From assembly GCF_008806975.1 (NCBI RefSeq), contig NZ_CP031728.1, forward strand, positions 3,741,501-3,805,500: a DNA stretch of 64,000 nt, given 5' to 3'. This stretch comes from Cellvibrio sp. KY-GH-1. Lineage in GTDB: Bacteria > Pseudomonadota > Gammaproteobacteria > Pseudomonadales > Cellvibrionaceae. How positions within the stretch are numbered: the first letter of the stretch is position 1; each line of letters opens with the position of its first letter. The notes below the pieces were generated by a model, which worked only from the letters and a program-made list of their open reading frames with translations, was not told the DNA's origin and did no database searches. Shown piece after piece: positions 1 to 64,000 of this stretch. Position numbers and translations under genes: made by a program.

Positions 1-138
1 TATATCGGCTGATTCGATTAAGGTTATTTTCGTGTTGCTGCCATGCAAAATATTGCTGAGCAAACTGGCTGCCATCCAACCCGCCGTACCACCACCAACA
101 ATACAAATTGATCCCAGCGGATTTTCCGTTCGCTTCAT
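1..138 (-). CDS. Tryptophan halogenase-family flavoprotein, N-terminal fragment
   Basis: The window edge cuts this gene; only the first 46 codons are visible. It starts with ATG at 138 and carries a dinucleotide-binding glycine motif (IVGGGTAGWMAAS, about residues 13-25) followed by a beta strand ending in IES. This is the FAD-binding start of the flavin-dependent tryptophan halogenase family and closely resembles the start of the next gene upstream. The two genes are 12 bp apart on the same strand, so they are probably co-transcribed paralogues. Family members beside TonB receptors in polysaccharide degraders are common, but their substrate is usually unknown. The family call is firm for so short a piece; actual halogenation cannot be judged. 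Confidence 0.8.
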   Translation of the reverse strand, partial: MKRTENPLGSICIVGGGTAGWMAASLLSNILHGSNTKITLIESADI

Positions 139-150
139 AAATTGTTTGCC

Positions 151-1665
151 TTATGCCATGGACATCTTGCAATGCTGATCAATAAATTCCTGATGACTCG
201 GCAAATCGGCAACGGCATTCGCTATCGAACTGCGCATAGCGGCCAAGCTTTGCTTGAGGTAATCGGCATTTAATCGGTCAACATTTTGGTTGTAAATTTT
301 TGGATAGAGATTAAATCCGCTGTAAATTGCCAGCCAGGAATCTGGATGAAAAATCTCCCAGGGGTAATGTAACAAATCCCCTTGTTCACTATAGGCGGTA
401 ATTTTTTGCTGTAACGGATCGGGCACTGCCATAGCTCGGCAATAACGCCAGAATTCTGAATCATCGCGTTGATTAAGCTTGTAATGCAGAATAATAAAAT
501 CGCGAATACGCTCCCACTCAATAGCGGTCACTTGATTAAAGTGATCAATTTTTTCCTGATTAAAAAATGCATAAGGGAATGACCCGCAAATTTTTTCAAT
601 CCCGGTTTCAATCAAGGCAATGCTGGTACTTTCCAGCGGCTCAAGGAATCCAGCAGCAAGGCCGAGCGCAATACAATTTTTATTCCAGGCCTGGGCGCGA
701 CGCCCGGCAGTAAACTGGAATTTACGCGGCGCATGCAACACCTTGCCATCAATATGCTGTAACAGTGTCGCTTCCGCCTGCTCATCATCAATAAAATTAC
801 TGGCATACACATGGCCATTACCCTGGCGATGCTGCAACGGAATTTTCCATTGCCAACCACTGCCATGGGCTATTGAAACGGTGCGTACCGCCGGCTCACC
901 CACCAATTCCGATTGCACCGCCATAGCGCGGTCACACAGCAGCCATTGGCTCCAATCGATATAAGGTGTTTTTAAACTATCCGCAATTAGCAGCCCATTA
1001 AAACCTGTGCAATCAATAAATAGTTCGGCCGCAATATAGCGCTCGTCGTCCAACGTCAAACTGTCAATAAAGCCGGTATCCGGATGCAAATTAACCGAGG
1101 TGATTTTTGCATCTATGTGGGTAACGCCTTTTGTAAGCGCGTGTTCGCGCATCAATTTAGCAAATAGCGCGGCATCAAAATGCAATGCCCAATCAAAAAC
1201 AGATAACGGCGACGAAGGTCGCTCTGCTGGAAAAGTAAATTTATTCGCGCGCGCCATGGCAATACCCAGCGAATATTTCTCCAATTCCGCCGCGTCACCT
1301 GCCTGTTGTAACTTGAGCCAGTAATGATGGAAGCGAATGCCATTTGCTTCATGACCGAACAGGCCAAACGGATGGATAAACGACGTGTGCGGTTTATACC
1401 AATCCTTAAATTCAATCCCCAGTTTTACCGTGGCATTAGTCTTGCGCATCACTTCCATGTCATCCATTCCCAGTGACTGATAAAAACGGCGCAAGGTGGG
1501 GATAGTTGCTTCACCTACGCCCACAGTACCTATCACACTGGATTCAATGACCGTTATACGAATATCAGTTTTGGAAAAATGCTGGCTAAGTTTGGCAGCC
1601 GCCATCCAGCCTGCGGTACCACCACCGGCGATCACTATGGATTTAACTTGATAATTACTATTCAC
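151..1665 (-). CDS. Tryptophan halogenase-family FAD-dependent protein
   Basis: A flavoprotein of about 504 residues. The GGGTAGW motif at residues 14-20 binds FAD. The family motif WxWxIP is present as GWQWKIP, and a lysine in ATVKLGIEF sits where the catalytic lysine of PrnA-type halogenases lies. I chose a GTG start at 1665 because GGAG precedes it at good spacing; the longer reading frame to 1710 has no such site and adds a hydrophobic tail before the FAD motif. The gene lies downstream of a TonB receptor and 12 bp before a paralogue. Similar genes occur in sugar-utilisation regulons of Cellvibrio, Xanthomonas and Caulobacter relatives. Whether it halogenates tryptophan or another ligand is unknown. 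Confidence 0.85.
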   Translation of the reverse strand: MNSNYQVKSIVIAGGGTAGWMAAAKLSQHFSKTDIRITVIESSVIGTVGVGEATIPTLRRFYQSLGMDDMEVMRKTNATVKLGIEFKDWYKPHTSFIHPFGLFGHEANGIRFHHYWLKLQQAGDAAELEKYSLGIAMARANKFTFPAERPSSPLSVFDWALHFDAALFAKLMREHALTKGVTHIDAKITSVNLHPDTGFIDSLTLDDERYIAAELFIDCTGFNGLLIADSLKTPYIDWSQWLLCDRAMAVQSELVGEPAVRTVSIAHGSGWQWKIPLQHRQGNGHVYASNFIDDEQAEATLLQHIDGKVLHAPRKFQFTAGRRAQAWNKNCIALGLAAGFLEPLESTSIALIETGIEKICGSFPYAFFNQEKIDHFNQVTAIEWERIRDFIILHYKLNQRDDSEFWRYCRAMAVPDPLQQKITAYSEQGDLLHYPWEIFHPDSWLAIYSGFNLYPKIYNQNVDRLNADYLKQSLAAMRSSIANAVADLPSHQEFIDQHCKMSMA

Positions 1666-1782
1666 AATGACTCCACATTTGAAGATGCGAACAAAAAACA
1701 ATAACGCCACGACGATTACTCGCCGTGGCGTTATCTTGCCTTAACTCAGGCTTGAGTTTCCAACCACTTATGAGTCAAGTGA

Positions 1783-4700
1783 TTAGAAGTTCACACGAGT
1801 ACCCAAAGCCCAACGCGCTTCGTAAATGTTTTGGAAGGCTTTTTGCTCTTTGTACTCCAGATAAGTTTGCTGGAATTCCTCAGTGATGTTGGAACCGTTG
1901 AGGTATACAGAAACATTATCGGTGATGTCATAGGTAACGTTCAGGTCGAGTTGACCGTAATCATCCTGATACAAGGCTTGCTCAGCAATTGCAGCATTGC
2001 CTTCGGCAACCAGTCGTGGTGAACGGAAGTTGTAAGCAAGACGCGCTGACAAGAACTCGTTTTCGAACCAACCAACAATGTTGTAGGTATCTTCAGAGTT
2101 GTTAATGAAAGGTAACTCTTTTCCATTAACGCCCTTCTTGTCTTGCGAACTATCGGATAGCGTGTAGTTTACGTCAAAGCCGAAATTTGATAAGAAGCCT
2201 TCAGTAATATCTGCGAATGCAACTTTAGCAGCCAGCTCAACGCCTTTCACTTTACCGCCAGTACCTTGAACTGGCGCACTAAAACGCCAGCCCTCTGCTG
2301 GACCATGATAGAGACCGTCAGCATCCAACTCTTTGATATAAATAGAATCAGTTTTAATAAAGCTGTCAATTTCAATATCAAATATAGTTGCACTTAATGC
2401 AGAGGCGCCACCTAAATACCACTCCACAGAAAGGTCAATATTTTCAGCACGTGTTGGATCCAGCTCCGGGTTACCCGCCAACGAACCACCACTAGTTACA
2501 CGCATACAATCACAATCATCGTTAAAAACACGCGCAACAGATTTCGCACCGCCCCATTGTAAGAGATTCAACGGCATCATGGTTTCACCGTAACCAAAAC
2601 GCACTTTCAGATCATCTGAAATGTCATAGGACATGTTCAAAGATGGCAACACATCGGTATAGCTGCGCTTAGTTACCACATCACCAGCATCGTAGTTAAC
2701 GCCAGAGTGAGGCACACCTTCGCCAGTCAAGTTTTGTAAAACCGTCAAATCGGTTTCAATAAACTTAACTCCTAATGTACCTTTCCAATCTCCTGCTGCA
2801 AAATCACCTTGAAGGAAGTAACTGAACTCATCAAGACCAACGCCATAACTTTGACCTGGCTGATTAAATTTAGTCTGCGCACCGAATACTTTTTCCTGGT
2901 ACTTGAGGGTGTCATCAAACGCACGTGGATCAGCAACCCAAACACCAGGGAGACCTTTGACTGGACCAAAATCATCCATCCAAATTACATCGTTGTGTTG
3001 ATCCAAACGGGTCGGTGGCAACAGGGTGTAATTCACAAATGCACCATTAACCATCTCACCCTGCGCTTTAGTGGGGTCACACTCTGACGTACCAGCAAAC
3101 TGGTCAACGGCTTTCCACTGGGCTGAACAGCCAGTGTCTGCAAAATTGGCAAAATATGAAAACGCTGAGTGATCTACTTCGCGCTCGCTTTGACGCAAAC
3201 CAAAATCTACGTTTGTGATAAAAGGAGTGTCATCAAACGCATAGCTCCACTTGGTGCTGAAAGTGTTCATAGTGCCGTCATCGTCAGTATTGTTCTCTGA
3301 CGAAATCGCACCTACATGATAAGAGTCAATATCTGCCATGTAGTCAGCAACACTCTTCATGCCCTGACCACCATTTACAACCTGGTCAAAGCCGCTGAAC
3401 ACAGGATGCTCACCCGACGCATCGTAATTGATACGCCAGTCAGTACCCCACATGCCGCCGGGAGAGTACTGAATAAAGCATCCGCCCTTATCGCCAGTTG
3501 CTGTACCCGGGATTGCATTGGAACCATTACAGTATTTGGCAGGAACCAAACCACCTGGGCCGGTAACCAGAGTATTCTGGTCAATGCTCATCATATCGCC
3601 TTCGATATAACCATGGCGCATGCTGGCAGTTGCATCAGCACGAGTTACACGTACGCTACCAGTCAATGGACCGCCGTTGTCGAAGTTCAGAGCAAGACTC
3701 AGGTTTTCTGATTCTTCCGTATTACGGTTGACCTGGGTGAATGACTGCACACGATAAGGTCTTGCACTAAAACTGTTAACGGTTGTCCAGGGAGTGCCGC
3801 CAGTGTAGATGTCTTCAAATTCTCTCAAGCGCTCGTTAGCGAATGCGTAATTGGTAAATGTCTGCCAACGGTTGTTGTGGGAGAAGCCCATGCGACGGTT
3901 GAAGCGGTCTTGCTTGCTGTAGAAATAATCTGCAACAACTTCTACTCCATCAGTAATATTTGCCTGGAAAGAAGCGTTAACGCCATCGCGGTTGCGCTCT
4001 TCTTCTTTATGGAACGCAGCAAAACCTTGCGGCATTACATAATGGACGTCCGCGTCTTGAGATGGAGTACTCCAAGAGAAGTTGCTATTTGCAGCCCCGA
4101 TACCACCGTTTTCTGAAGTATCAAAATAACCGTTGTAGTCTGTCGCCAGATTTTTCTCGGTAGTTACCGCGCTCACCAGGAAGCCGATATCTTCGTTATT
4201 CCAACCAATCAAACCGTTAACAGTTGGGTCGGTTTCCTTGCTAATGGAACCTTGGTCAAGCTCTGCACCACCGGCAAAAGTCCAACCTTCATCCAAATCA
4301 AAAGGACGACGGGTTTTCAAATCGATAGTACCCGAGATACCCAGAGCGGTGAGGTCTGCGCGGGTTGATTTATATACATCAGCACCCGACATCAATTGAG
4401 AAGGCAAATCACCAAAATCCGCGCCCGCACTATCAATTGTGGTTGCACTCAGGAATGTTTCGCCATTAAGCATTGTGGCAACGTTACTCAAACCACGAAT
4501 TTGTACCGGACCACCTTCACCCGCCGTTCGCTCAACCTGAATGCCAGGGATACGCTGTAAAGAGTCAGATACAGTAACGTCTGGCAACTTACCAATATCT
4601 TCTGCCGCAATACTATCCACTACGGAGTCAGCACTCCTTTTAGTGTTAATCGCAGTCTCCTGCGCTGCACGTACACCCTGAACCAGTACTTCTTCCACCG

Positions 4701-4809
4701 GCTCCTGCGCTTGCACGCCGGACGCAAATACGGCCAGGGTTGCTGCTGAACCGCACAGCATCAGCTTGCGGTTCACCGAGCGGATTGAATCTCTTAATTT
4801 GTTCGTCAT
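1783..4809 (-). CDS. TonB-dependent receptor, glycan-uptake type
   Basis: An outer-membrane TonB-dependent receptor of 1008 residues, within the normal size for the group found in Caulobacter, Xanthomonas and Cellvibrio. The start at 4809 follows AGAGGGAT at good spacing. It has a signal peptide ending near ASGVQAQ, a TonB-box-like segment (EEVLVQG), a plug domain with IGKLPDVTVSDSLQRIPGI and QIRGL, and a 22-strand-type barrel that ends in aromatic F, as expected for BAM assembly. It probably imports oligosaccharides released by extracellular enzymes such as the GH9 protein encoded upstream. Two LacI-type operators cover its promoter. The transported sugar cannot be read from the sequence. 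Confidence 0.9.
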   Translation of the reverse strand: MTNKLRDSIRSVNRKLMLCGSAATLAVFASGVQAQEPVEEVLVQGVRAAQETAINTKRSADSVVDSIAAEDIGKLPDVTVSDSLQRIPGIQVERTAGEGGPVQIRGLSNVATMLNGETFLSATTIDSAGADFGDLPSQLMSGADVYKSTRADLTALGISGTIDLKTRRPFDLDEGWTFAGGAELDQGSISKETDPTVNGLIGWNNEDIGFLVSAVTTEKNLATDYNGYFDTSENGGIGAANSNFSWSTPSQDADVHYVMPQGFAAFHKEEERNRDGVNASFQANITDGVEVVADYFYSKQDRFNRRMGFSHNNRWQTFTNYAFANERLREFEDIYTGGTPWTTVNSFSARPYRVQSFTQVNRNTEESENLSLALNFDNGGPLTGSVRVTRADATASMRHGYIEGDMMSIDQNTLVTGPGGLVPAKYCNGSNAIPGTATGDKGGCFIQYSPGGMWGTDWRINYDASGEHPVFSGFDQVVNGGQGMKSVADYMADIDSYHVGAISSENNTDDDGTMNTFSTKWSYAFDDTPFITNVDFGLRQSEREVDHSAFSYFANFADTGCSAQWKAVDQFAGTSECDPTKAQGEMVNGAFVNYTLLPPTRLDQHNDVIWMDDFGPVKGLPGVWVADPRAFDDTLKYQEKVFGAQTKFNQPGQSYGVGLDEFSYFLQGDFAAGDWKGTLGVKFIETDLTVLQNLTGEGVPHSGVNYDAGDVVTKRSYTDVLPSLNMSYDISDDLKVRFGYGETMMPLNLLQWGGAKSVARVFNDDCDCMRVTSGGSLAGNPELDPTRAENIDLSVEWYLGGASALSATIFDIEIDSFIKTDSIYIKELDADGLYHGPAEGWRFSAPVQGTGGKVKGVELAAKVAFADITEGFLSNFGFDVNYTLSDSSQDKKGVNGKELPFINNSEDTYNIVGWFENEFLSARLAYNFRSPRLVAEGNAAIAEQALYQDDYGQLDLNVTYDITDNVSVYLNGSNITEEFQQTYLEYKEQKAFQNIYEARWALGTRVNF

Positions 4810-4865
4810 GACTATCCCTCTAGCTATTTTAATGTTGATAAGCCTCTGCAACGCTGGAACCAATA

Positions 4866-4917
4866 GTCGACAACGTTGTCGACCGGAAACTTAAGCCCAA
4901 ATGGACAACGTTGTCAA
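4866..4917 (-). promoter_or_regulatory. Promoter with two LacI-family-type operators
   Basis: The 12-bp palindrome GACAACGTTGTC occurs twice: at 4869-4880, where it extends to an 18-bp perfect palindrome (4866-4883), and at 4904-4915. Centres are 35 bp apart. On the minus strand a perfect -35 TTGACA (4917-4912) lies inside the upstream operator; after a 17-bp spacer comes a weak -10 TTAAGT (4894-4889), which puts the predicted start near 4882 inside the second operator. Palindromes with a central CG are typical LacI-family sites. Repression of the TonB receptor gene, relieved by a sugar, is the natural reading. No LacI gene is in the window. Confidence 0.75.
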
Positions 4918-5308
4918 CACCGTGTAGAAATGAAACAAAATTTAAATTTGTAGGGTTTTCAACGACATAAGCTTATAAAACGAAAAGAACGAGGCGCCGG
5001 TTTACAAAAAAAAACATTGTCATGCAACCGGGCAGTGTAACTATGGACAATCTTTTTAAAATCGCAACCCACAAAAAAATATCTGACGCCAAAAAGAGAG
5101 AAAGTCCCCTTTTTTGATGCCAGATAATTCGAATTTACGGAAAATTGATTTTTAAGATTTAACAGATTTGCTGTTAATGACGAAATCGACTCAGCACCAG
5201 TACGAGATCTAGCACTACTGATTAACCAAGAACAAAAGATTAATCCGTAGAAATTTATCATTAATAAAGACAGCAATATTTCATTAACCATTCACGCAAT
5301 AGAAAAAA
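4918..5308. other. Intergenic stretch between the GH9 gene and the receptor promoter
   Basis: About 390 AT-rich bases without a convincing gene. A minus-strand reading frame of 110 codons (4959-5291) lacks a recognisable family, a good ribosome site and protein-like composition, so I leave it out. I see no clear terminator after the GH9 gene. Confidence 0.5.
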
Positions 5309-7801
5309 CTATTTTTTGTTGTTTAACTGATCTACCGCCAACGCCAGGAACATGTAATTGGCTTCTCCGCCACCCATTACATATTCGGTTTGTTGCCAGA
5401 AGAAGGGCCAGATTTTTAATTCGGGTAGATCCGGGCGAATTAATGCTGTGCCGGAAATTACGCCGCCGGGAATGTAAGACCAGTCGGCGCGGTTTACTCC
5501 ATAAGCGACTGTGGCTGAATTTGCGCCCACACCTGAGGCAAAACTTTGGGTGTTATCGCCTGGGTGCACGCCCAATACAAAATTCAGCGCATTCACGTAG
5601 GAATCAGTACCGGTGAATTGCGGCCAGGATTTGTGGAAAAAATATTGTTTAACACCGAAATCCTGAATGCTCCAGCCCGCGCCCCAAATATTAGGTTTGT
5701 ATGGTACACCGTAGGGCGATTCGGTTTTAGCGCGTTCATGCACGGTTTTTTGATAATTTTCAACCGCACTATTAATCGCGCCGGTAAATTTTTCATCGTT
5801 AATAGATGGCATTACCCGGCCAATTGCCCAACCGGTTTTTTCAATTTCTGCCACTATATTTTGCTGCAAGCCAATTAATTCCTTGCGATAAACATCGCTA
5901 TTGGTCGCCAGAATTAATTCAGCCAAAGCAAATACGCGCACATCCTGTCTTTTGGTATTAGGAGCGGCGATGCGATACAAATTTTGCGCCGCATCCAGGG
6001 CGTCTTTTGCCATTTGCGGATTGTAGGTTTTCAATACGCGCGCCGCTGCCGCTAAACCCGCCGCTACATCTAGCTCACGCTCGGGATTGTCTTCGGTAAA
6101 TACCCAGCGATCATCCGGCGTGCCGGATTTGCCATTTTTTACGTCGCCTTCTTTAAGTGATGGGTCATAGGGCAAATTATCGGTTTGCACCATGGCATCA
6201 CCCAGTAACACATATTGGCGAACCGTCGGTTCAATAATGCCGCGATACAAACGGCCCATGGCCTTGTAGCCACCCAGCACACTCAGCAAGCCGTGTTCGA
6301 TTTGTTGCAACGCATCGTTTTTGCCATCAGCAACATGAATTTCAACCAGTTTTTTATCCTGATCAATTAAAGTTGCATCGTGATTCAATCCAAATTCTTC
6401 CACCATAGTGGCGAGCAGCCACACAGTGCCCATTTGCGATTCTACGCGCAGGTCATAATCGCCCGCATCGTGCCAGCCACCCGCATTTAAACCAGGAACC
6501 CTTTCACCCGGCTTGAATTTAGTGCGCGTACTGCCGTCAGAAATATAACCGTCGATATGATTAAAATTGAGCGGCATCATGCGCGCATCATCCTGGTGAT
6601 CCAACCCATGCCACACACGATACTTTTCATTCACGCGCATATGGCACATCTGCACGGGTAAAAAATATTCCAGCGTCGGTTGCCAGGCGTGGCGCGATAG
6701 CACATCGTCGCCGATTTTAAACGCTTGCGAGGTTTTATCGCGGTAGCTGATTTGATACATGCCTGGCGTTTTGATATCGGAGAAATCGTAGGTCATGTAT
6801 TGGTAGCGCAGGAAATTGCCCCAAGGTTTTACTTTGGCCTTTTTAACTTCTGTTTTTCCATTTTCCGACAGTCGATAAATTTTTATTTCGGACGCTTTGG
6901 TATCGCGTTTGTCTTGCTCGATGACGACCTGTTTGGATTGTGCCGTACCATAACCCAATTGTGATACCTGAATCACCGGATCATAGGTCCAGTTTTTAAT
7001 CACATGTGGCGTTACCACCCATTCCAATGCGCCTTTGGTTTTTTCTGCCGGAATAACACCGCGCATTATGTACCAACCGTTATTGTGATTGGCGCGGCCA
7101 TCCCACAATTCCAATTCGCCGGTTTTACTTTCAATGGTCATGCGCTGTTTGTCCGCATCGGGCGCGACAATTAATTTTTTCCCCGTCGCCAGCGCCGCCG
7201 TTAAAAACTCGCCGTGAGGATTCACCAATGGGCCGTTGGGTTGCTGCGGAAAAATACCGCTCTGTTCATCCAGCAGCCAGGATTTACCAAAAAACTCCCC
7301 CGGGAAAATTTCAAAGTTAAAGCCAATTTTTCCCACCCACTCTTGCGGCAAGGGCTTTTCCAAATCCACACTGATTTTAAATTGGTTGTCTTTCAGCGCG
7401 GTCACATTGACCTGATAGGTAAATTTTAAATCCGGATAAATAATCGGGTTAAAACCTTTGCGATCTTTACTTGGGTCCGGGTAGGAAAGTGTCTGGCTAA
7501 TTGTCTGTGTTTTTTTATCAACGGTTTGCTTGCCACCCACCGGCATGGGCGACCACTGGCCCGGGGAAATTTCCAGGCGCAAATCGCCATTGGCGGCCAC
7601 CCGACTGCCATGTTGGATTACCGTTACCCCGGTTTGATGGCCATCAGGATAGATATCGCTAAACACGGTGACATTTAGTCCCTGCATTTCAAAATAATCC
7701 TGATTATTCAGAGCTAACGTATCCGCCCAAATGAGGGGGGCGGAAACGATGCTCGCCATCAACAAGGCAAGGGCCGATTTTTTCAAGGCAGGTATTTTCA
7801 T
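5309..7801 (-). CDS. Glycoside hydrolase family 9 protein (cellulase family), secreted
   Basis: An 830-residue secreted enzyme. The signal peptide ends near residue 26 (LIWA). An Ig-like domain typical of the N-terminus of many GH9 enzymes starts around residue 275 (IQVSQLGYG), followed by the (alpha/alpha)6 catalytic domain. The GH9 nucleophile/base motif DAGD is at residues 445-448 and the likely general acid is Glu813 in GGGEANY near the C-terminus. Both catalytic elements are present, so it should hydrolyse beta-1,4-linked glucan or a related oligosaccharide. No carbohydrate-binding module is seen. About 250 residues before the Ig-like domain match no domain I can name. Endo- or exo-action cannot be told from sequence alone. 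Confidence 0.85.
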   Translation of the reverse strand: MKIPALKKSALALLMASIVSAPLIWADTLALNNQDYFEMQGLNVTVFSDIYPDGHQTGVTVIQHGSRVAANGDLRLEISPGQWSPMPVGGKQTVDKKTQTISQTLSYPDPSKDRKGFNPIIYPDLKFTYQVNVTALKDNQFKISVDLEKPLPQEWVGKIGFNFEIFPGEFFGKSWLLDEQSGIFPQQPNGPLVNPHGEFLTAALATGKKLIVAPDADKQRMTIESKTGELELWDGRANHNNGWYIMRGVIPAEKTKGALEWVVTPHVIKNWTYDPVIQVSQLGYGTAQSKQVVIEQDKRDTKASEIKIYRLSENGKTEVKKAKVKPWGNFLRYQYMTYDFSDIKTPGMYQISYRDKTSQAFKIGDDVLSRHAWQPTLEYFLPVQMCHMRVNEKYRVWHGLDHQDDARMMPLNFNHIDGYISDGSTRTKFKPGERVPGLNAGGWHDAGDYDLRVESQMGTVWLLATMVEEFGLNHDATLIDQDKKLVEIHVADGKNDALQQIEHGLLSVLGGYKAMGRLYRGIIEPTVRQYVLLGDAMVQTDNLPYDPSLKEGDVKNGKSGTPDDRWVFTEDNPERELDVAAGLAAAARVLKTYNPQMAKDALDAAQNLYRIAAPNTKRQDVRVFALAELILATNSDVYRKELIGLQQNIVAEIEKTGWAIGRVMPSINDEKFTGAINSAVENYQKTVHERAKTESPYGVPYKPNIWGAGWSIQDFGVKQYFFHKSWPQFTGTDSYVNALNFVLGVHPGDNTQSFASGVGANSATVAYGVNRADWSYIPGGVISGTALIRPDLPELKIWPFFWQQTEYVMGGGEANYMFLALAVDQLNNKK

Positions 7802-7967
7802 TTAAATTGTCTCGAGCTGTTTTTGTTATGTGTATCTACCAATCATAGCAACTGGCATACAAGTCAGGCATCGCAGAGAATAAACCTGACTCAGCGCACG
7901 AGCACACTCAAATTTGTGGATATATGTTAAATAGTGTTAAAGCAAAAGTTGCTGTTACACCAGATTA

Positions 7968-8396
7968 TTATTGGTAAACCACATCTTTATAGGCGGGCGC
8001 CAACAGCGCCAGCAACCGGTTTTGAGTCGCTACCGGAACACCGCGTTTTTCCATCGCCAGAATCAGGTCATCCACTATCGCGTTAAATTCGGTGTTGGTG
8101 TAGTTGTGGCCCGCATGAACCTGCTGCATATTTTCATTGTTGTAATCGGAGGGGCCACCAGAAAGCTCACAAATGTAATCGCTCAAGCCTTTTTTAAAGT
8201 GCTGCATATTTACGCCCTTGTAACGCGGCTTCACGCGTTCGTCTTTAGCGATAACAAAAATTAATTCACGTACAATATTGTCTATGCCTTCGTATTGGCC
8301 AAGCTCGTCATAGAGGGATTTTTTTGTACCATTAACGCAAGCGGCAAGGAACAGTGCCGCTATTAGACTGGCAATCATTAACCCGTGTGTGCGCAT
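7968..8396 (-). CDS. Group 1 truncated haemoglobin with lipoprotein signal
   Basis: The 142-residue product begins with a short hydrophobic segment and a lipobox (LAAC), so it should be a lipid-anchored envelope protein. The rest is a 2/2 (truncated) globin: SLYDELGQYEGIDNIV is the usual opening of group 1, and His in VHAGHNYT matches the proximal haem ligand. ATG at 8396 is chosen over the longer frame because AGGGAG precedes it and the lipobox then falls correctly. It starts 2 bp after the stop of the DUF3034 gene, so the two are co-transcribed. Family members bind O2 or NO; an export signal is unusual, since most are cytosolic. Confidence 0.85.
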   Translation of the reverse strand: MRTHGLMIASLIAALFLAACVNGTKKSLYDELGQYEGIDNIVRELIFVIAKDERVKPRYKGVNMQHFKKGLSDYICELSGGPSDYNNENMQQVHAGHNYTNTEFNAIVDDLILAMEKRGVPVATQNRLLALLAPAYKDVVYQ

Positions 8397-8398
8397 GG

Positions 8399-9277
8399 CT
8401 AAAAACTCCCTTGAACGGATAGGTACCAACCTGTCTGGTCTTTAAACGTGGCAACCTCACCGAGATCCACCCAAGCGGCAACCACAGCAATATTGCGCGA
8501 GGGAAACCAGCCGACAAATGCTGTTTGCCAATCGTCCTCTTTTATAAATGAAAGGTTGTTGGGTTTTTGGCGATATTCAGTTCCCAGTAACCAATGTTTA
8601 TTCAACAACAGGCCGGCAGAAATTTCCGGTAGAACTTCTTTATCATCATTTTTATCGCCACCAAAGCCTACTAACCCGGTTTGATTGGCATTGGTGTAAC
8701 GCAAATTGGCATTGAGTAATAGATTGCGGTTAAACAATCCACCAAGAAAAACCTTGGTCGCTGTTACATTAATATCAGTCCCCGAATCGCTTTTTGCACC
8801 GACTGCACCGGGCACCAAAAAATCCAGATTTTCTTTGTGCTGCACGGCCACACTAATTTGCGGAATCGGCGTATAAATTAAATCGCCCACCACACGCAGT
8901 TTGGCCGAATAAATTCGCTGGCTAATCGAGTCGGTTGGCAAGCTCAATGCAGCGGTAAGTGAATCATGAGTGAGTTTTTGTTGTGCGACCGACAATTCCA
9001 GACGATTGCGCCAGCTCCAGCTTGCGCCAAATACTTCAAGCTGATAATCGCCAGTATCCACATAACTCGCAAACGCAGTACCGCCCTGCTCCTCCTGCGC
9101 ACCATAACCAGAGATGACCGCCATAGGCACTATGCCACCACCCGCTGGGCCTTCAATCGTTGAAGCTCCACCCGTTACCAGCAAGCGGCTGCGCGATATT
9201 TTTTTATCGCTCTCTAACGTCGCCGCGGAAACGCTGGTGGTGAAGCACAGTAAAGCAATTAACCCGCCGATGTTCAT
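8399..9277 (-). CDS. DUF3034 family outer-membrane-like protein
   Basis: A protein of 292 residues with a signal peptide (cleavage near SVSAAT) and many alternating beta-strand segments, ending in the aromatic SVQGSF typical of outer-membrane barrels. The middle (LLVTGGASTIEGPAGGGIVP) resembles the DUF3034 family, whose function is not known. ATG at 9277 has GGAGT upstream; the extra nine codons of the longer frame are unlikely. It sits between the GGDEF-EAL gene and the truncated-haemoglobin gene, and the latter follows after 2 bp. The context suggests an envelope component of a redox-linked signalling cluster. Confidence 0.7.
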   Translation of the reverse strand: MNIGGLIALLCFTTSVSAATLESDKKISRSRLLVTGGASTIEGPAGGGIVPMAVISGYGAQEEQGGTAFASYVDTGDYQLEVFGASWSWRNRLELSVAQQKLTHDSLTAALSLPTDSISQRIYSAKLRVVGDLIYTPIPQISVAVQHKENLDFLVPGAVGAKSDSGTDINVTATKVFLGGLFNRNLLLNANLRYTNANQTGLVGFGGDKNDDKEVLPEISAGLLLNKHWLLGTEYRQKPNNLSFIKEDDWQTAFVGWFPSRNIAVVAAWVDLGEVATFKDQTGWYLSVQGSF

Positions 9278-9322
9278 GTTGATTACTCCACTAACGCACT
9301 TCACTTAATCCACCTCGAGTAT

Positions 9323-11674
9323 TTACTCCACCAGCTCCGCCAGATACTGGTGCACCCATTGAATAAAATCCCGCGCGGGTAACGGCTTGCTATAGAGATA
9401 TCCCTGGGCTGTGTCACAGCCATAACTTTTTAACAGTGACTTAATTTCTTCCGACTCTACACCCTCGGCAGTAACACTCAACCCGAGCGTATGCCCTAAA
9501 TCAATCGTGGAGCGAACAATCAATTGATCGTCGGCACTGGTGGTGAGATTTAAAATAAATGATTTATCAATTTTCAACTCGGATACCGGTAGCTTTTTCA
9601 GCTGCGATAGCGAGGAATAACCAGTGCCAAAGTCATCAATCGATAAAGTGATGCCAAGGTCGCGCAAGCGTTGCAAATTGTGCAGACATTTATCGGCTTC
9701 GCCCATAATGGCGCTCTCGGTGATCTCCAGGTATAGATTTTTTGCGGGGACACGATTAGCTTGTAGCAACTCGGCGACATAGGCCGGTAAGTCATCGACT
9801 AATAAATCCAGCGCCGATAAATTCACTGAACAAGTGAGTTTAATGCCTTCATCAAGCAATTGACGCAGTTGAGCAATTGCTGTTTTCAGTACCCAGCGCG
9901 TGAGCAAGGTGATTTGCCCGGAACTTTCAATCACACCGATAAATTCATCGGGTGGTACGAAACCCAGTTCCGGGTGACGCCAGCGCACCAATGCTTCAGC
10001 GCCTAGCAAATCCGGTTGCTCCAGATTTATTTTAGGCTGGTAATACAAACTGATATAGCCCGCCGCCAATGAAGGCTCGAATTCACGAAACAAATGCAAG
10101 CGGCGCAAATATTTTTCATCCCACCCCTGTTGATACCAACAGCTCCGCTGCTCGCTGGCCCGACCTTCATTGAGCGCCAGGGTGGCGCGACGCAACAAAG
10201 ACTCGGCATTTTCTGCATCCGCCGGATAATGTGCCGCACCTATGTTGACTTCGATACTCAACTGAATACCACTAACCATTAACGGTGTTTTAAAGGCGCT
10301 GTGAATCAACTCAATAAATTCATTAACCACCACTTGATCAGGTGACATAAGGATTGCGACGAATTCATCACTACCGAAACGTAACACATCGCCATGCGTT
10401 AATATTCGCTGAATTTTTTGCCCCACTTCGCGCAATACCGTATCACCAATCTCCTGACTCATTTCGTCATTAATTTGACCGAAATTTTTTATATCGATAA
10501 CCAGCAGGAAAATTCTTTCATTCAGCACACCGGCGCGCGCAATCGCATCTTCCAGTTCCGGCAAAATGCGCAGGCGATTGGGCAACCCAGTGAGCGGATC
10601 ATGTTCTGATTGATAGAGCACTTGTTGCTCGCGCTCACCGATGGCTTTTTGCATACTGATAAATGCATGCGCTAAATCACCGAGTTCATCATTGGATTTC
10701 ACTGCAATCGGCGTAGTGTAAAAACCCGCAGCAATACGCCGTGCAATATCAGCTAAAATGCTAACGGGCTTGGTGACACTGCGCGCTAAAAATAGCGCAG
10801 CAACAGCAGCCAAACCGGCGAAAGCCAGCGCAAGAATAAACAGCTGTACATTTAATTTGGTATAAGGCGCGAGCACTTTGCTGAGAGGGACCTGCAGTAA
10901 TGCAAATAGATGGGTATTTTGGCGCGCGGCAGGAACCGCGAGGGTCATGAGTTCATCGTAAATAAATACGTCGTCGGTTTTTTGTTGGTTATCCAAATTT
11001 TTTATTAATTGAACCTGTTGTTCGTGAGTGAGGGTACCACTTAAGTACCGAAATTCTTTTTCTTTGGAATCCACAAACGACACTTCCAACCCCGTAAGCC
11101 TCTGCAAGTCATCACTGAATTCCTTTTTTATTTCAAAACCCATACCTGCGAAGCCAATAACCACCGGAGCTTTTACCGAAAACATGACAAACTGGTACGC
11201 CCGGCCATTGGCGATGATGATATCGTAGGCTTGACCGCGTTGCGTAACTTGTTCTTTAAGTACAGAAAACTCATCAACAATTTGCACACCAAACGCTTGG
11301 TCGCTAGCAATTAATTTTCCATCACTGGTAATTAATACGCCCATATCTGCCTTCACCCGCGCAGAGTGATTCACTAACGCTGACACTATGGTGTTTTCAT
11401 CATTGGTGGCAACCGCATCTTTAAATCCGAAATCTTCGGTCAGTACTTTTACCGAGAGCGCGAGTTGTTCTACATTTTTTTGCATCAAGCGACTAAATAG
11501 TTCGCCGCCCGCCAATAATTCAGTCCGCGCATTTTGGGTGACGGCTTTATTGATTGCCACGCGTGTTGCGATATAGGAAATGGCCTCCAGAATGACCACC
11601 AGGCCAATCAAAAATACCAACAGTTTGAGCAGGTAACTAAATCGTGGCATTGTATTGTCCATTCCAGGGGCCAT
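9323..11674 (-). CDS. Membrane GGDEF-EAL protein, probable c-di-GMP phosphodiesterase
   Basis: A 783-residue protein with one N-terminal membrane helix (about 12-35), a periplasmic sensor domain of roughly 230 residues, a second helix (about 270-295), HAMP, GGDEF and EAL domains. The cyclase motif is degenerate (GSDEF at 434-438) and lacks an RxxD inhibitory site. The phosphodiesterase side looks intact: EAL at 560-562, then NLS, EITES, DDFGTGYSS, KIDKSF, AEGVE and AQGYLYSKPL. It therefore most likely breaks down c-di-GMP under control of a periplasmic signal. ATG codons at 11662 and 11650 are possible alternative starts. It lies between the cupredoxin and DUF3034 genes in one transcriptional direction. 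Confidence 0.9.
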   Translation of the reverse strand: MAPGMDNTMPRFSYLLKLLVFLIGLVVILEAISYIATRVAINKAVTQNARTELLAGGELFSRLMQKNVEQLALSVKVLTEDFGFKDAVATNDENTIVSALVNHSARVKADMGVLITSDGKLIASDQAFGVQIVDEFSVLKEQVTQRGQAYDIIIANGRAYQFVMFSVKAPVVIGFAGMGFEIKKEFSDDLQRLTGLEVSFVDSKEKEFRYLSGTLTHEQQVQLIKNLDNQQKTDDVFIYDELMTLAVPAARQNTHLFALLQVPLSKVLAPYTKLNVQLFILALAFAGLAAVAALFLARSVTKPVSILADIARRIAAGFYTTPIAVKSNDELGDLAHAFISMQKAIGEREQQVLYQSEHDPLTGLPNRLRILPELEDAIARAGVLNERIFLLVIDIKNFGQINDEMSQEIGDTVLREVGQKIQRILTHGDVLRFGSDEFVAILMSPDQVVVNEFIELIHSAFKTPLMVSGIQLSIEVNIGAAHYPADAENAESLLRRATLALNEGRASEQRSCWYQQGWDEKYLRRLHLFREFEPSLAAGYISLYYQPKINLEQPDLLGAEALVRWRHPELGFVPPDEFIGVIESSGQITLLTRWVLKTAIAQLRQLLDEGIKLTCSVNLSALDLLVDDLPAYVAELLQANRVPAKNLYLEITESAIMGEADKCLHNLQRLRDLGITLSIDDFGTGYSSLSQLKKLPVSELKIDKSFILNLTTSADDQLIVRSTIDLGHTLGLSVTAEGVESEEIKSLLKSYGCDTAQGYLYSKPLPARDFIQWVHQYLAELVE

Positions 11675-11744
11675 TCTAGGTATTACTTGTCATAAATGCC
11701 TTGTAACAACGGTCAGGTAACGCAACCCGGTTAAGGCTGTTTGA

Positions 11745-12398
11745 TTAAAACAGATCGGAGAATTCGTCATCCAATTTGCTGGTTTTGGCTTCCGATAAAT
11801 TGTCGAGCACACGTAAATCCTGTTTGGTTTCATTTTCCGTCAATTGCACACTGCTCACCGGGTAATTGCTATTCATGCGCGGATGATAAATCTCCAACTG
11901 ATATTTTCCCGCTGGCACCTGGCTGATGCGCGCCATACCTTGCGCGTCGGCCACGGCGAAATAGGGTGTGTCCACCACAAAGATGTAACCCACCATGGAG
12001 TCGTGGATATTGCAGCCCAACACTACGGTGCCCGGCTTATCAAATAACACTGGCTCAGCGGTCATTCCGTGGTACAAACGCAGCTCAAATTTTTTGGCGG
12101 GAGAAAACGAATAGACATGATGGCGAATATCATCGCTATTAGGAAAACGCACCAGAGTGTTTACCCGCACCGCCATTACGCCCGGCACAAATTGTTTGTC
12201 GATTTGATCAATGACGACTGTCGGTGTATCTGTATATTGATTTTTTTGCACAGGCACCAGCGCCACCACAGCATCGGACTGTAAATTGCCTTTGGTATCT
12301 TTCACCACCAAAGAAAACTCTGCCGCGCCCACGGAAATGGAGAGCAACATTAATACGACCGGCACGAAAACCCGCCGGCACTGTAACAATAATTTCAT
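11745..12398 (-). CDS. Secreted cupredoxin-like protein (methylamine-utilisation-like)
   Basis: A 217-residue exported protein with a signal peptide (cleavage near VGAAE). A cupredoxin-like core holds candidate type 1 copper ligands: His in DIRHHVYSF, then Cys, His and Met in LGCNIHDSM. A carboxypeptidase-regulatory-like beta domain follows (ARISQVPAGKYQLEIYHP). Such proteins are often labelled methylamine-utilisation proteins, but no methylamine genes are nearby. It lies 28 bp downstream of a diguanylate cyclase gene and 70 bp before a GGDEF-EAL gene, so it may supply a periplasmic redox or copper signal to these enzymes. That role is inference. Confidence 0.75.
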   Translation of the reverse strand: MKLLLQCRRVFVPVVLMLLSISVGAAEFSLVVKDTKGNLQSDAVVALVPVQKNQYTDTPTVVIDQIDKQFVPGVMAVRVNTLVRFPNSDDIRHHVYSFSPAKKFELRLYHGMTAEPVLFDKPGTVVLGCNIHDSMVGYIFVVDTPYFAVADAQGMARISQVPAGKYQLEIYHPRMNSNYPVSSVQLTENETKQDLRVLDNLSEAKTSKLDDEFSDLF

Positions 12399-12426
12399 CG
12401 GAAACGTCCTGTGACAACAATTCTTG

Positions 12427-14154
12427 TTACTTCAGTTGGCAACGATTTCTGCCAGACGATTTCGCGCTATAGAGGGCCTGATCTGCCCGTTCAAATGCCG
12501 CTTCCAGATCATCACCGGATTTAAATTCGGTGAGCCCGACAGAAACCGTGATGGTGATCGGTTGGTCTTTGTAATTAAAGGACGCGTTGGCGATCGACTC
12601 ACGCACTTTTTCCAGTACCGACAACGCGGTTTTGCTATCGGTTTCCGGCATTAACGCAACAAATTCTTCACCGCCATAACGACAAAAGAAATCGACTTCG
12701 CGCAAACGCTTGGCAATAGAACGACCGATTACTTTGATCACCCGATCACCTGCCTGATGGCCAAAAGTATCGTTAATGCGCTTGAAGTGGTCTATATCAA
12801 AAATAGCCACACTTAAAGGCCGGCCATAGCGCTGCCAGCGCTGCACTTCTGCGGTGGCGCGCTCGTTATATGCTTCGCGATTGGGTAATTCGGTGAGCGG
12901 ATCCTGTAAAGCTTTTTTCCGGTGCTTTTCCAGAGTGGTGCGATTTTTTTCCGCTTCCACTTCCATGGTTTTGATTTTGGCGCCCAGGGTTTCCAGTTGC
13001 TGCGCCAACTGCTGTTGGGCGTGGTCACCGTGTTGGTAAGTATCCAGCGCCTGGCGAATATTACCCAGTTGCGATTTCACCCGGTCTTTTAACTGATTGA
13101 GGTCAGTGGCGGTAGCGGCGGAGGATTCCAGCTCGCCCATTTCGCGCATCATGTCGTCCTGCAATTTGCGCGATACCTCGCGCTCATTTTGCGAATGCTT
13201 CACCGCGCCACCCAGCACCGCGTAGATCTCTGCAAGTTCCAGATTGACGTTTTTGAGGTAACTGGCAAACGCTTGGTTGTCGGCGAGATAGGCTTCCATT
13301 ACCAAATCGCGAATAGTTTCCAGGGTCGGTACCAGCAGCTCGGGCGCCATACCTTCCGCTAGTTTGGCACTAATCCGGCTAACCCGGGTTTTAATGGCCG
13401 CCTCATTCTCCAGGCTGCACAGAAAATCTTTAAGAACGCCGGCGATTTGCGCTGCCAGCGCAGCATTCTTATCGTCCTGCCGTGCCGGAGTTTCAACAGC
13501 AGGAGCTGCAGATTCAGGGACAGCACGCGCAGTGGTTTCGATGGCGGGAGCGGCAGTTTCGCCCGGTAACGGCAAGCTGACGATGAAGTCTTCCTCCTCA
13601 ACAACTTGCCCCGCAGGTTTGCCCTGGTCTGCGGTTTTGGTGCCGAGCAGCTTGCCCAAGAAGCCTGTCTTCGGTTGCTCAATTTCTGCCAGCGCCTGCT
13701 GCTGGATGCGCGCCAACTCCTGTAACAAAGCCGGGTATAGACGTATTTTTTTGCTGCGCTCAGGCAGTTGGCTTAAATAACTATCCAACTCTTTGGCGGT
13801 GCCCTTGGGCAACTTGAGCGACTGCAGGGATTTGACTAATTCCGTCAGCGCGGTGCGAACATCCAGCCCCGACTGATCCCGGTGAGATTCAAATGCCAAC
13901 GCCGCTTTTTCTACTTGTTCCAGGGTTTGGCCAATCGTGAGAGCGTTAAACTCCCCACGCAAGTTTTCGCGCAGGCGCAACAAAATGGTATCCAGTGCTT
14001 CGTCCTGGCCATCAGCCGCAAGGCTGACGCGTACTAATGCACTGCGCAATATCTCCTGTTGTCGGGCGGACTTTTTCTCTAACTGCTCCTGCTCATCCAG
14101 AGCACCAAGATATTTCTCCCGCCAGTTATTTTTATCGCCTGAATTGACCGTCAT
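12427..14154 (-). CDS. Diguanylate cyclase with coiled-coil N-terminus
   Basis: A cytosolic protein of 575 residues that should make c-di-GMP. The catalytic GGEEF is at 494-498, and the inhibitory I-site REVD lies at 485-488, the usual five residues before it. The N-terminal 400 residues are mostly helical and charged, with coiled-coil stretches and a proline/alanine-rich linker around 190-225; I recognise no named sensor domain. No membrane helix is evident. The ribosome site is weak and the start is taken as the first ATG. It is the first gene of a five-gene same-strand run with cupredoxin, GGDEF-EAL, DUF3034 and truncated-haemoglobin genes. Confidence 0.9.
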   Translation of the reverse strand: MTVNSGDKNNWREKYLGALDEQEQLEKKSARQQEILRSALVRVSLAADGQDEALDTILLRLRENLRGEFNALTIGQTLEQVEKAALAFESHRDQSGLDVRTALTELVKSLQSLKLPKGTAKELDSYLSQLPERSKKIRLYPALLQELARIQQQALAEIEQPKTGFLGKLLGTKTADQGKPAGQVVEEEDFIVSLPLPGETAAPAIETTARAVPESAAPAVETPARQDDKNAALAAQIAGVLKDFLCSLENEAAIKTRVSRISAKLAEGMAPELLVPTLETIRDLVMEAYLADNQAFASYLKNVNLELAEIYAVLGGAVKHSQNEREVSRKLQDDMMREMGELESSAATATDLNQLKDRVKSQLGNIRQALDTYQHGDHAQQQLAQQLETLGAKIKTMEVEAEKNRTTLEKHRKKALQDPLTELPNREAYNERATAEVQRWQRYGRPLSVAIFDIDHFKRINDTFGHQAGDRVIKVIGRSIAKRLREVDFFCRYGGEEFVALMPETDSKTALSVLEKVRESIANASFNYKDQPITITVSVGLTEFKSGDDLEAAFERADQALYSAKSSGRNRCQLK

Positions 14155-14248
14155 ACGCTGTTTGCACGCCCGCTAGCTCACTGTAAAGGTAAGAGTGAGT
14201 ATAGACAGGGAACCGGACTTCTATGGCTGGCGGCTATAAAAACACTGG

Positions 14249-14286
14249 AAAAAACAAAGCCCGCCGCTGGACAGCGGCGGGCTTTG
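14249..14286 (-). terminator. Intrinsic terminator after dsbA
   Basis: A 14-bp perfect stem (14255-14268 with 14273-14286) and a 4-base loop are followed on the minus strand by six U residues. It ends the dsbA transcript and insulates the downstream cyclase gene. Confidence 0.9.
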
Positions 14287-14310
14287 TAAATAACGGTACA
14301 GCGGGGGAAA

Positions 14311-14943
14311 TTATTTCTTCGCTGCACGCTCTTTGGCGATCAGGAAATCCACCACTTTCAGCATTTCTTCATGGCCGCCGGTCAAGCGAGAGCTGACGCG
14401 ATACTTGCCATTCACCACTAGCTCGGGGGTGCCGGTAACCTTGTATCCACGCGCGCGCGCTTCCGCTTGTTTAATCTGACTGGTTACACCAAAGGAATTG
14501 TAGGTGCTGATAGCCTTAGCCTTGTCCACACCGTAGGTAGCAAAGAAATCAGCCCATTCTTCAGCTGTAGAAAAGTTTTTGTGTTCCATATGCATAGCGT
14601 TAAACACTGCCATATGGGTTTGCTCTTTTACTTTCAACGTTAATGAGGTGTAGTAGCCACGAATCAAAGGCTCCATACCTGGGTTCCACATCGCATGAGT
14701 TTGCACCAGGTACACATCCGCCGGCATTTTCTTTTCCCAAGCTTGCAATAACGGCTCAAAGTGGAAGCAATGCGGGCAGGAGTAGGCGAACACTTCGGCT
14801 ACTTCAATCTTGCTGGGGTCAGCGGTGCGCACCGGAGTCTCCAACACCACATAGTGCTGGCCTTCCAGATATTCGCTCGACTTTTCCTGGGCGCAGGCGC
14901 TCAGGGAAAAAACCAGGCCCAGCAGGGCAACCAAAATACGCAT
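14311..14943 (-). CDS. dsbA: Thiol:disulfide interchange protein DsbA, possible lipoprotein
   Basis: A 210-residue periplasmic disulfide oxidase that puts disulfide bonds into secreted proteins. The active site is CPHC at 56-59 in the context AYSCPHCFHFEPLL, and the conserved cis-proline region appears as VTGTPELVVNG. The signal ends in a good lipobox (LSAC, Cys17), so the enzyme may be lipid-anchored rather than soluble, as reported for some DsbA homologues. The gene stands alone: a strong terminator follows, and 195 bp separate it from cytochrome c4 upstream. A DsbB partner is not in the window. Confidence 0.92.
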   Translation of the reverse strand: MRILVALLGLVFSLSACAQEKSSEYLEGQHYVVLETPVRTADPSKIEVAEVFAYSCPHCFHFEPLLQAWEKKMPADVYLVQTHAMWNPGMEPLIRGYYTSLTLKVKEQTHMAVFNAMHMEHKNFSTAEEWADFFATYGVDKAKAISTYNSFGVTSQIKQAEARARGYKVTGTPELVVNGKYRVSSRLTGGHEEMLKVVDFLIAKERAAKK

Positions 14944-15087
14944 AAACGCTCCTCAATCTTTTATTGTGTAATGTTAATGGTGTAAGTATCAGGGGAATTC
15001 TGCCTGATTAGTCACACAGGTGCCCGGCAAGTTCCCCAGTTGGCCCGGATTTTCCAGCGCCGGCCCTCATCTGTAAAGAGCAGACAC

Positions 15088-15115
15088 AAAAAAGGCGACC
15101 GAAGTCGCCCTTTTT
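15088..15115 (-). terminator. Intrinsic terminator after cytochrome c4
   Basis: The stem GGCGAC/GTCGCC (15094-15099 and 15104-15109) has a CGAA loop. U-rich runs flank it on both strands, six on the minus strand and five on the plus, so it may act both ways. Confidence 0.85.
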
Positions 15116-15138
15116 ATCGCCCTGCACACAGTTATTGC

Positions 15139-15822
15139 CTAGTTCAAACCAGCAATGTAGTTAGCCAGTGCAATAATTTCAGCATCGCTCATCTTGTCCG
15201 CAACGGAGCGCATGATTGACTGATCGCCGTCATTCTTGCGGTCGCCAGCGCGGAACGCGCGCAGTTGTTTTTCAATGTACTCGGGATGCTGACCACTCAG
15301 GCGCGGGAAGCCGGCGGGGATATTGCCCTTGCCATCCGGTGCGTGACAGCCAGTACAGGCAGGCACACCGGTCGTTGGATTGCCGGCACGATAGGTGCGC
15401 TCACCCAACTCCAGACCATCTACCTTAATACCTGAGTTAACCTGCACTTCAATTTTCTTGGAACCGGACAACTGGGTAGTCTGGGCGGCAAAGTGCGCGG
15501 CCAAGTCTGCCAGATCCTGCTTGGTCATTTTGGCGAGCAAGCCGGTCATTTCTGCCACTTTACGGCCAGTCACTTCTTTCTTGGCCGCGTCAGCTTCCAA
15601 GTCCCACGCCTGGATATCTGACATTTGCTTCAACAGGTATCTCTCGCCCAAGCCAGCCAATTTAGGGAAGGTTCCAACCATGCTGTTGCCGTCAGCGCCG
15701 TGACAAGCGCCACAAACCGCTGCCTTGGTAGCGCCTGCAGCAGCATCTCCAGCAGCCATTGCGCCCTGGGCTACAGCAACCAAACCCAGCGATAAAAGTG
15801 CATTTCGTACGATATGTTTCAT
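15139..15822 (-). CDS. Cytochrome c4, dihaem
   Basis: A 227-residue periplasmic electron carrier with a signal peptide (cleavage after AMA, near residue 23). Two class I cytochrome c domains each carry a CxxCH haem site: CGACH at 37-41 and CTGCH at 156-160. Methionine ligand candidates are Met48 (GNSMVG) and the Met in VADKMSD. Length and the tandem arrangement fit cytochrome c4, which feeds electrons to terminal oxidases such as cbb3. In Pseudomonas this gene also lies next to engB, transcribed divergently, as here. Confidence 0.93.
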   Translation of the reverse strand: MKHIVRNALLSLGLVAVAQGAMAAGDAAAGATKAAVCGACHGADGNSMVGTFPKLAGLGERYLLKQMSDIQAWDLEADAAKKEVTGRKVAEMTGLLAKMTKQDLADLAAHFAAQTTQLSGSKKIEVQVNSGIKVDGLELGERTYRAGNPTTGVPACTGCHAPDGKGNIPAGFPRLSGQHPEYIEKQLRAFRAGDRKNDGDQSIMRSVADKMSDAEIIALANYIAGLN

Positions 15823-16047
15823 TGGCTAACCCGATTTGATCGATGAATCTGATTGTTATGCGTGCGTCTTTATATAGCAGCTATGCACGGTAATGAGGTT
15901 TTAAATTCGCTTAATCAGAAGCTGACAAGCTACAATTCCCCCCTATTCCGCCGTAATTCCGCCAGTTGGCGCGCACCGCAGCCGGTAAAAGCGGCGGCAT
16001 TATATTACCAACGCGGTAATAACACACTATTTTGAAGGGTTATTATC

Positions 16048-16686
16048 TTGACCGAGATCGTATTTACCAAGGCTTATTTTTCCACCAGCGCCCCTAGTAT
16101 CCGCGAGTGCCCCCCTGAAGTCGGCTATGAAGTCGCTTTTGCCGGACGCTCCAATGCGGGTAAATCCAGTGCCATCAATGCCTTAACCAACCAAAAATTG
16201 GCGCGCACCAGTAAAACCCCGGGGCGCACCCAACTGATCAACTTCTTTAACTTGAGTGATACCCAGCGACTGGTCGACTTGCCCGGCTACGGCTACGCCA
16301 AGGTATCGCGCGAACAAAAAGAGAAATGGCAACGCGACCTGTCCGAATACCTGCAAAAGCGCCAATGCTTGAAAGGATTAGTGCTATTGATGGATATCCG
16401 CCATCCACTACAGGAATTTGATACGACTATGCTCGACTGGGCCAAGCGGGGTCATATGCCCGTGCATATCCTGTTAACCAAGGCCGATAAACTCAGCCGC
16501 AGCCAATCCATGAATAGCTTGTTTGCCGTAAAAAAGGAATTGAAACAACTGGGGTTGGACAAATCTACCAGCATCCAGTGCTTCTCGGCCCTTAAATATG
16601 CTGGCCTGGACGACCTGAAAGCCAAATTGCAAACCTGGCTGGCACCAGAGTCAATCTCGCCAGAACCTGAACAGGAAGCGCAATAA
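16048..16686 (+). CDS. engB: Ribosome biogenesis GTP-binding protein EngB (YihA/YsxC)
   Basis: A TrmE-Era-like GTPase of 212 residues needed for large ribosomal subunit assembly. G1 is GRSNAGKSS at 33-41, G3 is DLPGYG and G4 is LTKADKL. I chose a TTG start at 16048: GAAGGGT lies seven bases upstream and no in-frame ATG keeps the conserved N-terminus. It is convergent with the polA side, the same layout as engB and polA in Pseudomonas and Escherichia, and the region between them holds a small-RNA candidate. Confidence 0.95.
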
Positions 16687-16717
16687 AAAAATCCGATGAT
16701 TTGGGTAAATCACCGGA
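16685..16717 (-). terminator. Hairpin with U-run just after engB
   Basis: An 11-bp stem with one mismatch (16692-16702 with 16707-16717) is followed on the minus strand by seven U residues. It looks like a second, back-up terminator for leftward transcription entering engB. About 230 bases between it and the sRNA terminator hold only minor hairpins around 16800-16850. Confidence 0.45.
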
Positions 16718-16946
16718 AAAAACTGGCACCCTTGGGGTGATGCCAGATGGGCTTAGGTCAGACGACCAAGGACAAGACAAACCACACAAGCGGGATTGAT
16801 GGGCTGCGCACTCGTTGCGCGATCACCCGCATCAATCAACTGTAAACTCTGACCAAGGTTCACTTGGAAAAGTTTCGACAAAAACGTAAAGCTCTGTAAT
16901 TGCAACAGTTTTTGCACAATTCAGAGTGACAGCAGAAATTCCGGGC

Positions 16947-17050
16947 AAAAAAAACCCCGGAAATCCGGGGTTTGCTTAGCATTTAAAAACTTCGCTCAGC
17001 TGGCTTAAGCGCCATTAGGGGAGGAGTTAGCTCATGATCGTAAAACACAC
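16947..17050 (-). ncRNA. Candidate small RNA of the ErsA/Spot42 locus
   Basis: A predicted RNA of about 104 nt on the minus strand. Its terminator is a 9-bp stem (16952-16960 with 16965-16973, loop AUUU in the RNA) running into eight U residues, the 3' form liked by Hfq. A CU-rich tract, CUCCUCCCC (17026-17018), complements a Shine-Dalgarno sequence and could base-pair with mRNA start regions. The place matches spf (Spot42) in Escherichia and ErsA in Pseudomonas, both found between polA and engB. A periplasmic-protein gene sits between polA and the RNA here. Existence is inferred from promoter, terminator, seed-like tract and synteny; the RNA has not been compared with known families. Confidence 0.6.
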
Positions 17051-17055
17051 ATTAC

Positions 17056-17083
17056 TAGGACCCGGGCGCTTCCAATTAAGTTC
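17056..17083 (-). promoter_or_regulatory. Sigma-E/AlgU-like promoter for the sRNA candidate
   Basis: On the minus strand GAACTT (17083-17078), a 17-bp spacer and TCCTA (17060-17056) resemble the AlgU/sigma-E pattern GAACTT-N16/17-TCTGA. Transcription would begin near 17050. The ErsA gene of Pseudomonas aeruginosa is AlgU-dependent, which fits. No good sigma-70 promoter is evident here. Confidence 0.5.
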
Positions 17084-17179
17084 AATCTTTTTACAAAAAA
17101 AGTTGCACAATTTTTTGTTAATTATTAATTCCCTTAAAAATCAACGATTTAATTGGGTTTCTCCACACCGACTCGTGCA

Positions 17180-18097
17180 TTATTTAGCTTTTGATGATGG
17201 CGAGGGCTGTATCTGGGGCGCCTTTTCGTCCAACAACTCCATGAAATCCATCGCCGGAGGGACCTCCAAGTCACGCACGAGCGGATTTTGCAGGTGAACA
17301 ATCCTGCGACCTTTCAACTTTGCATAATCCAGACTGGCTTGGTAATAGCTCTTCCACAGGGATTGCAAGGATCCGTCACTAAAGGCGCGCTTCAATCCCG
17401 CTTCAATTCGCGCCTGCGCAAGCGTGCTTTTGGCATTGAAGTAAAAGAATCGTGGTAAGGGGTATACCAGCATAAATTGATCATCGAGCATTAAATTATC
17501 CAAATGACTGAATTGCTCAGCTTCTCCCAGGACCTCATTCACACCCCGGCAAAAAAAATCGACGCGCCCACCAATTACCATTAAAAAAACAGCATCGTAA
17601 TTATCAATCTCACGCACCTTGAGTCCATTATGGCGAAAAATAATGGTATCCGCCCAACCCACACCATGCGCAAAAGTGTAGGGCAATAGATCCTTCAAGG
17701 TTTTAACATCAAGGCCGGCGGCCTTGAGCTTGGGATTGATGAAACAGACACGATAACCAAGCACGCCCAAATCCACTGGAAAATTAATAAACGTTAAATT
17801 GCCATTACGCGCTAACGATTGCTCATAGCTGGTTTCAATGACCAAATTGGGATAGCTGTCATCCACCAGCGCCTTGAGTGCGCGGGCGTAATTGCGCGGA
17901 GGTATGGGGTTAAGTCGATAATCACCGTAATCCGCCCGGGTTTTTTCTAATGCGAGCTGCAAGAGCGCCGTGCTGTATTCGTGATGAGTATCACCGGGCG
18001 CATAAGGCGAGCGATGACTGACAACAAATTCGGCCCACGCCGACGTTGCTGCCAACCACAATAATGGTATTAACAACAAGGTTATTATTTTTCGCAT
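17180..18097 (-). CDS. Periplasmic solute-binding protein family 3-like
   Basis: A 305-residue exported protein with a clear signal peptide (cleavage near TSAWA). The remainder has the two-lobed pattern of family 3 solute-binding proteins (for example FVVSHRSPYA near the start and GRVDFFCRGVNEVL in the second half), but no transporter genes are nearby. Such stand-alone members can act as sensors or have unknown ligands. ATG at 18097 follows AGGGAG; three TTG codons before it extend the frame without support. It separates polA from the sRNA candidate and is on the same strand as both. Confidence 0.65.
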   Translation of the reverse strand: MRKIITLLLIPLLWLAATSAWAEFVVSHRSPYAPGDTHHEYSTALLQLALEKTRADYGDYRLNPIPPRNYARALKALVDDSYPNLVIETSYEQSLARNGNLTFINFPVDLGVLGYRVCFINPKLKAAGLDVKTLKDLLPYTFAHGVGWADTIIFRHNGLKVREIDNYDAVFLMVIGGRVDFFCRGVNEVLGEAEQFSHLDNLMLDDQFMLVYPLPRFFYFNAKSTLAQARIEAGLKRAFSDGSLQSLWKSYYQASLDYAKLKGRRIVHLQNPLVRDLEVPPAMDFMELLDEKAPQIQPSPSSKAK

Positions 18098-18165
18098 CAA
18101 CAACAACTCCCTCTCCTGAGTAATCTATGTGAGAGCCCTACATCCTAGTAAGCATAGCAACGGTT

Positions 18166-20973
18166 TTAATGAGCTTGGTCCCAATTATTCCCTACGCCAG
18201 CTTCCACCAATAACGGAACCTTGAGATTGGCGGCAGCCGACATACGCTCGATTAACCCGGAGCGCACCTCATCCAATTGTCCCTCAGCGACCTCGAGGAC
18301 TAATTCGTCGTGTACCTGCATAATAATTTTTGCATCGAGTTTGGTTTCATCTAACCAGGCCTGCACTTTAATCATCGCCGATTTAATAATATCGGCGGCG
18401 GTACCTTGCATAGGGGCGTTAATGGCCGTGCGCTCGGCCGCCATCTGCAGGTTTTTATTCTTGGCGTTAATATCCGGCAAATACAAACGACGACCAAAAA
18501 TAGTTTCCACATAGCCCTGCTCATGGGCAAGTGCACGGATATTATTCATGTAACGCTGTACGCCCGGATAGCGCTCAAAATAACGATCGATATATTGCTG
18601 CGCTTCATTGCGCCCCACGTGCAATTGTTTCGCAAGACCAAAAGCCGACATGCCGTAAATCAATCCGAAGTTAATCGCCTTAGCACTGCGGCGCATTTCA
18701 TGTGTCACAGCGTCAAGTCCCACACCAAAAACTTCTGCCGCTGTTGCACGGTGCACATCCAGGCCTTTTTCAAATGCACTTAACAAACCCGCGTCATCGG
18801 ACAAATGCGCCATAATGCGTAACTCGATTTGCGAATAATCAGCAGCAACCAATTTATAACCGGCGGGAGCAATAAATGCCTGGCGAATACGGCGCCCTTC
18901 TTCAGTTTTAATCGGAATATTTTGCAAGTTGGGATCTTGCGAAGACAAGCGCCCGGTCGCCGCTACCGCCTGATGGTAGCTGGTATGGATGCGACCTGTA
19001 CGCTTGTTGATTTCGAGCGGCAATTTATCGGTGTAAGTCGATTTTAATTTCGCCAGACCGCGATATTCCATCAGTACTTTAGGCAACGGATAATCCAAAG
19101 CCAGCTCTTGCAAAACCTCTTCCGCAGTCGATGGAGTGCCAGTCGGCGTTTTTTTAATAATGGGTAATTTTTGTTGCTCAAATAAAATCACGCCCAACTG
19201 TTTGGGCGAACTCAAATTGAATTCCTGCCCTGCAATCTCATAAGCCTTGCGCTCTAACTGGGTTAAACGCACGCCCAGCTCTACACTGTGTTGGCCCAAT
19301 AATTTTGCATCTACCAGGGCACCGTTGCGCTCAATGTGCGACAGCACTGGCAACAATGGCATTTCAATAGTCTGAAATACTGATTTCAGACTGGCTACTT
19401 TTTCCAGCTGCGGCCAGAAATATTGGTGCAGTCGCAAAGTGATGTCGGCATCTTCAGCTGCATAGTGACCTGCATCCTCTATTTTTAATTGATTAAAACT
19501 GAGCTGTTTGACGCCCTTGCCGGCAATTTCTTCAAAGGTAACGGTTTTGTAGCCGAGATAATTTTGTGCAAGGTCATCCATATTGTGACGACTACCAATG
19601 GAATTCCACACATAAGACTCGAGCATGGTATCGAATTCTATGCCGCGCAATTCAATGCCGCAATTCAACAAAACGCTGCGATCATATTTTAAGTTTTGAC
19701 CAATTTTTATTTTTTTATCATCTTCCAAAATCGGTTTTAATTGTTCAAGCACCCACTCCAGCGGCAACTGATCCGGTGCCCCCATGTAGTCGTGCCCACA
19801 GGGAATATAAGCAGCAACACCCGCTTCAATCGCGAAACTCAAACCGACAATTTTTGCATCCATAATCTCCAACGCCGTGGTTTCCGTATCGAACGAGAAC
19901 ACGCTGGCTTGTTGTAAACGCGCCAACCAATCGGAAAATATATTTTCTTCAGTAATTATGTCGTAATGTTTTTCCACGGCGATAACTGGCGGTGCTATAT
20001 TTTCTTCAACTGCTATTGACTCGGTTGATGTAGTTACTCCCTCAGCAGCAACACTCGAAACATTACCTGCTGTTTTACTTAACTCAGTGACCCAGCTTTT
20101 AAATTCAAGATCTTCAAATAATTCTTGCAAACGTAAATTGTCCGCCGGCTGGCAAATAATTTCAGCGGGACCAAAGGGTAATTCCACATCGGTTTTAATG
20201 GTCGCTAACCGATATGATAAATACGCCATTTCGCGATGTTCGATTAATTTTTCCGGCATAGTTTTCGCGCCGCGAAATGAAAGCGTGCGAATTTTTTCCA
20301 GATCTGCATAGATTGCGTCTAGCCCACCGGCGCCTTGAATCAATCCTTGTGCTGTTTTTTCTCCCACACCAGGAACGCCGGGAATGTTATCGACTTTGTC
20401 ACCCATAAGAGCGAGATAATCAATCATCAATTCCGGGCCAAACCCGTATTTTGCATTTACACCAGGAATATCCAGCACTGTGTCCGTCATCGTATTTACC
20501 AAGGTCACATGCTCATTCACCAGCTGCGCCATATCCTTGTCACCAGTGGAAATAATCACCGGCATTTGCTGCTCGGTTGCCTGACGGGCGAGCGTACCAA
20601 TCACATCGTCGGCTTCCACGCCTTCAATCACAAATAACGGCAGCCCCATGGCTTGTACTATGTCGTGGATGGGTTGTACCTGCGGACGTAAATCATCCGG
20701 CATTGGCGGGCGATTGGCCTTGTATTCCGCATACATTTCATCGCGAAAGGTCTTACCCTTTGCATCAAAGACTACGGCTATCTGGCTGGCGGGGTAATCC
20801 TTGCGCAGGCGACGCATCATATTCACCACCCCTTTGACCGCCCCCGTGGGCTGGCCTTTGGAATTGGTTAGCGGCGGCAGAGCATGGTAAGCGCGATACA
20901 GATAGGAAGAACCATCAACCAGCACTAAGGGTGCTGCATTTTGCTGTTGGATCAAAGGATGCGACTGGGTCAT
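18166..20973 (-). CDS. polA: DNA polymerase I
   Basis: The 935-residue enzyme fills gaps and removes RNA primers during replication and repair. Order of domains: 5'-3' exonuclease (residues 1-300, with FDAKGKTFRDE and GDKDMAQLV), a 3'-5' proofreading domain (FSFDTETTALE has the DxE metal site), then the polymerase with ADYSQIELRIMAH, the O helix RRSAKAINFGLIYGMS and the C-motif VHDELVLEV. Length is normal. A low-complexity valine/glutamate-rich linker lies around residues 305-335. It is not part of an obvious operon, although the solute-binding gene follows 68 bp after its stop. Confidence 0.97.
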   Translation of the reverse strand: MTQSHPLIQQQNAAPLVLVDGSSYLYRAYHALPPLTNSKGQPTGAVKGVVNMMRRLRKDYPASQIAVVFDAKGKTFRDEMYAEYKANRPPMPDDLRPQVQPIHDIVQAMGLPLFVIEGVEADDVIGTLARQATEQQMPVIISTGDKDMAQLVNEHVTLVNTMTDTVLDIPGVNAKYGFGPELMIDYLALMGDKVDNIPGVPGVGEKTAQGLIQGAGGLDAIYADLEKIRTLSFRGAKTMPEKLIEHREMAYLSYRLATIKTDVELPFGPAEIICQPADNLRLQELFEDLEFKSWVTELSKTAGNVSSVAAEGVTTSTESIAVEENIAPPVIAVEKHYDIITEENIFSDWLARLQQASVFSFDTETTALEIMDAKIVGLSFAIEAGVAAYIPCGHDYMGAPDQLPLEWVLEQLKPILEDDKKIKIGQNLKYDRSVLLNCGIELRGIEFDTMLESYVWNSIGSRHNMDDLAQNYLGYKTVTFEEIAGKGVKQLSFNQLKIEDAGHYAAEDADITLRLHQYFWPQLEKVASLKSVFQTIEMPLLPVLSHIERNGALVDAKLLGQHSVELGVRLTQLERKAYEIAGQEFNLSSPKQLGVILFEQQKLPIIKKTPTGTPSTAEEVLQELALDYPLPKVLMEYRGLAKLKSTYTDKLPLEINKRTGRIHTSYHQAVAATGRLSSQDPNLQNIPIKTEEGRRIRQAFIAPAGYKLVAADYSQIELRIMAHLSDDAGLLSAFEKGLDVHRATAAEVFGVGLDAVTHEMRRSAKAINFGLIYGMSAFGLAKQLHVGRNEAQQYIDRYFERYPGVQRYMNNIRALAHEQGYVETIFGRRLYLPDINAKNKNLQMAAERTAINAPMQGTAADIIKSAMIKVQAWLDETKLDAKIIMQVHDELVLEVAEGQLDEVRSGLIERMSAAANLKVPLLVEAGVGNNWDQAH

Positions 20974-21068
20974 AGGAATAGATGTCTTTGCAAGATTTTG
21001 AATGGACGAAAGGATACCACCAATGGCCCCCGCCCCGAGATTTACCCCGCCCCCCAGTCACGCTGCAA

Positions 21069-21269
21069 GTAACACTCATTCTAGCTGGCGCATAAAAAGT
21101 GTTACCAACATAGAAATGTGTTACCACACGCCAAACCTTGAGAAGCATTGAGGTTTTATCGCTAAGTTTCGGTATTTATTCACAAAAATTTGCTTTGTAT
21201 AACTAAAAAGTTTAACCAAGTGCTAGGCAGAATAAAAATATGTGTTACCATGAGTAACATACAGTAACA
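21069..21269. promoter_or_regulatory. Cluster of six TGTTAC/GTAACA half-sites between polA and a small gene
   Basis: The 406-bp gap between polA and the 84-residue gene holds six copies of TGTTAC or its complement: 21069-21074, 21100-21105, 21119-21124, 21243-21248, 21254-21259 and 21264-21269. Two copies of GTGTTACCA form a direct repeat with 19-bp period (21099 and 21118). A third joins GTAACA in an inverted repeat, TGTTAC-N5-GTAACA (21243-21259). A possible rightward promoter (TTTAAC at 21211, TAAAAA at 21233) would start inside that inverted repeat. This looks like an operator set for an unidentified regulator. Confidence 0.5.
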
Positions 21270-21379
21270 AAACAAACTCAATGTGAAGTTACTGGTGAAC
21301 CTAAACCCTTTAGCAACAAACAGAAAGGTTGCTCACAAGGCAACTGGATTTGTAAACCATCGAATGGAGGAACCCCACG

Positions 21380-21634
21380 ATGAAAAAGACTGCACTCTTA
21401 CTAGTTACTTTACTGGCTGCAACTGGCGTATATGCCGATGAAGCTAACGATCACGCTCTGGCCCTGGCTGCTGCCGATCTCGGTGTTAAGACTGCTTGGG
21501 TAGAAACTCAGGAAGACGCGGAAGCGCGTATTGCTGAAGAACTGGATCAAAAGACTGATGTTCTGACCGAGAAGGCCAGCGCCAAGCTCGACGAACAACT
21601 GGAAGCCAAACTGGCCCAAACTTTTGAGCGTTAA
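21380..21634 (+). CDS. Small secreted protein of unknown function, 84 residues
   Basis: Not a family I recognise. The product has a signal peptide (cleavage near GVYAD, about residue 19), leaving about 65 mostly helical, acidic, alanine- and glutamate-rich residues without cysteine. A strong ribosome site (GGAGG) precedes the ATG. A set of TGTTAC repeats lies upstream, and a hairpin (21643-21663) plus an intrinsic terminator follow, so it is a self-contained single-gene unit. The protein might be a soluble periplasmic helix bundle or chaperone-like factor, but that is a guess. Confidence 0.75.
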   Translation: MKKTALLLVTLLAATGVYADEANDHALALAAADLGVKTAWVETQEDAEARIAEELDQKTDVLTEKASAKLDEQLEAKLAQTFER

Positions 21635-21726
21635 GTGATAGCTGCGCCAGTTAGTCTCTGGCGCGGTGAGCTTCTTTAAGCTGCTGTTTTGATTGGACTA
21701 TCTCCCTTATTTTCTCCTCGTGTATT

Positions 21727-21781
21727 AGCCCTGCTGACGACCATATAGCATTCTGTTATATCGCGGCGGGGCTCTTTTTTT
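21727..21781 (+). terminator. Intrinsic terminator after the 84-residue gene
   Basis: An imperfect long hairpin closed by AGCCC/GGGCT (21727-21731 and 21769-21773) is followed by seven T residues. The remaining bases of the 349-bp gap to the next gene (21635-21983) show nothing else beyond a GCGCCAG/CTGGCGC hairpin at 21643-21663. Confidence 0.75.
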
Positions 21782-21983
21782 GTGCGTTTCACAAATTTGT
21801 AATTTGCTGTTCAGGTGGCGCGGAAGTCCCTCGCACTGATTATTTTCTAACCTAGACTCGATTTGAAGGCAGGATTTCTCACAGTTTTTAGTGATGCAAC
21901 TCCTGACCTGGAGAGTGAGCGCCTTGTTGCTTTAATCCTGGGTTGTTGGTGTTGACCCTGTTTTTCACAAACTGGAGGCTGTC

Positions 21984-22265
21984 ATGGACACCTTGATCTT
22001 TTCCCAAACGGCGATTTTCCGTATGCAACAACTGGCGAGCTGTGTCTATCACAAAACCGGGGTTCGCCATCGCATGGCCACCCAAGAAGGCATGTTGTCG
22101 CTTTTAAAAGAATCGGGAGCATCGAGTGATAGGGACATACGTCAGTATTACGATGCCTTTGTGATAGAGCTGAATAAACGGCAACTGGATATGTTGGAGG
22201 CGCGCAATGTGAAGATGCGCCAGCCGTTTACCAGCTTAATGGGCAACATCCGTAAGGCAGGTTAA
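21984..22265 (+). CDS. Hypothetical protein, 93 residues
   Basis: I do not recognise this protein. It is basic, mostly helical, without signal peptide or membrane helix, and has one cysteine near residue 20. TGGAGG precedes the ATG at good spacing, which supports translation. Its last 30 bases overlap the end of znuA on the other strand, so the two transcripts are convergent. It is not obviously part of the zinc system. Confidence 0.6.
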   Translation: MDTLIFSQTAIFRMQQLASCVYHKTGVRHRMATQEGMLSLLKESGASSDRDIRQYYDAFVIELNKRQLDMLEARNVKMRQPFTSLMGNIRKAG

Positions 22266-23132
22266 AAAACTGTTGCCCAGATTTTCGAGTAGTTCTTTGT
22301 AGCTGGATACCTGTTGCCCGCCAATAGGATCCAGCATTCCCAGCCTTAATCCCAGCGACTGCACTATAGCTTTCATGGAATCCGTTTGATAATAGGGTTC
22401 CACAAACAGGCATTTCCCTTCCTTTTTCAGTACATCCTGCAGCTCTTTCAAGTGTTTTGCGCCCGGACGGCGCTCAGGCGTGTAGGTGACATAACCCACC
22501 TGATGCAACTCATAACGGCCTACAAAATGACTGTAACCTTCATGATAAACCGCGAAACCACGTGTTTTGACCGGCGCCAACTGAAGACTGAGTTGCTGGT
22601 CTAACTGCTCGATAGATGCGATAAAACGCGCGGCATTGGCCTGATAACTCTGTGCCGACGAAGGATCAAGCTGCGTTAGCTTTTGCACTAACACCTGCGC
22701 AATGACACCGGCATTACGCGGATCCAACCAGAGATGGGGATCGCCGCCAACATGTTGATGGTGCGCGTGGTTATGGCCATCACTGACTGGACTTTCAGGC
22801 CAGTGAAGGTTGGGCAGGGTATAGCTGGGCAGCTGTTTGTCCGCTGGAATATTCGCCAGCGCGCGCGCTAGAAAACTTTCCAGCTCCGGGCCAACCCAGA
22901 TAATCAAATCCGCGTCGCGCAAGCGGCGATGATCGGACATTTTTAAGGGATAATCGTGAGGTGATGCGGCAATAGGCAGCAAGGTATCCACGACCGCCCG
23001 ATCACCTGCCACCTCTTGCGCAATCAACGCCAGAGGTTTGATGCTGGCCAGCAGCTGCGGCTTTGCATGCACCATAGGCGCCAGAACCTGCCCGAGCACA
23101 ATGATCAAACCAATAACACCTGCACGAATCAT
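22236..23132 (-). CDS. znuA: Zinc ABC transporter substrate-binding protein ZnuA
   Basis: A 298-residue periplasmic zinc-binding protein of the cluster 9 family. It has a signal peptide, then SIKPLALIAQEVAGD, a His-rich loop (DGHNHAHHQHVGGDPH, about residues 115-130) and zinc ligands in DPHLWLDPRN and VYHEGYSHF. ATG at 23132 starts the signal peptide; the longer frame adds seven unlikely residues. It is divergent from zur-znuC-znuB across a 110-bp gap that contains a Zur-like site, so it should be derepressed when zinc is scarce. Confidence 0.93.
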   Translation of the reverse strand: MIRAGVIGLIIVLGQVLAPMVHAKPQLLASIKPLALIAQEVAGDRAVVDTLLPIAASPHDYPLKMSDHRRLRDADLIIWVGPELESFLARALANIPADKQLPSYTLPNLHWPESPVSDGHNHAHHQHVGGDPHLWLDPRNAGVIAQVLVQKLTQLDPSSAQSYQANAARFIASIEQLDQQLSLQLAPVKTRGFAVYHEGYSHFVGRYELHQVGYVTYTPERRPGAKHLKELQDVLKKEGKCLFVEPYYQTDSMKAIVQSLGLRLGMLDPIGGQQVSSYKELLENLGNSFLTCLTDVAH

Positions 23133-23180
23133 AATTATGTCCACTGACAACAATAACGGCAGCGCGGAAAAGCATGCCTG

Positions 23181-23207
23181 GAAATAGGTTATAGCGTAAC
23201 ATATCTG
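23181..23207. promoter_or_regulatory. Candidate Zur operator between znuA and zur
   Basis: The sequence ATAGGTTATAGCGTAACATAT (23184-23204, one base beyond the core shown as GTTA-TAGCG-TAAC at 23188-23200) is an imperfect inverted repeat resembling gammaproteobacterial Zur boxes. It lies in the 110-bp gap between the divergent genes and could control both directions. Confidence 0.6.
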
Positions 23208-23242
23208 CTGTTTACTAACCTTTGCGATTGACCGGATGCCTT

Positions 23243-23731
23243 ATGGAACACACCCCCATCGCGTGTAGCCATCACGATCACAACCATTGCATTCAGGATG
23301 CGCTGGAAGCCGCACGCGATTTATGCCTCAGCCGTGGTGTACGCTTGACTGATTTGCGCTTGCAGGTTTTGGAGTTGATCTGGCAAAACCACAAACCGCT
23401 GGGTGCCTATACGTTAATGGAAATGCTTGCAAAGGCCAGCACCCGCCGGGTGGCCCCGCCCACCGTGTATCGCGCGCTGGACTTTTTGCTGGAACAGGGG
23501 CTGATCCATCGCATCAATGTGCTTAACGCCTTTATTGGCTGCCCGTCGCCCGGTACCCGGCATCAAAGCTATTTCCTGATTTGTCGTGCCTGCAACATCG
23601 CGATTGAACTGGATGAGCCAACCCTAGGCCAGCAGATACTCGCCGTTGCGGGCGAAGCAGGCTTTCGCGTGGAAACCCAAGCGCTTGAGGTCTCTGGCCT
23701 GTGCGCCAATTGCGCGGGAGCCAATGTATGA
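23243..23731 (+). CDS. zur: Zinc uptake regulator Zur (Fur family)
   Basis: A Fur-family repressor of about 162 residues. Its winged-helix domain includes [13 protein letters not shown] and [20 protein letters not shown]; metal-site residues include CRAC in the dimer domain and a C-terminal CANC pair. The N-terminus is histidine- and cysteine-rich (SHHDHNHC). ATG at 23243 is preferred over the upstream TTG. Its stop overlaps the znuC start (ATGA), and location beside the znu genes distinguishes it from Fur. It should repress znu genes when zinc-loaded. Confidence 0.93.
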
Positions 23732-24561
23732 GCGAGGCGCTGATACGCGCCCGTGGGTTGGGCGTTACACGCAACGGACGCGAGATATTGCAAAAGGCAG
23801 ACCTGACCCTGGACGCGGGAAAAATTGTGACCCTGATTGGCCCCAACGGCGCCGGTAAAACAACCCTGGTGCGCGCAGTTCTGGGGCTGATCAAAATAGA
23901 CGAGGGCAGTATTGAGAAAGCGCCGGGCTTGCGCATCGGTTATATGCCGCAAAAACTTCACATCGATGCCAGCTTGCCACTCACCGTAGCCCGATTTCTG
24001 GCCTTGGGCGGCAAACCGCGTGCAGCACTGGATGAAATACTGCAACTCACCGGCATAACTGGGCAGATTAACCAGCCCATGCAATCCCTGTCTGGCGGTG
24101 AAACCCAGCGCGTCCTGCTCGCTCGCGCATTGCTGCGCGACCCCCAATTACTGGTTCTGGACGAACCGGTACAGGGTGTGGATGTGACCGGCCAGTCGGC
24201 GCTCTATGCGTTAATCAATGAAATTCGCAACCGCCGCCAGTGCGGGGTATTACTCGTGTCCCACGACCTGCATCTGGTGATGGCGACTACCGATACCGTG
24301 ATCTGCCTCAACCAACACGTCTGCTGTCATGGCCATCCGGAACAGGTCACCAACGACCCCGCCTACCTCGCCCTGTTTGGCGAGATCACCGGCAACACCA
24401 ACGCCCCGCAAGTGGCAATTTACACTCACCATCACGATCACCAACACGACGCCCACGGCAATGTGATCCACAGCGGCAAGAGCAAACTCCATCGCCATGG
24501 CCCCGGGTGCAATGCAGATCACAGCCAGGGCGCCAGTTGCGAGCATCATCACCATGATTGA
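23728..24561 (+). CDS. znuC: Zinc ABC transporter ATP-binding protein ZnuC
   Basis: The 277-residue ATPase energises zinc import. Walker A is [10 protein letters not shown], the signature LSGGETQRV and Walker [16 protein letters not shown] at 23728 overlaps the zur stop by four bases. The C-terminal tail of about 50 residues is very rich in histidine ([15 protein letters not shown]), probably a cytosolic zinc-binding extension. Its 3' end overlaps the start of znuB by eight bases, so zur, znuC and znuB are translationally coupled. Confidence 0.95.
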
Positions 24562-25339
24562 TTTCCTGCTTCTTGCTCTGCTTGCTGGCATCGCGGTTGC
24601 GCTGGTCGCCGGCCCGCTAGGTGCCTTCGCCGTCTGGCGTCGCATGGCCTACTTTGGCGATACCCTGGCCCATTCTGCGCTCTTAGGAGTAACCTTTGGC
24701 TTGCTACTGGATATCAACCTCAATTTGGCAATTGCGTTGGGGTGCCTGCTGTTGGCGCTCATTTTGGTGGGACTGCAACACAACCGCTTCCTCGCCACCG
24801 ATACCCTGCTGGGTATTTTGTCCCACTCCACGCTCGCCCTGGGGTTGGTGTGTGTGAGCGTATTTAGCGAGAACCGCATCGATCTACTGGCCTATTTGTT
24901 TGGCGATATTTTGGCTGTCAGCAGCAGCGATGTGATTGGCATTTGGGCAATCAGCCTCGGTGTGCTGGGCGCACTCATCTGGCTCTGGCGACCGCTGCTC
25001 GCGATTACCGTCCATGAAGAGCTGGCACAGGTTGAAGGTGTACCGGTGGTGCGCGTACGCACTGCGCTGATGTTGCTGATGGCACTCGTGATTGCCATTG
25101 CCATGAAAGTCGTCGGTGTGCTGTTGATCACCGCGCTCTTGATTATCCCCGCTGCCGCCAGCCGCCGGCTCACGCGCACGCCCGAGCAGATGGCGATCAT
25201 TGCCAGCCTTTTAGGTGCCCTGGCGGTGATCGCCGGGCTTAGCGCTTCTTACTGGTGGGACAGCCCAGCCGGGCCGGCCATAGTCCTGTCAGCAACTGGT
25301 ATGTTTTGCCTGACATTGTTCAAAAAACAGCCAGGCTAA
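24554..25339 (+). CDS. znuB: Zinc ABC transporter permease ZnuB
   Basis: A membrane permease of 261 residues with about eight helices, ending the zur-znuC-znuB operon. Conserved features include [26 protein letters not shown] near the N-terminus (split here as [12 protein letters not shown] and [14 protein letters not shown]) and [15 protein letters not shown] in the second half, both typical of the ABC-3 family. ATG at 24554 lies inside the znuC tail; the 19 extra codons of the longer frame only read that tail in another phase. It pairs with ZnuC and the divergent ZnuA. Confidence 0.94.
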
Positions 25340-25479
25340 AAAGTGTGTAAGCTAAAGCGCACAAGATTCAGTGCAAAATGCGACTATTATCACATTTGGA
25401 ATTCGGTGATACTGCCCAACATGCCGCACTGACACCATCAACCCGATTGGCGGCGAAATCAGCAAGGATAGGTCACCCC

Positions 25480-25725
25480 ATGACAATACTTAATATAGGT
25501 ACCGAGGCGTTTAACAGCACCGAAGTGGCTGAAAAAGTTCAAGCAGACATCAGCTTTCTGCTGTCGCGCATTGCACTACTCAATCAGCAACCCAACCCCA
25601 ATCCGGTGGTATTACAAACCTATCAGGAAATGCTGGAAAGCCGGCAGGCCGTGCTGGATTGGCTGACCCAGGATTCCAGCAAAGACCAGCACCTCAATCA
25701 TCAAGCGAGCGGCAATACCCACTAG
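25480..25725 (+). CDS. Hypothetical protein, 81 residues
   Basis: I recognise no family. ATG at 25480 has AAGGATAGGT seven bases upstream; the longer frame from 25378 lacks such a site. The product is cytosolic, acidic and probably helical, with a polar glutamine/asparagine-rich middle and no cysteine. It lies 140 bp after znuB and before an LpxH-like gene, without signs of belonging to either. Confidence 0.6.
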   Translation: MTILNIGTEAFNSTEVAEKVQADISFLLSRIALLNQQPNPNPVVLQTYQEMLESRQAVLDWLTQDSSKDQHLNHQASGNTH

Positions 25726-25786
25726 GGCTGTCATTCAAGATTCATCAAAATGTTGCGTTTTCGTCACAGTTTCACCCCAAAATTGG

Positions 25787-26662
25787 ATGAAACAGCCACG
25801 GAAACGCACTATGAATTCCTCCGTTCACCCACTGGCCGCTCCCCTGCTCGAGGCTGCGCAGGCGCTAGAGCCGCAACCGCGCCCTGCGAGCTACCTGATT
25901 AATGCCCGCACAGTTTGGATCTCCGATATTCACTTGGGCTTCCGCGATTGCAAAGCGGATTACCTGCTCGACTTCCTGAATAAAATCCATTGCAACACTC
26001 TTTATCTCGTCGGTGACATTGTCGATTTGTGGTCGCTCAAACGCCGTTTCTGCTGGCCGAAAAAGCACTATCAGGTGGTGCTGAAGTTCTATGAACTGGC
26101 AGCGCAGGGAGTGCGCGTGGTCTACGTCCCGGGCAACCATGACGACCCCATTCGGCACTTTAGCGGACAGCTATTTGGCCCGATTGAAATTGCTCACGAA
26201 CATGAATATGTCACCGCTGATGGTAAACGCCTGTTAGTGATGCACGGTGATGCGATGGATGTCTATATCAACCACAGTTGGCTGACGCGAGTCATTGGCG
26301 ACCATGGTTACGAACTGCTGCTGTTTATCAATCGCTGGTCAGATCGCCTGCGTAAACTGGTCGGCCGCCCCTATTTTTCGCTGGCGGGTCTGATCAAAAG
26401 CAATATCAAGGGCGCCAAGGCCGCCATTGAAACTTACGAGCGGGAAGCGCTGGCGGAAGCCAAACGACGCGGCTACGACGGCGTAGTCTGCGGTCATATC
26501 CACTATCCGGCGCTGCGTGAAGAGGGAGAGCTGCGCTACGCCAACTGTGGCGACTGGATCGAAAACTGCACTGCACTGGTAGAGGATCATCACGGCGTGA
26601 TGCGTCTGCTCCACCACAGCGATAAAGTCGCCTGGCAAGAGCTGCAGACAGCGAGCGCTTAA
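25787..26662 (+). CDS. Metallophosphoesterase, UDP-2,3-diacylglucosamine diphosphatase-like
   Basis: A calcineurin-like phosphoesterase of 291 residues (or 283 from the ATG at 25811). Metal-binding motifs are in order: SDIHLG, GDIVDLW, GNHDD, MHGDAMD and GHIHYP. The pattern places it with LpxH/YbbF-type enzymes that split UDP-2,3-diacylglucosamine in lipid A synthesis, but this group is longer than classical LpxH and includes members of other function. No other lipid A genes are nearby. A ribosome site is not clear for either start. Confidence 0.75.
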   Translation: MKQPRKRTMNSSVHPLAAPLLEAAQALEPQPRPASYLINARTVWISDIHLGFRDCKADYLLDFLNKIHCNTLYLVGDIVDLWSLKRRFCWPKKHYQVVLKFYELAAQGVRVVYVPGNHDDPIRHFSGQLFGPIEIAHEHEYVTADGKRLLVMHGDAMDVYINHSWLTRVIGDHGYELLLFINRWSDRLRKLVGRPYFSLAGLIKSNIKGAKAAIETYEREALAEAKRRGYDGVVCGHIHYPALREEGELRYANCGDWIENCTALVEDHHGVMRLLHHSDKVAWQELQTASA

Positions 26663-26685
26663 CCGCTCGCCAACCGTCTCACCCG

Positions 26686-28152
26686 CTACACAACGGCAAC
26701 ACCTTGTACCTGGTTGCGCAGGCGAGCCCAAGGGCCAGTGATTGCCAGTGTCATTCCCGGCCGCTGGATATTTACAAACAGGGTTGTGCCATCGGGCGAG
26801 AAACAGGCACCACAAAATTCTCCCTTATCAGGATGGGCGTTCATCGCCAGGGTGTAGATTTTGCCATCGGGTGTCAGGCCGCGCAGATAATTAACGGTAT
26901 CAGGTAAATCCGAATAACTGTCTTCACAAATAATCAAATCTCCCCAAGGTGCAACGGCAAGGTTGTCGCAGGATTCCAAAATCGCGCGGTTGTGGGTCTC
27001 ATAAAGCAATTCCAAAACTCCAGGCTGCTCGGTTTCCCGCGCGGTGCCTTCGTAAGGGCCAGGTTGATAGCGCCAGACTTGGCCAATCTGCAGCGGGCCG
27101 CCACCGGTGGCCGCAAGCAGAATCTCGCGGGTTTTATCCGGGCGCAAGGCGAATGCCAAGCCTTCTCCGCGCGCAAAAATCGCCGCCCCTTGCGCGTGAC
27201 CGCGCAGATTTAAATCCCCTTGCGGCGACGTCACCTCCTCCAAGTCAATCCACTCACAGCTAAAGCGCTGGCGCAGGCTCACTGTTTGTACACCAGGTTT
27301 ACCGGCATCTTCTGGCCAATTGCGAGTATTTGCGCCGGGCCAGCCGCGAATGGCGAGCGCCTGCAAACGACCACCCGCCAACAGTTCGCCGGGGGTATTG
27401 GGGATAAAGCGGTAGAACAACCCTTTGGCGTCATCTTCCGAGAGATAGACAATCCCGGTAGAGCTATCGACTGCCGCCGCTTCGTGCATAAAACGGCCCA
27501 TATCCCTGAGTGGGGTAGCGCCAATCAACCCCTTCGCACTGGAAGGAACCTCAAATATGTAGCCGTGTTCGCGACCATAGCCATGCTGTTTACCTACGAG
27601 GCTTTCCTCACAGGTCAGCCAACTTCCCCAGGGCGTTGCACCGCCACTGCAATTACGCGCCGTACCGACCAGACTTAGATGACTGCGCTCTATTTGCTGA
27701 CTGCGGTGGCTGAAAATAAGGCTGGTAGTGCCACCATTCACCGGCAACCCTTTGTAAAAATCGTAGGCGATGCCTTTGGTCTGCTTGGCCAGTTTCGCCT
27801 GGCCGACAAAAGCGCTGGCTTCCTCACCCACCGATGCAAGCTCGTGATTGCGAATCAAAATGCATTTACTGGCATCGCCCGGCAATGGAAAGGCCGCCAT
27901 GCCGTCAGGGGCGCTGGGCATGCGCAATCCATCGCTCATCAAGTCGCCAGTGCGAGCGATGACTTTGTAGCTAAAGTCACGCGGCAAGTTGAGAATTCCC
28001 GCTGGATCTAACAATAACTGACCCACCTTGTCGATGCCGTAGAGTGGATCCTGCGCATAGACCTGCGCCCGTAATTGCAGGCTGCGAAATCCGCCCAAAG
28101 CAATGGCGGCGGCGCTAGCATTTTTGAGAAAGTGACGACGAGTTAAACGCAT
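26686..28152 (-). CDS. PhoX-family (DUF839) exported phosphatase-like protein
   Basis: A protein of 488 residues with a twin-arginine signal (RRHFLK followed by an alanine-rich helix), so it should be exported folded through Tat. The body is a PhoX/DUF839-type beta-propeller with PWGSWLTCEE, LFYRFIPN and GDLIICEDSY. Classical PhoX enzymes are calcium/iron-dependent alkaline phosphatases; other members are uncharacterised, so activity is inferred. AAGGA precedes the ATG. No phosphate-regulon site was seen upstream. Confidence 0.8.
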   Translation of the reverse strand: MRLTRRHFLKNASAAAIALGGFRSLQLRAQVYAQDPLYGIDKVGQLLLDPAGILNLPRDFSYKVIARTGDLMSDGLRMPSAPDGMAAFPLPGDASKCILIRNHELASVGEEASAFVGQAKLAKQTKGIAYDFYKGLPVNGGTTSLIFSHRSQQIERSHLSLVGTARNCSGGATPWGSWLTCEESLVGKQHGYGREHGYIFEVPSSAKGLIGATPLRDMGRFMHEAAAVDSSTGIVYLSEDDAKGLFYRFIPNTPGELLAGGRLQALAIRGWPGANTRNWPEDAGKPGVQTVSLRQRFSCEWIDLEEVTSPQGDLNLRGHAQGAAIFARGEGLAFALRPDKTREILLAATGGGPLQIGQVWRYQPGPYEGTARETEQPGVLELLYETHNRAILESCDNLAVAPWGDLIICEDSYSDLPDTVNYLRGLTPDGKIYTLAMNAHPDKGEFCGACFSPDGTTLFVNIQRPGMTLAITGPWARLRNQVQGVAVV

Positions 28153-28294
28153 GGGGTTTCCTTGATTGTGGGCACAGCAGTATTCAAATGAATAGGGAGA
28201 ATTTACCGGTCACCTTTTTCAACCAGCGAGATTACCGTTTGATGACAGCGCCGGACAAGCACTGAGCTGCTTTGACTCCTGGATCCCAGCTACC

Positions 28295-29041
28295 TTAGGC
28301 TTCCAGCGCTTGTAGCGCGAGGGCGGTAACAAATCCCAGCGCGGCCATAAGACCCGAAAGTTCGTGGGTTTCGGCAAAAGCCTCGGGGATCATTGTCTCC
28401 ACCACCATAGCGAAAATCCCGCCGGCTGCTATGCAAGTAATGAGCGCTTTCAGCGGGGCCGGAGCATTACCAAAAAATACCGCTCCCACAATCGCAAATA
28501 CACCGGATAAAAGCGCCATACCACCCCACAGCCGCACCATAAACCAACCGCTGCGCCCGGCCACACGCATACCGGCAGTGCTGGACAAGGCCTCGGGAAT
28601 GTTGGAGATGAAAATCGCCGCCACGGTGGCGACGCTCAACTTGCCACCACTAGCCACCAACACGCCTATCGCCAAGGATTCGGGGATACCATCGAGCAAG
28701 GTGCCCGCCGCAATCGCTAAACCGGTATTTTGCGCTGCCGGTCCTTGAGCCTGGGAGCGTTTGCGATGCTTGACACCTGAGCTGTTCAACCCATGATTAA
28801 TCACAGAGAACAGCAGCGCACCCAGCATAAAGCCACCGGAGACCCAGAGAATACTTGCCTCGGATTGGGCTTCCTCGACCAGCTCAAAACTCAGGGCCGC
28901 AACCAAAATGCCGCTACCAAAGGCCATCACATGTGCGATGACTTTGGCGGAGAAGCGGATAAACCAGCCAAGCAGTGAGCCGATCAATAAGGCACTCGCG
29001 GCAGTAAATCCCCAACCTCCGGCAACTAACCAGTCGGGCAT
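28295..29041 (-). CDS. ZIP-family metal transporter
   Basis: An inner-membrane transporter of 248 residues with about eight helices. The metal path of the ZIP family is visible as LLDGIPESLAIG and ISNIPEALSSTAGM. A cytosolic basic loop (KHRKRSQAQ) links the third and fourth helices. It probably moves divalent zinc or iron into the cytosol. ATG at 29041 overlaps the stop of the thioesterase gene by one base (TAATG), so the genes are co-translated. A functional link to that thioesterase and hydratase is not apparent. Confidence 0.85.
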   Translation of the reverse strand: MPDWLVAGGWGFTAASALLIGSLLGWFIRFSAKVIAHVMAFGSGILVAALSFELVEEAQSEASILWVSGGFMLGALLFSVINHGLNSSGVKHRKRSQAQGPAAQNTGLAIAAGTLLDGIPESLAIGVLVASGGKLSVATVAAIFISNIPEALSSTAGMRVAGRSGWFMVRLWGGMALLSGVFAIVGAVFFGNAPAPLKALITCIAAGGIFAMVVETMIPEAFAETHELSGLMAALGFVTALALQALEA

Positions 29042-29448
29042 TACTCCGCCGGAAACCAAGCGCGCACCACGTCTGGAAGAGGTACAGATTTACCATCCAC
29101 TGAGCTGACCCAAACCACCTTGGAATAACCTTCCGCGGCGGGTGTATCGGGTTGGGACAGGGTGTACACCTTGTACTTGACCATAAAGCTGGAGCGCCCT
29201 GGTTCAGACAGAAATACATCGATGCGCAGGGTTTCGGGGTGAAATATGGGGCGCATGAAGGTACAGCCAATGGTCACCACCACCGGGTGAGTATCGCTTT
29301 TGAGCGGAAGGCCTTTTTCCAACATCCACTGGAACCGGGCCTCTTCAAAATAACGGAAGTAGAGGGTGTTATTCACATGGCCGTAGGCATCCATATCGCC
29401 CCAGCGCACTGGAATCTCACAGGAATAAAACGGGGTTTCCTCGCTCAT
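29041..29448 (-). CDS. Acyl-CoA thioesterase, 4HBT hotdog family
   Basis: A hotdog-fold protein of 135 residues. The catalytic segment DMDAYGHVNNTLYFRYFEEAR is characteristic of 4-hydroxybenzoyl-CoA/YbgC-like thioesterases, with the key Asp in its first residues (WGDMDAYGHVNN). It should hydrolyse a short or aromatic acyl-CoA; the substrate is unknown. It follows a hydratase gene by 9 bp and overlaps the ZIP gene by one base, forming a three-gene operon. Confidence 0.87.
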   Translation of the reverse strand: MSEETPFYSCEIPVRWGDMDAYGHVNNTLYFRYFEEARFQWMLEKGLPLKSDTHPVVVTIGCTFMRPIFHPETLRIDVFLSEPGRSSFMVKYKVYTLSQPDTPAAEGYSKVVWVSSVDGKSVPLPDVVRAWFPAE

Positions 29449-29457
29449 AAAAACTCC

Positions 29458-30258
29458 TCACACAACCTCAGTTCGCGCACTAAAACTCACTTGCATGCTA
29501 CCCAATCCAGCGTAATCAATCTGGATATCAGTATTCATGGGGACCTCAATAACCCCCGCGTAGGATCCGGTAATCACCGCCTGCCCAGCCACTATGCCTT
29601 GACCACGACTGCGCAGAAACTCCGCCAACCAGTAAAGCGGTGCGCGCGGGTGGGTATTCGGGTGTTGACCCTGGCGCTCAATCAACTCGCCATTAGCGCA
29701 TTTGAATGTGATGGTAAAACTACTCGCGGCCGCCGCGCTGGAGGAATCTATTTGCGGGCCAATAAACAGGCCTTGATTGACCAGACCATCGGCCAACATT
29801 TCCGCAAACTCACACTGGGTTGGGTCTAGGTAACGACCATTGATCAACTCCAACGCCATGTGGGTGCGAGCAATCGCCGCATCCACCTCAGCAGGGGTAT
29901 AGGGCTCGGCGCGCGCGGGCAGATCCTTGCCAAAGAAAAACGCCAGTTCCGGTTCAATGCGGGCGATATTGGCTTGGCCTGGTTTGGGCCAGAGACTGAC
30001 CGGAGGCACCGAATCTATGGTGCGGGTGTAGATAGGGCCAACCACCAGCTTGCCCTCCGGCGGTAACAGGCATTTCCAACCGCCAATAGTGTCGTCCATT
30101 TGTTCACACCAGTATTCAGTCACCGCCGCCTGAACGGCCAACGCCTGCTCCAAATCCTTCGGGCGGCAGGACGTAGGTAAACGTTCACCCTGGATTCCTT
30201 CAACCCGACGTGCCACCAAAATGGCTGCTGCCTCAGTGGCATCGAACAACTCACTCAT
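29458..30258 (-). CDS. 2-keto-4-pentenoate hydratase family (FAH superfamily) protein
   Basis: A 266-residue protein like MhpD/XylJ hydratases. The FAH-type metal site is visible as IEPELAFFFGKDLP, and GSYAGVIEVP is the usual C-terminal strand. In known pathways this group hydrates 2-hydroxypentadienoate during meta-cleavage of aromatics, but no other aromatic-degradation genes are nearby, so the substrate is unclear. ATG at 30258 is preferred to a GTG four codons upstream. It is the first gene of a three-gene run with the thioesterase and the ZIP transporter. Confidence 0.8.
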   Translation of the reverse strand: MSELFDATEAAAILVARRVEGIQGERLPTSCRPKDLEQALAVQAAVTEYWCEQMDDTIGGWKCLLPPEGKLVVGPIYTRTIDSVPPVSLWPKPGQANIARIEPELAFFFGKDLPARAEPYTPAEVDAAIARTHMALELINGRYLDPTQCEFAEMLADGLVNQGLFIGPQIDSSSAAAASSFTITFKCANGELIERQGQHPNTHPRAPLYWLAEFLRSRGQGIVAGQAVITGSYAGVIEVPMNTDIQIDYAGLGSMQVSFSARTEVV

Positions 30259-30314
30259 ATGCAAACTCACTCACAAACTCTAATCAGTATGGAAAATAGC
30301 CGCGCCATAAATAC

Positions 30315-30338
30315 AAAACCCCTTGGAAAAGGGGTTTT
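30315..30338 (-). terminator. Intrinsic terminator after the YbaK-HDOD gene
   Basis: A 10-bp perfect stem (AAAACCCCTT with AAGGGGTTTT) and loop GGAA. The stem's A/T ends give a short U-run on both strands. Confidence 0.8.
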
Positions 30339-30355
30339 GGTGACCGCAGCTGCGA

Positions 30356-31759
30356 TTAATGATGGGGCGACAGCTCGTGGGCGATGTGCTTAAGGTCATC
30401 GCTCGACTCTATAATATTCGCCACCGTGGTATAGGCTTTTTCCGGATCCAAATGCAGGTCTTCAAACACTTGGGCGGGAATAGCCAGCTTGGGGCCACGG
30501 CCAATGTTGTGTTGCTGCAACAAACGCTGAGCGACAAAAATCAGCTTGGCGTAGCTCGCAAACTCGCCTTGGTAATCGGGGTTGTTTTGGTGGCGCAGCC
30601 CGACCACCACTTCCTCCGGCATAGACCACAGCGACATGAGCGTCGCCGCCAATTGCTCGCGGGTTACACCCAATAAGTGCCGTTCAATCGCCTGATGATT
30701 CACGTGTGGGTTAGCATCGGCCAATTCGCAATAATTCTGAAAATACGGAGGAAACACCTCACCTAAAATCAGGTAGCCAAAGTTGTGTAATAGGCCGCAC
30801 AGATAGGCCATACCAAAACTGGGTCGGTGATCGCGAGGAATCGCGGTAACCAAGCCTTCGATAGTGGCGGCCATATATACGGCTTGTTGCCAGTAAGGCT
30901 GGGCCCCATGAGGGCCATCTTTAGGGATGGTCATTGCTTTGCCCAACGACAAACCCAGTGCCAGGTTGAGCACCATATCGAAACCCAAAACACGCACAAT
31001 GGCGTCATGGATAGATTTGATCTTGCCCGGCGCCGAATAGTAAGGCGAGGCAGCCCAGCTGACCACTTGAGCAGCAAGACTTGGGTCTGTCTCAACAATT
31101 TGCGCAAGGTCGCTAATATCCGCGTTGGGGTTTACGCGCAGCTTGATGATGCGCTGGGCAGTGTCGGACAGCGGCGGTAACTCCAGGGTTTCTTCCAAAC
31201 GCTGCTTTACACGCAGCTGGGTAAAGTTGCGCACTGCGCCTAAAATCTGGTCGGTATCACTGGCACTCGTATCTTCCAGCTCCAGCGGTTCCAGCGGTAC
31301 CGCAATATCGCAAATAGTAGCGTCATCCATCATCTGCTTGAATTCATCGCGACTGAATTTCAACAATTGTTTTTCGTCGCCCGAATCCGCCAACAGCTCA
31401 TTGCGCTCAACCAAACTGCGATCAATCAAGGTTAACAAACCCGCCAATTTGGGCAGTGCCGGAATGGATTGCAGGTTGTGGGAGTTACAGAACTTCTGAA
31501 TATCCGCCGGGCTGGCTGCATGCAACTCACGCCCCAACTGGCGATTAATCGCTTTTAGATCCAACAATCGGTCGGCAGCGTAGATCACCTGCACACGACC
31601 TTTAGTGTCTTGCAATATGACTGATTTGGCCGCACTCATGGTCCGCAGGTGCTGGTCATGCCAAAGCGCTCGCTCATGCTCGGATACAGGCACTTCAGCC
31701 ACCTGATAATGCACATTTTGCTTGTTGAGCAGGGATTGAACACTGGTAGGAACTGACAC
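30356..31759 (-). CDS. YbaK-like domain fused to HDOD signalling domain
   Basis: A 467-residue cytosolic protein. Residues 1-150 resemble the YbaK/ProX aminoacyl-tRNA deacylase fold (SAAKSVILQDTKGRVQVIY, AADRLLDLKAINRQLG); residues 195-400 form an HDOD domain (LPPLSDTAQRIIKLRVNPNA, LLHNFGYLILGEVFPPYF), a degenerate HD fold used in signalling. The GTG start at 31759 follows GAGGAG at good spacing. HDOD proteins often regulate motility or c-di-GMP output; the role of the deacylase-like half is unknown. The gene stands alone, with a terminator behind it. Confidence 0.85.
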   Translation of the reverse strand: MSVPTSVQSLLNKQNVHYQVAEVPVSEHERALWHDQHLRTMSAAKSVILQDTKGRVQVIYAADRLLDLKAINRQLGRELHAASPADIQKFCNSHNLQSIPALPKLAGLLTLIDRSLVERNELLADSGDEKQLLKFSRDEFKQMMDDATICDIAVPLEPLELEDTSASDTDQILGAVRNFTQLRVKQRLEETLELPPLSDTAQRIIKLRVNPNADISDLAQIVETDPSLAAQVVSWAASPYYSAPGKIKSIHDAIVRVLGFDMVLNLALGLSLGKAMTIPKDGPHGAQPYWQQAVYMAATIEGLVTAIPRDHRPSFGMAYLCGLLHNFGYLILGEVFPPYFQNYCELADANPHVNHQAIERHLLGVTREQLAATLMSLWSMPEEVVVGLRHQNNPDYQGEFASYAKLIFVAQRLLQQHNIGRGPKLAIPAQVFEDLHLDPEKAYTTVANIIESSDDLKHIAHELSPHH

Positions 31760-32041
31760 AGCCTACTCCTCTCATTGGATATAACTGGTTAATATTCATA
31801 GGGTTAGGAGATTATTCAGCAGATGTTGCGAGCGAGTGTAATGCAATAGGAGCAATTCTCATATAGCTGTGCAACACAAAAACCCGAGTTCCGCTTGATC
31901 CACCAACCATTCTTTCCAAGCATAGTCGAGATTTGCCAGCACACTCGCCATTTACGACGACAAAGCAATTATCCATGCCAAAAAATGGATCAGTTCTCAT
32001 ACGGTCAATGAAATAGATGCCAGTTGGTTATTAAGAAGCCA

Positions 32042-34162
32042 TTAAACCTGTAGATAACGATGATTCTGCCCCAACCAACGCGCAACCAGCTTGCTACACA
32101 GTGCGGGGTATTCGCTCATTAATAACAATGCCGCCTCCTTCACTTCCGGCAACAGATGGCTATCGCGCTGGAGGTCGGCAATCCGAAATTGCATCTCGCC
32201 AGTCTGGCGAGTGCCTAGCACTTCGCCGGGCCCACGCAGCAGCAAATCCTGTTCGGCGATATAAAACCCATCACTACTTTCACGCATGACTCGCAAGCGC
32301 TCGCGACTGTTTTGCGACAGGGGCGCCCCGTACAAGAGCACACAGTGGCTGGCCGTTGACCCGCGCCCAACCCTGCCACGCAACTGATGTAACTGCGCCA
32401 AGCCAAGGCGCTCGGGGTTTTCAATAATCATCAGGCTGGCATTAGGCACGTCCACGCCCACTTCAATAACCGTAGTCGCCACTAGCAAGTCCAGCTCGTT
32501 GGCCTTAAAGGCTGCCATTACCTGTTCTTTTTCCGCCGGCTTAAGGCGCCCATGGATTAGACCTACCCGCAAATGGGGTAGCGATTCTACCAGGTTACTT
32601 GCCGTCGCCTCAGCAGCCTGAGCTTCCAGCGCTTCTGACTCTTCGATCAGGGTGCAAACCCAGTAAGCCTGGCGCCCCTGCTCACAGGCCAATCGCACCC
32701 GCTCAATCACCTCATCGCGGCGCTGGTCACTAATCACTACCGTAGTGACCGGCGTACGCCCGGGTGGCAGCTCATCGATTACCGAGCAGTCCAAATCGGC
32801 ATAGGCACTCATGGCCAAAGTTCTGGGGATGGGGGTAGCGGTCATGATCAATTGATGCGGGCGCAAATACGCCGATTGTTGGTTTTCCCGCCCCACTGTC
32901 CCCTTTTCGGATAGAGATAGCCGCTGATGTACGCCAAATCTATGCTGTTCATCGATCACAATCAGGCCCAGATCGGCAAACGCAACTGCCTCCTGAAACA
33001 GGGCATGTGTACCAACCACGATTTGCGCTTCGCCGCTGGCAATTGCCGCCATCTGGGTGCGCCGTTCAGCGACTTTGAGCTTGCCGGTTAGCCAGCCCAA
33101 TTTGATCCCCAAAGGCTCAAGCCACCTGCCAAAGTTGACGCGATGTTGTTCCGCCAGAATTTCGGTCGGCGCCATTATCGCCGCCTGTTTGCCGCTGGAT
33201 ACGGCGGCCAGTGCAGCCAGTGCCGCCACTACCGTCTTGCCGGAGCCAACATCGCCCTGAACGAGCCGCAACATTGGAACCGGTTTGGCGATATCCGCCA
33301 CTATTTCACCCATTACCCGCTCCTGGGCGCGGGTCAAACCAAAACCCAATTGCTCTAGAAAATACTTTTTCAGCATCGGACTCATGCGTAAACTCTCTGC
33401 GCCATCGGCCTGGGTTTCGCGGCGCAACAGCAGCAGGCTCAAGTGATGAGCCAGCAATTCTTCAAAAGCGAGCCGCTGTTGGTAGGGATGCTCGCCGTCC
33501 AGCAATAGCTGTACGTTGGCATTGGCCGGTGGCTGATGGAGAAAGCGTAATGCATCGGCCAGCGAGATCTGATTGAGCTGACGGCGCACCGGCTCGGGCA
33601 GTAGCTCACTAAGCGAATACTTGTCCAGCCAGGTCAGCGCTTGGCGCGCCAGCCTGCGTAAGCGCGGTTGGGTTAAGCCTTCGGTGGCCGGGTAAATCGG
33701 CGTTAGCGATTGATCCAGTGGCAGCGGCGCCGCGTCATCCAGATATTCATATTCCGGATGATACATTTCCAACCCGGATGCTCCGCGTCGGGTTTCCCCG
33801 AAAATGCGCAGGTGAATTCCGCCGATCAAACGTTGCTTTTGTGCATTGTTGAAGTGGTAGAAGCGCAGGGTGATGGTACCGGTGCCATCCTGTACCTTGC
33901 ACACCAGGCTACGGCGCTTGCCAAATACGATGTCACAAGTGCGCACTTCCGCTTCGATAACTGCATTCATATTAGGCTGGAGCGCACCTATGGGTGTGAC
34001 ACGGGTACGATCCAGATAGCGCAGAGGCAAATGTAATAGCAGATCTTGCAGGCTAAAAAGGCCAATCTTCGCCAATTTTGCGGCTAGACTGGCACCAACT
34101 CCCTTGATTTCGGTAACGGGAACTTGTTCCAGAGTTTTGCGACTGGCAATACCTGCATTCAT
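32042..34162 (-). CDS. recG: ATP-dependent DNA helicase RecG
   Basis: A 706-residue helicase that reverses stalled forks and branch-migrates Holliday junctions. The N-terminal wedge/OB domain (YLDRTRVTPIG) is followed by RecA-like lobes with Walker A GDVGSGKT, the DEQH box IDEQHRFGV, motif III TATPIPRTL and motif VI QLRGRVGRG. Length is normal. It lies 20 bp after oxyR on the same strand, the order known from Pseudomonas, so the two are probably one operon. Confidence 0.97.
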   Translation of the reverse strand: MNAGIASRKTLEQVPVTEIKGVGASLAAKLAKIGLFSLQDLLLHLPLRYLDRTRVTPIGALQPNMNAVIEAEVRTCDIVFGKRRSLVCKVQDGTGTITLRFYHFNNAQKQRLIGGIHLRIFGETRRGASGLEMYHPEYEYLDDAAPLPLDQSLTPIYPATEGLTQPRLRRLARQALTWLDKYSLSELLPEPVRRQLNQISLADALRFLHQPPANANVQLLLDGEHPYQQRLAFEELLAHHLSLLLLRRETQADGAESLRMSPMLKKYFLEQLGFGLTRAQERVMGEIVADIAKPVPMLRLVQGDVGSGKTVVAALAALAAVSSGKQAAIMAPTEILAEQHRVNFGRWLEPLGIKLGWLTGKLKVAERRTQMAAIASGEAQIVVGTHALFQEAVAFADLGLIVIDEQHRFGVHQRLSLSEKGTVGRENQQSAYLRPHQLIMTATPIPRTLAMSAYADLDCSVIDELPPGRTPVTTVVISDQRRDEVIERVRLACEQGRQAYWVCTLIEESEALEAQAAEATASNLVESLPHLRVGLIHGRLKPAEKEQVMAAFKANELDLLVATTVIEVGVDVPNASLMIIENPERLGLAQLHQLRGRVGRGSTASHCVLLYGAPLSQNSRERLRVMRESSDGFYIAEQDLLLRGPGEVLGTRQTGEMQFRIADLQRDSHLLPEVKEAALLLMSEYPALCSKLVARWLGQNHRYLQV

Positions 34163-34182
34163 GGCGTTGCTGGTTACAAGAG

Positions 34183-35091
34183 TTAGTGTCGAGTGGATTT
34201 AATCGCTTCACGCAAGGCATCTATCGCTTTGTGACGCGGGAAGCTCGCGCGCCAAGCCAAGGCAACAGTGCGACTGGGTGATGGTTCGGTAAACGGGCGG
34301 GTTACCAACACATCTGCACTGTAAAGTGAGCTATCTGCCGCTGATACCGGCAGAATGGTCAACCCCAGACCGGAAGCCACCATATGGCGCAAGGTCTCCA
34401 GCGAGCTGCCCTCCGCCGCAGTACGCACATTGTTGGCGGATTGCTCACCGTGATGCTGCAGGTTCGGGCAAGTTGTTAATACCTGATCGCGGAAGCAATG
34501 CCCCTCACCCAACAGCAGTAATTGTTCGCTGTTCAGATCATTGGGATTAACAGCATCGTTCGTCGCTAAAGGGTGATCTTTCGGCATCAGCACCACAAAA
34601 GGTTCTTCATAAAGCACCTGGGTGACCACATCCGGCTCTTCAAACGGCAGGGCAATAATGATCACATCCAGCTCGCCATTGCGCAGTTTTTTGCGCAGAT
34701 TGTGGGTATAACCCTCCTCCACGTAGAGCGGCATTTTGCTCGCTTTTTGCTGCAAATGAGGGATAAACTTCGGCAGCAAATAAGGGCCAATGGTGAAGAT
34801 CGCCCCCACAGATAAAGGGCTGCTGAGCTGGTCTTTGCCGGCATCGGCGAGATCTTTAATCGCTGCCGTTTGCTCCAGCACCAGATTGGCCTGTGCCACA
34901 ATCTGCTCACCCAAGGGCGTTGGTTGCACGCGCGACTTTGTACGCTCAAACAGTGCCACCCCTAATTCATCTTCCAGCTTTTTAACGGCAATACTCAAAG
35001 TTGGCTGACTGACATAGCAGCGGTCCGCCGCACGACCAAAATGCTGTTCCTGGGCAAGGGTGACTATGTAGCGGAGTTCGGTGAGGGTCAT
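34183..35091 (-). CDS. oxyR: Hydrogen-peroxide-responsive LysR-type regulator OxyR
   Basis: A LysR-family regulator of 302 residues. The N-terminal helix-turn-helix includes FGRAADRCYVSQPTLSIAVKKLE (two shorter parts: FGRAADRCYVSQ and TLSIAVKKLE). The peroxide-sensing cysteine sits in GEGHCFRDQVL, like Cys199 of E. coli OxyR, with a second cysteine nine residues on (TTCPNL), matching Cys208. Placement next to recG agrees. It should activate catalase and peroxide-defence genes. Its divergent promoter region contains OxyR-like dyads. Confidence 0.93.
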   Translation of the reverse strand: MTLTELRYIVTLAQEQHFGRAADRCYVSQPTLSIAVKKLEDELGVALFERTKSRVQPTPLGEQIVAQANLVLEQTAAIKDLADAGKDQLSSPLSVGAIFTIGPYLLPKFIPHLQQKASKMPLYVEEGYTHNLRKKLRNGELDVIIIALPFEEPDVVTQVLYEEPFVVLMPKDHPLATNDAVNPNDLNSEQLLLLGEGHCFRDQVLTTCPNLQHHGEQSANNVRTAAEGSSLETLRHMVASGLGLTILPVSAADSSLYSADVLVTRPFTEPSPSRTVALAWRASFPRHKAIDALREAIKSTRH

Positions 35092-35144
35092 GGTGTGGCT
35101 CCCGTAGACTTGGATCTTTTTAATTTCCGGCTGGGCCTTTTAGA

Positions 35145-35178
35145 ATAGCCTAAAACTATCAGATAAAAGACTTTTATC
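35145..35178. promoter_or_regulatory. Possible OxyR-type dyads between oxyR and a divergent gene
   Basis: ATAG-N7-CTAT (35145-35159) matches one OxyR dyad. It is followed by the perfect palindrome GATAAAAG-A-CTTTTATC (35162-35178). The centres are 18 bp apart, less than the 22 bp expected for two classical dyads, so the second may belong to another factor. Auto-control of oxyR is plausible. Confidence 0.4.
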
Positions 35179-35180
35179 AA

Positions 35181-36077
35181 ATGACTAATAAGCTGTCTGC
35201 TCCACAAAAATCACAATCACCTGAGAAGTTACTCATAATTGGTTGTGGCGATATAGGTCAAAGGCTAGCCAGCCAACTTGATCAATCACGCTACCAAATC
35301 ACCGGAATTCGCCGCCAATACCAACCAGATCTACCCTATTTACGCTATATAAGTTGCAATGTGGGTGATGCCAAGGCAATAAAACAGGTACTGGCGGAAA
35401 ATTTCGACAGCATAGTTATCACCATGACGCCAGCCGAGCGCAGTGACGCCGGCTATGAGCAAGCCTATGTCCGCACCTGCGACCATTTGGTTAGCGCCCT
35501 CAATGAGCTGCAACTGAAGCCACGCCTGCTTATTTTCGTCTCCAGCACCGCAGTATATGCCCAAGATGATGGCAGCTGGGTTGATGAAAGCTCCACCACC
35601 GAGCCGACCGGCTTTTCCGGCCAGCGCCTGCTGGAAGCCGAGCAAATTATCCGCAACAGCAACTTCACTAGCACCATCGTCCGCTTCAGCGGTATTTATG
35701 GCCCCGGCCGCAATCGCCTGATCGAGCAGGTCAATCAGGGACGCGCCTCTGCAAGCCCCCATTACACCAATCGAATCCACGCCGATGACTGCGCCGGATT
35801 CCTCGCTCAGCTGCTCAATCTGCAAACACCCCCGGCGCCCGTTTATATCGCCACTGATTCAACGCCAGTTCCCATGATAGAGGTTGTAAGCTGGATCGCC
35901 GCCCAGCTAGGGGTCGAAAAATTCCTCTCGGATGACGTCAATAACGAACGCGGCAACAAGCAATTGAGTAACCAGCTAATGCTCGGCAGCGGCTATCAAC
36001 TGCGTTATAACGACTTTCGCGCGGGCTACGCCGGGATGATTCGCGAATATACGGCCAATAAAAAACCCGGCACCTAG
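35181..36077 (+). CDS. NAD-dependent epimerase/dehydratase-like (YeeZ-type SDR)
   Basis: A Rossmann-fold protein of 298 residues. The NAD(P)-binding motif is IIGCGDIGQRLA near residue 20; further landmarks are SSTAVYAQDDGSWVDE and RFSGIYGPGR, as in YeeZ-like extended short-chain dehydrogenases. The usual YxxxK catalytic pair is not clear, and substrates of this group are unknown. It is divergent from oxyR across about 90 bp with OxyR-like dyads, so a link to peroxide stress is possible. Confidence 0.75.
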   Translation: MTNKLSAPQKSQSPEKLLIIGCGDIGQRLASQLDQSRYQITGIRRQYQPDLPYLRYISCNVGDAKAIKQVLAENFDSIVITMTPAERSDAGYEQAYVRTCDHLVSALNELQLKPRLLIFVSSTAVYAQDDGSWVDESSTTEPTGFSGQRLLEAEQIIRNSNFTSTIVRFSGIYGPGRNRLIEQVNQGRASASPHYTNRIHADDCAGFLAQLLNLQTPPAPVYIATDSTPVPMIEVVSWIAAQLGVEKFLSDDVNNERGNKQLSNQLMLGSGYQLRYNDFRAGYAGMIREYTANKKPGT

Positions 36078-36088
36078 GCCGGGCTTTT
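36061..36088. terminator. Bidirectional terminator overlapping the SDR stop codon
   Basis: Stem CCCGGC/GCCGGG (36066-36071 and 36078-36083) with the gene's TAG stop in the loop. A U-run of four follows on the plus strand and five or more on the minus strand, so it can end both this gene and the porin gene. Confidence 0.8.
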
Positions 36089-36110
36089 CAGACTGGCGAA
36101 ACCCAAAAAA

Positions 36111-37142
36111 TTATTTGGTTTCGGTCTTGGTCACTGCGGTAGATACCTGACCCATTACTCGACGGTTTTGCTCGCGACCAGCTGCAGTTGCGTTATCTGC
36201 TACTGGCTTGGCTTCGCCGTAACCAATCGCTTTCACACGGTCAGCACCGATACCGTACTTGGTAATCAACGCCGCTTTAACTGCATCAGCACGGCTTTGT
36301 GACAGCTTTTGGTTGTAAGCATCAGAACCCTGGCTGTCAGTATGACCTTCAACGCTCACAACTGTGTCAGCGTATTGGTTCATGAAAGTCGCCAATTTGG
36401 ATACTTCGCCTTCAAACTCTGGCTTGATGATGGATTTGGCCGTATCGAAAGTGATATTCAGCTCGATAGCTACAGTTTCCGTCAGTTTCAATGAGCAGCC
36501 GACAGCATCAACCTTATGAGTTTTCGGGGTGTCCGGGCATTGGTCTTTAGAATCCAATACACCGTCACCGTCAGAGTCTTTCTCAGGCTCTGGAGCTGGT
36601 GCCACTTTAACTGGCGCAGGAGAACCACCAAACAGGTAGCTAATACCTGCATTCAGCGCCAAATCAGTGTATTCATTATCCAGGCTGTTGAAAGCACGCA
36701 CGTCGGTACGGAACTCCCAATTACCACCCAGATTGCGCTTAACGCCAGCACCCAGGTTTACCAGGGTGTCGCGCTCCGACCAATCTTCAGAGTCTACTTC
36801 ACGCTTTTGATCGCCCACACCAAACGCTACATAAGGGCGCCACAAACTTTCAGTATTGATGTTATACAAAGCATCCAAACGGTATTGGGTGCCGTCTACA
36901 TCAACATTGTCATCCTGGGTTTCTGTGCTGTATTGGCTGGCAACCGCTTCCAAAGTCCAGTTTTCATCCAACACATACCCAAAACCCAAACCAAAAGTGT
37001 TGGCATCTTCCAGCGGATCTTCAAAGAAGGTACGGCCAACATCGGCACGAACTTCGAATTTATGGTTATCGGCGCTCGCACCAGCAGAAATAGCAGCAAT
37101 AGCGGCGGACAAAGCTAAAATGTGTGTGTTTTTCATGGCCAT
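36111..37142 (-). CDS. OprF/OmpA-family outer-membrane porin
   Basis: A 343-residue outer-membrane protein. The signal peptide (ISAGASA) precedes an eight-strand barrel of about 170 residues, a proline-rich hinge (APVKVAPAPEPEK), thrombospondin-type calcium repeats (DSDGDGVLDSKDQCPD) and an OmpA peptidoglycan-binding domain (VEGHTDSQGSDAYN, GREQNRRV). This is the OprF plan, so it should link the outer membrane to the cell wall. ATG at 37142 follows GGAG at six bases; the 43 codons added by the longer frame are not a signal peptide. Confidence 0.92.
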   Translation of the reverse strand: MAMKNTHILALSAAIAAISAGASADNHKFEVRADVGRTFFEDPLEDANTFGLGFGYVLDENWTLEAVASQYSTETQDDNVDVDGTQYRLDALYNINTESLWRPYVAFGVGDQKREVDSEDWSERDTLVNLGAGVKRNLGGNWEFRTDVRAFNSLDNEYTDLALNAGISYLFGGSPAPVKVAPAPEPEKDSDGDGVLDSKDQCPDTPKTHKVDAVGCSLKLTETVAIELNITFDTAKSIIKPEFEGEVSKLATFMNQYADTVVSVEGHTDSQGSDAYNQKLSQSRADAVKAALITKYGIGADRVKAIGYGEAKPVADNATAAGREQNRRVMGQVSTAVTKTETK

Positions 37143-37325
37143 TTCGTTCTCCGTTGAAAATAGCGAGGTTCCAAAAAAGACAATCTGGTTATCTTTGCTA
37201 ATCAAGAACCCGAGATTGCGAAAAAAATATAACCGTTGCCGGTCTCTAAACTTACACCTGCTGAATTCCATTTCATGATTATTTTCAGATGCTTACCTTA
37301 GCAAATTAAAGCGCTATATGCCAAT

Positions 37326-38072
37326 TTACGCCGTTTTTTTGAACAACAAATCCCAAACCCCATGACCGAGGCGTTCACCGCGTTTTTCAAACTTAGTGAT
37401 CGGACGATAATCTGGCCTAGGAGCGAATCCGGTTTCCGTGAATTCTGTCGCAAAACCTGTCGCGCTATTCATTACTTCCAGCATATGTTCAGCATAGGGT
37501 TGCCAGTCAGTTGCCATATGCAGAACGCCACCCGTTTTTAGTTTTGGGCGCAGCTTCTGGATAAAAGCAGGCTGAACAATCCGGCGCTTGTGGTGCTTTT
37601 TCTTATGCCATGGATCCGGGAAGTACAATTGCAGCCGATCAATACTGCCATCGGGTATACAATCTTCCAGAACATCCATTGCATCCGCCATATATACCCG
37701 CAAGTTGCTTAACCCTTGCTGACTGGCGGTACTAATTAAACGACCAACACCAGGTGGATGCACTTCGATACCAATAAAGTTCTTTTCCGGCTCATTCGCT
37801 GCCATTTGCAGCAATGAGTCGCCCATACCAAAGCCGATTTCCAGCACCAAGGGAGCCTCGCGGCCAAACACTGCAAAAGGATTAATAGCACCGGCAAACA
37901 GGCTTACACCCATGGACGGCCAGTATTTATCAAAGGCACTTTTTTGCCCAGCAGTAATTCGTCCAGCGCGAATCACGAAGCTGCGAATGGATTTGGGTTT
38001 AAATTCAGGCTTGATCAAAAAGCCTTCCTCTCCACCTTCAAGATCAGGAGTTAACTCGGGAAACTCAGACAT
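37326..38072 (-). CDS. trmB: tRNA (guanine-N7)-methyltransferase
   Basis: A class I methyltransferase of 248 residues that makes m7G46 in tRNA. The SAM site is [14 protein letters not shown], and the characteristic TrmB motif [14 protein letters not shown] is present (about residue 150). The C-terminal [20 protein letters not shown] is also diagnostic. ATG at 38072 is chosen over an upstream TTG. It lies 31 bp after the DUF423 gene on the same strand and is probably co-transcribed with it. Confidence 0.96.
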
Positions 38073-38103
38073 AAAGACATTCAAATAATTTAGGAAGAAA
38101 ATA

Positions 38104-38487
38104 TCAGGATTTAGATTTCAAACGCCAAGCTGCCACGGCCAGTAAAACCCAACCCATAAGAAAACACAGCCCGCCTAGCGGTGTAATTGGCCCCAACCAA
38201 TGCGGAGCACCCAGCGCCAAAGCATAAAGACTGCCACTAAACATCAGGCTACCCAGTATAAAGGCCCAGCCACCAGCTTTTAACCCCGGGGTTGAAGGTT
38301 TATGGATAAGTAGCAGGGCAACCATTAACAACGCCAATGCATGGTACATCTGGTACTGCACCCCCGTTTTTACTACCTCGATCATCTCCGGTGTCAGCAC
38401 TTTTTTCAGGCCGTGAGCGGCGAAAGCGCCAACAACTACGGACAAAAATCCGCTAACAGCGGCGATCAAAATAAAAGTGCGCGCCAC
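38104..38487 (-). CDS. DUF423 family membrane protein (YgdD-like)
   Basis: A small inner-membrane protein of 127 residues with four predicted helices and the family pattern [12 protein letters not shown] near the N-terminus and [13 protein letters not shown] near the end. Its function is unknown. A GTG start at 38487 is supported by GAGGAGG five bases upstream. It precedes trmB in the same direction. Confidence 0.85.
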
Positions 38488-38530
38488 AAATTCCTCCTCA
38501 TTTTGGTAATTAGAAAACGCCCGGCCAATA

Positions 38531-38560
38531 AAAAAGCCGCGCTTAGCGCGGCTTTTTTTT
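38531..38560. terminator. Bidirectional terminator after rpoH
   Basis: Stem GCCGCGC/GCGCGGC with a three-base loop TTA, flanked by five A residues and eight T residues, so it can work on both strands. It separates rpoH from the DUF423 gene. Confidence 0.9.
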
Positions 38561-38576
38561 CAACGCTAGAAACTAA

Positions 38577-39437
38577 TCAAGCTTCCAGCATCATGGTTTT
38601 TACTTTGTTCATGGCATTTTTTTCCAACTGGCGAATACGCTCTGCAGAAACACCATATTCAGCTGCCAGATCATGCAAAGTCGCTTTGTCATCGTTTAAC
38701 CAGCGACGCTGCAGGATAACACGGCTGCGATCATCGAGTTTTTCCAAGGCTTTTTCTAAACCATTAACGTTTGACTCTTCCCAATTAGACTCTTCCAAGC
38801 GCGCTGCCGGATCGTAACGGTTGTCTTCCAGGTAATGGGCAGGTGCGACATAGCTGTCATCTTCGTCATCGTCACCGGCATCAAAACCAGCATCATAAGA
38901 TGCCAAACGACCTTCCATTTCACGCACTTGCTTAACATCAACACCCAGATCTTGCGCTACCGCGTGAGCTTCATCATTGCTCAACCAAGCCAAGCGCTTC
39001 TTGGCGCTACGCAGATTGAAGAACAATTTGCGCTGGGCCTTGGTGGTGGCGATTTTAACAATGCGCCAGTTTTTCAAGATAAATTCGTGAATTTCAGCTT
39101 TTATCCAGTGTACTGCGAAGGATACCAAACGCACGCCTTTGTCCGGATCAAAGCGTTTTACCGCTTTCATCAGACCGACATTGCCTTCTTGGACCAGATC
39201 GCCGAGTGGCAAACCGTAACCGTTGTAGGAGCGGGCAATGTGGACCACAAAACGCAGGTGTGCCATCACGAGTTTACGTGCGGCATCAAGGTTGCCATTG
39301 TGGTGCAGATCGCGCGCCAGTTCCTGCTCCTCATCAACCGAGAGAATTGAGAAACTACTAACCGCTTGCACATAGGCATTCAGGTTTGCACCGGGGGCAA
39401 GGGTGCCAATAGGTTGCAGACTTGTGCTTGTGCTCAT
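38577..39437 (-). CDS. rpoH: RNA polymerase sigma factor RpoH (sigma-32)
   Basis: The heat-shock sigma factor, 286 residues. Region 2 holds [20 protein letters not shown] and the RpoH box QRKLFFNLR is present, which separates it from RpoD/RpoS. Region 4 ends with [24 protein letters not shown] at 39437 follows GGAGGT with five-base spacing. An acidic insert (DAGDDDEDD) near residue 190 is unusual but in frame. It follows the ftsY-ftsE-ftsX genes, as in Escherichia and Pseudomonas. Confidence 0.97.
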
Positions 39438-39559
39438 GATTACCTCCAGTAACAATATGGCCCGAGTGTAACAGCTGCTTATTGGTTCCGCTAGCACCGA
39501 AAAAGTTCACTTAACACGGATTTTGCACCTATTCACACCCTGAGCCGAAGATTTCCTTT

Positions 39560-40633
39560 TTATCGGGGCTGGATCAAGTAGAGATGCCGTGCCACCGCTA
39601 TCCACGCCCCCAATAGCCCGGTTAGGCCGGCGATCAGGACTAGCTGGAGGCTCTCAATGAAATTTAAACCCTGCAAACGAAAACTGCTTTGATACAAATC
39701 AGCCAGTTGTGTGACCGGCACCGATAACCACCAAAAACCTATCGCCAGCAGTATTACCGCCAGAATTCCTCCTCCGACGCCATACCATAAACCGGTATAG
39801 AGGAAGGGGCGGCGGACATACGCATCTGTTGCACCTACCAGTTTGACCACCAGGATTTCGTCGCGACGGTTTTCAATTGCCATACGGATGGTATTGCCAA
39901 TGACTAACAATACCCCCAAGGCTAGCAGGCCTGCCAGTGCGACCACAAGGCGCTCGGCAATGGTGATGAACTGATGCAAGCGTTTGACCCAGAGCATATC
40001 CAAACGCACGTCAGCCACCAAGGGGTCGGCAATTAGTGCCTGTTGTAGCGAGTTGAGCACATCGGGCGCATTGCCACCAATTCTGGGTTTGATCAGGATA
40101 ACCGCCGGCAAAGGGTTCTCATCCAAATGATTCGCTAACTCACCTAACCCCGAACCACGCTTAAACTCATCCAATGCCTGCTCTGGCGAAACATATGTGG
40201 CTAGGGCAACATCCGGCCGCTGCGCCCACCGACCGCGCAAATCCTGAGCTTGATTGGAGTTAGTGTCTTTTTTGAGGAACACGGAAATCTGGCTGGAATC
40301 CTGCCAGGTCTGACCGATTTGCTGCACATTGCTAAAAACCACAAACAGCGCTGCCGGCAAGGCAACAGCGATAGCTATCACCAGCCAGGTCATCAGGCTT
40401 TGCAGCGGCGTTTCGAGCAGGCGCAGCAAACTTTCAATGGCGGAATTACTGTGATGGGCACTCCAGGCATCCAGCTTGTCGCGCCAGGAAGTTTTACTTT
40501 GTACAGCGCCTTGCGAGCGCGCGGCCGCGCGCGGTTCTGCGCGCACCGGTTCACGCACAGTGCGCTCGCTGCGATTTGCAGTGGCGCCCATGCGATTCGG
40601 GCGACGCTCGGGTTTAGGTCTTTGCGGTTTCAC
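39560..40633 (-). CDS. ftsX: Cell division ABC transporter permease FtsX
   Basis: A divisome membrane protein of 357 residues with four helices: one near residue 85, then a periplasmic domain, then three in the last 150 residues. With FtsE it controls peptidoglycan amidases through EnvC-type partners. The N-terminal 60 residues are basic, proline- and arginine-rich and longer than in E. coli. The GTG start overlaps the ftsE stop by four bases (GTGA), so translation is coupled. Confidence 0.95.
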   Translation of the reverse strand: MKPQRPKPERRPNRMGATANRSERTVREPVRAEPRAAARSQGAVQSKTSWRDKLDAWSAHHSNSAIESLLRLLETPLQSLMTWLVIAIAVALPAALFVVFSNVQQIGQTWQDSSQISVFLKKDTNSNQAQDLRGRWAQRPDVALATYVSPEQALDEFKRGSGLGELANHLDENPLPAVILIKPRIGGNAPDVLNSLQQALIADPLVADVRLDMLWVKRLHQFITIAERLVVALAGLLALGVLLVIGNTIRMAIENRRDEILVVKLVGATDAYVRRPFLYTGLWYGVGGGILAVILLAIGFWWLSVPVTQLADLYQSSFRLQGLNFIESLQLVLIAGLTGLLGAWIAVARHLYLIQPR

Positions 40634-41304
40634 CAGAGCACCCCGTCATGTACCAGCTTGCCTTGCACCAGCCCAAGTACGCGTTTATTCATTCGCTTAA
40701 GCAGCTCAACGTCGTGGGTAGCGATCATTACTGTGGTACCCACTTCGTTAAACTGGCGAAATAAGGTCATGATTTCGTTGGATAACTCCGGATCCAGATT
40801 ACCGGTCGGCTCATCCGCCAATAATAACGTCGGCTTATTTACGACCGCCCGTGCTATGCCTACACGCTGCTGCTCGCCACCGGACAACATAATCGGGTTG
40901 CTGCGCTCTTTATCGAGCAGATCTACCTTGTCCAGGGCCGCGCGCACACGTTTGCCAATTTCCTGATGCGGATAGCCAGCCACTTGCAGGGGCAAGGCAA
41001 CGTTATCGTAAACCGTACGATCAAACAGCAGTTGATGATTCTGGAAAACTACCCCGATATTGCGGCGAAAATAAGGTAGTTGGCTTTTGGACATGCGCGC
41101 CAAGTGATGACCATCGACAAATACATTGCCATGGGAGGGCTGCTCCATTAGCAGGATCATCTTCATCAGAGTGCTCTTACCTGCGCCCGAGTGGCCGGTC
41201 AGGAACAGCATTTCGCCGGCCTCAACCTCAAAATCCACGCGCGCCAAGGCTTCGTACCCAGTATCGTAGCGCTTGCTTACCGTTTCGAATCGAATCACAA
41301 CCAA
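40630..41304 (-). CDS. ftsE: Cell division ATP-binding protein FtsE
   Basis: The 224-residue ABC ATPase partner of FtsX. Walker A is TGHSGAGKSTL, signature LSGGEQQRVGIARA and Walker B LLLADEPTGNLD. Length and order are normal. It starts 10 bp after ftsY and overlaps ftsX, so ftsY, ftsE and ftsX form one operon. Confidence 0.97.
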   Translation of the reverse strand: MVVIRFETVSKRYDTGYEALARVDFEVEAGEMLFLTGHSGAGKSTLMKMILLMEQPSHGNVFVDGHHLARMSKSQLPYFRRNIGVVFQNHQLLFDRTVYDNVALPLQVAGYPHQEIGKRVRAALDKVDLLDKERSNPIMLSGGEQQRVGIARAVVNKPTLLLADEPTGNLDPELSNEIMTLFRQFNEVGTTVMIATHDVELLKRMNKRVLGLVQGKLVHDGVLW

Positions 41305-41313
41305 TCCTGTGTA

Positions 41314-42447
41314 TTAATTTGCGTCGGCCTGATTAAACAGGGCTTTGATAAAGGGCTCAGCGGCAAAGGGTTGCAGGTCTTCGATAGACTCGCCTACCCC
41401 GATAAAGCGCACTGGCAGGCTAAATTTTTTGCTCAGCGCGAAAATCACGCCGCCTTTGGCGGTCCCATCCAGTTTGGTCAGCACCAAACCGGTGACGCCT
41501 GCCGCGTCGCGGAATTGTTCAGCCTGATTAACCGCGTTTTGACCGGTGCCCGCATCCAGTACCAACAGTACTTCGTGTGGAGCAGACGCGTCCAATTTGG
41601 CCATCACTCGCTTAACCTTGGCCAACTCCTCCATCAAGTGGTTCTTGTTGTGCAGACGACCAGCTGTATCGGCAATCACCACATCAATACCGCGCGCCTT
41701 GGCTGCATTAAGCGCGTCATAAATTACCGAGGCGGAATCGGCGCCGGTGTGCTGGGCGATTACCGGTACATTGTTGCGCTCACCCCAGACTTGTAGTTGT
41801 TCGACCGCCGCCGCGCGGAATGTATCCCCCGCCGCCAACATGACTTTTTTACCTTCATTTTGCAGACGTTTGGCCAACTTGCCGATGGTGGTGGTTTTGC
41901 CTACGCCGTTGACACCCACCACCAGAATTACAAAGGGCGCTTTGGCGGAATCAACTACCAGTGGTTGCTCGACGGGCTTTAAAAGGTCAGCCAGTTGGTC
42001 ACGTAACGCCTTGTAGAGTGCATCGGCGTCATTCAACTGTTTGCGCGCCACCCGCGCGGTGAGGTTATCGATAATTTCGCTGGTAGCTTCCATACCCACG
42101 TCAGCCAGCAACAACTGGGTTTCCAGTTCTTCGAATAGATCCTCATCAATGGACTTGCGACCAAGAAACAGATTGCCCAAGCCTTCGGCAAAATGACTGG
42201 AAGTGCGACTCAAACCCTGCTTGATACGGGCAAAGAAGCCCAGTTTAGTTGGCGCAGGTTCAGCGGGCACTGGCGCCTCAGCAACCACTTCAGCACTGGC
42301 CTCAAAAGGCTCTTTCTTGTTTTCGACAAGAGTTTCATCGAGGATTTCAGAAACATCCGGCTGGACTTCAACCGCTGTTTCAGGGCTGGCTTCGTTAACC
42401 TTATCGGCTTCTGACTTATCAGATTTTTTAAACAGATTGAAAAACAT
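41314..42447 (-). CDS. ftsY: Signal recognition particle receptor FtsY
   Basis: A 377-residue SRP receptor GTPase that brings ribosomes to the SecYEG translocon. The first 65 residues form the acidic A domain; the NG domain has [15 protein letters not shown] (P-loop), DTAGR and [10 protein letters not shown]. It is the first gene of the ftsY-ftsE-ftsX run and is divergent from rsmD, the arrangement known in Escherichia and Pseudomonas. Confidence 0.97.
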
Positions 42448-42542
42448 AATCGTGATCTGGGGAGTGTCGAGGGAGAAATCCGGTTGGCCGAATCATTCCA
42501 GCCAGGGCAGTAAAGGCGCTATCCTACCACTTATGTTTACTT

Positions 42543-43163
42543 GTGCGAGAGAAGACCTTGTCCAGACCCGGCAACAAAGCTGCAAACTCCACCGCAAACT
42601 CCACCAGAGGCAACAATCAGTTGCGCATTATTGGCGGCAGCTGGCGCGGGCGAAAATTAAGTTTTCCTGATGTGGATGGCTTGCGCCCCACCGGCGATCG
42701 TATCCGCGAAACCCTGTTTAACTGGCTGGCACCGGATATTCAGGGTGCGCACTGTCTGGATCTATTTGCCGGTTCTGGCGCATTGGGGTTGGAAGCTTTG
42801 TCGCGCGGGGCAGGTGAAAGCGTGCTCATCGAGAAACACCCCGCGGCAGCGCAGGCGCTGGTAAAAAACCTGACATTGTTGAATGCAACCGGCGCCAAGG
42901 TAGTTAATACTGATGCGGTCACCTATTTAGCAAACACCGACAACCCGAAAGCCTTCGATGTTGTATTTATTGATCCGCCGTTTCAGTTAAAGCTTTGGCA
43001 AAAAAGCATCGACCTACTGGAACAAGGTAATTGGCTGGCGGGGGGATGTGCGATCTATGTAGAATCCGGGCTAACGGACTCCTACTGCCCCCCGGAAAGT
43101 TGGACCCTGCATCGCGATAAAACAACCAGCACCTTGCGTTACTGCTTGTTTTATCGTGAATAA
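42543..43163 (+). CDS. rsmD: 16S rRNA (guanine966-N2)-methyltransferase
   Basis: A methyltransferase of 206 residues that modifies G966 of 16S rRNA. Landmarks are RIIGGSWRGRKLSFP, RPTGDRIRETLFNWL, the SAM site DLFAGSGALGLEALSRG and the catalytic DPPF. The frame opens with GTG at 42543; about 25 residues before RIIGG are not conserved and contain a small AANST repeat, so a later start is possible. It is divergent from ftsY and converges on the CBM6 gene with only 8 bp between. Confidence 0.94.
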   Translation: MREKTLSRPGNKAANSTANSTRGNNQLRIIGGSWRGRKLSFPDVDGLRPTGDRIRETLFNWLAPDIQGAHCLDLFAGSGALGLEALSRGAGESVLIEKHPAAAQALVKNLTLLNATGAKVVNTDAVTYLANTDNPKAFDVVFIDPPFQLKLWQKSIDLLEQGNWLAGGCAIYVESGLTDSYCPPESWTLHRDKTTSTLRYCLFYRE

Positions 43164-43171
43164 GCTAAGAA

Positions 43172-44746
43172 TTACAACGCCTGAATATTTACAAACTTGC
43201 TGTAAAACCCGTTTTTATCAAACGCAGCTATTTCAAACACGTAACTTCCATTTGCCAAGCCGTTCAACGTAAAGCTGTTGTCCCAAGGGCCAATGCCAGT
43301 TGAAACATAGGTGTATTTGGTGTCGCCTGCGAGTTTATAGCGAATCTCATACCCGCCCAAATCTTCCGCATTCAATACTTCACCATTGGCCCGAGCGGTA
43401 GGTGGCGTCCATTTGAAATATGCCTCTCCTGTCGTAACATCACTGGTCGTGGTTGTAGAGGTGGAAGCTGCACTGGAAGAACTCACAGCAGCTGCAGAAG
43501 AACTAGAAGAACTGGAACTGGTTGTTACTACACTGGGTGCAGAACTGGTTGAGCTGGTCACCGCCCCGGCTGAGCTTGATTGTGCAGACGAGGAGGTTGC
43601 GGTCGTTGATTCGATTTTAAACCAGTTGATATTAAAGCCGTAACTGCCACGCGCCAAAGCGGTAATTCCAAACCTGTGTGAGCCAGCAGTTAAGGTCACG
43701 GTTTTCTCCACATCTACCCACTTTTGGGAGTCTCCGGTTTTAGGTACAGACACAGTTGCATATTGCGCACTACCATCCGCCTCATGAAACGCAAAACTAC
43801 CCCCCCCTGCCAAACTGGCAACCCGGTAGGTAACTTTGTAGGTTCCTGTAGTGGGAATATCTATGACTTTGTCGCTGTAGGATAGCCAATCATTTTCATG
43901 GAAATAACCCACATTCAACCCGCCCCCTATATCCGTTGTAGGCTGGGTTTGTATTCCACTCATCTCTGTATAGTCTTCAGCCTGGATAGTGGCTGGCAAA
44001 GGCAAGCCACGCAGTTCCACTTTAAACCAGTTGATATTGTAACCCGAACCACGAGTTAACGTGGTAATCCCCAAACTATGCACGCCCGCTTTCAAGCTAA
44101 CAGTCCGCTCAACATCAATCCATTTTTGGGTACCACCTGTGTTGGGGACGTTTACGACATCGTACTGGGCACTTTTATCAGCTTCATGAAGCGCAAAACT
44201 ACCACCGCCACCGTTACTGGCAACACGATAAGTGACTTTATAATTCCCCGTTAACGGCGCGACAAATTGAGTATCCGAATAGGACATCCAATCGCCTTCA
44301 TGGAAATACCCAACGTTCAAACCTCCGCCAACATCCTTGGTTGCTTCAGTTTGCACGCCAAACATACTGGTGTAACTTTCAGCCTGGATAGTAAGCGGTA
44401 GACTGGTAGTTGTACTGCTTTTACTGCTGCTGGACGAACTTGTCACCTGAGCTGCGGCCCCGGTTCCCAAACTCATCAGCGGCGCAAACAAAGCCATCGC
44501 AAATGTCATGCGGCGCAAAGACATTTGCCACCCAAGGCCGCGTTTCAATTGTTGATGATTGATGTAACCTAACCTGATTAAAATCTCGCCAATGGAAGTG
44601 ACTTCCATGGCGGCCTTGTCATTCTGGTCTATATCTGCCCGCAAACGTTTTTGTTCGGCAATCGCAACTTTCAATTGACTAGTACTGATCAAGCCTTTTT
44701 CGACCAGAATGTCCCCTAAACGCGTTGCCTTGATATTCGTGGCCAT
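43172..44746 (-). CDS. MshEN-like domain fused to two CBM6 modules and an FN3-like domain
   Basis: An unusual 524-residue protein. Residues 9-32 (RLGDILVEKGLI...LKVAIAEQ) and 51-74 (SIGEILIRLGYI...LKRGLGWQ) match the two 24-residue motifs of MshEN domains, the c-di-GMP-binding unit of MshE/GspE-type ATPases. Next comes a hydrophobic signal- or anchor-like segment (77-98, ending TGAAAQ), a serine linker, two CBM6 beta-sandwiches (about 117-245 and 249-378, both with ...IQAE.Y openings), a long serine/threonine linker and an FN3-like domain (about 435-524). No catalytic module is present. It may be a membrane-anchored glycan-binding protein sensing c-di-GMP. Met75 could instead start a separate secreted form. 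Convergent with rsmD. Confidence 0.8.
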   Translation of the reverse strand: MATNIKATRLGDILVEKGLISTSQLKVAIAEQKRLRADIDQNDKAAMEVTSIGEILIRLGYINHQQLKRGLGWQMSLRRMTFAMALFAPLMSLGTGAAAQVTSSSSSSKSSTTTSLPLTIQAESYTSMFGVQTEATKDVGGGLNVGYFHEGDWMSYSDTQFVAPLTGNYKVTYRVASNGGGGSFALHEADKSAQYDVVNVPNTGGTQKWIDVERTVSLKAGVHSLGITTLTRGSGYNINWFKVELRGLPLPATIQAEDYTEMSGIQTQPTTDIGGGLNVGYFHENDWLSYSDKVIDIPTTGTYKVTYRVASLAGGGSFAFHEADGSAQYATVSVPKTGDSQKWVDVEKTVTLTAGSHRFGITALARGSYGFNINWFKIESTTATSSSAQSSSAGAVTSSTSSAPSVVTTSSSSSSSSAAAVSSSSAASTSTTTTSDVTTGEAYFKWTPPTARANGEVLNAEDLGGYEIRYKLAGDTKYTYVSTGIGPWDNSFTLNGLANGSYVFEIAAFDKNGFYSKFVNIQAL

Positions 44747-44945
44747 CTGCTACCTCCAAAATACAATTACCGACCCTGAACCATACTCAAGCGAAAATGA
44801 AAATGAAAATGACGCCTCAATTGAGTCTAGTTCAGGGGTTTCCAAGTTTGTGATCCAGTAATAGACCAAATTGTGCTTTAGAGTTTGCTGGTCAGCTCAT
44901 TACGAATTTTGTACCATGCGCGACCCACCGACCGGGACTCAATAA

Positions 44946-45437
<492 letters not shown>

Positions 45438-45455
45438 CTCCTTAAATGGTGCATC

Positions 45456-46268
45456 TTATTTCTGGCAATCCACACAGTAAACTGTGGTGCGATCATTCAT
45501 GCGCACCTCTTTAAGCAGCTTTTTGCACCGCGTACAGGGCTCGCCGCCGCGACCATAAACCAGTAACTGCTGTTTGAAATAGCCTGGTTTGCCATCTCCA
45601 CCCACAAAGTCGCGCAGGGTTGTTCCGCCCTGATCAATCGAACGCCGCAAGACAAATTGGATATCGCGCACCAGGTCTTCACAGTTTTTCCGTGTCAGTG
45701 AGCCCGCCTTGCGAATCGGCTTGATTGCCGACATAAACAGCGACTCATTAGCGTAGATGTTCCCCACACCCACAACGATCTTACTGTCCATAATGAATTG
45801 TTTGATCGCCTGGCTGCGTTTGCGCGTCCGCTCAAACAGATAATCCGCAGTGAAATTATCAGCCAGGGGTTCCGGCCCCAAATCGGCTAATAACTTATGC
45901 TTTTCAGGCTCACCTTCAATCCATAACAAACAGCCAAAACGGCGCGGGTCGCAATAACGCAGCGCCTGCTTGCCAAACACTAGATCAAAATGGTCGTGAA
46001 ACGATGGAGGTTCATCCACGTTGACGATACGCAAGCTACCTGACATCCCCAAGTGAATTAGTGCGTGCCCCAACCCAAAATCGAGCAACAGATATTTTCC
46101 ACGCCGCCGCACACCCAGTAGCTTTTTACCCGGCAATAAGGCAGCAAGCTCGGTTGGAATCGGCCAGCGCAGACGCGGCTGGCGGATGACAATCTCCGTC
46201 ACTTTGTGACCGAGAATATGGGGGCTAATGCCACGCAGGGTAGTTTCAACTTCAGGTAATTCAGGCAT
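45456..46268 (-). CDS. mutM: Formamidopyrimidine-DNA glycosylase
   Basis: A 270-residue glycosylase/AP-lyase that removes 8-oxoguanine. The start MPELPEVET carries the catalytic Pro and Glu; GNIYANESLF and the zinc finger (CTRCKKL...CVDC) at the C-terminus are intact. It is next to coaD as in many gammaproteobacteria. Confidence 0.97.
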   Translation of the reverse strand: MPELPEVETTLRGISPHILGHKVTEIVIRQPRLRWPIPTELAALLPGKKLLGVRRRGKYLLLDFGLGHALIHLGMSGSLRIVNVDEPPSFHDHFDLVFGKQALRYCDPRRFGCLLWIEGEPEKHKLLADLGPEPLADNFTADYLFERTRKRSQAIKQFIMDSKIVVGVGNIYANESLFMSAIKPIRKAGSLTRKNCEDLVRDIQFVLRRSIDQGGTTLRDFVGGDGKPGYFKQQLLVYGRGGEPCTRCKKLLKEVRMNDRTTVYCVDCQK

Positions 46269-46361
46269 ATCTCATCCGTTACAGAATCAAAGCGGGAAAA
46301 AACTAATCAATCAAGCACCAATCTGGCGTTGAAAATAGCAAAATGTCACCTACAATAAAAA

Positions 46362-46377
46362 TGTGACTCAAATCACA
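46362..46377. promoter_or_regulatory. CRP/Vfr-type binding site
   Basis: TGTGA-CTCAAA-TCACA is a perfect match to both half-sites of the CRP consensus. It lies in the 268-bp gap between mutM and the PEP-CTERM gene, 167 bp before the latter's ATG. No convincing -10 is placed at the usual class I or II distance, so its target is uncertain. Confidence 0.6.
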
Positions 46378-46536
46378 ATCATAATAAGATTTGATTCGCA
46401 CTTTTAAGCAACTTGGCCTGCAATTTGCGACGGCCATGATGCCAGTTCAGGCGCCATCCCAGCGGTAACGGGTCAACGCCACAGGAATAGATATCCTACT
46501 GGTTACCTTATCAACTGTTTGCCTCTGGAGTTTTTA

Positions 46537-47181
46537 ATGAAAAACCTGATGCGGTCGCTGCTTTTACCGTTGCTATTCATAGCTGGCAGCGCCTCGGCGG
46601 TACCTATTGTATCTTTGTCTGCAGCCGGTCAAACAACCACCTCCGTTGCCGATACCACAACTATCGACTTCAACAGCGGTTGCGGCTACGTCGCTTGCAG
46701 TGGCGATTTTATCCTGGCGACTGGCAGCCAAAGCGGCCTCTATGCCCAACCCTTTGGCACCAACACTCAATACCTGAGCGTACCCCATCCATCTGCCAGC
46801 ACCCTGAGCGCCGACTTTACTCTGGGCACAGTCGCCAACTATTTTGGGCTTTTTTGGGGATCAATTGACAGCTATAACTTCGTCAGCTTTTACCTGAACA
46901 ACACCTTGGTTGCCAGTTTTTCCGGTAGTGCGATCGTGGGTCAATTTGCTGATGGTAATCAATTGAGTTACAGCTCTAACCGCTATATCAATTTTGATTT
47001 CGTTAGCGAGAGTTTTGATCGCGTGCGATTAACCAGCCACGGGTTTGCGTTTGAGAGCGATAACCACGCCTTTAGAAAACTGGTCGCAGTCACTGAACCT
47101 AGCGCAGCGCTGTTGCTGTTATTGGGCTTGATCAGTTTGACGTTGATGCGTCGCCAACTTAAAACTGTTGAGCTTAAATAG
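46537..47181 (+). CDS. PEP-CTERM-like sorted surface protein
   Basis: A 214-residue exported protein. The signal peptide ends near GSASA. A beta-rich domain (TIDFNSGCGYVACSGDF, LFWGSIDSYNFVSFY) is followed by a C-terminal sorting signal: TEPSA, a leucine-rich helix and RRQLK. This is the PEP-CTERM plan with a slightly altered PEP, recognised by exosortase/EpsH systems; no exosortase gene is in the window. ATG at 46537 follows CTGGAG at six bases. A CRP-type site lies upstream and a terminator after it. Confidence 0.8.
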   Translation: MKNLMRSLLLPLLFIAGSASAVPIVSLSAAGQTTTSVADTTTIDFNSGCGYVACSGDFILATGSQSGLYAQPFGTNTQYLSVPHPSASTLSADFTLGTVANYFGLFWGSIDSYNFVSFYLNNTLVASFSGSAIVGQFADGNQLSYSSNRYINFDFVSESFDRVRLTSHGFAFESDNHAFRKLVAVTEPSAALLLLLGLISLTLMRRQLKTVELK

Positions 47182-47193
47182 TCTCCGCCAGGC

Positions 47194-47228
47194 AAAAAAA
47201 TCCCGGGTTCTTTGCCCGGTATTTTTTT
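47194..47228 (+). terminator. Intrinsic terminator after the PEP-CTERM gene
   Basis: Stem CCGGG/CCCGG (47203-47207 and 47215-47219) with seven A residues before and seven T residues after, so it may act both ways. Confidence 0.75.
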
Positions 47229-47270
47229 GCGCCTCATTTAATCGTATAGATTTAAATATTCTGCACGCTA

Positions 47271-48671
47271 CTAATGTGCGGCACTAAGACGCATCATCAA
47301 ATTTAGTTGGTTGGCAATTAACTGAAACTCTTCAAACTGACGCGCCGACAACTTTCCACTTTCATTATCCGCATAGGCAATTGCCATCAAGCGTTTATTC
47401 AACTGCAAGGGCGCAATAAAAATATCGCCTTTGGCAGCCATGGCTTGCAATGCGCCCACGTCAGCCTGACCGGCTTCGACACTATAGTGAAACGGCTGCT
47501 GGGTGCGCAGCAATTCATGTAACAACTCCCCCTTGTGAAGTCTTTCCAAACTGATTTTTATTTGCTGCCGCCACAAGTGTGTCCCCTTACCCGCGACATA
47601 ACGGACATCCAACACTTTGTTTTTATGGTCGACAATCAAAATAGCAAGACGCGCAATATCTGCACCCTCATGCAGCGCCGCAAGCGATAGCTGGGTTACT
47701 TTAGGCAGGTCACTACCTTCCAGCATGGCTTTGTGAATCTGGTTGAGTTGCTGCTGAAATAAATAATCGGTTTTAACTGCAGGTGTGTCTTTTTCCTCAA
47801 GGAGGTGGGGGTCTGGTAATGCGCTAATTAATACATCCACACCGTAAATTTTGGCGATCACTGAGGCCTCATCAGCCATACGCAACACTTGTTTTTTGGC
47901 GTCTTCAAATGGAATTTTGCACAAGCCTGCGGTTTGTTGACATAACTTTTGCATTTCAGCGCTTTTCATTCCGCGCTGAATATAAGTGCTGATTTGATTG
48001 CCCAAATTAACCGCGCGTGCTGCCGGGCTGGAGTGCACGTGGTTTTCACACGACTCACTGAGTAAATCACCCAGCGCCCAATCCTTGATTAAGTGACGCG
48101 AGAGCAAACTGGTATCAACCCCTAGATAGTCTAATGCAAGGCTATGCTCTGCCTGTGGAGTCTGGTCACGCGCCACAATGAAATCTTCCACTACCTTTCG
48201 CCCGGTAGAAATTAATGCGAGCTCGCTGATATTACGCAGCAACGCTGCAATAAATACTTGTTCTTTTTTATCACCATCAAGAAACGGCACCATCGCTTTG
48301 GCTTGTACTGCTGCATGAAACGACCGCGCCAGACTTTGGATTAATAAAGTTTTAGGCTTACCCTTGAGGAAGTTATCAATCAACGTGGTAGCCAGAGTGA
48401 TGTTACGCAAATTATCAAAGCCCAAATGCACAATCGCGCGCGAAACCGTTTTTATGGGAGCAAACGAGGGGTTGTAGTGCACAGAATTGGCAATACGCAA
48501 AACCTTGGAGGTGAGATCTGCATCGCGCAGGATAATTTTGGTCAGATCTTCCGCGCGGCATTTTTCATTTTCACTCAGCTCGCAAATTTCCCGCACTACT
48601 GCATCGAGCGTAGGCAGTTCCTGTTCAGCGAGCGCATCCATCCATGCCTCAAGCCCACGAATTTCTGTCAT
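47271..48671 (-). CDS. HDOD domain signalling protein
   Basis: A 466-residue protein. The HDOD domain fills about residues 15-210 (LPTLDAVVREICELS, DADLTSKVLRIANSVHYN, AAVQAKAMVPFL). The C-terminal 150 residues (LAILIVDHKNKVLDVRYV, GDIFIAPLQLNKRLMAIAYAD) resemble a GAF-type ligand-binding domain. No catalytic output is seen, so it is probably a regulator. It stands alone, with no clear partner. Confidence 0.85.
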   Translation of the reverse strand: MTEIRGLEAWMDALAEQELPTLDAVVREICELSENEKCRAEDLTKIILRDADLTSKVLRIANSVHYNPSFAPIKTVSRAIVHLGFDNLRNITLATTLIDNFLKGKPKTLLIQSLARSFHAAVQAKAMVPFLDGDKKEQVFIAALLRNISELALISTGRKVVEDFIVARDQTPQAEHSLALDYLGVDTSLLSRHLIKDWALGDLLSESCENHVHSSPAARAVNLGNQISTYIQRGMKSAEMQKLCQQTAGLCKIPFEDAKKQVLRMADEASVIAKIYGVDVLISALPDPHLLEEKDTPAVKTDYLFQQQLNQIHKAMLEGSDLPKVTQLSLAALHEGADIARLAILIVDHKNKVLDVRYVAGKGTHLWRQQIKISLERLHKGELLHELLRTQQPFHYSVEAGQADVGALQAMAAKGDIFIAPLQLNKRLMAIAYADNESGKLSARQFEEFQLIANQLNLMMRLSAAH

Positions 48672-48842
48672 AGGGGAAACCTGTAGTAGCCGATTTTGAA
48701 CATGCGCGTCGCTCGGTACCGCCGCCGCCGATATTTTTTATTATGTCGCTTGAGTGTAGTTCAGGTCGCTGAATTCTGCTTTTTGGCGCAAGCTTCGCCG
48801 CAATTATTTTTTATGGAACCGATTTAGCTAATTTCAGGCAAT

Positions 48843-48870
48843 AAAAAACCCGGTGCTAAGACCGGGCTTT
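48843..48870 (-). terminator. Intrinsic terminator after rpmG
   Basis: Stem CCCGGT/ACCGGG (48849-48854 and 48861-48866), followed on the minus strand by six U residues. It ends the rpmB-rpmG transcript. Confidence 0.85.
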
Positions 48871-48905
48871 TCAAAAGCAATATTCAAATAAAGCTATTCG
48901 GCGAA

Positions 48906-49061
48906 TTACTTGATTTTGCCTTCTTTGTAGACCACGTGCTTGCGCACAACTGGATCGTACTTTTTGATTTCCATCTTTTCTGGCATGGTGCGCTTGTTCT
49001 TGTCAGTGGTGTAGAAGTGACCAGTACCAGCAGAAGAGTTCAGACGAATTTTTTCGCGCAT
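48906..49061 (-). CDS. rpmG: 50S ribosomal protein L33
   Basis: A 51-residue gene. The product starts [20 protein letters not shown] and ends [10 protein letters not shown], the typical non-zinc (C-minus) L33. It starts 15 bp after rpmB, and a ribosome site AGGAGC is seen before the ATG. Confidence 0.96.
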
Positions 49062-49076
49062 GACAATAGCTCCTAA

Positions 49077-49313
49077 TTACACTTTGTGGCCGTTGGCACG
49101 AACATCAGCCAACACAGCTTCGATGCCGCGCTTGTCGATGATACGCATACCTTTTGGAGTCAGACGCAGAGTTACGAAACGCTTCTCAGCTTCTACCCAA
49201 AAACGGTGAGATTGCAGGTTTGGCAAAAAACGACGCTTGGTGTGGTTTTTTGCGTGGGATACATTGTGACCGGTAACAGGGCGTTTGCCGGTAACTTGAC
49301 ATACTCTGGACAT
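49077..49313 (-). CDS. rpmB: 50S ribosomal protein L28
   Basis: A 78-residue ribosomal protein beginning [12 protein letters not shown] and ending in a conserved basic tail; length is standard. The rpmB-rpmG order is universal in related bacteria. Confidence 0.97.
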
Positions 49314-49525
49314 TTGATTGCCTCATTCAAAAATCAGTGCGCTCTGCTGGAGGCGCGGTGTTAGAACCGTTTAAACAGACTAACAACCAGCAAATGCGCC
49401 TTGTGATCAGCCTATTCTTTCCTAAACGCGGCGGGATAATTCGACACTGCCGCAAAGAGCCGCGCTTTATACCAAAAGCCGGCCCCAATAGCAACGAAAA
49501 GGTTATTTTTTGAGCCTCGATTCGT

Positions 49526-50200
49526 TTAAATCAGGCCGCGCTCGGCAAAGGACACCACTTCCAGGTCGCCTACCACCATGTGATCCAGTATCCGCACGTC
49601 AATCAGCTCCAACGCCGCTTGCAGCCTTTGCGTAATCCGTTGATCCGCCTGACTCGGTTCCGCAATACCACTTGGATGATTGTGAGCGAGAATCAAGGCA
49701 GCGGCGTTGTGAGTCATAGCCCGCCGTACCACCTCGCGCGGATAGACAGCTGCACCATCGATAGTGCCGAAAAATAACTCTTCGTAAGTAATCAGTCGAT
49801 TCTGATTGTCGAGGAACAAGACCGCAAAGACTTCTCTCGGTTGATGGCGCAACTGGGCGCTCAGGTATTGTCGCACCAGCTCTGGGCTGGAGAGCAAATC
49901 ACCCGCTTTCATTGTTGCCGACAGATGACGGCGAGCCATCTCCAACACCGCCTGCAGCTGAGCATATTTTGCATTGCCCAACCCCAGTCCTTTGCAAAAA
50001 TCGACCTGGGTTGCCTCGAGTAGAGGGCGCAACCCCCCATAGTGTTGCAAGAGATCGCGCGCCAGATCTACCGCCGATTTGCCGGCGACACCGATTCGCA
50101 AGAAGATCGCCAGTAATTCAGCGTCGGATAGCGCGCGCGGGCCAAGTGCCAGTAATTTTTCACGCGGACGTTCGGCCTCAGGCCAATCAGCAATAGACAT
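49526..50200 (-). CDS. radC: RadC-like JAB/MPN-domain protein
   Basis: A 224-residue protein. An N-terminal helix-hairpin-helix region ([21 protein letters not shown], given here in part) is followed by a JAMM metalloprotease-like domain with HNHPSG and a downstream Asp. Although named after DNA repair, its true activity is unclear. ATG at 50200 follows AAGGAG. It is divergent from coaBC, the arrangement seen in Escherichia and Pseudomonas. Confidence 0.92.
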
Positions 50201-50439
50201 CACGAAAACTCCTTTTTGAATAAAAGAACACATTAATCAATCCCTGTTCGCCTGTTATACCGGGTTGGGGCAGCAGATGCGAAAATGCCGCCAAGAATGG
50301 TATCTTAGCGGCCGTTCGTCAAGCATCGCGCTGCTTGGGCTCCAAGCCCGGCAAGGCCGTGGCCGTTAGTGGCCAATTACGTACTTTCAGCTAAGGTTGT
50401 TCTCTAGCTGTCCACTTTTTCCCCGGGGCTGCCTTATCC

Positions 50440-51645
50440 ATGAGTTCATTGGCCAATAAACAGATTCTGCTCGGCGTCACCGGTGGCATCGCCGCCTATA
50501 AAAGTGCCGACCTGGTGCGCCGCCTGCAAGACGCAGGTGCCAGCGTGCAGGTGGTGATGACCCCTGCCGCGCAGGAATTTATTACTCCGCTAACTATGCA
50601 GGCACTATCAGGCCATCCAGTACACACTCAACTATTAGATCCGGAAGCAGAAGCGGGCATGGGTCATATCCAATTGGCGCGTTGGGCCGACCTGCTACTG
50701 ATCGCCCCCGCAACGGCTGATTTTATGGCGCGCTTGAGCCAGGGGCTGGGTAATGATTTGCTAACCAGCATCTGTCTGGCCACCGCCGCCCCTATCGCCT
50801 TGGCACCCGCGATGAACCAGGGCATGTGGCGCAATGCGGCAACGCAAGCCAATCTCGATATCCTTATCGATCGCAAAATCCATATTTTCGGCCCCGCTGA
50901 TGGAGGCCAGGCCTGCGGTGATATTGGCCCGGGGCGTATGCTGGAACCCTTACAAATTGTTGATATGGCTGCACGTCTATTCGCCACTGGCAGTCTTGCC
51001 GGCAAAAAAGTCGTCATTACCGCCGGCCCTACCCGCGAAGCCATAGACCCGGTTCGCTACATCAGCAACCACAGCTCAGGCAAGATGGGTTATGCGTTAG
51101 TCCAGGCAGCAATTGAAGCAGGCGCACAAACCGTATTAATCAGCGGCCCGACGCAATTGGCAAAGCCCGCGCGCGCGCGCTGTATTGATGTGATCACGGC
51201 TGAAGAGATGTACAACGCCAGCATGGCCGAGGCACTGGATTGCGATCTGTTTATCGCCGCCGCCGCGGTAGCTGATTACCGTCCGATAGAAGTGGCCACC
51301 CAAAAAATGAAAAAGGGTGATGACGATGACATCACCCTACACTTGATAAAAAATCCCGACATAGTTGCGAGTGTCGCTGCGCTCACACCGAAACCCTTAA
51401 CCGTGGGTTTCGCGGCCGAGTCTGAAAAACTGATCGACTATGCCCGGACTAAACTGGAACGCAAAAATCTTGATTTGGTAGTCGCCAATAATATTGCCGC
51501 AAGCAACATAGGTTTTAACAGCGACGATAACGCCGTCACACTTATCGATAAGCATTCCAGCACCGACATTAGCCAGCGCAGCAAACAACAACTTGCGCGC
51601 GAACTCATTGCCTGTTTTGCACAAAAACTGGCACCACAACGATAA
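50440..51645 (+). CDS. coaBC: Bifunctional phosphopantothenoylcysteine decarboxylase/synthase
   Basis: A 401-residue flavoprotein catalysing two steps of coenzyme A synthesis. The CoaC half (1-185) has GVTGGIAAYKSADLVRRL and the decarboxylase signature APAMNQGMW; the CoaB half has TAGPTREAIDPVRYISNHSSGKMG (shown in part) and a lysine-rich loop KMKKGDDD. Length is normal. The long algC gene follows after 33 bp. Confidence 0.96.
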   Translation: MSSLANKQILLGVTGGIAAYKSADLVRRLQDAGASVQVVMTPAAQEFITPLTMQALSGHPVHTQLLDPEAEAGMGHIQLARWADLLLIAPATADFMARLSQGLGNDLLTSICLATAAPIALAPAMNQGMWRNAATQANLDILIDRKIHIFGPADGGQACGDIGPGRMLEPLQIVDMAARLFATGSLAGKKVVITAGPTREAIDPVRYISNHSSGKMGYALVQAAIEAGAQTVLISGPTQLAKPARARCIDVITAEEMYNASMAEALDCDLFIAAAAVADYRPIEVATQKMKKGDDDDITLHLIKNPDIVASVAALTPKPLTVGFAAESEKLIDYARTKLERKNLDLVVANNIAASNIGFNSDDNAVTLIDKHSSTDISQRSKQQLARELIACFAQKLAPQR

Positions 51646-51678
51646 GCACGCAACAGAGAACAATGGGAAGGTAGACGA

Positions 51679-54183
51679 GTGAACCCCAAAGATCCGCTCC
51701 TTGCAAAACCTGAAGCAGGCACACACCTTTCACGCACAGCACAGCGCGCGCTGGAAGCAGCCAAACGCAAAGCAGCTATGCAACAAAAAATCTTGTTGAT
51801 CTTGCTGGGCATAGGCCTGCTTATCAATGGGGTAATCGCCTATGTGCTCTATCAGAATTTGGTAATTAAACAGGCGGAAGAGAATCTTGCCGGATTAACG
51901 CAAGAGAAAGTTAATGAACGCAGACTCGCCTTGGAAAAATATTTTTCTGCGCAAGATAAATTCATTAATCAACTAGCAAGTGATGCCGCATTTGTCAATG
52001 CACTCGACCCAGCCGCCGAACCGGAATTGCGCCGACAAACTGAGCAGGCTTGGCAAGCAAAAATCCTCCTTGCCTTACACCTACGCCTGACGCCGATTGG
52101 CACCGCCGCTTTGGAGCGTGAAAGCGAATTTCCCTTGCGCTTTGCCGAGCTTGATTTAATTCAGCGCGCCGAACAGCGAAAGACCATATTACCCGAGCTT
52201 GCCACTATAGGTGATCGTCAATTTTTATACTGGATTCGCCCCATACCGACCGACCCGCAAAGTGACCCACTAGGTACACTTATGATTACACTCAATCCGG
52301 AGGAGGTATTCAAAATATTTTCTACCGCAGATGCAACTCTGGGTGAGTACGTGTTACTGCAACAATTTAACGGAAGCCAACCACAAGTATTAAAAAAGCT
52401 TGGCGCCGGTGCTGCGGGAACCAACATGCAAGCCAGTGTTGCAGGCAGCCATCTGCAAATAAAATTTACTCCGTCTGAAGCACTGGTCGACGCCGCACAA
52501 GAATCGCCAACACTCTGGATACTTATTGTTAGTCTAATAGCCGCCGCAAGCCTTGCAATAATATGGTTATTGAGCAAAGTGCTTGTTCGCAGAGAAATAG
52601 GCGAGCTTGAAACATCCCCACTACTTCCCGAACTTGCCAAGGCAAATAAGCAAGCCATTGCAGACGAAAATACCCCCGCAGATCCACTCTTCCAGAAACA
52701 GGATATTCTCGATATAGCGATGATTGGCGAAGATGAAAACATTCTTGGTTTAGATCAAGCCTCGGGTAAAAAGTCAGCGGCCAATCCACGCAATAAGATC
52801 AACGAAACCAATATCCCCGCAGAGATTTTTCGCTCCTACGATATTCGCGGCTTAGTTGGCAGTCAAATTACACCCGAGCTGGCGCAATTAATTGGTCAGG
52901 CGGTCGGCAGCGAAGCAATCGATCAGGGCGAACGTAACATTGTGGTCGCCCGCGATGGGCGCACTCACAGTGAATCACTTACCGATGCGTTAATCAAAGG
53001 TGTCCTACGCACTGGTTGTAACGTTATTAATATCGGCGTAGTACCTACTCCGCTTATGTATTTTTCTACTTTTAATTTTGAAGATACTAATAGCGGCATC
53101 ATGGTAACGGCCAGCCACAACCCCAAGGAATACAATGGTTTTAAAGTCGTCATCAACAATCGCGCGCTCGCCGATGATGCTGTTACTGAATTACGTGCTC
53201 GCATTATTGGTCAGCGCTTTCACCAGGGGCTGGGTGAAGAAATTCCGCGCGCCATTATTCCCGACTATATCGACCGTATATTTTCCGATGTTGCGTTGGC
53301 CAGCAATGTGACTCTGGTGGTAGATGCAGGGAACGCGGTTCCCGGTGTGGTTGCACCGCAATTATTTGAAGAATTGGGTTGCGATGTAATTCCGTTGTTT
53401 TGTGATCTGGACGGGGAATTTCCCAATCATGAACCAGACCCAACCCATGAAAAAAATCTCACTGCACTCATTGAAAAAGTACGGGAAACCAACGCCGATA
53501 TAGGTGTTGCGTTCGACGGTGACGGTGATCGACTGGTGGTGGTAACACCCAAAGGCGATATTATCTGGCCTGATCGATTGTTGATGTTATTTGCCAAGGA
53601 CGTACTCGCCCGCCACCCGGGTGCTGATGTGTTATTCGATGTAAAATGCTCGCGCCAGTTAAATCAAGTAATCAGTAGTTACGGCGGTCGACCAATTATG
53701 TGGAAAACGGGACACTCGCCCATGAAAGCCAAAATGGAGGAAACCCAGGCATTGATTGGTGGCGAATATTCAGGTCATATTTTTATCAAAGACCGTTGGT
53801 ACGGCTTTGATGACGGCATTTATGCCATGGCGCGTTTGCTGGAAATTATCACGTTGCGCGACCAAAATATTGACGATATTTTTGCCGCCTTCCCGCAACT
53901 TTATTCAACACCAGAATTGAAAGTTGCTGTATCCGAGCAGGAGAAGTTTGAGCTCATTAGCAAAATTACCGAGTCAGGTGATTTTGCCAATGGCACAATC
54001 ACCGCTATTGATGGCTTGCGCGTAGATTACACCAAGGGCTGGGGACTGGTGCGCGCCTCTAACACATCGCCCGCACTGACTCTGCGTTTTGAAGCTGAAT
54101 CGCCCGAAGCATTGGAAAAGATCCAGCAAATCTTTAAACGCGAATTACTAAAAGTGGATAAAGCCCTCGCAATTCCGTTTTAG
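51679..54183 (+). CDS. algC: Phosphomannomutase/phosphoglucomutase with membrane-anchored N-terminal extension
   Basis: An 834-residue form of AlgC. The C-terminal 455 residues (from about 380) are the mutase: catalytic Ser479 in TASHNP, metal loop DGDGDR from Asp613 and the sugar-binding loop GGEYSGH. The enzyme makes mannose-1-P and glucose-1-P for exopolysaccharide and LPS. The first 380 residues hold two membrane helices (37-62 and 278-303) around a periplasmic region of about 215 residues, then a linker; this tethers the mutase to the inner membrane. The GTG start has GGAAGG seven bases upstream. Long AlgC forms are known in Pseudomonas relatives. Probably co-transcribed with coaBC and argB. 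Confidence 0.93.
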   Translation: MNPKDPLLAKPEAGTHLSRTAQRALEAAKRKAAMQQKILLILLGIGLLINGVIAYVLYQNLVIKQAEENLAGLTQEKVNERRLALEKYFSAQDKFINQLASDAAFVNALDPAAEPELRRQTEQAWQAKILLALHLRLTPIGTAALERESEFPLRFAELDLIQRAEQRKTILPELATIGDRQFLYWIRPIPTDPQSDPLGTLMITLNPEEVFKIFSTADATLGEYVLLQQFNGSQPQVLKKLGAGAAGTNMQASVAGSHLQIKFTPSEALVDAAQESPTLWILIVSLIAAASLAIIWLLSKVLVRREIGELETSPLLPELAKANKQAIADENTPADPLFQKQDILDIAMIGEDENILGLDQASGKKSAANPRNKINETNIPAEIFRSYDIRGLVGSQITPELAQLIGQAVGSEAIDQGERNIVVARDGRTHSESLTDALIKGVLRTGCNVINIGVVPTPLMYFSTFNFEDTNSGIMVTASHNPKEYNGFKVVINNRALADDAVTELRARIIGQRFHQGLGEEIPRAIIPDYIDRIFSDVALASNVTLVVDAGNAVPGVVAPQLFEELGCDVIPLFCDLDGEFPNHEPDPTHEKNLTALIEKVRETNADIGVAFDGDGDRLVVVTPKGDIIWPDRLLMLFAKDVLARHPGADVLFDVKCSRQLNQVISSYGGRPIMWKTGHSPMKAKMEETQALIGGEYSGHIFIKDRWYGFDDGIYAMARLLEIITLRDQNIDDIFAAFPQLYSTPELKVAVSEQEKFELISKITESGDFANGTITAIDGLRVDYTKGWGLVRASNTSPALTLRFEAESPEALEKIQQIFKRELLKVDKALAIPF

Positions 54184-54227
54184 TTTCACTTTGATTATTA
54201 ATTATTTTTTATTGTTCACAGGACTAA

Positions 54228-55142
<915 letters not shown>

Positions 55143-55191
55143 TTAAGTTGCCGCAGCAACTCTATGTTGCTGCGGCGCGAATGGAGGCGGC

Positions 55192-55803
55192 ATGAAAACC
55201 CAAAAAACATCGCGCAAGCAGCAAATTCTGGAGTGTCTGGCGCGCATGCTTGAGGCAAGCCCCGGCGAACGAATTACAACGTCTGCCTTGGCTAAAGAAG
55301 TCGGAGTGTCAGAAGCAGCACTCTATCGCCACTTCCCCAGCAAGTCCAAAATGTTCGAGGGTTTGATTGAGTTCATTGAAGAAACTATTTTTTCGCGCAT
55401 TACACTAATCCTGGCGGAAGAAAAGTCTGCGCTCAAACGCTGTGAAAAGATCCTTGCACTGCTGCTTGGTTTTGCCGAGCGCAATCCAGGTCTTACGCGC
55501 TTACTGACCGGTGATGCCTTAACGGGGGAGACCGAGAGACTACGCTTGCGTATCGGGCAATTATTTGATCGCATCGAAACCCAGTTAAAACAAATTTTGC
55601 GCGAAGCTGAATTACGCGAAGGACTTCACCCTCAGTTACCTGTCGCCGCCGCCGCCAACTTGTTAATTGCATTGGTTGATGGACGAATCGCAGAATTTGT
55701 CCGCTCGGAATTTCGCCGCCTACCGACCACTCATTGGCAAGAACAGTGGCAATTACTGGCTCAAAGTTTTCTTGTTCCCAATACCTTGCCGGTATTCGAA
55801 TAA
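55192..55803 (+). CDS. slmA: Nucleoid occlusion factor SlmA
   Basis: A TetR-family DNA-binding protein of 203 residues that blocks FtsZ ring assembly over the nucleoid. The helix-turn-helix is [22 protein letters not shown] (shown in part: [13 protein letters not shown]), and the C-terminus matches SlmA in length and hydrophobic pattern. GGAGG precedes the ATG. It follows argB and precedes pyrE on the other side, as in gammaproteobacteria. Confidence 0.93.
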
Positions 55804-55835
55804 AAACAACAAACCGGTATCGGTTTTTCTATTTG

Positions 55836-55863
55836 AATCACCTTCAACTAGGGTGATTTTTTA
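55836..55863 (+). terminator. Intrinsic terminator after slmA
   Basis: Stem AATCACC/GGTGATT (55836-55842 and 55852-55858) and a T-run of six. The stop codon of the convergent DUF4124 gene lies inside it. Confidence 0.8.
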
Positions 55864-56465
55864 CTAATTTCTATAAAGCGGTTTTTATCGCGATCGAATT
55901 TTTCCGCGACATCCTTGTGTTCCTGTTCGCGCTGTTTGATTTGCGCCTGGATATCTTTTTCTTCCTGCACCAAATTATTAATATTTTTCAGTAGCTCATC
56001 AGATAGTTGACGACCACCGCGCTCTACTGCTGCTGCCTGAGCTTGATACTCTTGCAAGCGTTTGCGCGCCGACACCAAATTAGCCTGCAAAATACTGATG
56101 TTGCCACGTAAACTCTCCAGATTACGAGACTTGGCCGCATCTATGTCTGCCACATTGCTGTAGGCGCGACGCAATTGCAAATCCTCTCGGGCTTGCTCTT
56201 CGCGCTTTAATTTTTCCTTGCGCAGCCGCTCTGCCTCCGGCCCTTTAGGGGCAGGAGGAATAACTTTCAATACTTTCCCGGAACGCGAGACTATCTCATA
56301 GCCATCACTGACATATTCCGGGGGAATTTTACTATCCAGAACAGTCACTCCATCCTTGTTTTTATAGCGATAAATAACCTTGCTGTTAGCCTCTGTAGCA
56401 GCCATTGAAATGCTGCCCAGTAACAGCGAGCAGCAAGTAATTACAATACCCAACAGGTTACGCAT
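55848..56465 (-). CDS. DUF4124 domain protein, secreted, coiled-coil
   Basis: A periplasmic protein of 205 residues. After the signal peptide (SISMAAT) comes a DUF4124 region (KVIYRYKNKDGVTVLDSKIPPEY), then a proline hinge and about 120 charged helical residues with heptad pattern, a probable coiled coil. Function unknown. ATG at 56465 is favoured because the signal peptide is then normal in length; a start six codons upstream is possible. It lies 24 bp after pyrE on the same strand. Confidence 0.75.
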   Translation of the reverse strand: MRNLLGIVITCCSLLLGSISMAATEANSKVIYRYKNKDGVTVLDSKIPPEYVSDGYEIVSRSGKVLKVIPPAPKGPEAERLRKEKLKREEQAREDLQLRRAYSNVADIDAAKSRNLESLRGNISILQANLVSARKRLQEYQAQAAAVERGGRQLSDELLKNINNLVQEEKDIQAQIKQREQEHKDVAEKFDRDKNRFIEISKKSP

Positions 56466-56489
56466 TGGATTTAGGTGCCTCATCTAAAG

Positions 56490-57137
56490 TTACAACTCTA
56501 CCCCGTAGGTCGTACGGTATTGTTTGATTTTTTCTACCATCGCCTCTTGGCCTGCCTGACCCTCCAGATACGCAACAATGTGATTCAAATTGATAATGCT
56601 GATTACAGGAATGCCAAATGTCTGCTCGACCTCCTGAATCGCGGATACCTGCCCCTGGCCTTTTTCCATTCGATTCAGACCAATTAACACCGCCGCTGGC
56701 TTGGCGCCCGCCTGGTCGATAATAGCCATAACTTCACGTACTGCCGTACCGGCGGTAATCACATCGTCTACGATCAGAACTTTCCCCTGTAACGGCGCTC
56801 CTACCAAGGTACCGCCTTCACCGTGATCTTTAGCCTCCTTGCGGTTGTAGCAATAGGGCAAGTCGCGCTGGTAATGATCTGCCAACGCCACCGCAGTCGT
56901 CGCCGCCAACGGAATTCCTTTGTAGGCTGGGCCGAACACTATATCGAAGTCTACGCCGGATGCAGTGATTGCGGCCGCATAAAAACGACCCAGATCCGCC
57001 AGAGCGCTGCCGGTCTGAAAGCGACCCGCGTTGAAGAAATATGGACTGGTACGCCCGGATTTGAGAACGAATTCACCAAAGCATAACGCCTGATGTTTAA
57101 GCGCCAGCTGAATGAAGTCAAATTGGTATTTTTCCAT
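56490..57137 (-). CDS. pyrE: Orotate phosphoribosyltransferase
   Basis: A 215-residue enzyme of pyrimidine synthesis joining orotate and PRPP. The PRPP loop [17 protein letters not shown] and [15 protein letters not shown] are both present. Length is normal. It is divergent from crc across 212 bp, the Pseudomonas arrangement. Confidence 0.96.
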
Positions 57138-57349
57138 GCAAAGTATCCGACTATGAACTAAGTTTTAGGTGACAGAATAACTACAACGAGGTTTGGCCTA
57201 TGAGCCGGACCCGCATTTGGGCCACAGCAGCCATCCAAATGTTAAGGATGTGAAAAAAAGTAACGCCTACCACAAAAAACCCAGCGGTGACGGTAACACA
57301 ATCACACAAAGCTCGGGTATGATACACAGTCCGTAATCAAGGGGCTAAC

Positions 57350-58120
57350 ATGAGAGTTATCAGTCTTAGCGTCGATGGTATTTTTCAGGCGGCGCAGCGC
57401 GGCCTATTCACCTGGCTCGCGAATCAGGATGCAGATTTTATCTGTTTACAGGATCTTCGCGCACTAGAGCGTGAGCTTGAAAAACCCGAGTTTGAACTCA
57501 AGGGCTACAACGCCTATTTTTTCGACTCAGGCACCAAGCACTATAATGGTGTCGCCATCTATACCCGTTTACAACCTAAAGCCTTGATTTATGGGCTCGG
57601 CTTTGCTTCCGGCGTCGATATGGAAGGCCGCTACCTTCAGGTAGATTTCGAGCAATTGAGCGTAGGCTCATTACTGGCTCCCAGTGCTAGCTCCGAATTG
57701 GAATCCCAGGAAGTCAAAATAAAATTCTTTGACGATTTCCAGGCCCATCTGGATAAGATCACCCGCAAGCGTCGCGAATACATTTTCTGTGGCAACTGGC
57801 AGATGGCTCATACCCCCAAAGATGTCAGCAATAGTGCTACAAACCAACACAACTCGGGCTTTTTGCCGCACGAGCGCCAGTGGCTCAGCCAACTATTTAA
57901 CCAGATCGGTTATGTAGATGCATTCCGCAAAGTGAACAAAGATGGCGATGAATACAGCTGGTGGCCCAACGGCCTGAAAGGAGATGGCGACGGCTGGCGC
58001 ACCGATTTCCAGGTAGTGTCCAATAGTCTGGGACCTAAAGTAGAATACGCCACTATCTATAAAACCCAGCAGTTCTCCAGCCATATGCCGGTCATTATCG
58101 ATTACGACATTGAGCTGTAA
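57350..58120 (+). CDS. crc: Catabolite repression control protein Crc-like (ExoIII-fold)
   Basis: A 256-residue protein of the exonuclease III fold. The usual catalytic residues are altered: ICLQDLRA, CGNWQMAHTPKD, RTDFQVVS and SSHMPV stand in place of the active LQE, GDxN and SDH motifs, so nuclease activity is unlikely. This matches Crc, which in Pseudomonas helps Hfq repress translation of catabolic mRNAs. Position beside pyrE supports the name. It would make the sRNA candidate at 17 kb more interesting, since Crc works through Hfq. Confidence 0.88.
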   Translation: MRVISLSVDGIFQAAQRGLFTWLANQDADFICLQDLRALERELEKPEFELKGYNAYFFDSGTKHYNGVAIYTRLQPKALIYGLGFASGVDMEGRYLQVDFEQLSVGSLLAPSASSELESQEVKIKFFDDFQAHLDKITRKRREYIFCGNWQMAHTPKDVSNSATNQHNSGFLPHERQWLSQLFNQIGYVDAFRKVNKDGDEYSWWPNGLKGDGDGWRTDFQVVSNSLGPKVEYATIYKTQQFSSHMPVIIDYDIEL

Positions 58121-58128
58121 TAGATCCC

Positions 58129-58163
58129 AATAAAAAACCCGCTCGTGCAGCGGGTTTTTTATT
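58129..58163. terminator. Bidirectional terminator between crc and the Dabb gene
   Basis: A 15-bp perfect stem (58129-58143 with 58149-58163), loop CGTGC, with runs of six A and six T at its ends. It serves two convergent genes. Confidence 0.92.
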
Positions 58164-58179
58164 GGCCATTAACAGCAAG

Positions 58180-58599
58180 TCACTTCACTTCCAGCGCGTC
58201 GTAAACCACGACCTTGCTCCACAGATGCTGATGCTCTTCCACAAATTTTTTATGCAGTGGATGCACCTGGTAGGCATCCTGCCCGGCAACATCATCAAAT
58301 CCCAGGAGTTCAGAGACGTGATAGGAATTATCGATTACCTCACGTTTCTCCGTCGATGCTGGTACCCCCACATGAATACTGCGTACTGTTTCAATGGCAG
58401 CCAGGGATTTAACTCCCGCTATTAATTTCTCGCGATCAGCCGCTGAATCCGGATTCTTCAGCCAGAAAAAAACGTGATGTAACAATGTTGGCATTGCTGT
58501 GGTTCCTGTTGCAGGTTTGGCAAGCGCGTCTCCCGCTACCAACGCAGCGCCGGCAATGGCAGTGGTGGTGAGAAAGTCGCGACGACTAGTATCGGACAT
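58180..58599 (-). CDS. Dabb-domain (stress-responsive A/B barrel) protein with Tat signal
   Basis: A 139-residue protein. A twin-arginine signal (SRRDFLTT then an alanine-rich helix) suggests export in folded form. The mature part is a Dabb ferredoxin-like barrel: [20 protein letters not shown] at its start and [16 protein letters not shown] near its end. Family members range from plant stress proteins to decarboxylases; the role here is unknown. No partner is evident. Confidence 0.85.
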
Positions 58600-58742
58600 T
58601 GATCAGCTCCTGAAATAAAAATCAGATAAAACACCGTAAGCAGATCAACTGGCAAACGGCTTTACCTAAGATTACCCAGACAGATTTAACTCTGTTACTC
58701 TCGCACCGCTGAATAAAAATATAACCCTGTGAGAGAAACTCC

Positions 58743-59030
58743 ATGAAATCAACCATCATCATCGCCAGTCTCGGCCTGGCAATAGGCACCAGTGCTCTCG
58801 CGCACGAAGGTCATGACCATGCCTTGAGCAAAGAAGAAATTGCCCAGCAGGTGAAAGAGGGCAAACTCTGCATACTGAACAATGAAGCCAGCCCCTTGGG
58901 AGCTGTTATCGAACAAGAAGGAAGATATTACCGCTGTGTAAAAGCCTATGGAAAAGATCTCTCCGCCCACACTGAATTGGTCTGGGTTGAATTACATATC
59001 AAGGACAATGCGCTCGTCACTGTTCCCTGA
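58743..59030 (+). CDS. Small secreted protein with a cysteine pair
   Basis: A 95-residue product with a signal peptide (cleavage near SALA). After a His-rich start (HEGHDHA) comes an acidic helix and a domain with two cysteines (KLCILNNEASPLGAV, YYRCVKAYG), which loosely recalls DUF1496. The pair may form a disulfide. Function unknown. GAGAGAAACTCC precedes the ATG. It converges with the YbjQ gene at a long hairpin. Confidence 0.65.
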   Translation: MKSTIIIASLGLAIGTSALAHEGHDHALSKEEIAQQVKEGKLCILNNEASPLGAVIEQEGRYYRCVKAYGKDLSAHTELVWVELHIKDNALVTVP

Positions 59031-59052
59031 GTTTTTATTTGGTGTGCGTTAA

Positions 59053-59084
59053 ACAAACCTGCGATAACTTCTTCGCAGGTTTGT
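59053..59084. terminator. Long hairpin between convergent genes
   Basis: A 12-bp perfect stem (59053-59064 with 59073-59084) with an eight-base loop. U-runs are weak (UUUGUC), so termination may be partial; it serves both flanking genes. Confidence 0.65.
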
Positions 59085-59093
59085 CATAAATCA

Positions 59094-59414
59094 CTAACCA
59101 ATCACCACGGCAGTACCACTTGCCGACACCATCAACATACTGCCATTCTGACCTATTACTTCGTAATCCAAATCTATGCCCACCACCGCATTGGCACCCA
59201 GCTCACGCGCGCGATCTTGCAATTCCTGCAGCGCAATCTCACGCGCTCTTTGCAATTCGCGCTCATAGGTTCCGGAACGCCCACCTACCAGATCGCGAAT
59301 ACCGGCGAATAAATCCTTGAATAGGTTTGCACCCAAAATTGCTTCACCTGCTACCACACCGCAGTACATGGTGATGTGTTTTCCTTCTACACTCGGGGTA
59401 GTCGTCAGTAACAT
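59094..59414 (-). CDS. YbjQ/UPF0145 family protein
   Basis: A 106-residue cytosolic protein with the family marks [32 protein letters not shown] and GTAVVIG. Function is unknown; the fold suggests an oligomeric metal- or ligand-binding protein. It lies 15 bp after hemW on the same strand. Confidence 0.87.
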
Positions 59415-59429
59415 AACAGTCTCCTTTGA

Positions 59430-60665
59430 TTAACCAGCTTCGTGAATAAAGGCTTGCAATACGCGATTTAAAAAGCGACGACCTAATAGCGTTGGTCGTA
59501 TATTACCATCAACATTTTCGACCAAACCCTGCCCTTCCAACGCCCGCCAACTATCCGCCAGCAGCGACCAATCCTGGCCGGTACGCTGCGCAAAATACTC
59601 TTTTGCAACACCATCATTTAAGCGCAGAGCATTCATCATAAACTCCAGCGGCAACGCGTCAGTGGTCAACAAATCGCTGCCTCCGCCAAAAACATTTTGG
59701 TGCCCTTGTAAATTGGTGGAAATTTTTTGGCTCTGCGCCGCCTCCAGATAGTGCTTTGGTAACCGGGTTTTCCACAAACGCATAATTTTATTATCCGCCG
59801 GAAATGTAATCTTCCCGTGTGCACCGGCACCGACTCCAAGATAATCGCCAAACTCCCAATAATTTATATTATGGCGCGCGCGCTTTTGCGCACGTGCGTA
59901 AGCAGAAATTTCGTATTGTTCGTAACCGGCGTCAGCGAGTAGCTCTATACCGGCATCCTGAATATCGGCCAGAATTTCTTCTTCCGGCAGCACCGGTGGT
60001 GCTGAATAAAATGCGGTGTTCTGTTCAATCGTGAGTTGATACCAGGAGAGATGTTCCGGCCCCAGGTCAATCGCCTGTTGTAAATCTGCTTTAGCTGCAT
60101 CCACCGATTGCTCCGGCAAACCGTGCATCAAATCCAGATTCAGGTTATCGAATCCGGCATTGCGCGCTACACCTACAGCACGCAGGGCTTCGTCGCGACC
60201 ATGCACACGGCCCAACAACGTTAATTGCTGATCGTTAAAACTTTGAATACCAATAGATAGACGGTTGACACCCGCTACGCGAAAGCCGGAAAATTTCTCC
60301 TGCTCAAAGGTGCCAGGATTCGCTTCCAGTGTTATTTCAATATCTGTTTCAAAACCAATAATTTTTTCCGCGTCGTTAAGTATCTGCCCGATTGCCTGCG
60401 CCGATAACATGCTCGGTGTGCCGCCACCAAAAAAAATACTGGTGAGCTTGCGCCCCTGCGCCAGTACTTGATCCTGCTGCAAGTCAAACCGCAGCGCATT
60501 TACGTACTCGGCTTCAGGAATATCATTATTGGCCTGATGGGAATTAAAGTCGCAATAGGGGCACTTGCGAATACACCACGGCACATGGATATAGAGCGCA
60601 AGCGGTGGTAATTGCAGCGCAAGCGGTGGTAATTGAAGCCCTTGTGGCGGCAATTGCAAAACCAT
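59430..60665 (-). CDS. hemW: Radical SAM haem chaperone HemW
   Basis: A 411-residue radical SAM protein; HemW inserts haem into respiratory enzymes and was long annotated as coproporphyrinogen oxidase-like. The cluster motif is CIRKCPYC (31-38), with FFGGGTPSML following. The N-terminus is extended by a threefold LQLPPxx repeat (residues 3-23). The gene starts 1 bp after rdgB, so it is coupled with it in the met-rdgB-hemW run. Confidence 0.95.
   Translation of the reverse strand: MVLQLPPQGLQLPPLALQLPPLALYIHVPWCIRKCPYCDFNSHQANNDIPEAEYVNALRFDLQQDQVLAQGRKLTSIFFGGGTPSMLSAQAIGQILNDAEKIIGFETDIEITLEANPGTFEQEKFSGFRVAGVNRLSIGIQSFNDQQLTLLGRVHGRDEALRAVGVARNAGFDNLNLDLMHGLPEQSVDAAKADLQQAIDLGPEHLSWYQLTIEQNTAFYSAPPVLPEEEILADIQDAGIELLADAGYEQYEISAYARAQKRARHNINYWEFGDYLGVGAGAHGKITFPADNKIMRLWKTRLPKHYLEAAQSQKISTNLQGHQNVFGGGSDLLTTDALPLEFMMNALRLNDGVAKEYFAQRTGQDWSLLADSWRALEGQGLVENVDGNIRPTLLGRRFLNRVLQAFIHEAG
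60597..60659 (-). repeat. Three in-frame 21-bp repeats at the start of hemW
   Basis: Three tandem 21-bp units encode LQLPPQG, LQLPPLA and LQLPPLA just before the conserved LYIHVPWC. The last two units are nearly identical. Slippage would change length by seven residues but not the frame. Confidence 0.8.
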
Positions 60666-60666
60666 T

Positions 60667-61269
60667 TTATTTGCTCACCAGAGCCGATAATTTTTGCAGC
60701 AACTCCTGCATGGCTTTGCCGCGATGACTGATACGGTTTTTCTCATCTTTACTTAATTCCGCCGACGCACAATTGTGCGTGGGCACAAAAAATAAAGGAT
60801 CGTAGCCAAAACCACCTAGGCCGCGTGGCTCGGAAAGAATTACACCTTCCCAGACTCCGTGGCACAAAATCGGGGTTGGATCTTCGGCATGCCGCATAAA
60901 TGCCAGTACCGCGTGGTAGCGTGCGGTGCGCTGCTTAACGGGAATATCGTTTAATTCCAGCAATAATTTCTGATTATTTTTTTCATCATTTGCACCGTCA
61001 CCCGCATAGCGCGCGGAATAAATTCCCGGGCGCCCATTAAGCGCATCCACTTCAATACCCGAGTCATCTGCCAGCGCCGGCAAGCCGGTTTTCGCGCAGG
61101 CATAGCGTGCTTTAAGGATGGCATTTTCAACAAAGGTCAAACCGGTTTCTTCCGCGTTTTCGCTAAAAAATTCTGATTGCGGTACCACCTCGAAGCCGCA
61201 GCCGCCAAGCAAATCCTGAAACTCACGCAGTTTTCCTTTATTGCCGCTAGCCAATACGATTTTTTTCAT
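60667..61269 (-). CDS. rdgB: XTP/dITP pyrophosphatase RdgB
   Basis: A 200-residue house-cleaning enzyme that removes non-canonical purine triphosphates. [11 protein letters not shown] at the N-terminus, [26 protein letters not shown] (shown in part as [11 protein letters not shown]) and the C-terminal SHRGKAM are all typical. ATG at 61269 is chosen because it starts the conserved MKKIVLAS; the longer frame has 21 unsupported residues. Confidence 0.95.
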
Positions 61270-61394
61270 TAACTCATTACCTGATAGAATTTGGTAATGC
61301 GGATACTTTTGCCTTATCGACAAAAAACGCATTGTTTACAGATACAAAAGGCGCCCGCTGGCGCCTTTCTTCAAGCACGTAATCCGGCGGTAAT

Positions 61395-61850
61395 TTACTC
61401 GGTATAAAGCGTGCGGTTAAACGTAACACTTAACGGCTTGGTATCACCCTGCGCCACATCGACATTGAAGTGCAACACTTCTTCGTTGTTAAACACAAAC
61501 GGCGCCAGGTAGTAAGTGGCATCGCCTTCTTTAATTTCAATAAAACTCAGCGATTGTTGCTGTTGCATTAAATTTTTAGTGTTGCCGGTGACGGTAGCAG
61601 GCAAACCCAAACTGGTTTGACCATTTTCAGTTTTAGTGAGGCTGACATTCACCAGCGCGCGATCTTTGCCGCGTACCAGCTTGTAAGTTTCAGCAACCTT
61701 GGCCGGGATATCGGTACTGTGAAACACATTGTAATGTACGGTGTATTCACCAAATGTTTCGCTGGTTTTGATTTCTTTAGGTTGATCAACTTGCGCCTGG
61801 GCCATTACTGCTATAAGGCTTAAAAAAATACTTTGAATTAACCATTTCAT
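61395..61850 (-). CDS. DUF4426 family secreted protein
   Basis: A 151-residue periplasmic protein with a signal peptide (AVMAQAQ) and beta-rich body (EYTVHYNVFHSTDIP, LHFNVDVAQGDTKPLSVTFNRTLY). It matches DUF4426, which regularly follows metX-metW in gammaproteobacteria; function unknown. GGAG lies eight bases before the ATG at 61850. Confidence 0.85.
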   Translation of the reverse strand: MKWLIQSIFLSLIAVMAQAQVDQPKEIKTSETFGEYTVHYNVFHSTDIPAKVAETYKLVRGKDRALVNVSLTKTENGQTSLGLPATVTGNTKNLMQQQQSLSFIEIKEGDATYYLAPFVFNNEEVLHFNVDVAQGDTKPLSVTFNRTLYTE

Positions 61851-61883
61851 AATCATGCTCCGGAAATTAATAACGGCTTGCTG

Positions 61884-62471
61884 TTATTTACTGAGGTGGT
61901 AAATCGCTGTTTCACCAAACAGATTGGGCATTAGGTCTTTTAAGGTCTGGCCAGATTGTTCATTCACTACCTGGCGGTTGATAACTTTGATGTTGCGCTC
62001 ACGGCAGAGCACTTCAAAATCCTTAAACGTACAGAAGTGAATGTTAGGGGTATTGTACCACTCGTAAGGCAGCAAATCCGACACCGGCATACGCCCGCGC
62101 GTTGCGAGATAAAAGCGCGCTTTCCAGTGGCCAAAGTTCGGGAAAGTCACAATACATTCTTTGCCGACCCGCAGCATTTCATCCAATACCAGATGAGGAA
62201 AGTGCAGGGTTTGCAGCGCTTGGGTCATTATCACTGTATCAAAACTTTTATCGGCAAAATTACCCAGACCACGATCGAGGTTTTGTTCGATTACGTTCAA
62301 TCCTTTGTCGATGCATAGATTGATCTGCGCAGCATCGATCTCCAGCCCGTACCCTTGCACTTGTTTGGTGTCGATCAAAAATTTTAGCAATGTGCCATCG
62401 CCACACCCCAAATCGAGTATGCGGCTGCTTTGCGTAATCCAATGTTGGATTTCATTTAAATCAATACGCAT
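61884..62471 (-). CDS. metW: Methionine biosynthesis protein MetW
   Basis: A methyltransferase-like protein of 195 residues. The SAM-type motif is LDLGCGDGTLLKFL near residue 20. MetW works with MetX in homoserine acylation in Pseudomonas-type methionine synthesis. Its start overlaps the metX stop by one base, so the two are translated together. Confidence 0.95.
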   Translation of the reverse strand: MRIDLNEIQHWITQSSRILDLGCGDGTLLKFLIDTKQVQGYGLEIDAAQINLCIDKGLNVIEQNLDRGLGNFADKSFDTVIMTQALQTLHFPHLVLDEMLRVGKECIVTFPNFGHWKARFYLATRGRMPVSDLLPYEWYNTPNIHFCTFKDFEVLCRERNIKVINRQVVNEQSGQTLKDLMPNLFGETAIYHLSK

Positions 62472-63613
62472 CAGACTGTCACTCCCGCAAGGTATCGACC
62501 GAAGACTTGTTGATAGCGCTCGTCGGGTAGTAAGAAGGCATCGTGACCGTGTTTGGATTCAATTTCTGCATAAGTCACTGCACGGTTAGCACCAACCAAT
62601 GCATTCACAATTTCGCGCGAACGCTCGGGGGCAAAACGCCAGTCGGTACTAAAAGAAATCACCAGAAATTTTGCCCGTGTTTGTTGGAAGGCAATAACTG
62701 GATCGTCATTGAACTCACGTGCGAGATCAAAATAATCCAGCGCTTTGGTGATGCGAATGTAGGAGTTGGCATCGAAGCTGTTGGCAAAGCTGTCGCCCTG
62801 GTAGCGCAGGTAGCTTTCAATCTGGAATTCCACCGGCTCATCGGTACCCAATTCAAAACTGCCACTGCGCAAATCGCGCCCAAATTTTTCGCCCATCGCA
62901 AAATCCGACAGGTAAGTGATGTGGCCAATCATGCGCGCCACCGCCAAACCATTCTTGGGGATAGCGTTATGCGCCTGATAATCACCATCAAAAAAATTCG
63001 GGTCACTGACAATCGCCTTGCGCGCGGCCTCATTAAACGCAATATTTTGTGCAGATAGTTTCATCGCAGAAGCGATGACGACGGCATGGCGCACACGCTG
63101 CGGATAATCCAGCGCCCAGCGCATCACCTGCATTCCGCCAAGACTGCCCCCGATAATCGCCGCCCAAACATCAATGCCCAGTACATCCGCCAAGCGCGCC
63201 TGGCTTGCCACCCAATCGCGCACGCGCACCATGGGAAAATCGGCGCCCCAGGGTTTGCCGGTCGCCAGATTGATGGAACGAGGCCCCGTAGAGCCATGAC
63301 AGCCGCCGAGATTATTTAGTGCCACCACAAAAAATTTGTTGGTATCGATGGGTTTGCCCGGGCCGATATAGGCATCCCACCAGCCTGGGCGCTTGTCGTC
63401 CATGCTGTGATAGCCCGCCGCATGGTGATGGCCTGACAGCGCATGGCAAATTAACACTGCGTTGGACTTGGTTGCGTTGAGCTGGCCGTAGGTTTCGTAG
63501 ACCAGATCGTATTCATCCAGCGTTTTGCCGCAGGCGAGCAGCAACGGCTGAGTGAAATGATGCGTCTGTGGCGTAACAAGACCCACCGAGTCAGCGGGTA
63601 ATTGGTTGGGCAT
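62471..63613 (-). CDS. metX: Homoserine O-acyltransferase MetX
   Basis: An alpha/beta-hydrolase-fold enzyme of 380 residues that acylates homoserine in methionine synthesis. The nucleophile elbow is [12 protein letters not shown], with the catalytic Asp in [17 protein letters not shown] [10 protein letters not shown] and His in [10 protein letters not shown]. Succinyl and acetyl users cannot be told apart here, although succinyl-CoA use is common in gammaproteobacterial MetX. It opens the metX-metW operon. Confidence 0.94.
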
Positions 63614-63727
63614 GGCAATCTCTTAATACTGGCGTGAAGCCGGTGTGATTCAAAGTGGCGCCAGTCTAAAGAGACCGGCATTAGCCTGCAAGATTAGCTT
63701 GTGATTCACTGTGGAAGGGGCGGCAGA

Positions 63728-63753
63728 TAAAAAAACGGGCCAATGCGGCCCGT
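63728..63753 (-). terminator. Intrinsic terminator after the ketoacyl-synthase gene
   Basis: Stem ACGGGCC/GGCCCGT (63735-63741 and 63747-63753), followed on the minus strand by at least six U residues. Confidence 0.85.
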
Positions 63754-63781
63754 TATTTTAACGCTCTGAATTCGCTAAAAA

Positions 63782-64000
63782 TCAGTCCTGCCAGCGCTTA
63801 AAAATCAATGACGTATTAATCCCACCAAAGGCAAAGTTATTGCTCATCACTATATCGGTCTCAAACTCACGCCCGCTGCCCGTAAGGTAATCTAGCGGCG
63901 CGCAATCCGGATCCGGCTGGTGTAGATTCGCCGTGCCGTGAAACCAGCCATCGTGCATCATCGCGATACTGACCCAAGCCTCCAGCGCGCCACATGCTCC
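63782..64000 (-). CDS. Beta-ketoacyl-ACP synthase, C-terminal fragment
   Basis: The window edge cuts the gene; the last 72 codons are visible. GACGALEAW begins the helix after the first catalytic His region, and SNNFAFGGINTSLIFKRW is the classic C-terminal FGGxN motif of FabB/FabF-type condensing enzymes. The start and the active-site Cys lie outside. Whether it serves fatty-acid, aryl-polyene or other synthesis is not visible. A terminator follows. Confidence 0.9.
   Translation of the reverse strand, partial: GACGALEAWVSIAMMHDGWFHGTANLHQPDPDCAPLDYLTGSGREFETDIVMSNNFAFGGINTSLIFKRWQD

Follow-up and report, generated by a model that had tools for sequence, protein, structure and literature searches.

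The minus-strand open reading frame at positions 43172–44746 of the window (the whole 64,000-nucleotide stretch of Cellvibrio sp. KY-GH-1 DNA analyzed here) begins with a domain that, judged by its sequence, is of the MshE type (residues 1–76 of 524). As the sequence-only reading had proposed, the same reading frame continues from this domain through a membrane or export sequence and two CBM6 modules to an FN3-like domain. The same front end, MshEN_N followed by a signal sequence, is found ahead of different, unrelated parts that are predicted to be exported. The best explanation, in which our confidence is evenly balanced, is an exported glycan-binding protein made with MshEN_N and a signal peptide as its N-terminal part (residues 1–99), with c-di-GMP acting in the canonical members of the family. 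The features of the gene are as follows.

43172–44746, minus strand: whole open reading frame, 524 amino acids, ATG start; MshEN_N, signal sequence, Ser linker, CBM6, CBM6, Ser linker, FN3-like domain
44752–44757, minus strand: Shine-Dalgarno sequence GGAGGT, 5 nt before the ATG, read from the sequence
44651–44722, minus strand: c-di-GMP motif I (residues 9–32), Arg first, Gln last, RLGDILVEKGLISTSQLKVAIAEQ
44597–44650, minus strand: spacer (residues 33–50), 18 amino acids (5 in MshE), poorly conserved
44525–44596, minus strand: c-di-GMP motif II (residues 51–74), Ser for Arg, Gln last, SIGEILIRLGYINHQQLKRGLGWQ
44447–44524, minus strand: signal sequence (residues 75–100) with Arg78, hydrophobic stretch, Pro89, and a putative SPase I site AAA|Q
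44402–44446, minus strand: Ser/Thr-rich linker (residues 101–115), read from the sequence
44021–44401, minus strand: CBM6/CBM35-like module 1 (about residues 116–242)
43610–43984, minus strand: CBM6 module 2 (residues 255–379)
43430–43609, minus strand: Ser-rich linker (residues 380–439), read from the sequence
43175–43429, minus strand: FN3-like C-terminal domain (residues 440–524), also present in paralogues without CBM6

The gene is flanked by what we take, by recognition, to be rsmD-like and coaD-like genes, both on the plus strand. A coaD pattern stands beside the gene in 13 of the 19 loci fetched (L005, L010–L027), and none occurs within about 1.5 kb in the other six, whose open frames are 685–842 amino acids long. 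A scan for sigma-70 promoters and terminators gave nothing convincing; the four promoter-like sites that it returned (2.2 expected) all lie on the plus strand. Elsewhere in the window, positions 46519–47181 (plus strand) hold a small secreted ORF whose C-terminal tail, EPSAALLLLLGLISLTLMRRQL, resembles a PEP-CTERM sorting signal.

The two 24-residue MshEN-type motifs that had been read from the N-terminus are borne out by profile searches. NCBIfam model NF053729 (c-di-GMP_motif, MshE-related) matches the window protein in two stretches at 47.3 bits (E 1.3e-12; cut-off 38), and all 63 homologues match it at E ≤ 1e-5. A profile of the family N-termini (A1) finds PilF (6f8l, 2.8e-10) and MshE (5htl, 1.3e-7) as its best relatives among PDB sequences; a profile built from full-length relatives retrieves 5htl (1.5e-5) as well as CBM6 structures. 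These scores and matches rule out a chance resemblance of the motifs. The structure prediction that had been suggested as a check yields a four-helix bundle as in 5htl, and the structural matches include, by title, a complex of the PilB N-terminal domain with PilZ (7lkm). The suggested HMM check succeeds with NF053729 but not with PF05157, for which no Pfam match to the window protein is reported at E ≤ 10, because PF05157 models the adjacent MshEN_C part and not MshEN_N. In the MshE-like ATPase of the same genome, NF053729 lies at 391853–392011 and PF05157 directly downstream at 392012–392260; PF05157 covers the part adjoining the c-di-GMP motif there and was rejected as the wrong test for MshEN. 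DUF4388 (0.02 on the window protein; above cut-off in L045, L056, and L147) sits on the motif segments and was taken as the same homology.

Motif I, which had been said to fit the consensus exactly, does so except for an Ile in place of the second Leu of LxxxLxxQ. Motif II has the Ser for Arg that had been described, and in addition an Ile for the following Leu and a Tyr after the central Gly. The third and last residues of both motifs (Gly11, Gln32, Gly53, Gln74) are invariant in the 63 homologues, from which three further matches (P0064–P0066, E 0.03–0.4, carrying PF05157/DUF4388) were excluded. The first residue of motif I is Arg in 62/63, and that of motif II is Ser (35), Pro (20), Cys (4), Ala (3), or Val (1), never Arg, Lys, or Leu; the Leu pair of motif II is kept. 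The spacer between the motifs is 18 residues in the window protein and 14–21 in the homologues, against 5 in MshE.

Binding of c-di-GMP by the window protein is doubtful because Ser replaces Arg in motif II and because the motifs are separated by 18 residues, not the 5 of the published c-di-GMP-binding consensus. The absence of MshEN_C would be no obstacle, because isolated MshEN_N (residues 1–62) binds c-di-GMP with a KD of 0.35 μM (PMC5013675, section 12). The first position of the motifs has been extended to Arg, Lys, or Leu in a passage of PMC11731258; motif I of the window protein has Arg at this position and motif II has none of the three. As PMC12002112 reports for the GSPII-A domain of PilF, a construct that starts motif II with Ser, and whose background has Ala in place of Gly, loses binding completely, and the same background with Arg binds at 19 μM. 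Low-affinity or altered binding may occur in the window protein, and binding is plausible in canonical members, in which both motifs are intact.

The main rival is a docking role without nucleotide binding, in which the bundle would be a protein contact through which the pre-protein reaches a PilZ-type adaptor or the platform of a secretion system or pilus. By analogy this is possible, although on balance rather unlikely. The degeneration of half-site II in the window clade and several other families, with scaffold and register kept, is consistent with it, as are the 7lkm match and the partner contacts made by MshEN-type domains of T2SS and T4P ATPases. Some proteins with the front end are also encoded near fimbrial and curli genes: one (L139) no more than 6 kb from genes for CsgF and curlin repeats, a second (L140) beside genes for a PapD-type chaperone and a CooC/TcfC usher, and a third (L147) beside a PapD-type chaperone gene. 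However, the near-constant Arg of motif I and the invariance of both Gln residues are more than a pure scaffold needs, and a slightly relaxed pattern finds two intact motifs 5 residues apart in 111 of the 120 PA3740-type relatives listed (236 found).

Another possibility raised earlier is that initiation is internal, with Met75 (or Met80) as the effective start of a plain secreted CBM protein and a separate MshEN peptide or leader encoded by the frame before it. Met75 begins a conventional-looking signal peptide and has GGTGG just upstream, but this site is weak and close, whereas a strong GGAGGT precedes Met1. The residue after the Gln of motif II is Met in only 31/63 homologues (Gln, Leu, Ser, or Ala in 32/63), and the frame is continuous. 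Against 14 relatives, pN/pS is 0.06–0.29 for motif II, 0.14–0.52 for motif I, and 0.16–0.81 for the spacer, and 0.12–0.47 for the CBM part in the 11 relatives that have one; these figures are coarse because synonymous sites are near saturation.

Since the 63 homologues were gathered with residues 1–120, a query that selects for the N-terminus, they cannot show that the N-terminus belongs to the protein. An unbiased control was provided by a search with the C-terminal domain alone (residues 438–524), which returned 44 proteins, 41 of which carry the front end (39 by pattern; P0189 and P0204 by eye). Two of the remaining three (P0187 and P0190) begin inside a CBM module, on contigs of at longest 2647 and 1794 bases, and in the third (P0192) the front is decayed and motif I is missing. 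Translation probably starts at Met1, and a separate main product from Met75, which these data disfavor, is very unlikely. As a side observation, P0192 and the locus L138:841–1854 (plus strand) are relatives within the genus with a signal and a CBM part and no recognizable motif I, and may be decayed copies.

The segment after motif II has the character of a Sec signal: Arg78/Arg79 are followed by a hydrophobic stretch with a mean hydrophobicity of 1.51 over 16 residues, and Ala occupies positions 97 and 99 (AxA) in at least 90% of the 63 homologues. A second paralogue group in the genus (10 printed places, E 1e-31 to 1e-24; L028, L125–L133) has the order MshEN_N, signal, Ser linker, FN3, and in 10/10 of those fetched the hydrophobic stretch is followed by T-(A/T/M)-A-C-GGG. 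Thr at −3 is not textbook for a lipobox. The stretch resembles cleavable signal peptides, of the SPase I type in the window protein and of the SPase II type in this group.

The signal stands in a near-fixed general register with motif II, Q-x3-R-x10/11-P. The first Pro after motif II lies at 15 or 16 residues in 223 of 224 distinct modules; these, mainly of Cellvibrio and Pseudomonas types, passed a collecting pattern that itself demands Arg or Lys near +4, so that only the Pro spacing is a finding among them (12 of 299 sequences, three of them ATPases, did not fit the pattern). In 19 hand-picked representatives from 14 families, Arg is at +4 in 19/19 and Pro at +15/16 in 17/19; the two without Pro (L032 and L147) had not passed the collecting pattern. 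In one protein (L031), motif II starts RLGEALV after a 5-residue spacer. The hydrophobicity of the stretch is 1.02–2.06 in proteins with the module (64 rows) versus −0.05–1.30 in MshEN ATPases (19 rows), with slight overlap; the ATPase set comprises 15 distinct sequences and the other set 66 rows (60 distinct), and the lipoproteins L028 (1.96) and L131 (1.82) fall inside the range of the module proteins. Because an ordinary signal peptide needs no register with a preceding domain, we take the near-fixed spacing as evidence that the bundle and the signal work together, with shared ancestry accounting for part of it.

The sequence-only reading had drawn a different consequence from this layout, namely that c-di-GMP in the cytosol would signal directly to a glycan-binding part at the surface. 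Such an inside-out receptor needs an uncleaved signal anchor, through which c-di-GMP would directly alter the periplasmic or surface CBM part. The predicted structure, in which the motif II helix (residues 64–85) continues unbroken into the hydrophobic stretch (low confidence past residue 81) at near-fixed spacing, would suit mechanical coupling. However, the stretch is short, contains Pro, and is followed by the conserved Ala97 and Ala99. The lipobox-like Cys of all ten fetched paralogues suggests that the same stretch is cleavable, and CBM modules beyond Ser linkers would be only loosely tethered. Because the hydrophobic stretch looks cleavable, the surface part is unlikely to receive a direct signal once exported, and we consider this receptor model improbable.

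The two claimed CBM6 modules are confirmed by Pfam CBM_6, which scores 194.1 bits over two stretches against a gathering threshold of 28.9. The best single-module solved relative of module 2 is the CBM6 of cellulase B (1uxz, E 9.8e-48), an enzyme presumably from Cellvibrio mixtus. Pfam reports no catalytic domain in the window protein, and the exported part is apparently non-catalytic and glycan-binding; its likeness to 1uxz, together with the ligands of 1uxz, points to beta-glucan-type ligands. For the C-terminal domain, the name FN3 finds weak Pfam support (FN3_DSCAM at 0.1 in the window protein; fn3 at 6.5e-4 in the relative L045), but the domain is FN3-like and strongly conserved, with many residues conserved to 90% or more in alignments of 33 and 63 proteins.

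The layout had been called unfamiliar. A search for other proteins with this N-terminus, as had been suggested, shows instead a family-wide module that includes PA3740 of Pseudomonas aeruginosa. Within the genus, 20 of 21 genomes match at E ≤ 1.3e-29, the exception being G015 (57 genomes scanned, own included). The common N-terminus is followed by one to several CBM6 modules or by Ser-rich proteins without CBM6. In the order, a profile search of 390 genomes finds the front end (ORF ≤ 530 amino acids, match reaching at least position 81 of the 95 in the profile) in at least 51 genomes of 14 families, counted by hand among the matches listed (f23 and f31 by this criterion alone). Outside the order, in 369 genomes of the same class, the front end is present in three inspected genomes of two families; a fourth, G443 (475-amino-acid frame, match to position 82), agrees with the profile criterion only. 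The C-terminal partners of the module include the PA3740-type domain, short domains with aromatic ends, and FN3.

Several side observations touch this distribution. The short module proteins L050, L046, L058, and L146 have aromatic C-termini (MRF, RYRF, ITF, FRF), which recall some outer-membrane or curli-associated proteins. In another family, a lipoprotein-like ORF with an FN3-type domain (L143:2051–2506, minus strand) adjoins, on the same strand, an MshEN_N–signal–FN3 gene with the 18-residue spacer and motif II Ser of the Cellvibrio type. MshE-type motifs occur in two further proteins of the same genome: a 288-amino-acid protein (L161, G000:C1:2159708; NF053729 38.6 bits, over cut-off) that resembles, by eye, an EpsG-type polysaccharide tyrosine kinase, and a 737-amino-acid CheA-like protein (L163, G000:C1:5083633–5083827) with tandem motifs (56.4 bits together).

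According to the preferred reading of an exported protein with a cytosolic front end, the MshEN_N four-helix bundle of about 75 residues would stay in the cytosol, and a Sec-type signal peptide would follow, with its hydrophobic core directly continuing the last helix of the bundle. SPase I would cut after AAA99, and LspA in the lipoprotein-like paralogues; the CBM6–CBM6–FN3 part would reach the cell surface or the medium and bind beta-glucan-type ligands, and the MshEN_N–signal fragment would remain behind on the inner side of the membrane. The bundle of canonical, PA3740-type members would bind c-di-GMP; most likely this would influence how the attached surface protein is exported or processed, or what becomes of the tethered remnant. 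In the window clade, the second half-site appears to have decayed (Ser, long insert); the scaffold is probably kept, and the nucleotide response would be weaker, altered, or none.

Alternatively, MshEN_N could be a passive extension, a long n-region that would simply delay or space Sec targeting, much like the extended signal peptides of autotransporters, but this analogy is extremely unlikely to hold. Signal peptides with long conserved N-terminal extensions are known from type V secretion. MshEN_N, however, is a receptor-type domain that keeps ligand-contact residues, and Pfam finds no type V domain in the window protein. The extensions of type V secretion are short and are not known to be related to MshEN_N.

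Tentatively, the family could be a new class of pre-protein, in which a c-di-GMP receptor is helically locked to the signal peptide and gates export or processing, or leaves tethered receptor fragments. In an equally tentative extension of this idea, unrelated surface proteins would be gated one by one, and the Cellvibrio variant would be a glycan-binding surface family with an altered ligand site. The known routes by which c-di-GMP controls surface proteins are transcription, secretion ATPases, and inside-out receptors, LapD among them. If true, control through a receptor domain ahead of the signal peptide would be a shorter route, with the exported protein carrying its own control domain, retained in the cytosol. 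The presence of the front end on unrelated exported proteins points to an uncharacterized link between export and internal signaling, and raises the question of how Sec and signal peptidase handle a folded 75-residue n-region. The module is common enough in the order for tests in laboratory strains, and it offers a concrete role hypothesis for PA3740.

Searches of open-licence papers on MshEN/T2SSE_N, signal peptides, PA3740, Cellvibrio, and CBM adhesins yielded no description of a front end that recurs as a module and keeps a near-fixed register. Its components belong to known kinds, as does CBM6, and PA3740 is a binder in print; the new part is a variant, the arrangement of these elements as a recurrent module.

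The closest known system is PA3740 (P0067; L105 in strain PA7), which carries MshEN_N and the signal module. Its residues 55–66, LKKALKKQTNLR, are the stretch given for c-di-GMP-binding peptides of PA3740 in a passage of PMC8789108; its 55-LxxxLxxQ-62 is cited in part of PMC5013675, and a passage of PMC12943098 calls PA3740 'probably functional'. The exact LKKALKKQTNLR occurs in 6 of 186 fetched proteins, and the PA7 copy differs at two places. Like the window protein, PA3740 has MshEN_N directly followed by Q-x3-R, a hydrophobic stretch, SPF, and ASA. LKKALKKQTNLR covers the last part of motif II and the first part of the signal; the literature passages on PA3740 make no mention of a signal sequence. 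Unlike the window protein, PA3740 has canonical motifs with Arg in both and a 5-residue spacer, and its exported part is a domain of about 140 amino acids, of unassigned function and without CBM6.

The MshEN_N of Vibrio cholerae MshE (5htl) and the GSPII-B domain of PilF share the tandem 24-residue motifs and the predicted four-helix bundle with the window protein, which differs from both in its spacer (18 versus 5), in the Ser of motif II, in lacking MshEN_C and the ATPase, and in the signal that follows. A degenerate motif II that begins with Ser is also found in GSPII-A of Thermus thermophilus PilF (PMC12002112, in part), but that domain has in addition lost one Gly and both Gln residues, all of them retained in the window protein. 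NfrB, a c-di-GMP-activated glycosyltransferase (NF008411, weak match), likewise has an MshEN-type domain on a non-ATPase envelope protein. In NfrB this domain is C-terminal and cytosolic, and, unlike that of the window protein, it is attached to a glycosyltransferase. Lastly, the CBM6 of cellulase B (1uxz) sits on a cellulase, whereas the window protein carries its two CBM6 modules without a catalytic domain in Pfam.
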